A stretch of 64,000 bases of DNA from Polytrichum commune (lineage: Eukaryota; Streptophyta; Polytrichopsida; Polytrichales; Polytrichaceae). Position 1 is the first letter of the stretch. Each line of letters begins with the position of its first letter. Made by a program: the position numbers and the translations under genes. Location of the stretch: positions 18,846,001-18,910,000 of the forward strand of contig OX485803.1 in NCBI GenBank assembly GCA_950295325.1, read 5' to 3'. Below are positions 1 through 64,000 of the stretch, one piece after another. The notes under the pieces were generated by a model. It had not been told where the DNA came from and ran no database searches. It saw only the letters and a program-made list of their open reading frames with translations.

Positions 1-1780
1 TTGATAACATTGTTTAATTTTAATTTATGTATATTCAATCTCATGACATGCAATCATACCATCAAGTATATGGGATAATTCAATATAATGGATCCATCAA
101 TAAGATCCATCAATAAGATATACTAAAATGTTTCAAACCTTCAGATGATACCTTATATTTGTGTATGTACATCTCAAGGATATACATGTTAATATGTTTA
201 TGATGTTTTATAAGCAATAATTATTGCAAGAAAAGCCATCTCAATCATTCATGAGAGTAGCAATGATGGTTGATCACATGATATATTAATCACATACATT
301 CGATAGGGGATCTCACTTGGTAATATGCTACAATATTCAGAGAAAGACATGCAAAATTCGATGACATAGTTGAAGAAAATCAAACACACGTGATTGCTAC
401 ATTGATATGTGCAATTAGGTTGCCTCCACAAATAGGTTGCCTCCTTAGCCATGCAAATTATCTTAGATCAAAATAAGATCCTCAAAAGATGTAATTTTGT
501 CTATCAATTTGTATGGCAACCACAATAATAAAAGAATCATATATGTATATTTGGTAAAAAATATTTTAAAATTGGCAACGTCAATGTCATGAAGCAACAT
601 AATTGCACATGTCAATGTATTTATCACGTTAAATTTTGCATTGATGCCCTTGACTATGCAATGTATATTGTAATTTATTTGTATTGATTATATTTTATAT
701 GCAGTACACATAATATATATTTGTTTCGCACCTCACTACTGTGTAAGAATTCTTTGTGATTTCCAAACACCAATTCATGATTGTGTCTCATTTTCAACTA
801 CTCCTAAATTTATCCTTTAACTCAATCAAAGATTTTGGTCAAGAGTTATTTGCTTTGCATAAAATGTTTTCATGTTCAATTAGTTTTTTGTGCACGTGTT
901 GCAGTTGGCATGGAGGTTTGAACAATGAACTTTTATGTTGGTTAATTGAGGGTCAAACTCATTTTTGCATGCCAAGAAGTGTTAAAACCTTATTGGTATT
1001 TCTAATTTAGACCTAACATAGGAGATGTTTTCAAATTATTTGGTTATGAAAACGTGGAGGTATCATGCAAGTACCAAGCAGGAAACAAAGGAAGATCTTC
1101 TCATTGCATTTGGTCCTACCAATATCATCTCCATCTAATTTCAGGATAAAGATGGGGAAGAATCTCCCTTATATACTATATTCAATGCCAACATGGTGTG
1201 TCTAAAAGCCATCACATATAACATGTGGATAGACAAGCAAAACATTCCTCCCCCCCCCCCACACACACACAACAAGTCAATTTACCCCCATACGAAAGCT
1301 TAAATTGTAATCATAAACCATTAAGGGAATAGCTTAGATGTGTACATTTTGAATATGTGTACCAAGCCATAGTGGATACCCTTGTGATTGTACAAAGAAC
1401 ATCACATCACTCCCCCCTTCCTAGTCCTTTGTTCGCCAAGTATGTACTTGCTAGTGTAAGTGACTCATAATGCACCAAACTCTTTCTATGGGTTCAAATT
1501 ACCGAGTAATGAAAAACAAAGAATTGCAACTTCAACTTTTGTCTCGGATGTCTAGGACACATGCTCCCCCATAACTACCAAAGCAAAATAAAAACAATAA
1601 TGAACGACAAACACGAAGCATGGCCCTTCAATAGTGAAGAACTAAATTTTTTTTTATCTTGAATACTTTGGGTTGCATCAAGAGTTGCGATGATTAAAAT
1701 ACCTTAAAAAATCCAACAAAATACTCACCTCCTCCAAAGTGTCTCTGAATACAAATATAAAAACCACATTAGTAATTGAA
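1..1780. other. AT-rich intergenic DNA, no gene seen
   Basis: The reading frames here are short, unconserved and lack recognisable motifs. The only structured feature is a run of 11 C at 1250-1260 followed by a short CA repeat. I see no promoter, RNA gene or transposon terminus that I can support. Confidence 0.6.
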
Positions 1781-4700
1781 TTTATAAATTCCAAAAAACA
1801 AATAAAGAAGTTCCTCAACTCACCCAACCAACAAATTTTACCACTCTTGCCTCCTCCAAAGTAGATTAGGAACCCTGAAAATACAAAAATAAGTCATATA
1901 AACATAAAACCTCTAACCTTTGTAAAACTACAAATTTAAAACCCTGAAATAACATTTATGAGTATGAAACATCTAAACTTAGAACATTAAACCTATGTCA
2001 TCTAAATTTATAAATTCCAATATAAAAACAAAATCTACAACCTAGTGGACCTAAACTTAGAAACCATGCACTCACAACAATTTAGTGTAAAACATCAAAA
2101 CCAAAAATAGATACAAAACACATTTAGCAAACCGACATACTTACCGCCAACACCACATGCCTGCCAACACAAAACCCCTAAAACCTCCACCCACTATCAT
2201 ATAATTACCTCAATACAACTCCAAATCTTGCTCACAATCTTGTTTCTAGGCCACATCTACTCCACATAACACACACCAACAACAATACACAACATACATC
2301 CATCTATGTGCCCCTCACTTCAAAATCCCCATGAACTGAAGACACATACACATAGCCCACCTACCCATCACAACATCAATCACCCACTATGAACACCCTT
2401 GATCAATCCAAAAATGTCCACCCAAACCTAGACCCCCTCACCCATATTACTAGATACCTTCCCATCTCTATGAACCTCTGTCAAACCAATTTCTTCCAAC
2501 ACATACCACCACAATGAAAAGAAATTACCAATATATTCCACCAAAAATTTGAAACATGCTTTAACCCTCCAAACTCCTAACAAAAAAAAGTTACACTTTC
2601 CCAAACTCACCAAACAGAGTATCCTTCTATCCAACTACACTTGAATCAAAGTCATATTCGCATTCATAGTTAAACTTGACTCCCCGACCAACTTCGAAAA
2701 TGCACTAAGACTACACTTTCAACCCACATCCCAAACCATGTCAATGCATTTAACAACCACCACCTCGATGTCATTACAACCCCACCCACACACTAGACCT
2801 GGTCAAATCACAATCCCATATGGAGACTCCAAATTATGATTGAATTCACAACAACCTCTTTAAGTATATCAATGGAACCTCACTCCCCCCCCCCCCCCTC
2901 CCCAAAAACACCCATGTGCTAGTAAGGATTCTTGCACCTAAATGAAGACATCCTTATAGTTTGTGCTCAAATTCTACACACCAGTGCCTTAACCCCATCC
3001 AATACGATTACACAACAACCCCGACCCACCACCCCCTTCATCCCAAACCACCTCCAATACATCGAAATACCCCACCTTTGTCACATGGGACATCAACACG
3101 CTATATAATAGCATACCAAGTCTTTAAGCTCCCCAAAAACCCTCACACCCCCCCCCTTCGATTGGATTCTTATAAGAAACCAAAATCCTTACATATAGAA
3201 AATCTATATACCTCAAAAAAATATATATATATGATTTAAGTATGTTTGGATTTGTACGTTGAATTTTGGACAATTCCAACCACCAGTATGGTGTACATTG
3301 CATTGCAAATCTACACACATATGGTGGTTCGCGAACATGGAATACAAACACTCAAACTTGTGATTGCCGTGCTTTTGTTTTTGTTGATGTTGTTTGATGT
3401 TTTTGTCCCCGCAAATGATTTGTCCAAATATACTTAAATGTCAATTAACTCCACAATCACAACCTCGTACATGGAGGGGACACATACATTTACCAAGTAC
3501 CTACAACAATGATAATTAAACTAAACGCCCACTAGAGGGGGAATTATGATCGTCATCCACCGCAAATACCACATGAAATCACAATTAGAACACATCAAAC
3601 TACCAAGTCTAAATTATTTCATACATGCATATTGTGCTCATACACAATAAACCCGCACCATCCCTACTCATCCTTCACACTTATATGCCCGTCCACCCCA
3701 CAAACCTACCCCACGTACCACTAATTCAAATATCCATACAAAGCACCATAAATCGATTCCTAATTTTACAATACCATCCTAGCCGTCAACTTTAACAAAG
3801 GTTTCCCCTCATAGGGCGACAACTAGGCTCCCATAACATTCCCCCGCCCCCACCGACATGCAATGGTCCACCTTCATGAACCAACTACAACTCAACTATA
3901 TTCCCACTACCACATCTTTCACCCAACAAGGCAATGACACCTACAACTCCCATAGCCTCACAGTTGGATTCTATCATTAAAAACAAAACCCCCAACTATG
4001 TATTGGCTATACAAACAAACCTCAACCACTCACATAACTCCAACCATTATCCAATACAACTCAACATCCCCCCCCCCCCACACACTACACTACACTCAAT
4101 CAAATCCACAATATCACCTGCCCTACAACGCACATCCCCCAACCAGTCTCACCAACCAATATCCAACGTTTTAGCAATGTTTTCACCACAAATTACATCT
4201 CATTTGTACACAACTGCAAATCGGCCTAGTGGGACACTTACCACAACATCGGCCCTTCATATGTGAAACCCTAGAATCCATCACCAACACATTGGCCCAT
4301 AGCATAGACCAACATGTACCTGCCCCCTCCTATACCAAACAACAGGATCTCTAGGACAAGGAAAATTGATAACTCACTCCTTCAAAAATCTCTGGCGACA
4401 TCATCTTAACATATACCACTCCACACAAAAAAAAATTATTTGCTTCCACCACATGAACCCCTTAGATCTCAAAACCCCCCTTCCTCCTTCATCATGTCAA
4501 CACTACCGGCTGCCCACAAAACTCCAACGCCACCACCAAACTCCACACAAAGGATCCAAGACCTCACCACACTCAACAAAGACGCCCGCAAAGAAGCCTA
4601 CAAATTTACTGGGATACAAACAATTTGGTGTAAACAAAGCCATCAAACACTATCAAGACCAACACCTCCTCAACACCAAACCCTGCCTCATAAATAAATA
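1780..4700. other. Strand-asymmetric, G-depleted tract
   Basis: For about 2.9 kb the plus strand is mostly A and C with very little G, unlike the flanks. It includes C homopolymers at 2885-2898, about 3148-3156 and 4068-4079. The few open frames (for example 3934-4266 and 4366-4701) are rich in Pro, His, Thr and Asn because of this composition. They show no domain, so I do not call them genes. A decayed transposon whose coding strand is the minus strand is one possible origin. That is inference. Confidence 0.55.
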
Positions 4701-4761
4701 AATATTTACCACCTCCGAAGCAAGTAACCTATAAAGCCTTTGCTCGAACCCTAGGGGTGGA

Positions 4762-5465
4762 TTATGTATACCATGTACAAACTAGGATGAGTGTAAGAAG
4801 GGTTATTATTTGAGGCATTAGCATACATAGTATACACACGGGAGAGGTCTTAATTTTCTCCAGTGATAACATTTAAAAAAGTTGTCAAAAAATTTAAAGT
4901 AAAGGGAGATGTAAAAAAAGGGCCCTGAATGTTAGAGAAAAAATTAACATTAGGTGTGATGGTTTCATCCAATTCACATTTTCATCCATTGTTGTCAGAT
5001 GGTAATAATCCTTAATAAATATCATGCTCATTGTTGGTAGGATTTGCATGAGGGTTTTAAATATTGACAAATTGAAGGTTATTGGAGCGCTCATGGGCCT
5101 ATTGAGTTTTGATTTCCAAATTAAGGGTAAATTATTGTGTTTTTGTCTTTGTTTGTTTGATGCAATTGTTGGGATACATGCTATGGAGTAAAAAAAAATG
5201 TTCAATGACTCTTTAATTAGAGATTGAAAGTGGATTTTACATGCAATAAAGGTCTATTTCATTCATGATTATATTTGTCTATGTAGTTAATGTATGTACC
5301 ACATTTGATAAACTTAGTATATTACACGAGTCCATTCCCTCATACCGTTATTATGTATACATTTATTTTTCTCTTTAAGCTTCTTGTATATAAGAGTTTT
5401 AATTTTATATTGACGTATGCATGTCATTTAGGTTTCCAATGAAGAGTCCACCCCTTGAGGCTTGA
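4762..5465 (+). repeat. Dispersed repeat H, copy 1
   Basis: This stretch matches 11685-12200 in the same orientation, although degenerate and with length differences. Shared landmarks are the segment around the TTTGTTTGTTTGATGCAATTG string, the ATAAAGG(C/T)CTATTT segment, and the right end near ATGCATGTCATTTAGG followed by CCAATGAAGAGTCCA. Neither copy carries a conserved reading frame. It is probably part of an old transposon, of unknown class. Confidence 0.55.
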
Positions 5466-6460
5466 CCAATGGTACCGTCCTCACCCATCCCCAAAACATC
5501 ACTCAAGAATTCTTTAACCAAGAAACAACCATATTCAAATGCCAAACACCACTATGCACATTGCCTAGGTCACACCCCATGGATAGTCTAAAGACAAAAT
5601 GCTTGTCTTCAAAATGTTTGTGGTGTGGACCTTCCAAGAAGTGGTGTGGATCTTGCGAAATGTATGCATGTCAGAGGGGACATGGAGAATTTTTGGATAA
5701 TATTCAAATGCTTGAAAAATTGGACCACCCTGGTGTGCCATGTGTTGATGATTATGTGTTATGACATGCAATTTGAAGATGATGCAACACAAACTCTCTT
5801 CTAAGAGATTTTGAATCTAGTCATGGCGGAGAATATAGTGCCACATGTGAAATTCAAGGGTTTCATGGCATACAATGCTATGGGGACGGTGACCCAAATT
5901 TACTAGTAGTGGGTCATGACTACACATGTTTTGTTCATTGGTCTGCGAGTTTGGATAAAGCGACACAAAAGTACATCAAAACATCATTGCAGTAAGAACA
6001 CAAACAACTACGCAATAATTATAAGGATGCAAAAATATTGGATGAGGCCAAAACTAAATATCATGTGTTCGTTCATGGTGGTTGTCCTCCGAAGTTGCCA
6101 CAAAGGAAGTCATACTTGGTCTCTCGAAGTGGTTAGGAATGTGGCACTTCTATTGCATGCAATGGGGTAGTCATATGCTTATTACAATTGCATTACTAAA
6201 TTGTATTCTTGAATGTTATATTGTTTTAAACATCTTATACATACATATTGTCCACTACAATTTATGTGTTCTTCGTAGGATATGACAAATAGATGAACAT
6301 ATGGAAATGCCAAGATGTAACCTTGCATAGATAGTGCACAACAAGTGGTTTCAATAGTCCGGCAACAAAATAACTTCACAAAGCAACAATAGACGACTTG
6401 ACCATAGCCTTCATGCATATTGCAAATTACATGTCTTAAAAGAGGGGATTTTTTAGTAGA
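5466..6460. other. Unassigned; possible decayed transposon interior
   Basis: There is one 100-codon frame (5462-5764, plus) containing several Cys residues in CxxC-like spacing (C-L-W-C-G and W-C-G-S-C). It lies between repeat H and the SWIM relic, so it may be part of the same dead element. I cannot identify a family from it. Confidence 0.3.
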
Positions 6461-6869
6461 GGGCCTCATTCAACGTCCTTGAAATTGAAGGTTGTTGCCA
6501 AGTGTGGAGAGCCCAACATGTTGGTAGATGCTATGAAGTCCAATTTGGGGTCGGAAGATCTTAAAACCAGGGGTTGTGCCTTGTAAAGGTTGGAGTTGTT
6601 TGCATCCACCAAAAAGAAGCTTGATTTGTTGTCTAGTGCCAATTGCAACTCACATCGACCTGACAATGTGAATTATTTAATTTTTTGCCTTAACACTAGG
6701 GCAAAAAAAAAACATGCATAGAGGAATCCTTGAATTCCGAAAGCATGCCAGGTGTGGCTCATACCACATTGGTATTCAAGACTAATTTGCCTTCTTCCCG
6801 ATGGCACATTTTAAAGTTGCCACCCAACTCTGCTAAAAGATGTTGGGTGATGCAAGCCAATACAAAGAC

Positions 6870-7711
6870 TTTGTGCAATGCCAAAACTCGGAATTGACAA
6901 ATATGACACCCTTGCTCCAACATACAAGGGTATGAAGAAAAAAATACTACTCCACCGACAATGTGGAATACAAATTTTGGTTTTGCCCGAACGACATCAA
7001 AGGTGGTGTCATTATCAGCAAGAAGAAGCATGTGTTGGACTAGCCTATATTCCCCAACACATGGCCAGTGTAGATAGGTACCAATTTCACAAAGCACGAG
7101 GTGTTGGCTCTTGAAGACATTGGATTTCATTTGCATAAGAGGAAGGCACTTTCTCCTCGTCATAGGCTTTCTACAATTGCTGCACTACCAATCCCTTGGT
7201 CACGTTTTTGTTTGCCACAAAACCCGGATGTCCACCCTATTTCCAATTTTGGGAAGACGGCCCATCACAATCTGACAACACTGATGGTGAATCACAAAAA
7301 CAAATGGGAGAGTGCTAGACTTAGGAATGGTTACAATTTGGTTGGAGTCACTTCCATTTCATATCCAAGCTTTGGAGTGACAATCGACATCGTCTTCACA
7401 AAGGACATTACATACCATGTCACAATTGGTGACATCCTAGATTACACATGCCACGACTTTACGAAAATGTCATCCCATGCCTTGGGAGAGAACAAGAAAT
7501 GGATGTATAGCAAACATCTTTATAATGTGTGTGTGTGTGTGTGTGTGTGTTTTCTTTTTTCTTTTTTCTTTTTTGCAAGGTGGATTATGACAATGACAAG
7601 TTCATTCACGTCCCAACGTTCATCTACAATGAAGTCACGCAACTGGTTGAACTTGTTGGTGTTGTAAGATGTAGGCCAAGTTCCATGTGTTATACCAAAT
7701 TGCATATTTGA
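6870..7711 (+). pseudogene. SWIM zinc-finger protein relic, probably MULE-transposase-derived
   Basis: The plus strand encodes fragments in more than one frame. The best part, within 7101-7525, reads through T-Y-H-V-T-I-G-D, then Y-T-C-H-D-F and K-W-M-Y-S-K-H-L-Y-N-V. This has the layout of a SWIM finger (CxCx(n)CxH), but the second Cys of the first pair is His and the later Cys is Ser, so metal binding should be lost. The frame resumes after a TG microsatellite as F-C-K-V-D-Y-D-N-D-K-F-I-H. Upstream pieces (6900-7100) need frame changes and contain stops. SWIM fingers accompany MULE transposases and some plant host genes derived from them. The context of transposon debris favours a dead transposase. 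No intact copy is present. Confidence 0.55.
7526..7550. repeat. (TG)n microsatellite inside SWIM relic
   Basis: About 12 TG units, followed by a T-rich tract with TTTTTTC repeats, separate the two halves of the SWIM-domain reading frame. Confidence 0.9.
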
Positions 7712-8336
7712 GAATGTTGGTATGTGACTTGTATTGATGTGGAATAGATAATAATTTCTCAAATATCCATTGTAAAAGACCATTTTACTTTTGTTCAAAC
7801 AAAATTGTAACAGTTTACAAATACAAAATTACAATAAAATTAGTGTTGTTTTGGAGTATGTGCCCTAAAACCTTGTGCAAATACTGAATTTGACGTAATT
7901 GCTTACATGCTACCACCCATCCCTCACTTCTCACATCTTAGCTTCCCTTAGGAGATGATGAGGAGGGAAACAAAAAGGAAGGATGAGAACATACATGGAT
8001 GGACTTTATTTATTGTTAAAAGTTGAAATATACAACAATATTCTTAAACTTTGAGAGTTTGTAAAATATATTTATGGGGGAGGGTGAGGGATGCCTCCAA
8101 TTGTTGAAATTGAAGGTCTAATATACAGGAGAGAAAAATGAGGAGAGGAGATGGAAGAGAAGGTTAACTAGGAGGAAGCGTTTTTATAAATGATAGGACA
8201 TATTTGTACATTTTTTTATTTAAGAAATAATAATGGACGTTATATAGAGAGGTTGAATAAAAAAATAACAATGTTAAGCCTCCATGAGAAATTTTTTCAT
8301 ACAAGCCAACAGTTCCATAAAAAGAAACATACACAT
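7712..8336. other. No gene seen
   Basis: AT-rich sequence without conserved frames or repeat matches that I can support. Confidence 0.5.
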
Positions 8337-8534
8337 TTAACATGTGAAGTCTTGAGGGGTATATAAGATGCGTATATTCAAAACCATCACCAAACGTAGA
8401 ACCACCACTATGTATCACATGTATACATTTGTTTGCTTCCAAATGTATGCATGTGATACATAGTGGTGATTTTAGGTTTGGTGGTGGTGGCTTTAAGTAT
8501 ACATATCATAGCCTTCTTTAAGACATGTTACAAA
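8337..8534. repeat. Long foldback (inverted repeat) hairpin
   Basis: The core arms 8401-8430 and 8441-8470 are reverse complements at about 28 of 30 positions, around a 10-nt loop (8431-8440). Weaker complementarity continues outward to roughly 8337 and 8534. RNA from either strand could form a hairpin with arms of about 80-95 bp. This fits a foldback MITE or a young hairpin-RNA locus. No coding potential is visible. Confidence 0.75.
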
Positions 8535-8977
8535 ATAACATTGTCCAGGGTTTCTTGAGAATAATCATAATATAAAAGTTGTGAGGCATCATCAAGGGAT
8601 CTCATTCATACATTTAGATATACAATTTTTTTTTTTTTGAGTTTTGATTCTATGTTTTTTACTCATCATGACACATTTCATCACCTTGATGTGAGCTCGA
8701 TAGAATTGTTAAAATATAATATACTTTAAAATGATGAAAAGTGACAACCATAATAAGATATTGTAGTGGCCAAACTATCATAATGTCTTTTGCAATGCGA
8801 GTATGTAATGATGTACCTAAAAAGGAACATCAAATTTCATGGATTATCATAATCGAGCTGTAGGGGGGTCAAAAACAACCTCAATAGGTAGGAGAAAACA
8901 ATTGTTGTGCCATTGCTACAAATAGTGAATACCTTTGGGGCAAGTTTAATCAATATGCAACATTTAGGTCATTGAGG
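8535..8977. other. No gene seen
   Basis: AT-rich spacer with a short poly-T run near 8629. No feature recognised. Confidence 0.5.
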
Positions 8978-9150
8978 GTTAATAACCCACGTCACTAAGG
9001 CGAGGTGAATGGAGCATGTATGGGCGTAGGCATGGGGTCATCTTTGTCGTTGATTCACTAGGCCCCATCCAACTACACCTCAATGCCGTGTTGGCATGGG
9101 TTGTGTGGGCCCACTTTCCACCTTTGCATATGGCATGAACTCTTGATGTG
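8978..9150 (-). repeat. Dispersed repeat G, inverted copy
   Basis: The reverse complement of this segment matches 11506-11660. Both contain the string TGAATCAACGAC and a GTTGGATGGGGCC block next to a TCAAGAGTT(C/T) segment. The two copies face opposite ways about 2.5 kb apart. Their function and class are unknown. Confidence 0.6.
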
Positions 9151-9545
9151 AGGTAGTAACCACACGAGGGGCAGGGAATTTCCGGGCACAGGCTAGGAAG
9201 TTGGGCTAGGTTCCTGTAGCCACGTTGGCTGCCGGTCCCAGCAGGCACCAGACGAGCGGCAGGGGCAACGAGGTTGGATAGGAGCAAGGATAGGGGCGAG
9301 GAGCGAGGAGGGAGCTCGCGACGGAGACGAGGGAGGGAGACGTCCGGGTTGGCCATGTGCCCTGTAAACACGGATTGCCAGCCTCTTCCCTCCGGCACTT
9401 CTGAGAAGAAGTCCACCTCGCCACGTCATCTTCCCGCCGCGGAAATTGCCGCTTGTGTGGTAAGTGGGGGGCCTCCTCGCTCAATCAAGGCCCCTGGTTC
9501 AGCCTGCCTGCCCCCCATGTGGTATGGGCCTCAGTAGGTTTGCCA
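9150..9545. other. GC-rich island without recognisable gene
   Basis: This is locally much richer in G+C than its surroundings. Long frames are open on both strands (minus 9206-9484, minus 8979-9416, plus 9274-9537), as expected for GC-rich DNA by chance. The predicted peptides are Arg/Pro/Ser-rich and carry no motif. It could be part of the repeat G element or a captured fragment. Confidence 0.35.
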
Positions 9546-9687
9546 TTACCATATACAACATGTCACCATTGACTTGATACGTAGGGCCGTGACCATGTAA
9601 TTGTGAGGCCCCTTGATTCTCATGCACTGGTCATATCACTAGCATGGTCTGTTAGAATTTGCATCAACCCTGTCTCTCGGAGGTGGG

Positions 9688-10366
9688 CTTGATGCAAAAT
9701 TTTGGCAGGCCACGAAACATTTATACATAGCCTACCATGTAGGAATCCATGTAGACTTTTCATCCACAATAACTTCTTTGGGCCCTCATGCCTTCACCTT
9801 CTCGCGTGAAGTGAACTCGGACAGTCTCCGCCTTGTCAACCAATGAGAGATTGTAGAATGCAATTGTCATGGGCCTTCGGTCTCGTGTGTGAAGTGGCTG
9901 TTACACAAAAACTTGTGTGAACGAAGAAAGGACTTGTAATTGGAAGGCATGCTTACATCTTCATTTCATTGCCACACCAACAAGCATTACAGACAACCAC
10001 CATAGCACAGGTCGCAATTTGCAACCACTTGATGCAAAATTTTGGCAGGCCATGAAACATTATACATAGCCTACCATGTAGGAATCCATGTAGACTTTTC
10101 ATCCACGATAACTTCTTTGGGCCCTCAGGCCTTCACCTTCTCGCGTGAAGTGAACTCGGACAGTCTCCGCCTTTACAACCAATGAGAGATTGCAGAATGC
10201 AATGGTCATGGGCCATCGGTCTCGTGTGTGAAGTGGCCGTTACACAAAAACTTGTGTGAACGAAGAAAGGACTTGTAATTGGAAGGCACACTTACATCTT
10301 CATTTCATTGCCACACCAACAAGCATTACAGACAACCACCATAGCACAGGTCGCAATTTGCAACCA
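9688..10366 (+). repeat. Direct tandem duplication, 340-bp unit
   Basis: 9688-10027 and 10028-10366 are near-identical copies, both starting CTTGATGCAAAATTTTGGCA. A third unit begins with CTTGATG at 10367 and then diverges. Each unit contains a truncated copy of one end of the family C transposon (about 9711-9900 and 10049-10240), recognisable by TCTCGTGTGTGAAGTGGC. The few mismatches suggest a recent duplication. Confidence 0.85.
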
Positions 10367-10846
10367 CTTGATGATCGACATGCAATCTGTTGCGGACTGC
10401 AAATTAATTTCCACGTTCATGTACACAGCCCCCCAGCTAGTTGTTGCAATTCCTTCCTTCTTGTGAGAGATTTTGAATTAGTCTTATTCTTGCCATTGGT
10501 ACTCTGTGCTATGTCATTGGTGGGTACACAATATGGCCAGATCGAAACTGTGCAAATCAGGTCGAAATTCTTCGAATGTTCATGCATTCGTCCATGTTCT
10601 TGTTTGCAGTTTCCATGCATCGATCATCGAGGCCGAGTGCGTCTTCCTTCCGATCCCTGACATTATCAAGCTTCATCAAAGCTCGGTTCCAAGCTCTGTT
10701 TGAGCTCCACAGATTTGTGAAAATGGATAACAGAATCTACGACGCAAAACGATGAATACACGAGGAGTAGGTCCTTGATCAATCTCCAAGCTGCCAATGT
10801 GGTGATCTTCACGCTCATTTTATCAATTGGCCTCTTGCAGGGACTG
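10367..10846. other. Possible captured gene fragment, no full gene
   Basis: This is moderately GC-rich and precedes repeat A. Short frames are present (for example plus 10256-10660), and around 10830 a CTCTTGCAG sequence looks like a 3' splice site immediately before the conserved peptide frame of repeat A. I could not connect this to a known protein. Confidence 0.3.
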
Positions 10847-11263
10847 ATGGATTTGTTGGCTCTGTCTGTAGGACAGAGGCTATGCATCAACTTCTTCGTT
10901 TCAAGAGCAAATTTCCTAACCACTTTGCGTTCACACTTGGACGTTACTTGTTCTTGTTATTTTTGGTCCACTTTATTTAATGTGGATGTTAACTATAATT
11001 ATATATATAATTATAATTGCTCCCTAAAATGCATTGAAAGAAATCTAGTTAACTATAGTTATTTCGGCAGTTCTTAATTATTTATTCTAAAAATTTCGGG
11101 TGATATCAAAATCCTTGACCTGCATTTGAGAAGAAGGTGCACAAAATCCAAGAAAGGTTTGGTATAGTAAATATCCATGGATTGGCATGAGCAAAGTGGA
11201 CAACTATAATTGTAGTCTTTCATAGTAAAGGACAGAGCCTCACGGTTCTACAGTTTTCTTGTT
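10847..11263 (+). repeat. Dispersed repeat A, copy 1
   Basis: This matches 43263-43683 and 56273-57005 across its whole length. The left end is TTTGTTGGCTCTGTCT and the right end is a CCTCACGGTTCTAC(A/C)GTTTTC block. All copies keep an open 40-45 residue frame containing MHQLLRFKSKFPNHF and then a hydrophobic L-F-L-L-F-L-V-H-F tail and stop, followed by an AT-rich, untranslated-like region. Confidence 0.8.
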
Positions 11264-11505
11264 AATTAATCAACCAACAAAGCACATACTGCAGGACGTT
11301 CGTCTGTAATCTAGCTAGATTGCGGAACCTTGAAGAGAAGGCGAGTCGTGAGGAGTAATAATCGTTGTTGTGGCAATGAAACGAAGATGCAAGCTTGCCT
11401 TCCGATTACAAGTCCTTTCTTCATTCACACAAGAATTTGTGGAAGGATCAGGCCGATGATGCGATCGATGCTATGTATTATATACATATGGCAACGGCCC
11501 ACGTC
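11264..11505. other. Spacer, no gene seen
   Basis: Short sequence between repeats A and G, with no feature recognised. Frames of 69-124 codons overlap it, but they run on into repeat G and are not conserved. Confidence 0.45.
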
Positions 11506-11660
11506 CTCACGTCAAGAGTTCTTGCCACGTGCCAAGGAGGAAAGCAACCCCACCAAGCCCATGACGACGCGGCATTTGAGGTGTTGTTGGATGGGGCCTG
11601 GTGAATCAACGACCAAGATGATCCTTGCCTGTGACCACACAGGTCCCATTCACAACGCAT
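11506..11660 (+). repeat. Dispersed repeat G, direct copy
   Basis: This is the reverse complement of 8978-9150, with scattered substitutions. It sits immediately upstream of repeat H copy 2, so G and H may be parts of one larger element. Confidence 0.6.
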
Positions 11661-11684
11661 GGGTGATGCCGGGGGGTGGATTCT

Positions 11685-12200
11685 TCGGACCATGTACGAA
11701 CTGATGTGAGTTGTAAGAAGGGGGAATTATTTGAGATATCAGCGTACATAATATACCTAAGGGAAAGGTATTGTTTTTTGTTCTCTAGTGTGTACAACTA
11801 AAAAGACTATTAAGAATTTTGGATTGAAGGTAGATGTGCAAAAGGGGTTTCTCTAGATTGTGGCTAACTTATTATGCTTTTGTATTTGTTTGTTTGATGC
11901 AATTGTTTAAGTTACATATTATGAATGAATAAGTATTTAATGACTTTCTCATTGGAAAGTGCAAGTGGATTTCATATGTAATAAAGGCCTATTTAGTTCA
12001 CGATGTATATATATTTTTTATGTGGCGGAGGCATGTATCACATTATATTGAAAAGATTAATTAAATTACACATAAGTTCATTTTCTAACTCGCCTTTTGT
12101 ACATATACATTTGTTTTTCTCTATAAACTTCTCGTATAGAGGTGGTTTGACTTCATAATGGCCCATGCATGTCATTTAGGTCTCCAATGAAGAGTCCATC
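11685..12200 (+). repeat. Dispersed repeat H, copy 2
   Basis: This is the second copy of the repeat at 4762-5465. Left landmark: GGACCATGTACGAACTGATG; right landmark: ATGCATGTCATTTAGGTCTC followed by CAATGAAGAGTCCA. It is shorter than copy 1 and has no conserved frame. Confidence 0.6.
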
Positions 12201-12665
12201 CCCCCAAGTTAATTACAAATTTGGCCATCCAATAATTTATTTTTGGTGTGGATGTGAATGTAGTGTGTATGGCCAATCACACCAAAGTTGGTTAATAAGT
12301 ACCATAGCAAATACGGAGTATGTAAACGGAGCAAGGAAAGGAGTCACATGCCCCATGAGCCAAGTGACAAGCGCCAAGTGTCAAGTGACAAGTGGTGGGA
12401 TAGAGACATGGACCGTACCTAATGATGCCAACCTCTTGAAGAAGAGGGAGAAAATTGTGTGGTTTTTTTTGGACGGACAAATGAATCGTAATTCACCATG
12501 TCTTCCACACGGTCGTACTTGGAGATTCAAGTTAAATTTGTTTATTCATTTGGGGTAGGTGGGGGGTCTATGTCGAATGAAATTAATAACACACATGCAG
12601 TTGAAGACTTGGTAAGAAAGCTTGTTGGGTCTAAGTTCGTATTACCGAAATGATCAATCAATTTG
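12201..12665. other. No supported gene
   Basis: A 129-codon plus-strand frame (12169-12558) has no motif and begins inside repeat H, so I treat it as chance. Confidence 0.4.
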
Positions 12666-13150
12666 GGGCCATTTCACATACGAGACTGAGAGCCCGTGAC
12701 CGTTACACTTCAAGCACTCTCATTGGTGGAAAAGGTGGAGTCGGTTCAAGTTCGCTTTACACTACGCTTGAGGGACCAATGAAGGATGTGAATGCAAGAT
12801 GGATGTAAAGTCTACATGGATTCCTACATGGCATCGAATGGTTCATGTGTCATGGTTACTTGGACTATTTTCAAAAACCACCTCTTGGAGATAGGCCTAA
12901 CATAAAACCAAGAGATCATGGCACTTTGAATGCTCATAACCGTTGGTTCATTCTATTTTATCATGTGTGAGGACCCGCATGAAGAGAAATTCATTGAAAG
13001 AGCATTTGGTTGAGGGCATGATCACATATGACTTCACACTACACTCGAGGGCCTGTGACCACACTACATGATTTTGGAGGTGTCTTGGGACGGCCTTTGG
13101 ACACTTTCTTTTGGGCTCTCACGGCTCTTGGCTCGTGTGTGAAGTGGCCC
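12666..13150 (-). mobile_element. Family C MITE (PIF/Harbinger-like), copy C1
   Basis: A non-autonomous element of about 485 bp with imperfect terminal inverted repeats: GGGCCATTTCACATACGAG on the left and the complement of GGGCCACTTCACACACGAG on the right. It is opposite in orientation to C2 and C4. The right flank is TAA. The left flank does not clearly match, so the target duplication has decayed here. There is no transposase frame. Confidence 0.75.
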
Positions 13151-13238
13151 TAAATGTCAACATGAACAATCTTGAAACTTCTAAACAATTTGATTTTCTT
13201 CAAATATGTGTTTTGGTAAAAGATCGCGACAAAATGAA

Positions 13239-13696
13239 GCCTCCACACCATCGACATTATCTAGTGCCAAGCCTAGTGGCAAATGATGTGGCATGGCTTA
13301 AAAGTGGAGGTTTTAAGCTTAAAAACTACCGACCCTCCCATCGGTACCTAGACATGAGGCAAGAATGTAGGACCTCTAAAAGTGTTGCCTCCCGCTCTTG
13401 TGATTGGTTGCTTTTAGTCTTAGCTATGAGGGCACGAGGAGCTCCATTAACAAAAACCGATGGTAAGTATTAAGGCATTTGGGGATGGGACAAAAACTAT
13501 CCAACATTCATTGGTTGGTAGATAAAACAATGAACATGTGTGAAAGCTACTACACTAAAACCTACTTGGAAATCTCCGGAGCAAGTTCTTGTAGGTGCAT
13601 TGGGATAGCCGGACGTGTCTGCTATAACTGAGGGAGCTTTACCCGGGTTTTAGGGAAGTCTTTGGTTATTTGCTAATGTCAAGTGAGGAGGGGGCA
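13239..13696 (+). mobile_element. Family D MITE, left-truncated copy D3
   Basis: This matches D1 (18605-19125) from its position ~55 onward. It lacks the left terminal repeat but keeps a degenerate right one (GAGGAGGGGGCA). It lies just downstream of C1. Confidence 0.75.
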
Positions 13697-13697
13697 T

Positions 13698-13860
13698 GAG
13701 CTTGACAGGTTGACATCTAAATTTCACAAATTCCGAGGGTTAGATAACGTAGAGGGCTTCCTATTTCGGCCATTGCAAGAGCATTGAGCTTCACAGGTTG
13801 ACACCAAAATTTCAGAAATTTCGAGGGTTAGATAATGTAGAGGGTTCCTTGTTTCCGAAA
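13698..13860 (+). repeat. Short tandem duplication, ~87-bp period
   Basis: GAGCTTGACAGGTTGACA at about 13698 and GAGCTTCACAGGTTGACA at about 13785 each begin a similar segment containing CGAGGGTTAGATAA(C/T)GTAGA. Two units, moderately diverged. Confidence 0.65.
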
Positions 13861-13869
13861 AACGTAACT

Positions 13870-15301
13870 TTTGCCTCAAACTATTTTCCACAAAATCTAT
13901 GTGGGAACTCCATTCCGGCCTTAAGAAATATGAAATAGAGCACCCTTAACATTAATGATATTAATATACATTCAAACATGCATACAAGATGCACTGAATT
14001 TTTTAAAGAGTTCAAAAAACTAGTTAAGTGTGCTCTCAAGAAGCACTGAATATGTGCACTTGGGGAAAACTTGTTCCATTCCAGCCATCCGTTGCAACTT
14101 GTCCAAATTTTTGGTTGCCAAATGAAAGATGATGGTTGCAGTTTTTTGAGGATTTGGCAACCAAAAACCTCCAATTGACAATCAGTACGGTTTACACATG
14201 GAATTTCTACAATGGATGGTTGGGAATGAACTCTTTCTTTCTTTCTTGGTGTTGAGTGATCTTGCGATTGACACAAGAAGTAAAGAGTAGAAGCCATCGT
14301 AAAATTTTGGGTTCAATTTCGAAAGGCATGAGTTGTAAAGAATGTGGTTAAGATGTTTTATGGTTCTTTCATCATTATCACAATAGATGTTGTCATGCAA
14401 CATGGAAGGATCATATCCTCACATGTGAATGATTTTCTTCAAAACACATTTTGGTGCTCCCTTTGACGAATCAAGAAGTATACATACAAACAATCCATCA
14501 TCATTCATAAAACCCATTTTTATCATGAAAACTTGATAAAAGTGATTGATATTACATATGTAATAGATTGGTGAAATCTTGCAAGCATAATACAATCCTA
14601 AATTGAATTGAAATGCCAAAATGTCAAAATGTCTTTTAAGATGCGAGCAACTCATGATTATCCAAGGGATAACCGATTGCGAAGTTGTATGATAATCTTA
14701 CATAAGTGATTGTAAAGTTCAATGCCTAGTTTTCATGTATGGAGGAAGAGGATAGTTGAGATATACTTGTTTTGTCAATTGAAACAAACATTCCCATTTT
14801 GGGATGTTGGGACTATTAAGGGTTGCTTTGTAAAGTGACAAAACAACCTAATCCTAAACTTCTTGAGCAATTGATATAGGGTGAGTAGATTGACATAAAA
14901 TTAGAAACTATGGATTGACAAGGTGTGAGAAGTCCTTGAGTCTGTGTCAAGGAGATGGTTTGACACATGAACCACAACTTATGAGAGTTGACAAAGACAA
15001 AGACTTGTTTTTTCCTTTAGAATTTTCTTATGCTTCCCATGGCATTGTACAACTTGTGTCACAAACTACACCTTAAATGCCACAACGAGCTCAAATACAA
15101 GCATTTTGTATAGAATGACACTATCAAGTTTGAAACTCTACTACAAATGTTCCTTTTGGTCAAGCATTGTTTGTGGACAAAAGATAAATTTCTTTCCATA
15201 TATCTTTGTTCAATAGAATGGTTTGTAAAGCTTCATCGATCATAAATATTTTGCTCAAAATCTAATGTCATTCATGAACATCTGAATTGATAAGCATATT
15301 C
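13870..15301. other. No gene recognised
   Basis: Several medium-length minus-strand frames occur (13881-14297, 14182-14403, 14419-14655) without domains or obvious splice continuity. They may be a decayed transposon read on the minus strand. I could not identify a family. Confidence 0.4.
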
Positions 15302-15697
15302 TTACCAAAAATATGGTTCAAGTGGTGGGGGAGAGATGCTAGTAAGTGTAGACCCCCAATGCTGCAAAAACAAAAGGAGGAGTGCGGCCGCCAACGCCGT
15401 GGTGTTTACAAATGCAGCCACAACACATGCTGCTAAACCTGGTCGTTCTCGCAATTCACTTCGATATTGCGGTGCAAAGAAACGGAACGCGCCGTAGTAC
15501 CAAAACAAGGGGAAAACAAATCCCATAATAAAAGACCACCAACCAATCCCACACCCACAACAAGGGAGAGGTCCATTGTGATGTAACCCAACAGAATAAT
15601 GACCAGTTAACGTTGATCCATAGTTTCCAAATGCTTGGACTTTCATCAAAATTTGATACAGTTGTGTGGCCACGCCCTCTTGATGCCTTCCATTCAT
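15302..15697 (-). CDS. L18a-like membrane protein, C-terminal domain (gene fragment or short gene)
   Basis: The minus-strand frame gives 131 residues. The central part contains P-L-P-C-C-G-C-G-I-G-W-W, a hydrophobic segment, W-Y-Y-G-A, then R-E-R-P-G-L-A-A-C and a second hydrophobic segment. This is the signature of the plant '60S ribosomal protein L18a-like' family, small two-pass membrane proteins named for a weak database match rather than ribosomal function. The N-terminal Gly/Pro/Tyr-rich region usual in that family is short or replaced here, and the first ~25 residues after the ATG at 15697 do not look like it. The real start may lie in an unseen upstream exon, or this may be a transposon-captured or retro-copied fragment. 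The frame is intact and more GC-rich than its surroundings. The family call is fairly sure; whether the gene is functional is not. Confidence 0.6.
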   Translation of the reverse strand: MNGRHQEGVATQLYQILMKVQAFGNYGSTLTGHYSVGLHHNGPLPCCGCGIGWWSFIMGFVFPLFWYYGAFRFFAPQYRSELRERPGLAACVVAAFVNTTALAAALLLLFLQHWGSTLTSISPPPLEPYFW

Positions 15698-15699
15698 AA

Positions 15700-16936
15700 T
15701 TGTATTTCACAAATGTCCTCATCATCCATTCGACATTTTCATATCTTACCTTACATGACTTGGTTATGCCCAACAAATTAGGTCAATATGATGTGATTCA
15801 AGAGGGATTTAAAGAAGAAATCAAGTGTCCACTCCGACCCAATACACACATGACACATATGATAATGACCATGTAACTAAAACATCTCGAATTCTTTGAC
15901 TATCTCATAAGTGATGATATAAACGTGTGTTAAGTTAATGTAGTAGCCGTGTTAGGTTTTTGTGCATACAACTTCGATTATATGCACCATGGGTTGGTGA
16001 TTGTGAGGAACGGGCTAAAACCAAGAGAGCATGTGACTCTTCCTACATTAAGTTCGATGAATGCATTTGTACCAATCATGCCCTTCCTTGTAATTCCTAC
16101 TAATCTCAAATCAAGACAAAGCCATGCAACCATTGATTTCCATTGAGTCGAAAACAATCATAGGATCATTTCATTTCTATTTTTATTTGTTTATACTTGG
16201 TCATGTGAACTTAAATTATTGGTAATGAACCTTGTACAAGTAGATTTATCATAAGTTTACCTAAACCGTCAATAAAGTATTATGATTGAATCCTTGAGCC
16301 ACTTTGAAGAAACTGGGTCTCTGTGGTCGAAGATGACCCTAAATTACCAGATGATAGTGAAAAGGTATCCAAACTGAATGGAGTGGTTGGCGGTTTGAAT
16401 CCTGATCGTGAAATCGTCTCTCTACTCGATGGAAAACCAGCCAGGTGGTAAAGCACCTCCTGTGTTCCAAGAAGAAGAAGAAGAAGAAGAAATTGGGTCT
16501 CCATGGCTCCATTTTGAACCCGTAGTATGCCCAAGAAGATAAAAAGTGGTTGCAAACCTCATCTCAAGTTCTACGTAGCTTTTTAAGGAAATGGAGTGAA
16601 ATTATTAAGTAACATATTTTTTGGGGTGGACCTCAAAGTGGTAGTTGGAGCCTATAGAAGTTCACCCAGTCACCCGATTTTCTTATTCCCACCAAGTTAT
16701 AGAGCTAATTTCTTAATCAAGAAAGGAAGGCTTCATTGATTTTCATTTAATTTGGATATGAAGTGATTTTTCTAAAGAGAATTGTGGCATAAATGATTAA
16801 GTGGACATCAATGGTGACGATTTTAGTTCCAATCATATAGATGCGCTAAAATTTATCCTTTGCAACGTTCTCATGTACGTCAAATTCCAAAAAAGGCTTT
16901 AACACATAATTCCCTATTACTCTTCCGACTTGAACC
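15700..16936. other. Intergenic; tRNA-like promoter motifs near 16.4 kb
   Basis: Mostly featureless. On the plus strand, GGTTTGAATCC near 16393-16403 resembles a tRNA B box, and CAGCCAGGTGGTAAAGCACC near 16439-16458 resembles an A box, followed by a GAA microsatellite at about 16470-16490. The boxes are in the wrong order for an intact tRNA or SINE, so I make no element call. Confidence 0.35.
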
Positions 16937-18604
16937 ACTACACTAAAAAGGATATTCAGTGTTTGATACACTAAATATGAACACATACACTAAATGTCAG
17001 TAACCCTATGAAAGTAAGTAACATTAAATGTAAACTCAAACACTAAATATCAATTATGATAATATGTGGAGGTTACATGTTTGAATTTAGTGTTAATAAG
17101 GATATGAAATCCATGCTTCATAAGAAGGGAGGTGACTGTAAGAAAAGTAGCGGCACATTTATGTCTAACACTAATTGTGAAAGGATCGAAATTAGTGTTG
17201 AGTAACGCATGGTGATAACAACTTTAAATATAATCAAACACTAAATATCTTATTTAGTGTATTGGCCACATGTGTCGCGCGCGTGGGATGCCACGTGGAA
17301 CTATATGATTTGATGGCACAAATATAGATAAATTGTCAAAGAGCCTCAAATGAGGATAGTCGAATGGGGATTGCAATCACGGCTTTATGGAGGGAGCATT
17401 TAAACAACTACCATGATGAAGAGAGGGGGAGAATGAACCATATAGAAAGGGGTAGAATGAGAACTTCCATGACATTAAAGAATAGTGATTATGGGCTTAC
17501 GGGGCTATTTGATTGCAAAAACATCATAAGATGGAACCGTGTGGGGAGGGTGCACTCCCCTAATGTACCGTTACCAATATTGAGCTTAACATTAAACACT
17601 ATGGACCGGAGTCTTATATCGGGAGCTTTAAATTTATGACCATGGAACACAATGTTGGTTTTAGATTAAGTGTTGGTGGCTTTGGTATGCCCACCTTAGC
17701 TTATTTTATAATATAAATCGTTCCTTTTTTGTTTTAACCTAAGGGTTTATTTAGCATTGTGTTTCTTTTTGGTTTTTGAGGAACTTTGTTGGGCATAATG
17801 GAACTTGTAGCTACATAGACGAAGAGTGTTCATGGTGTTAATAAAATGAAAGGAATTTGGAACAAGTAAAAGGGTTTGGGAACACTTGGTTTTCATGGCC
17901 GAGAAGGCCACATTAAACATCATATTTAGTGTGACATCATCATCATTCCACACTAATTTGTTTTGCAATTATTGAGTGCCCACTAGCAAGGGTGCCATGT
18001 GACTCTTGCTGCTACATGAATGAGAAGTCACAAGGATTGCTTTAATTTCAAGGTCACACCAATTATAATGCCACACTAGATCATGTTCAATAGAGTTATC
18101 CTTAAAGTCTCTCAACGAGGAAGCTTTTAATTAAGAGCTTGCTAGCTCATCATGTTTGGAATTTGTTTTGAAAGTTGGGTACAAATTTTGGTACTTCCTC
18201 TGTCCACTTCTCAAACTTGAGAGAATTTCATGATCCAAAAAAAGGCATGAGCATGGGACCCGCTGTTCAAAATCTCATATTGGACTATGCAAGGCTAGCT
18301 TGGTCCACCCTTCCTAGTAGGACAAGCTAGAAAGATGGTTTTTTAATTGCCCAACACCACTCCTTGTGGATGATACTTTAAGCATTAAGAAAACTTGGGT
18401 GACTTTGTGTTAATACTCTTGTCCTCATGGGTTGGGAATAAACCCATGGTTTCATTCACCTTACGTTATGAAGAACTCTAATGTGTTTGCCTTGGACGCC
18501 ATTGGATTAGAGGGTCTAGAACTCGGACTCTCGCCCTCAATCCCGGACCCTCTAATACACAAACCCTTATTTAGATGCACTAAGCACACGTGTTATATTC
18601 AATA
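16937..18604. other. Intergenic with CACTA-like motif and repeated ACTAAAT words
   Basis: CACTACACTAAAAAGGATAT at about 16939 resembles the 5' terminus of CACTA (En/Spm) transposons. ACTAAAT/ATTTAGT words recur to about 17270 and again near 17930, as in subterminal repeats. I could not find a matching right terminus. Frames here (for example 17364-17639) are not recognisable. Confidence 0.3.
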
Positions 18605-19125
18605 TGCCCCCTTCCCACCTGACTTTAGCTAAGACTAAAAGTTGGTTCTAACAAACCGGCTTTCACACCATCGACATTATCTAGTGCCCAACCTAGTTGG
18701 CAAATGACGTGGCATGGCTTAAAAGTGGAGGTTTTAAGCCTCAACCACCGACCCTCCCATTGGTACCTAAACATGAGGCAAGAATATAGGAGCTTTAAAA
18801 GTGTCGCCTCCCACCCTTGTGATTGGTTGCTTTTTAGTCTTAGCTATGAGGGCACGAGGAGCTCCATTAACAAAAACCGATGATAAGATAGACAAGTAGT
18901 AAGGCATTTGGGGATGGGACAAAAACTACCCAACATTCATTGCTTGGTAGAGAAAACCATGAACATGTGTGAAAGCTACTACACTAAAACCTACTTGAAA
19001 ATCTCCGGAGCAAGTTTTTGTAGGTGCATTGGGATAGTCGGATGCCTCCGCTATAACCGAGGGAGCTTTACCTGGTTTTTAGGAAATACTTTGGGTCTTA
19101 ACTAAAGTCAGGTGGGAAGGGGGCA
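18605..19125 (+). mobile_element. Family D MITE, copy D1 (521 bp)
   Basis: The terminal inverted repeats begin TGCCCCCTTCCCACCTGACT and continue for about 30 bp at both ends. Total length is 521 bp, the same as copy D2 at 49456-49976, which is in the opposite orientation. The flanks are ATA on the left and TTA on the right. D2 shows a clean TAA duplication, fitting PIF/Harbinger-type insertion. There is no transposase frame. Confidence 0.85.
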
Positions 19126-19312
19126 TTAGTGTGGTATTTGTAAGTTGTCTTGTAGTACCAAGTGTCATGTAACACCTTCTCATGTACACTAAATAGTCCT
19201 ATATAGTGTGGGTGGAAAATCAATGTGAAAATAATTAACGTGGGCCACACTAATTGTCTAGTGATGCGTGAGATAATGTGGGCTGATGACCTTGGGCCTT
19301 CCTTGAGTATTA

Positions 19313-20724
19313 GGGTTGCTTTATACTACAGTGGAGAAGTCGACCGGTCAAGAATTCTAGGGGAATTCTGAAATTCGATTGGCCGAGAGTGACACTCTTG
19401 TCCAGTACTACGGCCAAGAGTCCTTTGGTGGAGAACTTTGTACACGGATGAAAAAATGGCCAACACGGGGACACTTTTTGGAAGGGGAGTTCTCCGGATG
19501 TCAACTTTCTTGGGCAACCTCAAAGCCTCGGACAAGAAGCTCCGCCTCCGGAGAACTCCCACTTGAATAAAATATTTCTTCCTTAAAGAAATCTCTGCAC
19601 TATTGTTCTCCCTCTTAGTATGACATTGTTGGGAAACACAAAAAAAGTCGTATGATCGAGGTGTTTTCTCATTAATATGACAAATGACGTAAAGTTGTCA
19701 TATTATTGAGGGAATATGAAAACTTAAGTAGTATGAGCTTTAAAATATATACAACGAGTTTAAGCAATATAGATGGTATGAAGTAATAACTTATAACTCC
19801 AAACAAATACAATATATTCTCAAGAACTCTTAAAATAAGAGTCCAAAGATCTTTGGTGTTGCCTACCCAAGTTAGCAACTATCATCGTATCTAAATTCCC
19901 ATCTAACTTTTGGAAACTAACATCAAAGTATAAAGAGTTCTCTAATAAGAAACTAGACAACAATGATGCATGACGTTTGACATCAAGATAGTGGTGATAA
20001 TATATCACATGTGTACAAGGCAACATACTAGACTAGAGGCCACTCTAACTCTAACCATGTCTAGTCTACAGTAGTAATCTTGATTATCATTAAGTTCCCA
20101 ACAATACGTGAAGTTCCCTAGTGAAAATGGATGTATTTTAGATGTACATAATATAGATGAAAGGAATTCTAGCATTAACTCCCTCTTTAATATGACAAAA
20201 CAAAGATTCTAAATGCTGCATTATCGAGTGTTGTAGTTGTTTAAAAGAGGGAGTTTTGAACTATACCAACATGTAATTTCTTAAAAAATCAATAAGAAAA
20301 TAATGCTACCTACTTAATTACCTTAATTTGGATGTATTATAGAGGTGGAACATTTTCAAATAAATTCTTGGCATGAAAGAAGTTCTAAAATATTTCCATA
20401 TACATTTTATTTTTTGATCAATACAATTTTTTAAAATTTCAATACAATGATCATATAGGGGGCAAGGTTTCTACTATGGCTGGCTATGACTATTTTGTGA
20501 AGTTGTCCGGTGGACTTCTCCTCTGAGTGAAGTTGTCCAATACACTTCTCCTATAGGTGGTTACACTACGGCCGGTCAAGACTTCTTAAGGCATTTTATT
20601 TTATTTTATTATTTTATTGTCTTTTCATCTTCTCTGGCATATTATCCCTCGCCTCAAATAACCATGTCTTGGGCTAAAGTTCTTGACTGACCAATGCACT
20701 TCTCCACCGTAGTGTAAAGCGGCC
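19313..20724. mobile_element. Candidate 1.4-kb element with imperfect terminal inverted repeats
   Basis: The left end GCTTTATACTACAGTGGAGA (about 19317) and the reverse complement of the right end, GCTTTACACTACGGTGGAGA, match over some 40 bp with substitutions. Related GGTCAAGA(A/C)TTCT words lie just inside both ends, and another internal relative occurs near 20560-20590. No clear target duplication and no transposase frame are visible. The interior is AT-rich. Confidence 0.5.
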
Positions 20725-21168
20725 ATGGGTACAATTAGAACACATTAGAATAATTGCCTACATCGATTGCCTAGAATATTAGTTAATGTGGCCTACACTA
20801 ATTCCAAACTAAAAATTTGGTGTGATTCAAAAATTAACATGGGGCGCATTAATTATAATCACAAGAATTACTATGGGTTCTAGATAATTACTGTGGCGCA
20901 CAGTAATTGGATTATTTAGTGTACTTGCCATCCACCAATAGCAAGACAATCAGTAAAATAGTGGGTCGATAAAATAGTGTGGGCCACACTAAATCAGATG
21001 TTCTATGAGACCCATCTCCTATGCTTAATTTGCAAAGGCAATATGTCTTCCCCACCTAGATTTTGGGAATAGAGGTAAAAACCCTAAACCCTGTGGGAGA
21101 TACTCTTGCTTCCTCATGCAGGAGGAATTGTTGCGGGATGGATTTGGGAAGGAGACGATAAGTTAGAC
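20725..21168 (+). promoter_or_regulatory. Upstream region of the rhodanese/hydrolase gene
   Basis: This is the presumed promoter and 5' leader. It contains several CACACTAA(T) words in both orientations, a repetitive motif shared with the 17-19 kb region, so part of it is probably transposon-derived. I do not see a convincing TATA box at a defined spacing. Confidence 0.35.
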
Positions 21169-25931
<4,763 letters not shown>

Positions 25932-26640
25932 ATGATATGGCAGATAGGCAAATGTTCCTATCTTGAAAACTTAAATTCATGTGCAGGAGGTACTGGATGC
26001 CTTTTGGGTGTGAATGTGTCTGCGATATAATTGGTCTACACCATCTGATGTCTCGCTACTAATTAATGAGAAAGAAAATTCTATATATACTTCATCCTCC
26101 TTTCTTGCTTGTAATTCTCTCCTTTCTCTCCCTTCCTTCCCTACCTTACACATTCCTTGGGTCTTCCCTTGCCTTCATACACATTGTAAGCTCTATTAAT
26201 TTCCAAAATTATGGCAATGTGTTTTAAAGAAAATGCAGGGGCATGCAAGAAGTGGTGATGTAAATAAAGGTAACTAAATTACATGCAACTATTAGTTTAT
26301 GCAAGAAGTACTACATTAATAAGTTTGGTTGTTCAATGCACCTCTCAATCTAGTATCAATGGTCATGATTGTCCAAGGAATGTGCACTTGACTTGATAAC
26401 CTCCTACCCCAACTCTACATATGGAGTAGACAAGAATCACAATAAAAAAATCTCACTATATCTTATCTAGTGCATGTAAGTGCAGGAATAAAGGTGATTT
26501 CACATGATTGGAAAGTCTTCCTATGTATCAGAAAAATAATGAGCCATACACATACTCTAGATTCAGGTTGCAGTTCAAAGTGATGTTAAAATAAAATAAA
26601 ATCCAGCACTTTCACACAATTGTGTCTGGAAGTTTTCGAA
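25932..26640. other. 3' untranslated region and spacer
   Basis: The first few hundred bases after the stop codon are the likely 3' UTR. No unambiguous poly(A) signal is visible. The rest is AT-rich spacer with a pyrimidine-rich stretch at 26096-26170. Confidence 0.45.
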
Positions 26641-26644
26641 CCTT

Positions 26645-26948
26645 CCTATAGGAAATGGTTACGTTTTCATACAGAAACACTTGGTCCGAAACTTTCGGCC
26701 ATGTGAAAAGGCCCCAAATTGCCGGCAAGGGATTGGCAAGAACAAGTCGTACACATGTTTAGGTTCGGGTTCAGGTTCGGAATTGGATGGCAAGAAGAGA
26801 CAACCTATCACTTCCAGACAAAAACGTCCGGACTCAAGTTTATTGGGTTTCAACAAACAGAAACGAACCTATAGGAGATGGTTACTTTTTAAATGCGGAA
26901 TTGCACTTTTGGTCAGGTGCCTGCCATGTGGAAAGGCCTAGATTGCAA
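26645..26948 (+). repeat. Degenerate direct duplication upstream of the methyltransferase gene
   Basis: CCTATAGGAAATGGTTAC at about 26645 and CCTATAGGAGATGGTTAC at about 26868 each begin an ~80-bp similar segment ending near GGCCATGTG(A/G)AAAGGCC and GCCATGTGGAAAGGCC. The intervening ~140 bp is Gly/Lys-codon-rich but not a gene. Confidence 0.55.
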
Positions 26949-27319
26949 AGAAGTGGTGCCCAAGTACCTAGTGCAAGTGGGGGCCCATACCCTTGGCAAA
27001 GCCACTTGTTGCAAGCAGAATGTACGCTTTACATTCACCATCATCATCCCATCCAGAATCGGATCATCATCCCATCCACACCTATCATCGAATCATCAAG
27101 TTATGCCAACGATTCCATGTACTTACTAACTGGATGCCATGGGGTTTTTGCATGGTTCAAAATTTAGGAAATAGGGTTTGGGGAAATTGGAGGGAAGAAT
27201 TTGAAGGAGCATCTCCTGTAGACGATGCTTGCAACATTTCCAAGGCTTTTGGGATACCCAACTTAGTTTGTGTGGAAATGGTGATGGAAACCTCGCATGT
27301 GTTTGCTTTGCAATCGTGC

Positions 27320-30300
27320 ATGTCGGTGTGGCGGATCACCGAGAAACTTTGGCAGTCCAGGCTCCGGCAGCTGAAGGTGGGAGGAGGAGGAGGCAATAGC
27401 GTTAAGATCGTTGATGGAACAATTCGCATGCAATTTGGAGGAGAGGGGACAGCGGAGCATGTGCCGGCGGTTAGGAGCAGAGGAGTAGCTAGATGCTATG
27501 TTCGGCCGAGTTTGCATCGTTCTCAAGGTTTGGAGCATCCCTGACTTGTATGGTTATGTTGATTTCTTAAGTAAACTGTTTGAATGGTGATCCAATTCAT
27601 GGCCACATTTGCCCATCCCTTCTTCTCCCGGACAGACATCTCCAGATGAGCAAATGGCTCGAGTTGTTAAAAAATGGTTCAAGAATGTTGAAGACCTGCG
27701 GCTTTAGAGCATACAAGTCAGGGACGTCACGTTGTATGGCTATTGTTCATGCGTTTAGATAAAATTCACACGTTAGCCTCTCCATTCTTCCCTCGGACAG
27801 ACATCTCGATGTTAACAAGTGGCTCGAGTTTGTTCAAGAATGTTCAAGAACTGCTGCCTTTGGAGCATCCCTAATGTGGCAGCCCTGACTTGTATGGTTA
27901 ATTGTTGATGTTTTTAATTAAAGTGTGTGCTGGCTCACTCCATGGCCACATTTGACCATCCCTTTTTCCCCCGGACAGACATCTTGAGACGAAGAATTGG
28001 CTCGAGTTGATCTAGACTGTGGCATCCCAGACTTGTATGATTAGTGGATGATACCTTAAGTGCAGGGTATGAATGGTGACCACTCCATGGCCACATTTGC
28101 CTATCCTTTTTCCCCTTTGGACAGGTATCTCAAGATGAACAATTGGCTGGGTTGTTCAAGGATGTTAAAGAACCTCTGCTTTGGAGTATCCCTACTGTGG
28201 CATCCCTGACTTATATGGTTATCGTTGTTGCCTGTAAGCAACTTGTATGAATGGTGACCCACTCCATGGTAAAATTTGCCTATCCCTTCTTCCCCCGAAT
28301 ACACGTCTTGAGATGAACAATTCGCTCGAGTTGCTCAAGAATGTGCAAGAACAGCTGCTTTGCCTGTATTAACCATGCACTGTTATGGTTAGTCTCTTCT
28401 TATTATCAGAATGCCCGTTACTCTAATCAAGAGAGAGGAGGACGTGCTCGCGTCATCCATGGTCTCTCTACAACCCTCTATAGCTGCCTCGCCGATTGGG
28501 CGATGGACCCCCTCATGTGGGATTACTGGACCACCCACTTGGGGACTACTGGAGGTAGCATTGACATGAGGTAAACCTTCGACCTACAGGATCAGATTCA
28601 GCATGGTGGCTAATTCAACCTTATTGCAATGGATTTCAACCTCATGAAGCGGCACGAGCTACTACTATTGGGCACATGATTGTTGTGCATTCACTCCCTG
28701 TTTGGAGTTGAACAAGTGACTGTATGTAACAAGTAAATAAGTAAACAAGTAATCAATGGTAGCGAGTCCTCAAGGTTGCTTGCAGGCACTGGGTTGGTGA
28801 ATACACTGTTCTTGCTATTGCGTTTTAGGGTTTATGTATTTGTGAGAATTTTTGTTGTGATCCAAGTTTCACAATCGGACTTAAGATGCAAAAGTTATAG
28901 GAGGTCAAAGTGAAGATTCTCTTTCTCTTTAAGTGATCACAGAGGCCCTCCCAATTGCGTCAATTGTTGATACTTAGAATGGTATCTATATTTTGAGCAC
29001 ATAGTCCAATTTCATCATAACACATGTCTTTTTGGCTTCCATTCATAACTAAAACCTTCACATATACACACTCAAACATAGGGCCACATACCTTAGACCT
29101 CATTGATTTTAATCCGCAAAATTTCTTTGTTTCAACTACAAACTTGAAATTTGGACCCTTTGTTTATCAGAAAGGAATCTTTGGTATGACGATCTTCCTT
29201 GGTGGGTGGACAAGTTGCATGATGGGTCATGGATACTTCTTTAATTTTGACTTTGTAGAGGGAATACTACCTCGTCAGGTGCGGCAGAGGTGGTGCATTG
29301 GCCTGCAAAGAGGCAAATCAGGAAGTGCAAGAGGGGAGTCCACACTGAAGCATGGCTAGCCCGGCGAAACGAAGAAGGCAGTTGGCAATATTCACCAGAA
29401 TGGTGGGGCACTCAGGGGGGTGGCTGGGGACGGGATGCGGGTGAAGTTGTCTTTGAAGCCTGCTCATCAAAGGGTAACGGATTTGTTTCAGTAACAACAC
29501 ATTCTGCCTCGACTCCGGTATGTTCTTTACCAGAAACCTCATCTTCAATATGTTTTTGAGGTCATCCTAATCACATCACTCATGGTTTAATAAGTCGTTG
29601 AATCGAGTGCATTAGTTAAGATTTGTCTGAAGATTCTATTGTGCATCCCTAAGCGCATCACTGATTAGACTTGTGACTGAGACCACAAAAGAAGTCAGAA
29701 GACTGGGCAGCAGTGGAGAGGGAGCTTGAACGGAGACAGAAACAAGATGGACGAGCCAACAATTGGGTTGAAGGCCGGTTCCGAGTGCTTGGATACGAGT
29801 GGCGAGTACTTCGCTTCAATGATGTCACCCGTCAAAGTGTTGCCAAAGTCATTGCTGTTGTCAATGACAAAAGTCCTTCTCAAGTTTTCCTGGTTCAGCA
29901 ACCAAACTGCATCGCATTTGAATGTGAGTAATTTTCATTTAAAGGTATGTGGGCTTTGTCCTGGTGGTGGGAGGGCGCATATCTGTGCTGAGGCTCAGTC
30001 CAATGCAATTCTATTTCACGGCTGGGGCTACGAGCTGTAGGTTTCTCAGGTTTTGGTGGGTTCTACAAAGGATCTATACTCAGCTGAAATAGAAACATGT
30101 TGCTTCTAAACAATATCTGTAGTTGTGAGGAATGCCATTGTGGTGACTGTCATGCACAATAGAGATGGTTCTTCTTTTCCTTGTATTGGAATAATGATCT
30201 GGTTCCAGTAGTCTCAAGGGTAAAACTGCAACTACAACCCCTGTCCTATGCTACATGTAGCTTAAGGTATGTAGTATGCATACCTGCGTTTCCAAAAATT

Positions 30301-33300
30301 CATCCTGACAGTGTGAGTCTATGATATCACATTATGGAACTCATTAGACACCGGCTGAGAAAGTTGCAACTCTTATATCAACGTCATATCTGTACGGGTT
30401 TGATGGAAAAAAATGTATTTGTTGGATTCGGACAGATATGATAGTAGTGTCACTTGTGATTGCAGATGTGAAGAGCATGATATCAGTGGGACTCTCAACC
30501 ATGAGCCTAGTTGGCCTTAATTTGGAGCAGGTGGCAAGCAGAAGAAAACAGATCCGAATCCTATGTATTGGACTTGGAGGAGGCAGCCTTCCACTCTTCC
30601 TGGCTCACAACTTGCCTGGTACATACAACTTTTGCCAGGTGCAGTATCAGGTTTCTTAGCTTGCACTGGTGACATCATTCGGATTAAGCTCTATTGGAAA
30701 ATAATACACTGTGTTGTATATCTTCTTGATGTGGGATCTTCAAAATTTGTATTGTGTGCTCTCACCCCTCAAGATACACTAATAACAAGTGAGGCTGGGT
30801 GCAAGCTTTTTGTTACTCCAAATGCATAAGCTGGACAATAGTGCCTCATCAGGTGCAAAGGGTGGTTCAAACCCAATTCCTTAACCTGCATCCCATGGGA
30901 ACTCGGAGGTTAAGCCACCAAAGGCTGGAATTGTGCTCGGATGGGTGACCTTCCTAGCACTTGATTTCCGGTGCACCCTACCACTATGGTTCACCCAATC
31001 ATAGCAGGAGTATCTGGGTGAACCAAAGCCTTACAACCAACCATGTGGGGACCTAGAGGCTTGCCCTTGGGGTAGATTAGGTGTTGGCTTGTCCATGCAT
31101 GTTCAAGGTGTTCATCTTTGGAAAAGAGACAATAGTCTTCAAGGTCCCTCTATTTCTGGTGATGTCCGTTTCGGTATCACATATAGAATGAGACTAACTT
31201 GAAGACGAAGCAACACCATAATTCACGCTGGTGACAGCATTGGAATCATCTCTTCTCTTCTCTTCATCAGGTGCAAAAGTGGACATTGTTGAGATCGATG
31301 GTGCTGTTATCAGGGCAGCTATAGAGAGTATGGGTTTTCCTCCTTGCCTTTCTCGTTCATCTTGTTTCAAAGTCCCTGCATTATCCTCTGTGGCAACGGG
31401 GAGGTCAGATTTAGGAGAGTATGAGGAGCTGCATGGAGGAACAAAAGCAGATAAGTACTCTGGACAAGAACGTGAAGCCTCTGAGGAAGTGCTATATGGC
31501 AGCACTTTGAGGAACATGACTCTCTATGAGGCTGATGGGGAGGCATATGTTGTCGAGTTGGAACAACAAGAATCTAGAAAAAAACCATCACTTCAGCAAT
31601 ATTATGATGTTGTTTTTGTGGATGCCTATGATGGAGATGACATGGTACCCACCAATTTATGGGCAAGGAATGGACCCTTCTTGACATCTTTGAATCAGCT
31701 CCTGCATCCTAAGCATGGAACAGCTGTGGTATGTCTACCATGCTCATATGGCCTTTTCAATTCATTTGCACGTACATCATTGTTGCATTTTGCGCTGCAA
31801 AGGACACTTTCTTTATGTCACCTCTAAAACATCCACCGGAAAGTAGTGAACAGCAGGTTTAAGGAAGTTTGAAACCCTGGGATAGAGGTTAGTGTGAATG
31901 TCCTCAACTGCAATCAGGATGCAAATTTTACACATCAACCAAATGCCAACATAATTATTCAGAAGCCTTTGATGACTTGTATCTCTGAAACACACCAAGT
32001 CCTTGTTGAATAATCTGAAAACTCTAAGAATATAAAAAGAAGAAGGCTGTATCTAAGACAGTTTCTGGTTATTATTCCTTAAGATTGAACAGGGTCCTCG
32101 TATATTTATATCTTAAACTGGACTTATTGCTTTGAAGTTGAAAGTGACCACTTTGGGAAGGTGTCTAAAAGAAAGAAGCATTCTCAAACTGTTGTATGGC
32201 GACCACAGAGTTCAGTTTAATGGTCATTGCAGATTTCATATAGTGCTTTGCTGTTCAGATTTATATTGGGAGTCAATAGCCATTTATTGTTTGTATGTGG
32301 TGTAGATTAATTTGCATACAGATGCACCTCCGCCATCCCTGCTTGAGAAAGCCACAGGACAATATGGTCCTGGATTTAACCCTTCTCTACCTCAAGGAAG
32401 AAGAGTTCAAGAAGCATGCTGGAGTTACAGGTCAGTCATTCCTCATTCCTGTCATAGTATTTCCTCATCTTGGATGGATATCGATGAGGTTTAAATCCCT
32501 AAGTCAGTACAAAATATTTTTCTCTTTTTTAAGACAATTTCCCAGAGACCTCATTGTTGCCATCATGTTCAGCAAACTTGTGAACCTTTCATCAGCTTGT
32601 GAACTCGAGTTCAATGACCTCCAGAATTATTGAGTTCAGTTGGTCACATCTTGACATTTCCAAAGAGATACTGCAGCTCAAACTTGTGCACTTGAGTTAA
32701 TTTCATATATCTTAAACGCAGGGCCTTGACCCAGATCCCATGGGATCTCCAAGGTTAAGCTGCCTGAGGTAGGAATAGTCCTCAGACAGGTGACCTTCCT
32801 AACACTTGAATTCCAGTGCACCTAACACTATGCCCCAGCCAATCATAGCGAGGGTATCTGGTTGAACTAGATATTCTCAATCAACCATGTAGGAACTCGG
32901 GGGACTTGCTCTTGGGGAGAATAGGTGCAGGCCAGCTTTAGGGTTCAAGTTCAAGGTGTCCACGTTTGAAAGAAAGATGTTAGTCAATCTTTGAGGGCCC
33001 TCGAATTCTTATGATGCCCATTTTATGATTACATATAGAGTGAGACCAACTCGAAGATGAAGCAACAACACAATTCATGACAGCGGCAACATCAGAGTCA
33101 CCTAAGTACCATGAATCATGAACCTGGGTGTGAATTGACTGAATATCCTGATTGTGCAGGAAAGAAGGCAGTAGTTTTTGAGGGCCCTCTAATTCTAGTG
33201 ATGCGCATTGTAGGATTACATACAGAGTTAGACCAACCCAAAGATAAAGCAACATCACAATTCACAATGGTGACAACATCGAAGTCATCTAAATATCATG

Positions 33301-33832
33301 AACCTGTGTGTGAATAGACTGGATATCCTGATTGTGCAGGGAAAGACGACAGTAGTCTTTGAAGGCTCTCTAATTCTCATGATACCCATTTTAGGATTAC
33401 ATATAGAATTAGACCAACTCAAAGATGAAGTAACCCAAATTTCATGCCGGTGGCAACATTGGAGTCTTCTAAATACCATGAATTAGAAGCTGGGTGTGAT
33501 TTGACTGAATATCCTGATTGTGCAGGGATGCTTTGTTATCCTCATCTACTGGCACTGGTCCAGTTGGTGGTGTTGCATTCACAGTAGCGGTACCATCACA
33601 AGGAAACATCAGCCTGGTAGTATCAAGAGGTCTCTCTGTCAACAATACTTTAAGCTCTCGCACGGAAAAGCGCAGCACCCAAGAGGAGCAGAATGTTGTT
33701 GATAAACTGAAACAGGAATCAAAGTCTCTCCAGAAGGTGCTCAACTCCCAGATTGACTTCTCTAAGCGAGTGTCTCGTGGATTTCAAATTGTGCAAGGCA
33801 GGGTAAAGGATAGGCAAACATCACTAATGTGA
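27320..33832 (+). CDS. Spermidine-synthase-fold SAM-dependent methyltransferase (METTL13-like)
   Basis: Six exons are well supported: 29279-29517, 29692-29923, 30466-30618, 31271-31728, 32306-32430 and 33526-33832 (stop), giving 504 residues. An inferred first exon ends at 27527, and its phase-1 donor matches the phase of 29279. The ATG at 27320 is a tentative start; the frame stays open upstream to 26993, with other in-frame ATGs. The first supported exon has W-Q-Y-S-P-E-W-W-G-T-Q-G-G-G-W-G-R-D. Exon 30466-30618 carries the SAM-binding glycine loop I-G-L-G-G-G-S-L. The next exon has V-D-I-V-E-I-D-G (acidic residue for SAM ribose), then D-V-V-F-V-D-A-Y-D-G-D-D. These are typical of plant spermidine-synthase-like methyltransferases related to the C-terminal half of METTL13 (eEF1A methyltransferase). 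The substrate here is unknown. If used, the first exon has an Arg/Leu-rich start that could be an organellar targeting peptide. The C-terminal ~60 residues are charged and may form a coiled coil. Confidence 0.85.
27526..28395 (+). repeat. Five tandem ~145-180 bp units in intron 1 of the methyltransferase gene
   Basis: The GACAGACATCT-type anchor recurs near 27634, 27797, 27976, 28122 (GACAGGTATCT) and 28301 (diverged). Each is surrounded by CATGGCCACATTTG, a pyrimidine-rich TCCC block, GGCTCGAGTTG and CCTGACTT(G/A)TATGGTTA. A partial unit starts right at the inferred exon 1 donor (TTTGGAGCATCCCTGACTTG), so the array covers the 5' end of the intron. Confidence 0.85.
28900..29036 (+). repeat. 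Dispersed repeat V, copy 1 (intronic)
   Basis: This matches 58618-58722. Shared words are GTCAAAGTGAAGATTCT, GAGCACA(T/C)A(G/A)TCCAAT and ACACATGTCTTTTT. It lies in intron 1 of the methyltransferase gene. Class unknown. Confidence 0.55.
30860..31250 (+). mobile_element. 5S-rRNA-derived SINE-like element, copy 1 (intronic)
   Basis: The first ~119 bp (30860-30978) align along their length with plant 5S rRNA: a GGGTG start, GCATCCCATGGGAACTCGGA, GGTTAAGC (A-box region), CGGATGGGTGACCT (C-box region) and a GGTGCACCC end. The following ~270 bp are not 5S. They match the body of the second copy at 32824-33102, for example CAATCATAGC, GGGTGAACC-like and AACCATGT(G/A)(G/A)GGA words. The right end lies about 20 bp before the 3' splice site of exon 31271-31728. 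A 5S-like head carrying an internal pol III promoter, joined to a shared unrelated body, is the architecture of SINE3-class (5S-derived) SINEs. No clear target duplication or tail was found. Confidence 0.7.
32721..33102 (+). mobile_element. 5S-rRNA-derived SINE-like element, copy 2 (intronic)
   Basis: The head 32721-32823 is a more diverged 5S-like segment: AGATCCCATGGGATCTCCAA, GGTTAAGC, CAGGTGACCTTCCTAACACT. The body matches copy 1 to GGCAACATCAGAGTCA. It lies in the intron before the last exon. Compared with copy 1, the 5' third is shortened by some 15 bp. The C box reads CAGACAGGTGACC rather than CGGATGGGTGACC, so its own promoter is probably weak or dead. Confidence 0.65.
32985..33525 (+). 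repeat. Tandem triplication of SINE tail plus 3' splice site
   Basis: Three ~180-186 bp units each run from a (T/G)AGG(G/C)(C/T)CTCTAATTCT-type block through ACATA(T/C)AGA and GA(A/T)GAAGCAA-like words to TATCCTGATTGTGCAGG. Potential acceptors therefore end at 33159, 33339 and 33525. Only the last fits the reading frame of the terminal exon. Using the first would give a stop within about eight codons. Confidence 0.85.
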
Positions 33833-34859
33833 TCACAACAAGCACATCAAGACTCAACCCACTTTGTCAGCACCTTGCAGATTGTAAATAACAAAAGCAT
33901 TGTGAAGGAATTCTGGGCGTGTCCAATATCCTCCTAGAATTGGATGAAATCAACCAAATCAGTCAAATTCCAGGTTGAAAGTTGATATGTTGTAGAGAAT
34001 CTTGTCAGCCATTCATGGAGAGCATATATCACTGTGATTTGTTTCCCAATGGGAGAATATATTATGCAAGTTTGAGTTCTTTGAAGCCTTAGTGTTTCAA
34101 AGGTCACCTTAAGGTTCTCACATGTTTATGTGCAGCCATTCTAGTTTTTGGAGATTGTTAGTAACAAGCAGCCACAAAAATTCCCAAGCTTTACATGGTT
34201 TCCTTGGTTTGATTAGATGTGTAAAAAACAGGGAGTCCTTTGTGAATACAGTGCAAATATGCCTGTGTGCCACTCCTCCATATTGAATATTTTACCTGGT
34301 CACATTATTCATGTAGCCAGCTTGTTTTGTTCCACACTGCAAGACCTTTTATGGCCCATTCCATCATCTTGACATGCATACCTTGATACAATAGATGAAA
34401 TTTGGATCTCAAGGGACTGGATATTCTTGAAGCAGAAAATTTATGTGGGCATGGAACATTTTGAGGTCATCAGTTTGGTAGCCCCACAAGTATTTTAGAA
34501 TTTTAAATAGCAACAACCAATGAGAGCATGGGGGAATGAGTGGCATGGAAGCTAGGGATAAGACTAGAAGGATCAGGGTAGGAACATACACTCTAAACTC
34601 CATAGTGTCACACCTGTGGCAACCAAAGTGCATGTGATATTACAGAGTTCTATGGTGTTAATGTGGATGCATGATAATAGAGAATTAGTGTAGCATGTGA
34701 AATTGTGGAATAACACAATGCAACTTGGAATTCTTTTGTTAGATGTGCATATCTTGCATCAATGATGATTCCAGCCCTAAACAATCCACCACAAAAACCA
34801 CTCTTTCTCTATGAAATTACCTACATTCTTTGAACATTGGATGTCATTTTTGACAGCAC
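33833..34859. other. 3' untranslated region and spacer
   Basis: Likely 3' UTR of the methyltransferase gene followed by AT-rich DNA. No further gene or repeat is recognised. Confidence 0.45.
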
Positions 34860-35370
34860 ACAATTGGAAGTTAGAAATTAAGATACATCACTTGTTTCTC
34901 ATGTCACTTCATAGGGGTTTGAACCACAACAAATATTGTCTACCAATTCGCACAATAGGTCAACAAGCTTGTTTGATAAATGGAACCCTCCACCCATGAG
35001 CAAAAACAAAGATCTAGGGAAGTAGGCAAATGCGTTCTTTGTGAAGCTTAAGTTCTAAGTGTTCACTTAAGTCGCACAAGATGGATCCAATTTTTTTGCC
35101 AACATGCACATCCTAAAAGTTGGAAGTTAAGACACATCACTTGTTAAGGAGAGCACACTTCACCACATGCGGTTGAACCACAATAGATCTTGTCTACCAT
35201 TTCATAGTGCATGTCAACAAGCTTGTCTCACAAATGGAACCCTCCACCCACTAGTGCAAAGACAGATCCAAGGAAGGAGGCAAAATTTGCATTCTTTGTG
35301 AAGCTTAAGTTCTAAGTGCTCACTTAAGATACACAAGATGGATTCGAAAATTCCATGCTACAATATGCAT
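34860..35370 (+). repeat. Tandem duplication, ~255-bp period
   Basis: Two units share TTGGAAGTTA(G/A)(A/G)(A/C), ACATCACTTGTT, CAACAAGCTTGT, ATGGAACCCTCCACCCA and TTCTTTGTGAAGCTTAAGTT. The first covers about 34860-35113 and the second about 35114-35370. No coding frame is conserved. Confidence 0.8.
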
Positions 35371-37285
35371 GTGGCACAAAAAGAAACAAAAACACACTTC
35401 TTACACTTGATTCTTCTTCATGAAGGAGTCATGTGATAAGGGTTTGACTCCTCATCCATTTGAGTCTTGCTTGTGCCCAGCCAACCTTCTTCCCACTTGA
35501 TCTTCCCGGGCAATTTGATAGATCCATGATCCAATAACTCAACAAGTGGCAACAACATAAGAGAAGAAGACACTTCACATATTGACACGTGGCGCAATAT
35601 GAGGAGGGGTGTGGGTTGACTTCTTTGGTGGTTTGCATTAATGGCAAAACCATGATTTAAGGGAGAAAAAATGTAACAACAAGAAGTGACATTTGAACTA
35701 CAAACATCCGTTCCCCATGGTTTCGGGATATCAGAGAGTGAGTGACATTACGGGGTTGATATTTAGGTACAATGTGACCATTGATACTAAATTGAAGGAT
35801 GCATTGGGCAATCAAGGTCATCGATGTAGATTCTACTTGTTTTTGTTCTATTTGTGGACATTGTTAAAAGGGGTCCAATTCTGGAAGCGAAGGTGAATAA
35901 CAACAAGTAGAATAGGTCATCTTCGACGTACAAACAAGTATCTTAGTTTACCAATATATGTATTTCAGAAGATTTTTCTTCCCTTCATCAACTGACCAAA
36001 TATTCAATTCAGGTTCGCGATGAAGATCGAGTCCAGTTTGGCATGAGTGCGATGAAGGCCAGGGCATGCACTCGGTATACAAAACCTACTTTATCACTTT
36101 ATAATCATACAATTGCTGCTTAGATTATGATGCCTGCCATAGAGTCCGCTACTGTTGTTATATATTGATTGAGTGCTTTCAATATTGCTATATGTAGCAT
36201 TTCAAGGAATTTGTTTTTGGACCAAAGTAGCCATGGAAGTTACACAGAGTGTTCAGAAAGTCTCCTGTGCACATCTATGTTTGGGGAAAACCGATGGCTA
36301 GTTCATTATCAGCCGATGGATTTTCCCTCATGGCCGGTCCAAATTTCCAACCATCAGATGGCAATCCGACTGTAATTTCAATCCTCCGGCAATTATCCGA
36401 TGGACCAGAAAATGTCCCAGAAATGTAGCCGATTCTTCTTGTGAGTTACTGGATTTCAGCCGGAAGCATCCATAGCGTTGTTTGTTTGGGGCATCTAATG
36501 ATGCACCTGAGGAAGTACCCTAACCCTTAAACTTTTTGAATTATGCAACCTTTCCATGACCAAATCCAACTGCTTCTATGAAGAATTGGGGGACCCTTGG
36601 CCTTCAAGCGGTGGAGGCATTGCTAGGTTCAATTCCTGCCAAGGATATTAACTCTTCAAATTTAAAGTTTTGAACATGCCTTTCTTTTCACTTATTCAAG
36701 ATTTTGTACTAAGAAATGATTTCTAATAACTTTTCATACATTTTTTAAACAATTAATGCCGATATGAATTCCATTTAATCGGATATTGGCCAATGAAAAT
36801 ATGAAAATATAGGCAATTGGCCGATTGATTTTACAAAAGACCGGTTGTTGCCGATGTAAATTGGAAAAAATCCGACCCTTCGTAGCAACTACCGGCAATT
36901 AGCCACTAAGGCTTCAAAAACTTCCCGAACTCTGCATCGCACTGAAGACGAAGTCCGCAACAAGTCCAAACCTTGAATCGCGCGAAAACATGAAAGAGTC
37001 AGTGCGCCAACGAGGCCTCACGTGACCCCAAGTATTCCACAATTCGGGAGCAAGCTCACTCAAAGAGTGTGCCTTATTACAGTATATGTTTATGTGAAGA
37101 GAGAGAGAGAGAGAGGGTGGGCCATGCATGCGCATACAGTAATAACGTCATTTGCGAGCCCATGGTCGTGTTGATTTGATCCTTTCATTGTGCCATGAAT
37201 TTTGGAGGAATTGATCTGATATACTTCACGCTTACCGTTTGCTTCAAATGGCACAATTTCCTTCCTCGTACGACAAAGCGGGCAT
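35371..37285. other. Intergenic; tRNA-like motifs near 36.6 kb
   Basis: GGCCTTCAAGCGGTGGAGGC (about 36599-36618) resembles an A box and GGTTCAATTCC (about 36631) a B box, but their spacing is too short for an intact tRNA or SINE head. Many CCGAT/ATCGG words occur at 36290-36470 and 36760-36900, perhaps from a degenerate transposon. Near 37095-37115 there is a (GA)n run. No gene is recognised. Confidence 0.4.
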
Positions 37286-37286
37286 T

Positions 37287-37312
37287 GGGGAGGGGAGGGG
37301 AGGGGAGGGGAA
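37287..37312 (+). repeat. (GGGGA)n tract, G-quadruplex-forming potential
   Basis: About five GGGGA units in a row on the plus strand, enough G-runs for an intramolecular quadruplex. Confidence 0.85.
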
Positions 37313-37800
37313 GGTAGGAAATCGAGAGACTTGGTTTACGATGGAGTAGAAAACGATGAAGACTTGTGCAGTTGAAGAATGTTGTGTAAGTTCCAAGGGG
37401 GTGCACACAATTTCGGTCGTTTCTACACGCGTGGGTGCACAAAAGGGATATTGTTTAAGGGCATGGGATACAATATAGTTATAGTTATAGTTATAGGGTA
37501 TTAAATTCTCTTCAGTTTGTAGACTACTAGCTAGTACTGCAATAAGAGCACTAAACTTATATTAAGTGTTACAGACATCATGTTTTTGGAATGTGTGTGA
37601 GTTTAACATTTTGTTATTTTACCATTTTGTCCCGCTTCTATAAATACAAGATTTTTCTTACCTATAAGTTTGTAGGTATATCCTTTGTTGTGGCCTAAAT
37701 CTTTATATATATATATATATACGTGTGTGTTAAATCATAGTTGACAAAATGCACATCATTTTTTATTTTAACTATGTGTGCATCCGCAAGGAAGTAAGTA

Positions 37801-38049
37801 CTCCCTCCGTCCCAAAAATGATTGTCTGGTTTATCTGCCCGGCTAGAAATTTGAGGCTCAAAGTCGAATATTTTCGCGCCAAACTTTCTATATCAAGAAG
37901 TTCTTTGACACCGCAACTTCCAAGGGCGTTTCGGAGTAGTTGTTGTTTTCTATTTTAAGAGTCATACTTACAACTACTCGGTCAATGGTCAGCAGGCCTT
38001 AATCTCGCCAAATTTAGGAACGCGGTCAACCATTTTGGGACGGAGGGAC
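37801..38049 (+). mobile_element. Stowaway-like MITE 1
   Basis: The left end follows TA and begins CTCCCTCCGTCCCAAAAATG. The right end is TTTTGGGACGGAGGGA, its inverted complement. Such termini and TA insertion are typical of Stowaway (Tc1/mariner-derived) MITEs in plants. The right TA is degenerate. The interior matches MITE 2 in inverse orientation. Confidence 0.85.
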
Positions 38050-38647
38050 TTCAACAGAAGAAGAGCCAAATAAGTCCCAAACAAACAATGAAGGAAAACC
38101 ATAAGTTCTATCAACGCAAAGACCCCACATCCTCAAAAAACACAAAAAAGCCCATATGCTCTTCACAACCTACACTTACATGTAAAACCGTGACCTTTAT
38201 CACAAACAAACAAACAAACACAACCTGACCTCGGGTGTTGCGAAGAGCCGAGGTTGTTATAGCTGTGAAGCAACTCCCCACTCACAACTTGCTTGTGAAA
38301 CTTCATAAATCACGAGATTTGTTACCATCAAAAGAGTGGATTCATGCATCATCATTTGTTCACTTATCCATAAGAAGTGTCATCTGACAAGTTATCATAG
38401 TGGCATTAAATGCCATATGACACTAAATATCATATTTAGTGTAGTTCTCTTCCACTAGACGATTTTATGACCTACTACTATAATAAATTTTCAATCCATA
38501 TTCATAGATTTCAAACCCATGAAGTAGAAGAGAACCAATGGTACGGAATTGCAATTCTTGTAGTGATTGTAACTTAATGAAGGCACACATTAGATTCGGG
38601 TACTTGTGTTCCACAGAACTTTGACTTTTACAACACATTCCATTGTA
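38050..38647. other. Spacer between inverted MITEs
   Basis: No gene. It contains a CACTAAATATCATATTTAGTGT perfect palindrome-like word (about 38421-38443) and an (ACAA)n stretch near 38202-38222. Confidence 0.5.
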
Positions 38648-38933
38648 CTCCCTCCATCCCAAAATGATCGTCCGTGTTCCTAACTTTGGTGAGATTAAGG
38701 CCCGCTGACCATTGACTGCGTAGTTGTAAGTATGACTCTTAAAATAGAAAAAACAACTACTACTCCGAAACACCCCCCGAAGTTGCGGTGTCGAAAGACT
38801 TCTTGATGATGAAAGTTTGCCGCAAAAATATTTGAATTTGAGCCTCAAATTTCTAGCCAGACAGATAAACCAAACAATTCTTTTGGGACAAAAAAATTTG
38901 GGAGATAGGACAATCATTTTGGGACAACGGGAG
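38648..38933 (-). mobile_element. Stowaway-like MITE 2, inverted relative to MITE 1
   Basis: 286 bp bounded by TA on both sides (38646-38647 and 38934-38935). It starts CTCCCTCCATCCCAAAATGA and ends GGGACAACGGGAG. Its interior is the reverse complement of MITE 1, with an extra ~40 bp near the right end where a TTTTGGGACA word is duplicated. Confidence 0.88.
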
Positions 38934-38935
38934 TA

Positions 38936-40306
38936 CGTTCTTAGCAAGGGTTGTAAAAACATTAGAACAAAATTAGTTTTAAATAAAGAACATAAAAAAC
39001 TATTATGGGTTCCTTACTACATTGATTATGGTAAATAATGCGGGCAATGTATAGTGTGACTTACCATGGGCAATCTAGATTTTGTTTCCCAACGCCTGCT
39101 TGGGGGGGGGGGGGGATTGAAACCTTGCCCCTTGTAGGTTTGTTGATGATCTATCACAATTTACCCTCACTACACTAATTGGGGGTCTTTTACATTTGTT
39201 TATGGGTTTGTTTGGCTTTAATAGAAATGTTGGGCTCTACTTAGTCATCAATGTTCTCAACCCTCCCCCTTGGTTGTTCCTACGAAACACCACCCAGGCA
39301 ACCTTATAGTGTGGCCCACCTTATACAACGTCCCGCATGAAAATAGTTTGCGACCCTAGTAACATGTGTCATGCCCCCATGATATACCCACACATGCAGG
39401 TCACTATCAAAATCTTATTAAACCGCTAATAGACAATGTACTTTTAATTAGGGTACTTTTAATATAGGGAACACATAGGGTACTTTTAATTGCAACAAGA
39501 AAAAAAAAATACAAATTTTGGAACTTCTATAGCTTGGATGAAATGACCCATATAATATTTTATCTAAACTAGGGTAAGTGAAAATTATAGGTAGTATTTA
39601 ATTTTTATTAATACAATAGGGTTTGTTATATTTGAGGGGACGAAGAATTTATGTGAGGTTCAAGAATGTCTTTAGATTGAATGAAAAGTTGCCTCAATTG
39701 ACTAAAAGTCATCAAATTTAGATGTTGGCAAGCTTGGGGTGGTCACTGAAAGTTTAAAGACAATGTTGGATTGTTTCAAAATAGTATTGTAATCAGGTAC
39801 CATTCAATTTTATTTGTATGTACCGTTACCATATTGTCGTCATTTTGTTACGGATTAATGTCAATATATGTTTAAATTCCAATATTTTGATAAATGGTAC
39901 AATTTACCAAAAAAAAATGGAGTCTATCTAATGAGTTCATGGTGTAAATTATACTTATATGTAGGGTCTTGTATAATACCTCAAACTACCATTTTATCTA
40001 CTAGTAGGGTGCCATTTATTCAATAAAATTTCATAAATAACCCGTCTTTAACTAACCCCCAACTGCACATGGTTTACAAAAACATGTAGCTTATGATCTC
40101 CTAGATATACCCACCTCCTTGTTGGACTAGTGTCACCTTTTTTTAATACCAATAGGGTACATGTATATGAAGATATTTATGTTTTGACATCATTTAGGCT
40201 TCTATACCATTCGAAACCTTCACACTTAGGTATATTTACCATTTCAATATTGAAACATTGGGCCGCTATTGACCTAATAGAGACTTGTTTTCTATGCATC
40301 TTGTGA
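38936..40306. other. AT-rich spacer, no gene seen
   Basis: Contains a run of 14 G at 39102-39115 and two TAGGGTACTTTTAAT repeats near 39445-39490. No conserved frame. Confidence 0.5.
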
Positions 40307-40319
40307 TACTCACCGTGTA

Positions 40320-40692
40320 GATAGATAGATAGATAGAAACTCCGGTCCCTTTTTTAGCAAGGGGCCGGCGTGAATAAAGTGTCCGTTCGTAATGCCAATG
40401 ACCCGATGCCCACTGGACAAGGGGACATTGGGACAATACTACTCTCCCCTTTCGAGGATGGACACTATAGTGACACACTATACAAGTTCCTAGCTAGCCA
40501 CTAGTGCCTTGAAGATACCGGACATGGTATCCCCCCAAAGGGCTTTGAGGTACCCATACAACAAGGTCCAAGGACCCCCCACCATAGTTGGGTGGACTAA
40601 GGTGAGCACCACGCCGGCATGGGGAATAGAACCCACAACCTCCTCATTGGGGGCCATGAGCCCTAACCACCAAGCCAAGGCCCGTGGTGCCT
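40320..40692 (-). mobile_element. Full-length tRNA-derived SINE with 13-bp target-site duplication
   Basis: The minus strand begins GGCACCACGGGCC, then has an A box-like TTGGCTTGGTGGTTAGGG and a B box-like GTGGGTTCTATTCC about 35 bp later, an unrelated ~280-bp body, and a (TATC)n 3' tail (plus-strand GATA repeats at 40319-40337). TACTCACCGTGTA occurs exactly at both flanks (40307-40319 and 40693-40705), a perfect target-site duplication. This is a recent LINE-mobilised insertion, because the duplication is uneroded. Confidence 0.88.
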
Positions 40693-40705
40693 TACTCACC
40701 GTGTA

Positions 40706-41714
40706 TCAATATACGGGTAGTATTACTACTTATGTTGATACCATGCAATCATATGTACCTATCTAAGATTGGTCTCAATAGAGTTGTAAAGATACCATTG
40801 AATGCTTAACATTGCTCGTATTAATTGAAAACATATATTGAAGTGATGTGTGGTGAGGCGTTGTGAATTCTGGAATATGTACCATAAAGTAATGTGTTTA
40901 ACAAGATTGGATTGCATGCTCAAGATTTATTTACTATTGCGGATTCAAGAGTGTTGGGGAGACCCATATGTTAATAATGAAACGAGTGGGAACATCCACG
41001 TTCAAACTGAATGGATGGAATTCATATGAGCTTCAAAAATGATGGGTACATCCTCAATTTGAATTTGTTCATCATCTTTTAATAATCACATGGTTGTACG
41101 GCTAAAGTATCCATCTAAGTTATGTTGACCTCAAGGTATGCAAGTGTTATTCACTTACTTCTCTCAATCGGACATGTACATTGGAATGGTGGGTGGATCG
41201 GTGAAAATTAAGAACAAACATCATATAACCACACATGTTTAAAAGACTTTGGACTACGTCTTCAAACTTTATCAACTACTCCACGCTCAATAGTGAACAC
41301 AATTAGGAAAACCTTTACATTCAGCCAAGGAGTCAACAAACATACACTTCCAATAACCATAACCAAACAAAAGAAAATCGGATTTTCAATCCAATTTCCG
41401 TTGATGCCGCATTATAGATTTGCTCTTGCAACACAAGTTTCATAGTGTAAATCTAAGCGGTGGAAATTGGAGAAATTGCAAACAAAGGAGAGTGGATGGA
41501 GTCACATGGAACTTGAAGAAAGACTCGAGTTTTTCGTATTGAAGAAGGGATGTGTGTACTCCTACTTCATTAGGTGCATCACAAGAAAATCATGAGCACC
41601 ACAAGGCCACACACTTTAGCTCCCATGGATGCCATCATGGGTCAACAGTCAAAACATTGTGGTCTCGCACCAACTCTCGTAAGTTAAAGTCCAAAGTTCA
41701 TAATGAATCGAGTC
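40706..41714. other. No gene recognised
   Basis: AT-rich DNA with scattered short frames; nothing supported. Confidence 0.5.
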
Positions 41715-41717
41715 TAA

Positions 41718-42216
41718 GGGTCACTTCACACACGAGCCAAGAGCCGTGACCATGAAATTGTGAGAGCCCAAAAGAAAGTGTCCAAAGGCCGTCCCAACAC
41801 ACCTCCAACATCATGTAGTGTGGTCACGGACCCTCAAGTGTAGCGTGAAGTGATATGTGACCGGGCCCTCAACCAAATGCTTTTTCAATGAAATTCTATT
41901 CATGCGGGTCCTCACATGTGATAAAATGGAATACATCAATGATTGTGAGCGTTCGGAGTGTTGTGGTCTCCCGGTTTTGTGTTAGGCCTACCTCCAAGAG
42001 ATGGTTTTTCAAAATAGTCCAAGTGACCATGAAACATGACCCATTTGATTCCATGTAGGAATCCATGTAGACCTTACATCCATCTTGCATTCATGTACTC
42101 CATTGGTCCCTCAGACGTAGTGTGAAGCGAACTTGGACCAGCTCCGCCATTTCCACCAATGAGAGTGCTTGAAGTGTAATGGTCACGGGCTCTCAGTCTC
42201 ATGTGTGAAGTGGCCC
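41718..42216 (+). mobile_element. Family C MITE, copy C2
   Basis: 499 bp with terminal inverted repeats (GGGTCACTTCACACACGAG on the left; the complement of GGGCCACTTCACACATGAG on the right) and a TAA duplication on both sides (41715-41717 and 42217-42219). TWA-type 3-bp duplications point to the PIF/Harbinger superfamily. No transposase. Confidence 0.85.
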
Positions 42217-42219
42217 TAA

Positions 42220-43262
42220 TATTAATCCGCAATAAAATAGGAGTCCGACTTGAATGAAGAAGGCTGCCCCATGTTCAATGTTGGGTCGTTCCACCAATAT
42301 CACATGTTAGTGTGGGTTACCATTTCAGAGTTACACATTGTCTTTAATACTATTAATTGTGCATTGTCATGCAAAATGGTCGCGTTTTCGTCCCAAAAGA
42401 ATGTTACATTTTCATAGTGATATTTGTTCATCCATTGTTTTCAGGGACCCTCACATGTTGTGTTTCACCATCACAAAGCTTGCAAGAAGCACAACACACG
42501 ATTCCTTTATGTCTTTCACATTTTGCTTAGCAGTTCATATCGTGCCCAACCATGCATATGTTCACAACATGGGAACCGCTGACATTTATGGTGAGCTACC
42601 AACTCTGTTGAGTATGCAATGGGGTGTATTAATTGTTCCATGTGCAACAAGCATGTTACTAATAGTTTAATAATGACCAAATCATTTTAAACTCAAATAA
42701 CATATATCGCTAGTATGTAATGAACTTGCTATAATCAACTTGGTACATAATGATAGTTTTTAGTAAAGAGTCAAACCAATGTGTACTTCTATTTTATTTT
42801 ATTTGGGGGGGGGAGGCGGACGGGGACCATAAATACTCATAATTTAATTCACCGTGGCTAATCGCGTGGGGGGGGGGACACTTGGGGGTTAGTCATCCTT
42901 TGTGTATCCTTATAGAGTAGAGGTAACCTCACAATAGAGGTGAAATGCTATTGGAAGTGCTTATTTTCATGTGGTCATTGAAAATACTTTATCCTTGATA
43001 GTGGAGTTGAAGTGTAGTCGATATCTTAGATACTTCTAATTGTATGTATTTCTCTTGTTAACTAGTTGTAGTAGCTTGAGTTCTATATTTCTTGGTTATT
43101 TCATCGCTTCTTGCGTACCTCTATTCATTCCTTTACAATCATGTCATAACCTTGGACCTTACTAGAGCTCCAATGACCCAAAAAGTGCACAAGGTATGAA
43201 GGAAGGGGGAGAGGAGGATATAAATAAGGAGAGGAGGGGTGAGGGAGGATCGATTAACTTTG
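42220..43262. other. No gene recognised
   Basis: The 110-codon frame at 42338-42670 has no motif. Two G homopolymers lie at 42805-42813 and 42868-42877. The ~70 bp before repeat A2 are purine-rich. Confidence 0.45.
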
Positions 43263-43683
43263 GTTTTGTTGGCTCTGTCTATAGGACAGAGACTATGCAT
43301 CAACTTCTTCGTTTCAAGAGCAAATTTCCTAACCACTTTGTGTTCACACTTGGACGTTATTTGTTCTTGTTATTTTTGGTCCACTTTATGTAATGTGGAT
43401 GTTAACTATAGTTTATATATATATAAGTGCTCCCAAAAATGCATTGAAAGAAATTTAGTTAACTATAGTTATTTTGGTAGTTCTTGATTATTTATTTTAA
43501 AAAAAATTGGGTGATAAATAAGTAGCTTCAATCCTTGACTTGTATTTGAGAAGAAGGTGCACAAAATCCAAGAAAGATTTGATATAGTGAATAGCCATGA
43601 ATTGGCATGAGCAAAGTGGACAACTACAATTATAGTCTTTCATAATAAAGGACAGAGCCTCACGGTTCTACCGTTTTCTTGTT
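43263..43683 (+). repeat. Dispersed repeat A, copy 2
   Basis: This is the least disturbed copy of the family. It carries the uninterrupted sequence GACAGAGACTATGCATCAAC, the empty-site form of the position where copy 3 has a MITE. The conserved frame, with MHQLLRFKSKFPNHF and the hydrophobic tail, ends in TAA (43390-43392). Confidence 0.85.
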
Positions 43684-43757
43684 AAGTTTACTTGGTTACA
43701 ACTAGGTTGCCAATTTTGTGCAAGCTTGCATAAAATTAGAAAAAGAATCACCATCAG

Positions 43758-43794
43758 ATGAAGGCAAGAGATGCGGAAAGTCTCTTGCCTTCAT
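43758..43794. repeat. Perfect 13-bp stem hairpin
   Basis: ATGAAGGCAAGAG (43758-43770) and CTCTTGCCTTCAT (43782-43794) are exact inverse complements around an 11-nt loop. Adding a G-U and two more pairs extends the stem to 16. Confidence 0.8.
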
Positions 43795-45559
43795 TTGGGA
43801 TTTTGTTCATTAATTAAAGTATAGTTTTGTTGATGTGGCACATTTTAGCTTTTAATTTTGTAACTATCTTTGGCCACCACCTACTAATACACTAGTGAGT
43901 GATAAAGTGGATGTTGATCACTTACTAAGTACACCGTTTACCTCAATTAGTGTGGATTATCATTTAAAATCATGCAATGTTCTAATAATGAGCCCGGGGG
44001 ATGCACTCCATTGTCAATTTGAACACCAAGTGCGATTAAAAATATATATACTTTTTACATAAAGCATCATCAAAATGGGTCAAATTTTTATCAAATTTTT
44101 AATGAGTAGATATACATGGTATCTATTACATCGTAAAAAGATTATAACCAAATTTGATGTTTTTTCTTTTCTTATAAAAACACATCGTTTCTAACTAGAA
44201 TGACGCAGATCGATTTGAACTAAAACAATTACTACAAAAAATGAAGATTACTAAAAATTACCAAAAAAGACAAAAGATATTATCAATGGTTATGTATATG
44301 TAGAAAAAAATATCACAATTCCTAAGATTATCTATGGCATATAATATAGGGTACCAAACTATTATCTCATGTGGTTATGAAACATAAGGGGGTGTGATCA
44401 CCCCAAGACAATGAGAGATTATTACTCACCTTGGGCCACACATTTCAAGACATTATGGTTTTCACTTAGGTAGCCCCAATCATAACTATATATGTACGTA
44501 AGTTCATTCAAATGTTACACGATGTAGTACACACTACGGATAGTCTACTACGTGATAGTTGTGGTCGAGAAGCTCCAGACATGAATGCCCAACATTTATT
44601 ATTTAGTCTATCTCTTAAAGGGGGTTGATGTTGGTACATATGTACATGTAACGGGGCATCTACACCAGTTGGCGTCAAATCCAGGAATGGCGTTCCTGAG
44701 TGATTGATATTGTTTAATATTGACCCCGGTCGACCATTTCTGCCCTCGTCGCAATGCATGTAGGAAAGAAGCTCAACACTGCATCATGGTCACGAGGGAA
44801 TTTTGAGACCACTACCAGACAACAAGGACCGCACGAGAACGCCATTACAAAGCGTATGCCAGCATGCGTGGATGTCCCATGATTGGCATCCCAAATTATA
44901 CTTGAAGGAGCCCCCCCCCCCCCTCATTTTCCCACTAAAATAAGCGATAATGTTGTATGAGGATGTAGGACATCATAAGATTAACATCTTCTAACTAAAA
45001 TAAAGTGTAGTCCATATTTCCATCCACTTCAAATTCAAGCAAAGATTAAATCAAAATCATATACCATTCATATTTGTTCTAGAACCAAAGTAGAGTTGTA
45101 CAAGCAAAGAAAGTGAATATGCTCTTGCTACTTAATAATGTTACAATTGCACAATGATCATGCAACAATCACGACAAAGTGTCACTTCATAAAAGAGTCG
45201 CTCAAGAAACCATTTGTTGGGCCATTATGTAGGCTAGATTGGCCCATCAACCTCAACCAACAAGCCAAAATTTTAGTTTACTATAACCGACCCCACTCTT
45301 CGGCATATTACTATATGCCTCACATGATAACTACACCTCTAATTAACCTTTTAAGTATTTCAACACAATTTTCATTACTGGGATACATTGAGTTAGTAGA
45401 TCTTGTTGGTAATGCAAAGAGGATTTCAACACATTTTCTCGCGTGGTCGTTAGACAACCTTTGAAGAAACCATGAAATGTTAAAGTAATGATTATGGTTG
45501 TGTCCAAATTTAGCCCTATGTTCTCGTGCTCGTTTTAAACAAGAAAATGTTGGTTTTGG
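43795..45559. other. No gene recognised
   Basis: AT-rich. A run of 13 C lies at 44911-44923. Frames at 44508-44759 (minus) and 45138-45464 (plus) have no recognisable motif. Confidence 0.45.
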
Positions 45560-46000
45560 ATAAAGTCACGATTAAGTGTGGTTCACATAAATTGGGATAA
45601 CTTATACAAAATCTCCAAAACTCGTCATTCAAACAACTATGCCCCCAAAGTTGGATAAGTCGTGTGATGAGAAGAGTTATATGAGTGTTATTGGTAGGGC
45701 ACGTGTTATATGAAGCATAAGACATCATTGACATGTTATGGTGGGAACAAACCCTTGGGTAGGGGTCACAATTAGGTGTAGTTACCATGGACCGGGGGTC
45801 ACTTACAAGGCATACCCAAGCTCCCAAATCACCTTGGAGACGACTCACATGGAGTTTGATCCATCGCGAAGTTGATGGAGAACTTTAGTGTGATGAGAAG
45901 ATTATGAGCCTTGCTTGCAAAGCATTTGTATGTGGAGCATAAGATATAGTTGACAAGTTACTCTATGTGGGAACAACCTCTTAGATGTACACTATTTATG
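45560..46000 (+). repeat. Dispersed repeat K, two degenerate units
   Basis: Both units share GTGATGAGAAGA, a (G/A)AGCATAAGA(C/T)AT block, TTGACA(T/A)GTTA and GTGGGAACAA. Relatives occur at 47690-48540 and about 52120-52260. Class unknown. Confidence 0.6.
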
Positions 46001-46007
46001 GTATTAA

Positions 46008-46511
46008 GGGCCATTTGACACACGAGACTGAGAGCCCGTGACTATTACACTTCAAGCACTCTCATTGGTGGAAAAGGTGGAGTTGGTCCAAGTTCACTTC
46101 ACTTCACAGTATGCTTGAGGGACCAACATAGTATGTGAATGCAAGATGGATGTAAAGTCTACATGGATTCGTACATGGCATCAAATGGATCGTGTTTCAT
46201 GGTCACTTGGATTATTTTCAAAAACCATCTCTTGGAGGTAGGCCTGACACTAAACCGGGGGACCACGATACTCTGAATGCTCACAACCGTTGATATATTC
46301 TATTTTTTCATGTGTCAAGCCCCACGTGAATAGAAATTCATCAAAATAGCAGTTGGTTGAGGGTTCGGTCACATATGGCTTCACATTGCACTTGAGGATC
46401 CGTGACAACACTACATGATTTTGGAGGTGTGTTGGGACAACCTTTGGACACATTCTTTTGGGCTCTCACAATTTCATGGTCATGGCTCTTGGCTTGTGTG
46501 CGAAGTGGCCC
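46008..46511 (-). mobile_element. Family C MITE, copy C3
   Basis: 504 bp, same orientation as C1. Termini are GGGCCATTTGACACACGAG and the complement of GGGCCACTTCGCACACAAG. Flanks are TAA on the left and TTA on the right, a slightly decayed TWA duplication. An ACTTCACTTCAC duplication is visible inside. Confidence 0.8.
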
Positions 46512-47689
46512 TTAGTGTCACATGCATAAAAGTGGCACTTACCCTATTTTGAGACGTACGCTAGGTTACATTGATGATTAACAATTTCACCATAAGTGTC
46601 ATCTCATGACACTTGGTGTTCAAGTGCGCTTACTGATATCTTGGCACGAGTATGTTCAATAGTTTTATGAGGTACATGCCTATCATGTTACACAATGATC
46701 TACAAGTTGACTAAAGTGTACACACTTGTCATTAGTATGTTCAAGAATATCTTTCTCTTGCGTACTAGAATATAAACTCGTGAAACTTGTCATTCAATTC
46801 TTGCCTCTTTAATACGACACTTGATAATACGACAACCTCAACATAATGACACAAATTTTGTATATTGGGATTCCTAGCTAGAATCTCCTCTATTATACAA
46901 CTATGACATTGTTAATATGACACATATGGACCCCCAAAATGTCATAATATAGAGATAACAAATGCATATACGATGGCTCCCACACATGTATAAGTATGCG
47001 ATTAATATGAAATTCATGTAACTTTCACATATGAAACGTGGATAAAATAATATTTTAATGTAAATTGATATTACAACGTGGGAACTAAGGGAACTATGTT
47101 CTCTATCTCTATCCCTAATCAAGAGACTAATCAGCTTATGCCTTTTTTGTAGCAATTTTCTCCTAAACCCTAAACCCGGGTGCACAATATGTTTTTGAGC
47201 ATTTTGAACTCAATATATTGTCATATTAATTTGATTTGCATATTGTTGGAAAGCTATTGAAATTGCGTTTCTTTTGGTGGTAGTTTTGCTCAATTATGAG
47301 TTGTATTAGCAAAGTTGTAATTATTTGAAGGTTGATTGAGTTTTAGAAGTTGATTTCAAGACATCGATGTACTTTTGCACATGATGAGGTCAGTTACAAT
47401 CCGAGCATTATAGTTAGCGTATTGTTGCTACTCTAAATATTATAATGTAGATGATTTTTTCACTTAAAAGAAGTTACTTATTTTGACAAATGGAATCGTA
47501 TTGACCATTAACGGACATGACAATTTGAGACCTCTAGGTATCTAATTTAGGCCCTTCATAAATAGTGTATTTGACACTAACTACGATAAACGGTGCAGTT
47601 CCCATAATATTGGGTCACAAGCTCTCAAATATTGGGATTTATAATATTGGGATTTATACATAAGCTCTCAAACTTACCTTTGAGCCAAC
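46512..47689. other. No gene recognised
   Basis: AT-rich sequence with a small inverted-repeat tendency. No frame or motif is supported. Confidence 0.5.
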
Positions 47690-48540
47690 TCACTAGGATT
47701 TTGACCATAGAGTTGATAAATAACTCGAATATACTTAGAATGAATTATGAGCCTTCTTGGCAAAGCGTTTGTTGTGCGGACCACAAGATATCATTGGCAT
47801 GTTATATATGGTGGGAACAAACTATTGGATAAGGATCACATTAGGATGTAGTCACCATGAACTTGCTTCGCTTTATTATAAACTCCCAACATTGCCTTAT
47901 AACTACCTCACTTCGAGTTTGAGCCACATACTTGATGGGTAACTCCCGTGTGTTGAGAAGAAGCATGAACCTTGGTGGCATTGAGAATAATAATAATAAT
48001 AATAATAATAACGTCGAGCAATCTAACGTGAATTTGAGCATGTTGGCCCTACCCTGCTCAAGAATCCTCTTGGTGCAAGGTGGGGTACACTGCCTACCTT
48101 GCAGTGGGTGGGTTCTTGGTTTCCTACCTATCTAGTTTTTTTTTTTTTTTTTTTGTTTTTTTTTCCCTCCTTCAAATCTAGAAGATTTCACTACGGGAAA
48201 CAAACCACCAACCACTTCATTCATAAATGGGTACCCTCCACTATCACCCAGTAGTTTAGGGTCATCTCCGACCTGACATTAAAAACTTATTATAGTAAGA
48301 ACAATTTCTTGAGTAATGGCCATAATCAGGTGTACATGTAGTTACCATAAACTTGGATCTTTTTTACATAAGGAGTTTGGGCCACATAGTCGATGGATAA
48401 CACTAGTGTGTTGAGAAGATTTGTGAACCTTGTTGGCAAAGCATTTGTGACATGGAACATAAGATGTTGTTGACAAGTTATGATGGGAACAAACTATTGA
48501 GTAAGACGACAATTAGGTGTGCTTATGAATTTGGTCACTT
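47690..48540 (+). repeat. Dispersed repeat K cluster with (AAT)n microsatellite
   Basis: Three more degenerate units of repeat K, recognisable by GGCAAAGC(G/A)TTTGT, GGGAACAAACTATT(G), GTTGAGAAGA and GAGTTTG(A/G)GCCACATA. An (ATA)n run of about eight units lies at 47987-48011 and a poly-T stretch at about 48137-48164. Confidence 0.6.
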
Positions 48541-49455
48541 TATCCATTAGCTCCCCAACTCATCAAAGTTTGATAATCTATAGACTCATTGGATGAAGGT
48601 TCACAACACCTATTGAGGGGGAGGCCGAATTGGGGGAGGGGAGAGTGAAAACATTAATTATCAATGTAGAGCCCATCGATTGCTATTCCAGGAGAATCTG
48701 ACCCCTACTTCAGGACTAGAAACCCCAAATTAATCCTCGGGGGGGGGGGGGGGTAGTCATTGGTTGGAGTAGCAATATACGTGCGAACAAATGATAGGGT
48801 ATTTTAAAAACATGGGGGCTAAAAATTATAAATGGACTTAAGAGTAATATAGGGTATCAAAAATGGCACTGGACATCTTTAAAGTACTATAGGGTATGGA
48901 ATAATAGGTAATTTGGAATTATAAGTAATGCAAGCCATTTTTTTATTAACCCAAAGTAGAAATTTACATAATGATAGCATGTGAAAAAAGAAGAGAATTG
49001 AAAGTAATACCCCCTATAAAATAGTGGTTGTTCGCACCTATATCCTTAACTTTTTAACACACTGCCCCCCCCCCCCCCCCCCCGAGAATTAATCAAGTGG
49101 GTTGAAATTGGGTTGGACAAGCAGCAAACCTATAGGGGAACACATGTTTTACCATTCACCCACAGCAGGTGATTATGAAACGGAAAGAGGGAATTATCGT
49201 ATACGATTATACCTCTTGTGAGCTAAATTTTTGGCCAAATGGTTAAACTATCGACAAATAGATGGTAATTGGATGAAACAACATCCAGTAGATGAAAATA
49301 GTTAAACCATAGGCTAAGAAGGTAGTTATAACTTAGGCTTAGGCGCCCATAGTTGGTTATAACAACTATTATCTTTCCCGCCAAGCTAAGAGGGTTGGGG
49401 AGGGGGAGGCAAGCACACATTTCTTAGATAATTTTTGAGCGCATTGTGAGACTAA
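48541..49455. other. No gene; long G and C homopolymers
   Basis: A run of 15 G at 48739-48753 and a run of 19 C at 49065-49083. The rest is AT-rich and featureless. Confidence 0.55.
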
Positions 49456-49976
49456 TGCCCCCTTCCCACCTGACTTTAGTTAAGACCCAAAGTATTTCCT
49501 AAAAACTGGGTAAAGCTCCCTCGGTTATAGCGGAGGCATCCGACTATCCCAATGCACCTACAAGAACTTGCTCCGGAGATTTTCAAGTAGGTTTTAGTTA
49601 AGTAGCTTTCACACATGTTCATGGTTTTATCTACCAAGCAATGAATGTTGGGTAGTTTTTGTCCCATCCCCAAATGCCTTACTACTCACCTATCTTACCA
49701 TCGGTTTTTGTTAATGGAGCTCCTCGTGCCCTCATAGCTAAGACTAAAAAGCAACCAATCACAAGGGTGGGAGGCGACACTTTTCAAGTTCCTATATTCT
49801 TGCCTCATGTTTAGGTACCGATGGGAGGGTCGGTGGTTGAGGCATAAAACCTCCACTTTTAAGCCATGCCACATCATTTGCCAACTAGGCTCGGCACTAG
49901 ATAATGTCGATGGTGTGAAGGCCGGTTTGTTAGAACCAACTTTTAGTCTTAGCTAAAGTCAGGTGGGAAGGGGGCA
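49456..49976 (-). mobile_element. Family D MITE, copy D2 (521 bp)
   Basis: Inverted relative to D1 and the same length. Terminal repeats begin TGCCCCCTTCCCACCTGACT at both ends. The TAA target duplication is intact (49453-49455 and 49977-49979). No transposase. Confidence 0.9.
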
Positions 49977-49979
49977 TAA

Positions 49980-51358
49980 TAGTCTTGTCTACCTCGATTG
50001 TGCGAGGACAATAGTTAGACTATTTTCCGAGAACTGAGTATTTGCCGCAGTGATTGCATGATTACCAATCTCTGTTTGAGTTTATTGGGATTATGATTGT
50101 TGTTAGCATTGAATGATTGAAGCTTTCATGAACTATTTACTTGTTTGGATTGCATGAATGCAAGATGGGTTAACCATATTTTGTTGTGTAATTAAAGTTG
50201 ATTGAGGATAAGATTGTGTAAAAGTGAGTGTGTGAGAGTTGATAAAGATGAAGTAAGGCGGGTAGAGAATTGAACAATCTGGGAGTGAAGACGAGAGACT
50301 TTGAAGTGAAGAAAGAGAAGTAACTTGTGAAGGACGAAATTGAGAGTGGAATTGATATAGCGCAAATTGTAGAGAGCAATGAGAGATTGAGAGAGGATGA
50401 ATTAACATCTAAATGAAAGAGGTTGTGAATGAGAGAGGGAGGAGTAAACAACTAAAGTTGAAATCCAAAATATAGTTGAGCATATTGAAGTTGTAAACTA
50501 AGATTGTGTAAGAATTGAATGCACGAGTGAATTATCGTTTGATTGAAAAGTGTATTCAGTCTGAGAGATAGAAATGGAAAGTAGGAATATTGAATTAGAA
50601 GCTTATGTAAAATCTTTGGCTGAAGCAAGTGACAAAGAGTGAGAGGAAGTTGAAGAGATGATTACCTCAAATTGAAGCAAGTTTAACTCTAGACAAGGGT
50701 CGCCAATGAGGAGAGTCCTCGAGTGATCAAGAATAAATTGATTGAACTGAAAATTTGTTGAAGCCTATAGTGAAGTGAAACTATTGATCCCTTGTGAGAG
50801 GGTGAACTAAAGGGTTACATGGGAAAGGAAGTCATGAGGGGAACTAGGTCATGTGAAAGGCCCAATTGAGTGAATGAAACTGAAGAGTCAAGGGTTAGTC
50901 CGAGAAGGAAACTATTGGCTATGGTTGAGACCTAATATAGGTTGTAGTGGAGTCGAAAGGCCAAGTGTCGGTCTGTATATGAACCGCTTGATCATGGTTA
51001 AGCTTGTGAGAGGCAGTGGAAGAAAAAAGAGGAAATTATTCAGCCGAGTGTGACTATAGTGATAGTAAAAACTATAAGTTGATAGAAGTATAGTGTGTCA
51101 AGTCAATTTAGTGAGAGTTTCCTGATCAACTGAAGTGATGAGAAATCACTTATGATTAGTTGATTAGTGATGGAATTTGAAGAGTTAAGAGGGATTAAAT
51201 GAACTTAAGATAGGATGAACTTTGGATTATCAAAGAGATTTAGGCATAAGTTGTTCTAGGCTTAATTAGGAGTTTTATATGATTACATAGTCTAGAGACT
51301 TGATCTTTGAGTATGAAATGCAATTTAACCAAATCAATTATTGTCTTGTGTGTTACCC
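49980..51358. other. Strand-asymmetric, C-depleted purine-rich tract
   Basis: From about 50180 to 51340 the plus strand is rich in A and G with very little C, the mirror image of the composition at 1780-4700. Minus-strand frames (50133-50408, 50170-50451) are Ser/Leu/Ile-rich because of this bias and carry no motif. The origin is unknown. Confidence 0.5.

Positions 51359-51416
<58 letters not shown>
51359..51416. repeat. (TTG)n microsatellite, about 19 units
   Basis: Uninterrupted TTG repeats, ending in GTAGG. Confidence 0.95.
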
Positions 51417-51419
51417 AGG

Positions 51420-52371
51420 TTGTGCAAGGCGATTAAGACTATAGCTTGACCCTAATAATTGTTGTTAGTTGCATTGGAATTAAGGAATAAACAATTTGTC
51501 TTGTATTGGAATTAACATTGACCAATTAATGAAGGAATTAGTGTGATTTGAAGATGCATTGGCCAATGGTTCTCAAAGACAATTGCGATACTCAAAGACT
51601 ATTGTTCTCGAAAGATTATTATTCTACAATTCTATGATGAGATGGATACTATAGTTATTGACACGCATACCCTATTTACTGAGAAACAGTGAGAGGAAAC
51701 CTTGAGAGAAAGGAGAGTAAAAGATGAATAAGTGATGTTTTAGAGTGAAGATAGCAACCCTATTGTCTAATTAACGATCTACAAAGTGACAAATGCTTGT
51801 AATAAACACTAGCATTTGTCACTTGTAATAAACACTAGCATATCTTTGAGAGTATGTACCAAGGGTTTTGGTTATTTCAGTCATAGCAAAAACCTAATTA
51901 CACCTCTCATCCATCCAACATAAAAACTTGACCCCCTCTAGGTTTGTTGCCGATTCATCTCAGACAACCCCAAGTAGAGTAATTTGGACTCTTCAAAACT
52001 GATTTTGATGTCAAACTAACTACAAAAAGGTAACCTCCAGGCTGCATATTGTTTCCCGGCTTTAATGTTGGATGAATGAGAGGTACGCTCGTACACGATA
52101 CAATTCGTATTCTCCGTTATGAAACCATTCCCCAGTAGAGTTGGTGGATAAACTCTGGTATTGTGCTGAATTATGAGGCTTGCTGGCAAAGCGTTTGTCG
52201 TGTGGAACAGAAGGCATCATTGGCAGGTTGGTTGTGGTGCGAAGGAAAGGGATGGAACGGAACCGACCGGTGGACTGGGTATGCGTAATGGGCATCAGTA
52301 ACGGCCCACATTGGGAGATGCCAAAATTGGGAGAGACCAGGAGGACAGATAAGCTAAACCCTAACCCTAAG
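51420..52371. other. No gene; remnant of repeat K
   Basis: A 22-bp word containing CACTTGTAATAAACACTAGC is repeated near 51787-51838. A relative of repeat K lies at about 52120-52260. Frames 52062-52382 (minus) and 52180-52416 (plus) overlap on opposite strands and have no motif. Confidence 0.45.
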
Positions 52372-55300
52372 GCACCGGCCACTGCTCGGGGAGAACTGGC
52401 GGTGGGTTACAGATGAACCGGTGGAGTTTGAGGAATAACCGGTGGAAGTTGGAGATTTCAGGAGAATTACCGATCATTTTAGAGGAATCTATAGATGAAT
52501 ATACCCAAATGACTAAAGCAAAGCCGGAAGATGATGTCAACATGTAAACTAGTTGGATTTAGGGCCACATCACACACGAGCCAAGAGCCGTGACCATGAA
52601 ATTGTGAGAGCCCAAATGAAAGTGTCCAAAGGCCATCCCAACACACCTCCAAAATCATGTGGCGTGGTCATGGATCCTCAAGTGTAGTGTGAAGTCATAT
52701 GTGACCGGGCCCTCAACTAAATGCTATTTAAATGAATGTCTATTCACGTGGGTCCTCGCACATGATAAAATAGAATAAACAGATGGTTGTGAGCGTTCGG
52801 AGTGCCATGGTTTCCAGGTTTTGTGTTAGGCCTACCTCCAAGAAGTGGTATTTGAAATCCAAGTGACCATGAAACATGATTCATTTAATGTCATATATGA
52901 ATCCATGTAGACTTTACATCCATCTTGTTTTCACGTACTCCGTTGGTCCTTCAAGCATAGTGTGAAGCGAACTTGGACCAGCTTCGCCTTTTCCACCAAT
53001 GAGAGTGCTTGAAGTGCAATGGTCACGGGCTCTCAAACTCGTGTGTGAAGTGGCCCTTAGAATCACTAGGATCTTGACCGACTATATATATGCCCAAAAA
53101 GTAACTTCCCGGGCACCGGCACCGGCTATGAATGGGGGAGTAGCCGGACCGCTAGGTACGGATGAACCGGTTGAGATTGAGAATAACCGGTCGAAGTTCG
53201 AGACTTTGGAAAAAATACCCATCGTTTTAGAGGAATCTATGGGAGTATATTTCAAACGAACAAAGGAAAACCCGAAGATCGTCACAACATGTCACCGATT
53301 TGGACATGGGAACAACAGTACTAAGGTTTTGACCGATTATGCCCAAAATCATGCCCACGGATGCTGGGCCCTGGTTGAATGGGGATAGCCAGATCGCTAG
53401 TTACAGATGAACCGGTTGAGATTGAGAATGACCAGTTGAAGTTCAAGACTTCAGGAAGATTACCCATATTTAAAAGAGGAATATGTGGGAGTATATTCCA
53501 AATGAACAAAGAGAAACCCGAAGATCATCACTACATGTAACCCAGTTGGACATGGAAAAAACACTAGGGTTTTGACCGATTATGCCCAAATATCCCCATG
53601 GACACTGGGCCCCAGTTGAATGGGATAACTGGACCGCTAGTTACAGATGAACCGGTTGAGATTGAGAATAACCGGTTGAAGTTCATAAAGACTTCAGGAA
53701 AATCACCCATCATTTTAGAGGCATCTACGGAGTATATATTTCAAACGAACTAAGAAAACCCCGAAGATCATGACAACATGTTTGGAAATGGAGAACACTA
53801 GGGTTTTGACCGATCATGCCCAAAAATCATGCCCACGGACACTGGGCCCTGGTTGAATGGGGATAGCCGGACCGCTAGTTAAAGAACAACCGGTTGAAGT
53901 TCATCCAGACTTCAGACAAAATCACCCATCTGTTTAGAGGAATCTACGGAGTATATTTCAAACGAACAAAGAAACCCTGAAGATCATCACAACATGTCAC
54001 CCAGTTGGAAATGGAAACAACACTAAGGTTTTGACCGATTATGCCCAAAAATCATGCCCACGGACACTGGGCCCTGGCTACAAATGGGGATAACCGGACC
54101 ACGAGTTACAGATGAACTGGTTGAGAAGGGGAATAACTGGTTGAAGTTCATCCAGACTTCAGGAAAATCACCCATCATTTTAGAGGAATCTACGGAGTAT
54201 ATATTTCAAATGAACAAAGGAAAACCCAAAGATCATCACAACATGTCACCCGGTTGAAAATGGAAACAACACTAGGGTTTTGACCGATTATGCCCAAAAA
54301 TCATGCCCACGGACACTGGGCCCCGGCTATAAATGGGGATAACCGGACCGCTAGTTACAGAACAACCGGTTGAGATCGAGAACAACCGGTTGAAGTTCAT
54401 CCAGACTTCGGGAAAATCACCCTTCATTTTAGAGGAATCTATGGAGTATATATTTCAAACGAACAAAGAAAAACCCGAGGATCATCACAACATGTCACCC
54501 CGTTGGAAATGGAAACCATACTAGGGTTTTGACCGATTATGCCCAAAAATCATGCCCACGGGCACTGGACCCCGGTTGAGATTGAGAATAACCGGTTGAA
54601 GTTCGAGACTTCAGGAAAATCACCCGTCATTGTAGAGGAATCTACGGGGCATATTTCACAGGGGGGGGGGGAATTTAAAAAAAAATACCGAAGATCATTA
54701 CAACATGTCACCCGGTTGGAAATGGAAACAACACTAGGGTTTTGACCGACTATGCCCAAAAATCATGCCCATGGACACTGGGCCCTGGCTACAAATGGGG
54801 ATAACCGGACCACTAGTTACAGATGAACTGGTTGAGATGGGGAATAACCGGTTGAAGTTTATCAAGACTTCCGGAAAATAACCCATCATTTTAGAGGAAT
54901 CTACGGAGTATATATTTCAAACGAACAAAGAAAAACCCGAAGATCATCACAACATGTCACCCGGTTGGAAATGGAAACCATACTAGGGTTTTGACCGATT
55001 ATGCCCAAAAATCATGCCCATGGGCACTGACCCCGGTTGAGATTGAGAATAACCGGTTGGAGTTCGAGACTTTAGGAAAATCACCCGTCATTGTAGAGGA
55101 ATCTACAGGGAATATTTCATAGGAAAAAAAAACAAAAAAAAACCCTGAAGATCATTACAACATGTCACCCGGTTGGAAATGGAAACAACACTAGGGTTTT
55201 GACCAATTATGCCCAAAAATCATGCCCACGGACACTGACCCCAGTTGAGATTGAGAATAACCGGTTGAAGTTCGAGACTTCAGGGAAATCACCCGTCATT

Positions 55301-55640
55301 GTAGAGGAATCTACGGGGCATATTTCATAGAAAAAAAGAGAAAAAAACCAAAGATCATTACAACATGTCACCCGGTTGGGAATGGAAACAACACTAGGGT
55401 TTTGACCGATAATGCCCAAAAATCATGCCCTCGGGTACTGACCCTGGTTGAGATTGAGAATAATTGGTTGAAGTTCGAGACTTCAGGAAAATCACATGTC
55501 ATTGTAGAGGAATCTACAGGGCATAATTCATTATAAATTATTTTTAAAAAACCCGAAGATCATTACAACATGTCACCCGGTTGGAAATGGAGACAACACT
55601 AGGGTTTTGACCGATTATCCCCAAAAATCATGGCCACGGA
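52372..55640 (+). repeat. Satellite-like tandem array, 203-255 bp units
   Basis: The anchor GACCGATTATGCCC (with variants) occurs near 53076, 53331, 53574, 53808, 54033, 54282, 54531, 54744, 54993, 55201, 55404 and 55609. Each unit also has AACCGGTTGA, TTTAGAGGAATCTA-type, CATGTCACCCGGTTGGAAAT and CACTAGGGTTTT words. Spacings fall in two classes, 225-255 and 203-213. The short class lacks a ~40-bp block (CTACAAATGGGGATAACCGG...) present in the long class. Short units predominate at the right end. The first unit (from about 52372) is split by MITE C4. Frames of 60-70 codons recur in every unit but are broken by stops between units. Confidence 0.9.
52562..53056 (+). mobile_element. Family C MITE, copy C4, nested in the satellite
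   Basis: 495 bp with terminal inverted repeats (GGGCCACATCACACACGAG on the left; the complement of GGGCCACTTCACACACGAG on the right) and a TTA duplication on both sides (52559-52561 and 53057-53059). Joining the flanks restores the satellite unit (AGTTGGATTTA next to GAATCACTAGGATCTTGACC), which shows insertion into a pre-existing array. Confidence 0.9.
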
Positions 55641-56272
55641 CACTGCCCCCCCCCCCCCCCTCGCTGCAAATTGCAATGCCTGCCTGCCTGCCTTGCCTTC
55701 TTTATTAGGTAGCAGGCTGCCCTGGGGATGACGGATCCAGGGTGTTTGAGCTTGACCGGGCTCGACAAAATTGGTTCATGAGTGTTGTGGCAGGGTGGGG
55801 GTGGCTGGCTGCTTGTCAGGGCCGCCCTAACTTATACTTCCTTCCATTCACACGCTCCCATTGGCCCACCCGCTCCCACCCCCCCCCCCCTCCCACTTTA
55901 CTATTACAAAGGAAGGAGGGGCAATTGAGGACCACGTCCTTTCGGAGAGTCCGCAAGTATATGTATAACAAGTTAGACACGGTCAAAAAGAACACTCCCA
56001 CGTTAGGACTCGGGAGGTAGAGGAGGCGGCCAATGAGCAAGTGACACGGTGGCTGCCACTCGGGCTTTTTGGGCCACGTCAGCAACGAACGAGAGAGAGA
56101 GAGAAATAGAGGAAGAAAGAAAGAAAGAAAGAAAGGCGGGCACTGTACCGGCCTATACCCACCGTAGTATGATCGATGGAGCTTCGTAGGGATTGGGTTG
56201 TGTCACAAGCCAATACATGGACTGCCTAGATTGATGATGAGGTTATCCCGTCGAGTCCAAGAAATATTTGGT
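55641..56272. other. No gene; poly-C tracts and AAGA repeat
   Basis: C runs at about 55646-55660 and 55879-55890, and an (AAGA)n tract near 56112-56136. Frames at 55742-56020 (plus) and 55816-56085 (minus) overlap and lack motifs. Confidence 0.5.
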
Positions 56273-57005
56273 TTTGTTGGCTTTGTCTATAGGACAGAGA
56301 CTAAGGTACAGGGGCCCTTTCCCGCTCGAATTTCAGATTGGCATGTTCATTGGGGAGTTATTAAGGGGGAATCAATCTTGGAAGATGTGCAAAGTACATT
56401 GGAAATTGGACCAATTGGAATAATTAATTTTGGATTAATATTGAATTAGTTGTGAATTTTGGAAGGAGAACTCATAGGGGTACCCAAAACCACTCACCCC
56501 AAAAATGTACACCATGACTACATAGAAATTTGAGGTTGGAAGCTATAATGTACCTCTTGTTTGGATAGGTCTAGTGAGCGGTTTAAGGACTAGAGCGGGA
56601 AAGGGCCCCTCTACCTTATGCATCAACTTCTTCGTTTCAAGAGCAAATTTCCTAACCATTTTGTGTTCACACTTGGACGTTACTTGTTCTTGTTATTTTT
56701 GGTCCACTTTATGTAATGTGGATGTTAACTATAGTTTATATATATATAAGTGCTCCCTAAAATGTATTGAAAGAAATTTACTTAACTATAGTTATTTCGG
56801 TAGTTCTTGATTATTTATTTAAAAAAATTTGGGTGATAAATGAGTAGCTTCAATCCTTGACCTGTATTTGAGAAGAAGGTGCACAAAATCCAAGAAAGGT
56901 TTGGTGTAGTGAATAGCCATGAATTGGCATGAGCAAAGTGGACAACTACAATTATAGTCTTTCATAGTAAAGGACAGAGCCTCATGGTTCTACCGTTTTC
57001 TTGTT
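56273..57005 (+). repeat. Dispersed repeat A, copy 3 (interrupted by a MITE)
   Basis: Same sequence as copies 1 and 2, but split at 56304-56616 by an inserted element. The conserved peptide frame resumes at 56618 with ATGCATCAACTTCTTCG. A stop codon is at the same place as in copy 2. Confidence 0.85.
56304..56616. mobile_element. TA-flanked MITE nested in repeat A
   Basis: 313 bp. The left terminus is AGGTACAGGGGCCCTTTCCC and the right terminus is the inverted complement of AGGTAGAGGGGCCCTTTCCC, extending to GCTC (24 bp, one mismatch). TA lies on both sides (56302-56303 and 56617-56618), and the empty site AGACTATGCATC is present in copy 2. A TA duplication fits a Tc1/mariner-type mobiliser. 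The termini differ from the Stowaway-like pair at 37.8-38.9 kb. Confidence 0.92.
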
Positions 57006-57344
57006 TTGGTTAGGGTTGGATTGTCGTTTATGTCCGTCTATACTGGTGTACATGTTTATGCTATAATCTTTTGGGTTAGGACACATGGACGGTTGATTTT
57101 TTTAATGGGAACGATTTTAACTTTACTAATGTGTCATCCGTATGATGAGATTTGTCGTTAGAGGTGCAAAATTCTTCTTTATTTGGTTATTAAAATGGAC
57201 TTAGACTTGTTAGATGCCATGTTGGAGAGGTTTGGCCTTGGGCCTTAAGAAAGTGACTTCAAGTGGGTTTCCACGCATGTCCACAACCAAAGAAATCCAC
57301 GAATTGAGTGATTTTATTTAGCGAGAGCATTCTTCTGGACCCGA

Positions 57345-57700
57345 GGAGGTTACAATAGGGTCCAAAGCATGGAAAATGAAGTGGCGCTAATGTGACACTA
57401 CTTTCATGTCAACGCTTGTCGGTTTGGACTCGAGCAAAGTATTCCTTCTAGTTTGAGGAACAAATCTTCCACCTAAAGGGTACGTGTGCACTAGGGTGCA
57501 AGACCAACGAGACTCTTAAACCAAATGTTCATATTGGTCAAGAGTCAAATTTTGGAAGTAAGGAACTTACATTGTAGTTCAAAGCATGAAGGATTGAAGT
57601 GGCGATAATGTAGCACCACTTTGCCGCCAAGCTTGGAGATTTGTTGGCTCCAACTCAAGAAACTCATCCTAGTTTGGGAGACCAACCTTGATTATGAAAC
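57345..57700 (+). repeat. Degenerate tandem duplication, ~220-bp period
   Basis: Two units share TCCAAAGCATG-type, GAAGTGGCG(C/A)TAATGT, GCACCACTTT-like and TAGTTTG(A/G)G words, at about 57355-57475 and 57575-57695. Confidence 0.6.
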
Positions 57701-59896
57701 TAAGGTCTATTTATAGAGTGTTTTGGAACCCAAGTTTTCTTGAACATGGACCCTAGTGTAATATGACTCTTATAACTTGAGTATCAAGTTTCCAACATAC
57801 TTACTCCCATGTAAACAACAACATATATTGAGTGAGGACTGCAATTTCAAAATACATGTAACTCTACTTTAAATTTAGGTACATATTTATAGAACCCAAA
57901 AACTCCATTCTGTTCTATCATGAACATGCTTCATATTTGTATTCATCATACACCAATTTCCAGCTTGCTTGTAAAAGAAAATGATTTTTTTAGGTAAAAA
58001 CTTACAACAATACTAGTCCAAGAATGATAGCCCCACACTATTAAACATTGTTCATTGGGGAGTGCATTCATTGCCACTAACATGAGCAAGGAATATGTTT
58101 GTTATAGAGTTGCATACGTATGCAAATATGCCAATACTTTGCCAAACAATTTACTCTACCCAATTAATGTCTCTTTGTGGCTAAATGCTATCTTTTGAAT
58201 GGTGTAGCTCCATATAACATAATGTTTGTATCCTTTTTGAAAGTCGTGATTTGACTTAATCACCATATACAATTTAACCTAGTCATAGTTTATACCTCAT
58301 TATATATATATATATATATATATGTTGTTGATTTTTCTAGTCCGTGGAAACAAAGTTCGTATAGTGACAAATATGATACTTTTTAAACGGGGAGAATAGT
58401 GCAGGTGCCACATGTATGCTTTGCAACTCCTTGAAGTTGACGACTAGGTGTTCAATAACACATATGTTGCTTATATTTAGCTAGAACATGTTTTTTTAGC
58501 ATGTGATGAATAACACAATTTGTGTGGATTCTACATTATACTTAGTAAACAATGAGCTCAAATGCAATTATGCATAATTTCAATATTCGTAATCGAAGGC
58601 AACATGCAAAGTTGTCACAAGTCAAAGTGAAGATTCTATATATGTTAAACTGATCATGTACGAAGTGGTGTATGTAACTTGAGCACACAATCCAATATTA
58701 TTACAACACATGTCTTTTTAAATGTCCACTCTCATCTAGGAACCTTGCTATATACTGTAGTTGATAAACGATTTCGACAGTTTGGGTGCTAAAGTACAAA
58801 GTACAAATTTTTTAGTTGACACATGCATTTCAGTAGATTATCAAAAAATGACACATGACACTTTGCTCACATTTGAAATGATTTGAACTAAACCTACTTA
58901 TCGCACATGATACCACTCATATGTATGTATGTATGTATGTATGAATGAGTATATATGTGTAAGCGTGTGTGTGTTTGATCAAGAAGAGTGACCACATATG
59001 GAAAGAGTTGAATGTCTAACAGTAATCAACGACTCGAAGGAAGAGATTATGAATTTGGATATAAGTATGGATAGAAACCCGCATGCATGTGGGGACGCAA
59101 ATTGTTGATACAATGGATTGCTACAGTCATTGATGAGGGGATGGGGTCATGCATGTCTATTCATCTTACATATGGACTAACGAAGGCCACCAAGTCACCC
59201 GAAAGAAAATGGATATTGTGGTATAATAATACTAGTAGCTCCATATTATACATCTCGAGGGCCAAGAATTTTGCATATAAAAGCCTAGGGACAAGAACCA
59301 TGTGCATAGGTCGTGGTGGTGGTGGTGTGAGGGGGGGGGGGGTTTGGGGTACTGATGTTTTGCTACTACTCTTAAAGAGTACCTATGTACAAAAATGATG
59401 AAGATGCAATCGGATGAATGTGGGATGGCATGGATTAACAAAGGCCACAAATTCAGACCAAAACGTCCAATGGTATTCAAGGACTCGATGGAAGAAGGAC
59501 GGACTATAATAACACCCTAGTGGGTACATGTGAGGAGGAGGCGAGGCACCGATTCCTCCTTTGTAGTTGATGTGCCCTTGCCTAATGGATTTGGCTACTA
59601 CACAGGTGGGATGAGATGATGGGGCAAGATGGATGAACGTAGGGGGTCTTTTCATCCAAAAGGGGCAGAGTCCTAGTTAACAGAGCCTAAGACACCAGAC
59701 GTAACTTAAGGTAAAGTACCAATCAGCGGACCCTACGCTAGGGGGAAAAGTGACGTTCCCCACGCTCCCCAACTTCGCACCACACATTTGCCCCTCCGTT
59801 CCCAATAGCTGCCACCTCATCACGCCCCCCCCCTGGCACTTCACTCTGACTCCGTCCATCTGCCACTGGGAACGCCGCTCCCAAACTCCACGTACT
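57701..59896. other. No gene; microsatellites and repeat V copy 2
   Basis: An (AT)n run at about 58297-58322, a (TATG)n run at 58920-58943, a second copy of repeat V at 58618-58722, and 12 G at 59331-59342. No conserved gene frame is visible. The last ~150 bp are GC-rich and lead into the promoter-proximal duplication. Confidence 0.5.
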
Positions 59897-60240
59897 GTTA
59901 TTTATTTACCAAATTCTCCTGGAACTAAAACACGTTGGGAACGCGGGAACTCGCTGTCCCCCAACTTCGTAACCACACATTTGGGCCCGTTCCCGACCAC
60001 GACTCCGTCCAGCAAAGCAACGAAGGGAACGTGTGTGAGGCACAAAAGGAAGCCAGGGGATGTATTGAAGGAGCGTCGTAATGAAACCCATGGCTTATTA
60101 TTATTTACCAAATTCTCTGGAAACTGCCATCGGGTGGGAACGTGGGAACCCGCCGTCCCCCAACTTCGCAACCACAGATTCGGGCCCGTTCCCGGCCACC
60201 CACGACTGCGTCCAGCAAACCAATGACGCAGGGAACGTGA
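59897..60240 (+). repeat. Tandem duplication upstream of the PB1 gene
   Basis: Two ~190-bp GC-rich units (about 59899-60092 and 60093-60240) share TTATTTACCAAATTCTC, TCCCCCAACTTCG(T/C)AACCACA and GGGCCCGTTCCCG. A partial earlier relative (CTCCCCAACTTCGCACCACA) lies at about 59765. Open frames on both strands across it are by-products of GC content. Confidence 0.75.
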
Positions 60241-60616
60241 GCGGGGAACCAATAGAATTTTTTAACGGGGAACTCGAGGGAACGGGAGCGGGCGGTGGGC
60301 GAGGGCATCTCTTGCGGTGGGCGGGCGGAGTGGGCCGGGCCGGCGAGACGGCCGGTTGGGGAAGAGGAGCAGAAGAAGGAACAGGAAGGGAAGGGAAGGG
60401 AAGGGAAACAGGTGAGAGAGAGAGAGAGAGAGAAGGGGCGGAGGCCTGCGAATGGAGTTGGTCCCCCTGCCAGCATCCTGAACAGCGAGGGCTTTCCTCC
60501 TCTTCTTCTGCATCCAACAATCATCGCCATTGCCAGCCAAATCGGGCGTGAGCCATACCAACACGCACCATTCCAAGGAAGCGGGCGGTCGGGGGTTGGG
60601 GCCACACCAGCTCGAG

Positions 60617-60657
<41 letters not shown>

Positions 60658-61760
60658 TTGGTTTGGAGTGGCTCGGGTGGCGTGGAGATTTGGATGCGTA
60701 GGGTTTGGGGGAAGGTGCGCGCGTCGAGGAGAGGCGGTGAGGTGCGTGGGAGTTTGGCGTAGCTTGAAATTGTGCGGGGAATCGGAGGGGAGATTGATAG
60801 ATTGCGGAGTGGCGGAGTTTTTTTAATTTTTAATTTTAAAATTCGTTGAGAAGTTCAGGGAGGAGTGGGAGGAGAGCGGTGGCGGTGTGGAGTAGTTGTG
60901 TGGAGGTTGTTGGATCATCGTATATCGGCAATTTTGGCGATGGTTGGTGAGGTTTCTTGCCGCTTACTCGTCGTCGGTGTGTTAGGGATGTAGCGTACTG
61001 GTGCGGGGGTTGGAGGGGGGGGGGAGCAAGACGACCTGCTTTGCTTTTCTGGTAGGGCAGATTAAGAGTTTCCAGGCTCACATTTTCGTTCAATTTTGTG
61101 GAAAGCCTCGAACACATTTCACTTCTGGTGGAGGCTTTCGTATTGGGGATTCCACATCGGCCAAGGGTTCGATCATCAGGGTATATGTATGCCCCGATGT
61201 TTTAGGGAGTGTCAGATTTCCAGTTATTTTAATCTTTTTCTTGCGAAGCTTCTCGCGGCGTTTTCACACATTTTGCTGTTTCCTTGTCTCTCTCTCGAGG
61301 ATTTGTAACTGTACGGATACTTATTACATGTGTTGAAGTTCCAACTTGTTGCAGTTGTCGAATTTTTTACGTTCTTCAGGAATCCCTACCCATCCAATTT
61401 TGCAAATCTGATTTGCCGTCTTGGATGCTTTTCCATGGCAGTTTCAGAAGCATCGACATCAATTGTCCTGTAGTTACCAGTGTTCAATCAATCGGCGTTG
61501 ACATTTTTAGTTCTCTCTTCATCTCCCCTGCCAATGCTTTCAACGCTGCGCGGAGTACCTTGTTGTGTAAGCTGTTGATATAAATATTCTGGATAACGAC
61601 GATCAACATTAGATAGAGAATCTTGCAATACATAGTTTGATTGGATCAGCGACCTTTGGGACATGCAAGATTTGCATGGGGTTTTATGACGATGGCTTCT
61701 GGATAGGATGTATTTCAAGAGGAGCTCTGGATTCGCTTGCAGGAATGATGATGGGAGCGG
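60241..61760 (+). promoter_or_regulatory. GA-rich promoter and long 5' leader of the PB1 gene
   Basis: Composition shifts sharply to G-rich, with (GGGAA)n at about 60386-60407, (GA)n at about 60410-60433 and again at about 60617-60654, and 10 G at 61015-61024. Pyrimidine/GA tracts are common in plant core promoters and 5' UTRs. If transcription begins near 60.3-60.5 kb, the leader would be over 1 kb, with many upstream ATGs (for example frames at 61001-61336 and 61284-61583), or would contain an intron that I could not place. Confidence 0.5.
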
Positions 61761-64000
61761 ATGCGGAATGAGGATTATACAGCAATGACTGTCCCCGTAG
61801 CCGGACAGGCAGGAGGCAACGCTACTCGTGCACGTGTACATGTCCAGGAATATTCCGGCGATCACACCCTGCGAACCTTTAGTATGGATCAAAAGGCCAA
61901 GGGCTCCTTTGACAATGGTCTGCAAAATAGGCATCTCCCCATCTTAGCTTGGCAACAGGGTGTCGAAGACGGTTCTGCTTCTTCCGTTGAAAGCTCGAGA
62001 GTTGGAGATATGGCATATCCTGCTCCCGATGCATCCTTGCCGATGTTTCAGAAGCTGAGAGGAGGCGGTCTCCACATTTCTGATCCATCGGGATTCTCTG
62101 AAGACGAGGATGCGCCGGATGTGATTCAGGATGGGTCTCCGCTGGCGCATGCTAAACGGAGGATGCACGTGAGTCATCACCTGGCTCATACATCTGCGGC
62201 TTCAAATATGGACGATGGTGAGTCCGCAATGCGCAACTCCTCTTTTGTTTTTAAATCATCATCCGAATACATCTCTTCTTGACTATCCCTATTGGGTCTG
62301 TTCGTCTCTAAGGCAATCCTCTTGTTTTGCATGTCTCTCGGAGTATCAAATCTCACCTTTCCGTGCAGGCGATTTTGCTGCTGTTTGTAACGCAGTGGAT
62401 TGAACTTTTTACACATATATTCCGTAGGTGCAGCATATGAATGCAGATTATTTGTGCTTCTTATTCTCCTGGTTAATTGGTGATATTTGAGAGCGTCATT
62501 GTGTAGGAGAGTATTTAGGGCAAAATTTAAGTATTACCATTACTTCGAATAACACAATGGTAAGTCCTGCAATCGGTATTTAAAGTAGAGGCAAGTTTCT
62601 TTTGAGGTAAGGGTCGTTACAATGAGATTTTGGAGACAGCTGGCCATTGGTGAAAATGGGGTGCTTGATTCCCAGAGGCCATTTAGGTCAATTATTAGTA
62701 GTGTCAAAATACTGACTGGTTTTGATGATGGAACCAGTGGCAGTGGATCAAATGTCAACTCATTCAGAAGACTATGCCTCGCAGCGGGTGAAATTTTTAT
62801 GCAGCTATGGTGGCAAGATCCTGCCAAGACCGAATGATGGTCAGCTGCGCTATGTAGGGGGTGATACTCGCTTAATAACTGTGAACCGTGACATCAGCTA
62901 CTCGGAGCTTCTCAACAAAGTTACAGAATTTTACAGTCAAGCAGGTATCATCAAGTACAAGCTGCCTGAAGAGGATCTTGATTCTTTGGTCTCTGTCTTG
63001 TCAGACGAAGATCTTGCAAACATGATGGAGGAATATGACAAGCTTGAGGCATCAGAAGGATCTTCACGGCTTCGGCTGTTCCTCTTTCCAGATGGTGATC
63101 ATGACTTTGGGCATCTTAATGATTCTCTGGGAGATCAAAGAAATAATGAACAGCGCTATGTGGATGCTGTGAACGGCATCCCAGAGACTAGCAGTAGGAA
63201 ACACTCAGAGGCTGGGTCAGTTAGTATGTTGCCACTTATGACAGACAGCTTGATTGATGCTCCCGATCCCTGGCCCTTTGTGAGATCACAGGAAACAGTA
63301 CCTGTTGCCCTGTTGGCACCTCAGATATCTCAAGATGTTGCATCTCTGATACAGCATGTTCCAGTTGCATTACCAGTAACGTCTGTTCCATTGGTTGCTG
63401 CTGCCATTCCATCCAAGTCCAATGCTGCATCTGCCCCATCATCTGCTCCATCATCTCCTCCACTGTTACCTAGAACCTTGAAACAGGTGATGGTCCCTGA
63501 GTTTCAGCTTCCATATTTCCCAGATCAACATTCAAAAATGACTGGATACACATACAATCTTGGACAATCTGATGGAACTTCGTTAGATTTGGAGAACTAT
63601 GGGGGCAACTTGCAGTCGGGCGCAAATTCGCATGACCACTTTTACAAGAATTCAGATGCACGAAGGGCACCAGAGTCTCCTACAAAGATGCAGCACAAGA
63701 GCGCATTGACAGGTGGTCATCAAGAACACATTGCTCGTGAGGAGTCACGGCGCCTTGGTGATGGTCGGATGGCCAGGGTCTCTTCTCATGGTAAGTTAAC
63801 ACGCCTTTCTGAACATCAATCAGAAGGGGCATCTGCAGTTAGGCAGCGGCATGGTTATCAGCAGCCGCAGCAGCAAGGTGCCTGGCCTCCTCACCTGCTT
63901 GAAGTGCAGTCAGAAGGGTACAATAGGCGGGTTGACCACTACCAGCCCAATACCGAGTTCGTGCTTCAGCCAACAGCTCTAGGGCAGCAGCAACAGCCAG
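61761..64000 (+). CDS. PB1-domain protein, probably Raf-like MAPKKK (5' part, truncated by window)
   Basis: Two coding exons are visible: 61761-62217 (phase-1 GT donor) and 62738 to the window edge. The ATG at 61761 is the first in frame after a stop. The first exon encodes 152 residues rich in Ser, Asp and Gly, without a domain. The second begins at codon 153 and quickly enters a PB1 domain (about 170-258): V-K-F-L-C-S-Y-G-G-K with the basic Lys171, L-R-Y-V-G-G-D-T-R, and the acidic OPCA motif D-E-D-L-A-N-M-M-E-E-Y. Both PB1 faces are present, so it could oligomerise head to tail. A long Pro/Ser/Gln-rich region follows. In plants this N-terminal layout is typical of group B4 Raf-like kinases, which act on SnRK2 kinases in osmotic and ABA stress. 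The kinase domain would lie beyond 64000 and is not seen, so another PB1 protein cannot be excluded. A good alternative donor (ATGGTAAGTT, 63788-63797) lies within the open frame. Confidence 0.8.
62218..62737. other. Intron between PB1-gene coding exons 1 and 2
   Basis: 520 bp, starting GTGAGTCC and ending GGAACCAG. An ACTGACTGG branch-point-like word lies about 25 nt before the acceptor. The polypyrimidine tract is weak, so the junction rests mainly on phase agreement and on the frame entering the PB1 domain. Confidence 0.6.

Follow-up and report, generated by a model that had tools for sequence, protein, structure and literature searches.

A dispersed repeat family with a 5S rRNA-derived head in the moss Polytrichum commune, very probably a plant SINE of the SINE3 type

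SINEs whose head derives from 5S rRNA are on record for vertebrates, insects and fungi, with more than one origin. Those named in the accessible text of three articles are zebrafish SINE3, AmnSINE1 and the DeuSINEs, Ped-1, the lepidopteran HaSE3 and PxSE4-5, and SINE3-1_AO and AfuSINE3 of Aspergillus (PMC10886601, PMC3747384, PMC5063351). PMC3747384 tabulates SINE/LINE pairs, and in its accessible text the three from land plants are tRNA-headed. The 5S-bearing plant element Cassandra is described, in the available parts of the sources, from vascular plants (PMC7215508, PMC10853983), and the LTR-type relatives Helenus (from a plant) and Ajax have 5-bp target-site duplications (TSDs), according to the accessible text of PMC10886601. 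The available text of PMC3095306 places 5S-like sequences among SINE3s ‘including plants’, but the reference given there is the Cassandra paper. No published 5S-headed plant SINE was found in the literature searched, in the portions accessible, including PMC8825457, PMC11490119 and PMC10741241; the search did not extend to Repbase, SINEBase or the majority of subscription papers, and a prior name is possible. The family described here is apparently the first 5S-headed SINE family in plants.

The window is a stretch of 64,000 nucleotides from the P. commune assembly, and all features below lie on its forward strand. The plant host proposed in the initial annotation is supported by TTTAGGG telomere repeats at 4 of the 6 contig ends examined and by a plastid-like contig with an intact, land-plant-like rbcL, the best PDB matches of which are plant-type Rubisco chains. 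Element 1 is a complete copy of 30860 to 31263 including its tail, in a family with a length of about 405 bp. Its 5S rRNA-derived head (30860 to 30978) opens with the family left edge GGGTGG and is followed by a family-specific body unrelated to 5S (30979 to 31250) and a pyrimidine tail, TCTTCTCTTCTCT, at 31251 to 31263. The position 31250, originally given as the end of the element, is the end of the body, the tail extending the element to 31263. Within the head, sequence and alignment point to a box A-like part, GGTTAAGC (30908 to 30915), and a box C-like part, CGGATGGGTGACC (30938 to 30950), of a type 1 pol III internal promoter. Of the 18 positions of the consensus in the box C region, 15 have the same base as the genome’s own 5S.

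Over its 119 bp, the consensus head is identical to the genome’s own 5S gene in 84 of 124 alignment columns (score 113), and the head of element 1 in 81 of 124. Among 1000 shuffled heads the highest score against the same gene was 51, so that the consensus head aligns far better than chance. Seven windows of the body score between 16 and 39 against 5S, under this shuffled maximum, confirming that non-5S sequence follows the head from 30979 to 31250. The best kept part is consensus stretch 30-97, which has the promoter boxes inside and is identical to the own 5S at 54 of 68 positions, against 25 of 51 in the remainder. The Rfam 5S model gives the head of element 1 only 19.7 bits (E 0.9), below its gathering score of 38, and a scan of the whole window at the gathering threshold returned no 5S match. 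Among 10 other loci the same model yields one match at E ≤ 1 (L011, 23.9 bits), likewise under 38. The head stands where the initial annotation had located it and passes the shuffle test, with a weaker match than the ‘end to end’ alignment to plant 5S rRNA claimed there. Judged by its sequence, it is a degenerate 5S, roughly one position in three differing between the consensus head and the own 5S. The family consensus has a TTTT in its interior, at which pol III might stop early. Of the 20 positions that distinguish the own 5S from a flowering-plant 5S, the head shares 8 with the own 5S and 3 with the flowering-plant sequence, and matches neither at 9; for an origin from the own 5S this is suggestive, not conclusive.

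The twelve best full-length 5S places of the genome are 81-86% identical to a flowering-plant 5S, and so point to a host that is probably no flowering plant. The 5S genes appear as dispersed single copies and not as one tandem array, with about a dozen good ones assembled; the loci L021, L022 and L059-L065 lie on contigs C1, C2, C3, C5 and C6. Some of them (L021, L022, L061, L062) have a TATA-like motif about 30 bp upstream, and L062 holds an inverted pair with 500-bp arms that are 98% alike. A second 5S-like repeat, with two head-to-tail 5S-like units 184 bp apart, is found at L066 (C2) and L067 (C7), which are 95% alike over 683 bp.

The initial annotation placed both elements of the window in introns of one methyltransferase gene. 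For element 1 this is borne out, as the intron of 30619 to 31270 is defined by an alignment of the spliced exons to METTL13 (5wcj) that runs across the join (E 2.5e-6); element 2 probably lies in a downstream intron of the same METTL13-like gene. The downstream exon by itself has no METTL13 match, and Pfam gives a weak spermidine-synthase match for the gene (E 0.24). Elsewhere in the window, an exon of an FSH1-type serine hydrolase is found at 25053-25931 (Pfam PF03959, E 9.3e-48). Element 1 is flanked by a perfect 14-bp TSD, TCATCAGGTGCAAA, absent from the initial annotation, with its left copy at 30846 to 30859 and its right copy at 31264 to 31277. This TSD spans the 3’ splice site of the intron: the original intron/exon junction lies within the left copy, while the right copy has the acceptor CAG (ending at 31270) and the first exon bases. 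Because the splice site was copied as part of the TSD, the acceptor is now present twice, and the METTL13-like gene retains a working-looking one behind the SINE tail. The reading frame indicates that this acceptor is the one in use, in which case the tail sits directly upstream of it, where the polypyrimidine tract belongs.

Element 2 has the head-body order that had been reported for it, with its boundaries moved from 32721-33102 to about 32708-33103 (the start falling at about 32708-32711). It is 82.1% identical to the family consensus over 385 columns and no TSD was found in its flanks; from its sequence it appears to be an older copy. A 187-bp tandem array of 2.9 copies (32988 to 33528) comprises the 3’ part of element 2 and the intron sequence that follows, and includes two partial elements (33160-33291 and 33341-33470) that the initial annotation lacked, each an incomplete repeat of that 3’ part. 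Each unit of the array also has an acceptor-like TGTGCAG, giving several candidate 3’ splice sites in the intron of element 2.

The repeat is far from confined to this gene. With the window element as query, the genome assembly gave at least 41 matches of 77-100% identity (best 40 of 2188 candidates scored), and with the consensus at least 41 (best 40 of 2776 candidates scored). An exact 27-mer from the 3’ end has 95 matches genome-wide and an exact head-body junction pattern has 71, with 0 for either reversed control, in place of the two copies alone that would have spoken against a SINE. By these exact patterns the family is present on all seven large contigs (C1-C7). As the 27-mer is found in 5 of 56 copies and the junction pattern in 3 of 75, copy numbers of about 1064 (484-3206) and about 1775 (631-8527) are obtained, a rough estimate, extrapolated from small fractions, of 1,000 to a few thousand copies. 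The body does not occur widely without the head either: a body-only query gave 40 matches, and among the 36 newly fetched copies the 5S head is present (reaching consensus position 45 or earlier) in 33, with the first five positions reached in 28. The other four (L005, L006, L009, L013) are likewise head-bearing.

An alignment of 20 out of 21 sequences shows that the family begins sharply at GGGTGGCTTAAACCC and that its right edge is GGAGTC[A/G]TC, beyond which lies a pyrimidine tail that is often (TTTC)n, as also seen in the tails listed for 101 matches. Many copies are 5’-truncated. Of 39 copies for which the 3’ 27-mer was the sole means of selection, 19 extend into the first five positions of the consensus and 23 to position 64 or earlier, while 12 start beyond position 118; several copies have internal deletions (e.g. 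L090, L103, L150). Divergence from the consensus in 39 copies has a mean of 13.6% (range 5.7-20.4%, K2P 0.154), and on account of this mean the family is considered old and perhaps inactive. The folded consensus RNA shows no excess stability (z -1.12, with 12 of 100 shuffles equally stable). At L029, L048 and L078, SINE copies lie head to tail, adjoining or nearly so, an arrangement that suggests local duplication or else insertion into or beside a copy already in place.

Target-primed reverse transcription characteristically leaves TSDs of variable length, a shared tail and 5’-truncated copies. Both the TSDs and the shared 3’ tail that the initial annotation had named as support for a SINE are present in the family. 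Among 44 full-length copies, both window elements included, 16 have a TSD score of at least 8, against 0.49 expected from mismatched flanks, and 8 score at least 11; of 1892 mismatched flank pairs, 21 reach 8 and 0 reach 11. The clear TSDs of the full-length copies vary in length from 7 to 14 bp. The remaining 28 of 44 are without a clear TSD (score below 8), as expected of old insertions, though this is no proof. In 22 of the 39 copies selected by the 27-mer, truncation or internal deletion has left a 3’ piece that does not begin until after position 60, and five of these have a TSD score of at least 8 against 0.67 expected; the best of the 22 is L078, cut at position 64, with a near-perfect TSD of 25 bp.

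Several TSDs resembled 3’ splice sites, so a preference for such sites was suspected, and a one-sided count had appeared more favourable. With a control it was rejected at the level of the family: 31 of 90 copies have [CT]AGG in the 60 nt that follow the tail, and 32 of 90 have it in the corresponding stretch of the upstream flank, read as its reverse complement. Over the same distance, CAGG shows a mild excess (24 of 90 downstream versus 14 of 90 in the control flank), and TGCAG occurs in 11 versus 7 of the 90 copies. Since the family has no such preference, the window copy at a splice site is treated as a single case. L002 has a similar acceptor-like stretch, TTTGTGCAGGTTGAAAGGGCC, in both flanks, giving the impression of an intron/exon junction copied to either side of the SINE.

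The family is very probably a 5S-headed SINE, by structure of the SINE3 type, and the initial proposal of a 5S-derived SINE family agrees with the dispersed copies, the head-body junction, the TSDs and the common tail. RNA polymerase III would transcribe the element from the internal promoter kept in the 5S-derived head, giving a SINE RNA that includes the family-specific body and has a (TTTC)n-like tail at its 3’ end. This RNA may be taken up by the target-primed reverse transcription machinery of a LINE that does not need poly(A), with insertion producing TSDs that, where clear, are mostly about 7-14 bp long, and reverse transcription presumably often stopping early to leave 5’-truncated copies. 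Element 1 would have been inserted in this way across the 3’ splice site of the METTL13-like gene. SINE3 elements often have their 3’ tail in common with a partner LINE. A LINE sharing the 3’ end of the SINE was not found among the 3’ regions of 14 RT elements (0 of 14 match; nhmmer, E ≤ 10; 14 of 150 listed RVT_1 hits). All 20 of the best tail matches fetched are SINE copies and none is a LINE, and a Pfam scan of three RT regions, one frame each, gave 0 families. Because 4 of 5 L1-type regions (L112-L114, L116) end in poly(A), unlike the SINE, its partner is probably a LINE type other than L1. Points that weigh against a SINE are this negative result for a partner among the regions compared, the 28 full-length copies lacking a clear TSD, the Rfam scores under the gathering score and the TTTT inside the consensus.

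Three other readings were weighed. The first annotation gave as its main alternative an intragenic duplication of one 5S-like insertion, with no mobile family involved; two elements 1.4 kb apart in one gene and the local tandem array on element 2 would fit this, but the family is found genome-wide and the two window copies share only 77.3% identity across 343 columns, where 150 random pairs average 81.5% (sd 2.3). As the 500-bp flanks of the two elements do not match either, elements 1 and 2 are, on these comparisons, independent insertions, and the probability of the duplication reading is negligible. That 5S retropseudogenes or 5S genes landed in another repeat, such as a MITE-like DNA transposon, with the 5S a passenger without a promoter role, is highly unlikely. 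This reading could draw on the divergence of the consensus head from the own 5S, on the partner LINE not found among the 14 of 150 listed RT hits checked, and on the merely predicted status of pol III transcription. It is opposed by the location of the head, which in complete copies sits at the 5’ edge, and by the preservation of region 30-97 with the promoter boxes, an argument at the level of the consensus and no proof of activity. In addition, a DNA transposon would not account for TSDs of variable length, truncated 5’ ends and a common tail, all of which fit retroposition.

The copies could also be solo LTRs left by a TRIM like Cassandra, which is an LTR retrotransposon with 5S sequence in its LTRs and is known from ferns and flowering plants, as Cassandra shares the ingredient of a 5S promoter in a short dispersed plant repeat and as a second family piece lies nearby in 6 of 56 loci of the whole-element and body sets (L019, L027, L029, L032, L048, L054). 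However, the element starts with GGGTGG, its 5S lies at the very 5’ edge and its other end is a pyrimidine tail, without TG...CA; its TSDs vary from 7 to 14 bp, while those of Cassandra are 5 bp. Among the first 20 loci, searched to about 700 bp on either side, a second (partial) copy occurs only at L019, and because the copies at L029 and L048 are separated by 0 and about 21 bp, there is no room for the internal domain of an LTR element. The PBS motif TGGTATCAGAGC is at chance, with at least two mismatches in 114 of 115 loci and one mismatch in the other, shuffled loci having 2-4 mismatches, and 5’-truncated copies with a TSD are not expected of LTR elements. Since it has neither TG...CA ends nor LTR pairs, the family is not regarded as Cassandra, and this exceedingly improbable reading is largely refuted.

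With a 5S-headed SINE as the preferred reading, plant SINEs are not all tRNA-headed, and annotation pipelines should allow for 5S heads. It has been speculated that Cassandra began with a SINE3 landing in an LTR (accessible text of PMC10886601). A real plant family would make this idea testable by comparing the heads, hosts and ages of plant SINE3s with those of Cassandra and, if it is true, plant SINE3s would be the missing donor for an origin in which a SINE3 jumped into an LTR. A land-plant SINE3 lineage outside flowering plants, moved by a LINE that recognises a pyrimidine and not a poly(A) tail, and donor for Cassandra as well, is a joint reading that we consider rather unlikely.

Like Cassandra, the moss family is a plant retroelement with a 5S-derived promoter region; Cassandra has its 5S inside LTRs and has a PBS, whereas in this family LTR pairs, TG...CA ends and 5-bp TSDs are lacking. 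With the tRNA-headed plant SINEs (TS, Au, p-SINE1, ZmSINE2/3, SB1) it has in common that these are short, non-autonomous, TSD-flanked plant retroposons, the difference being a 5S head in place of a tRNA head. It is unlike the known SINE3s in its plant host, a head most like plant-type 5S, a (TTTC)n-like pyrimidine tail and the lack of a partner LINE among the elements compared. Its assignment to SINE3 is structural: both have a 5S head with a box A/IE/C region, an unrelated body, a distinct 3’ tail, TSDs and dispersed copies.
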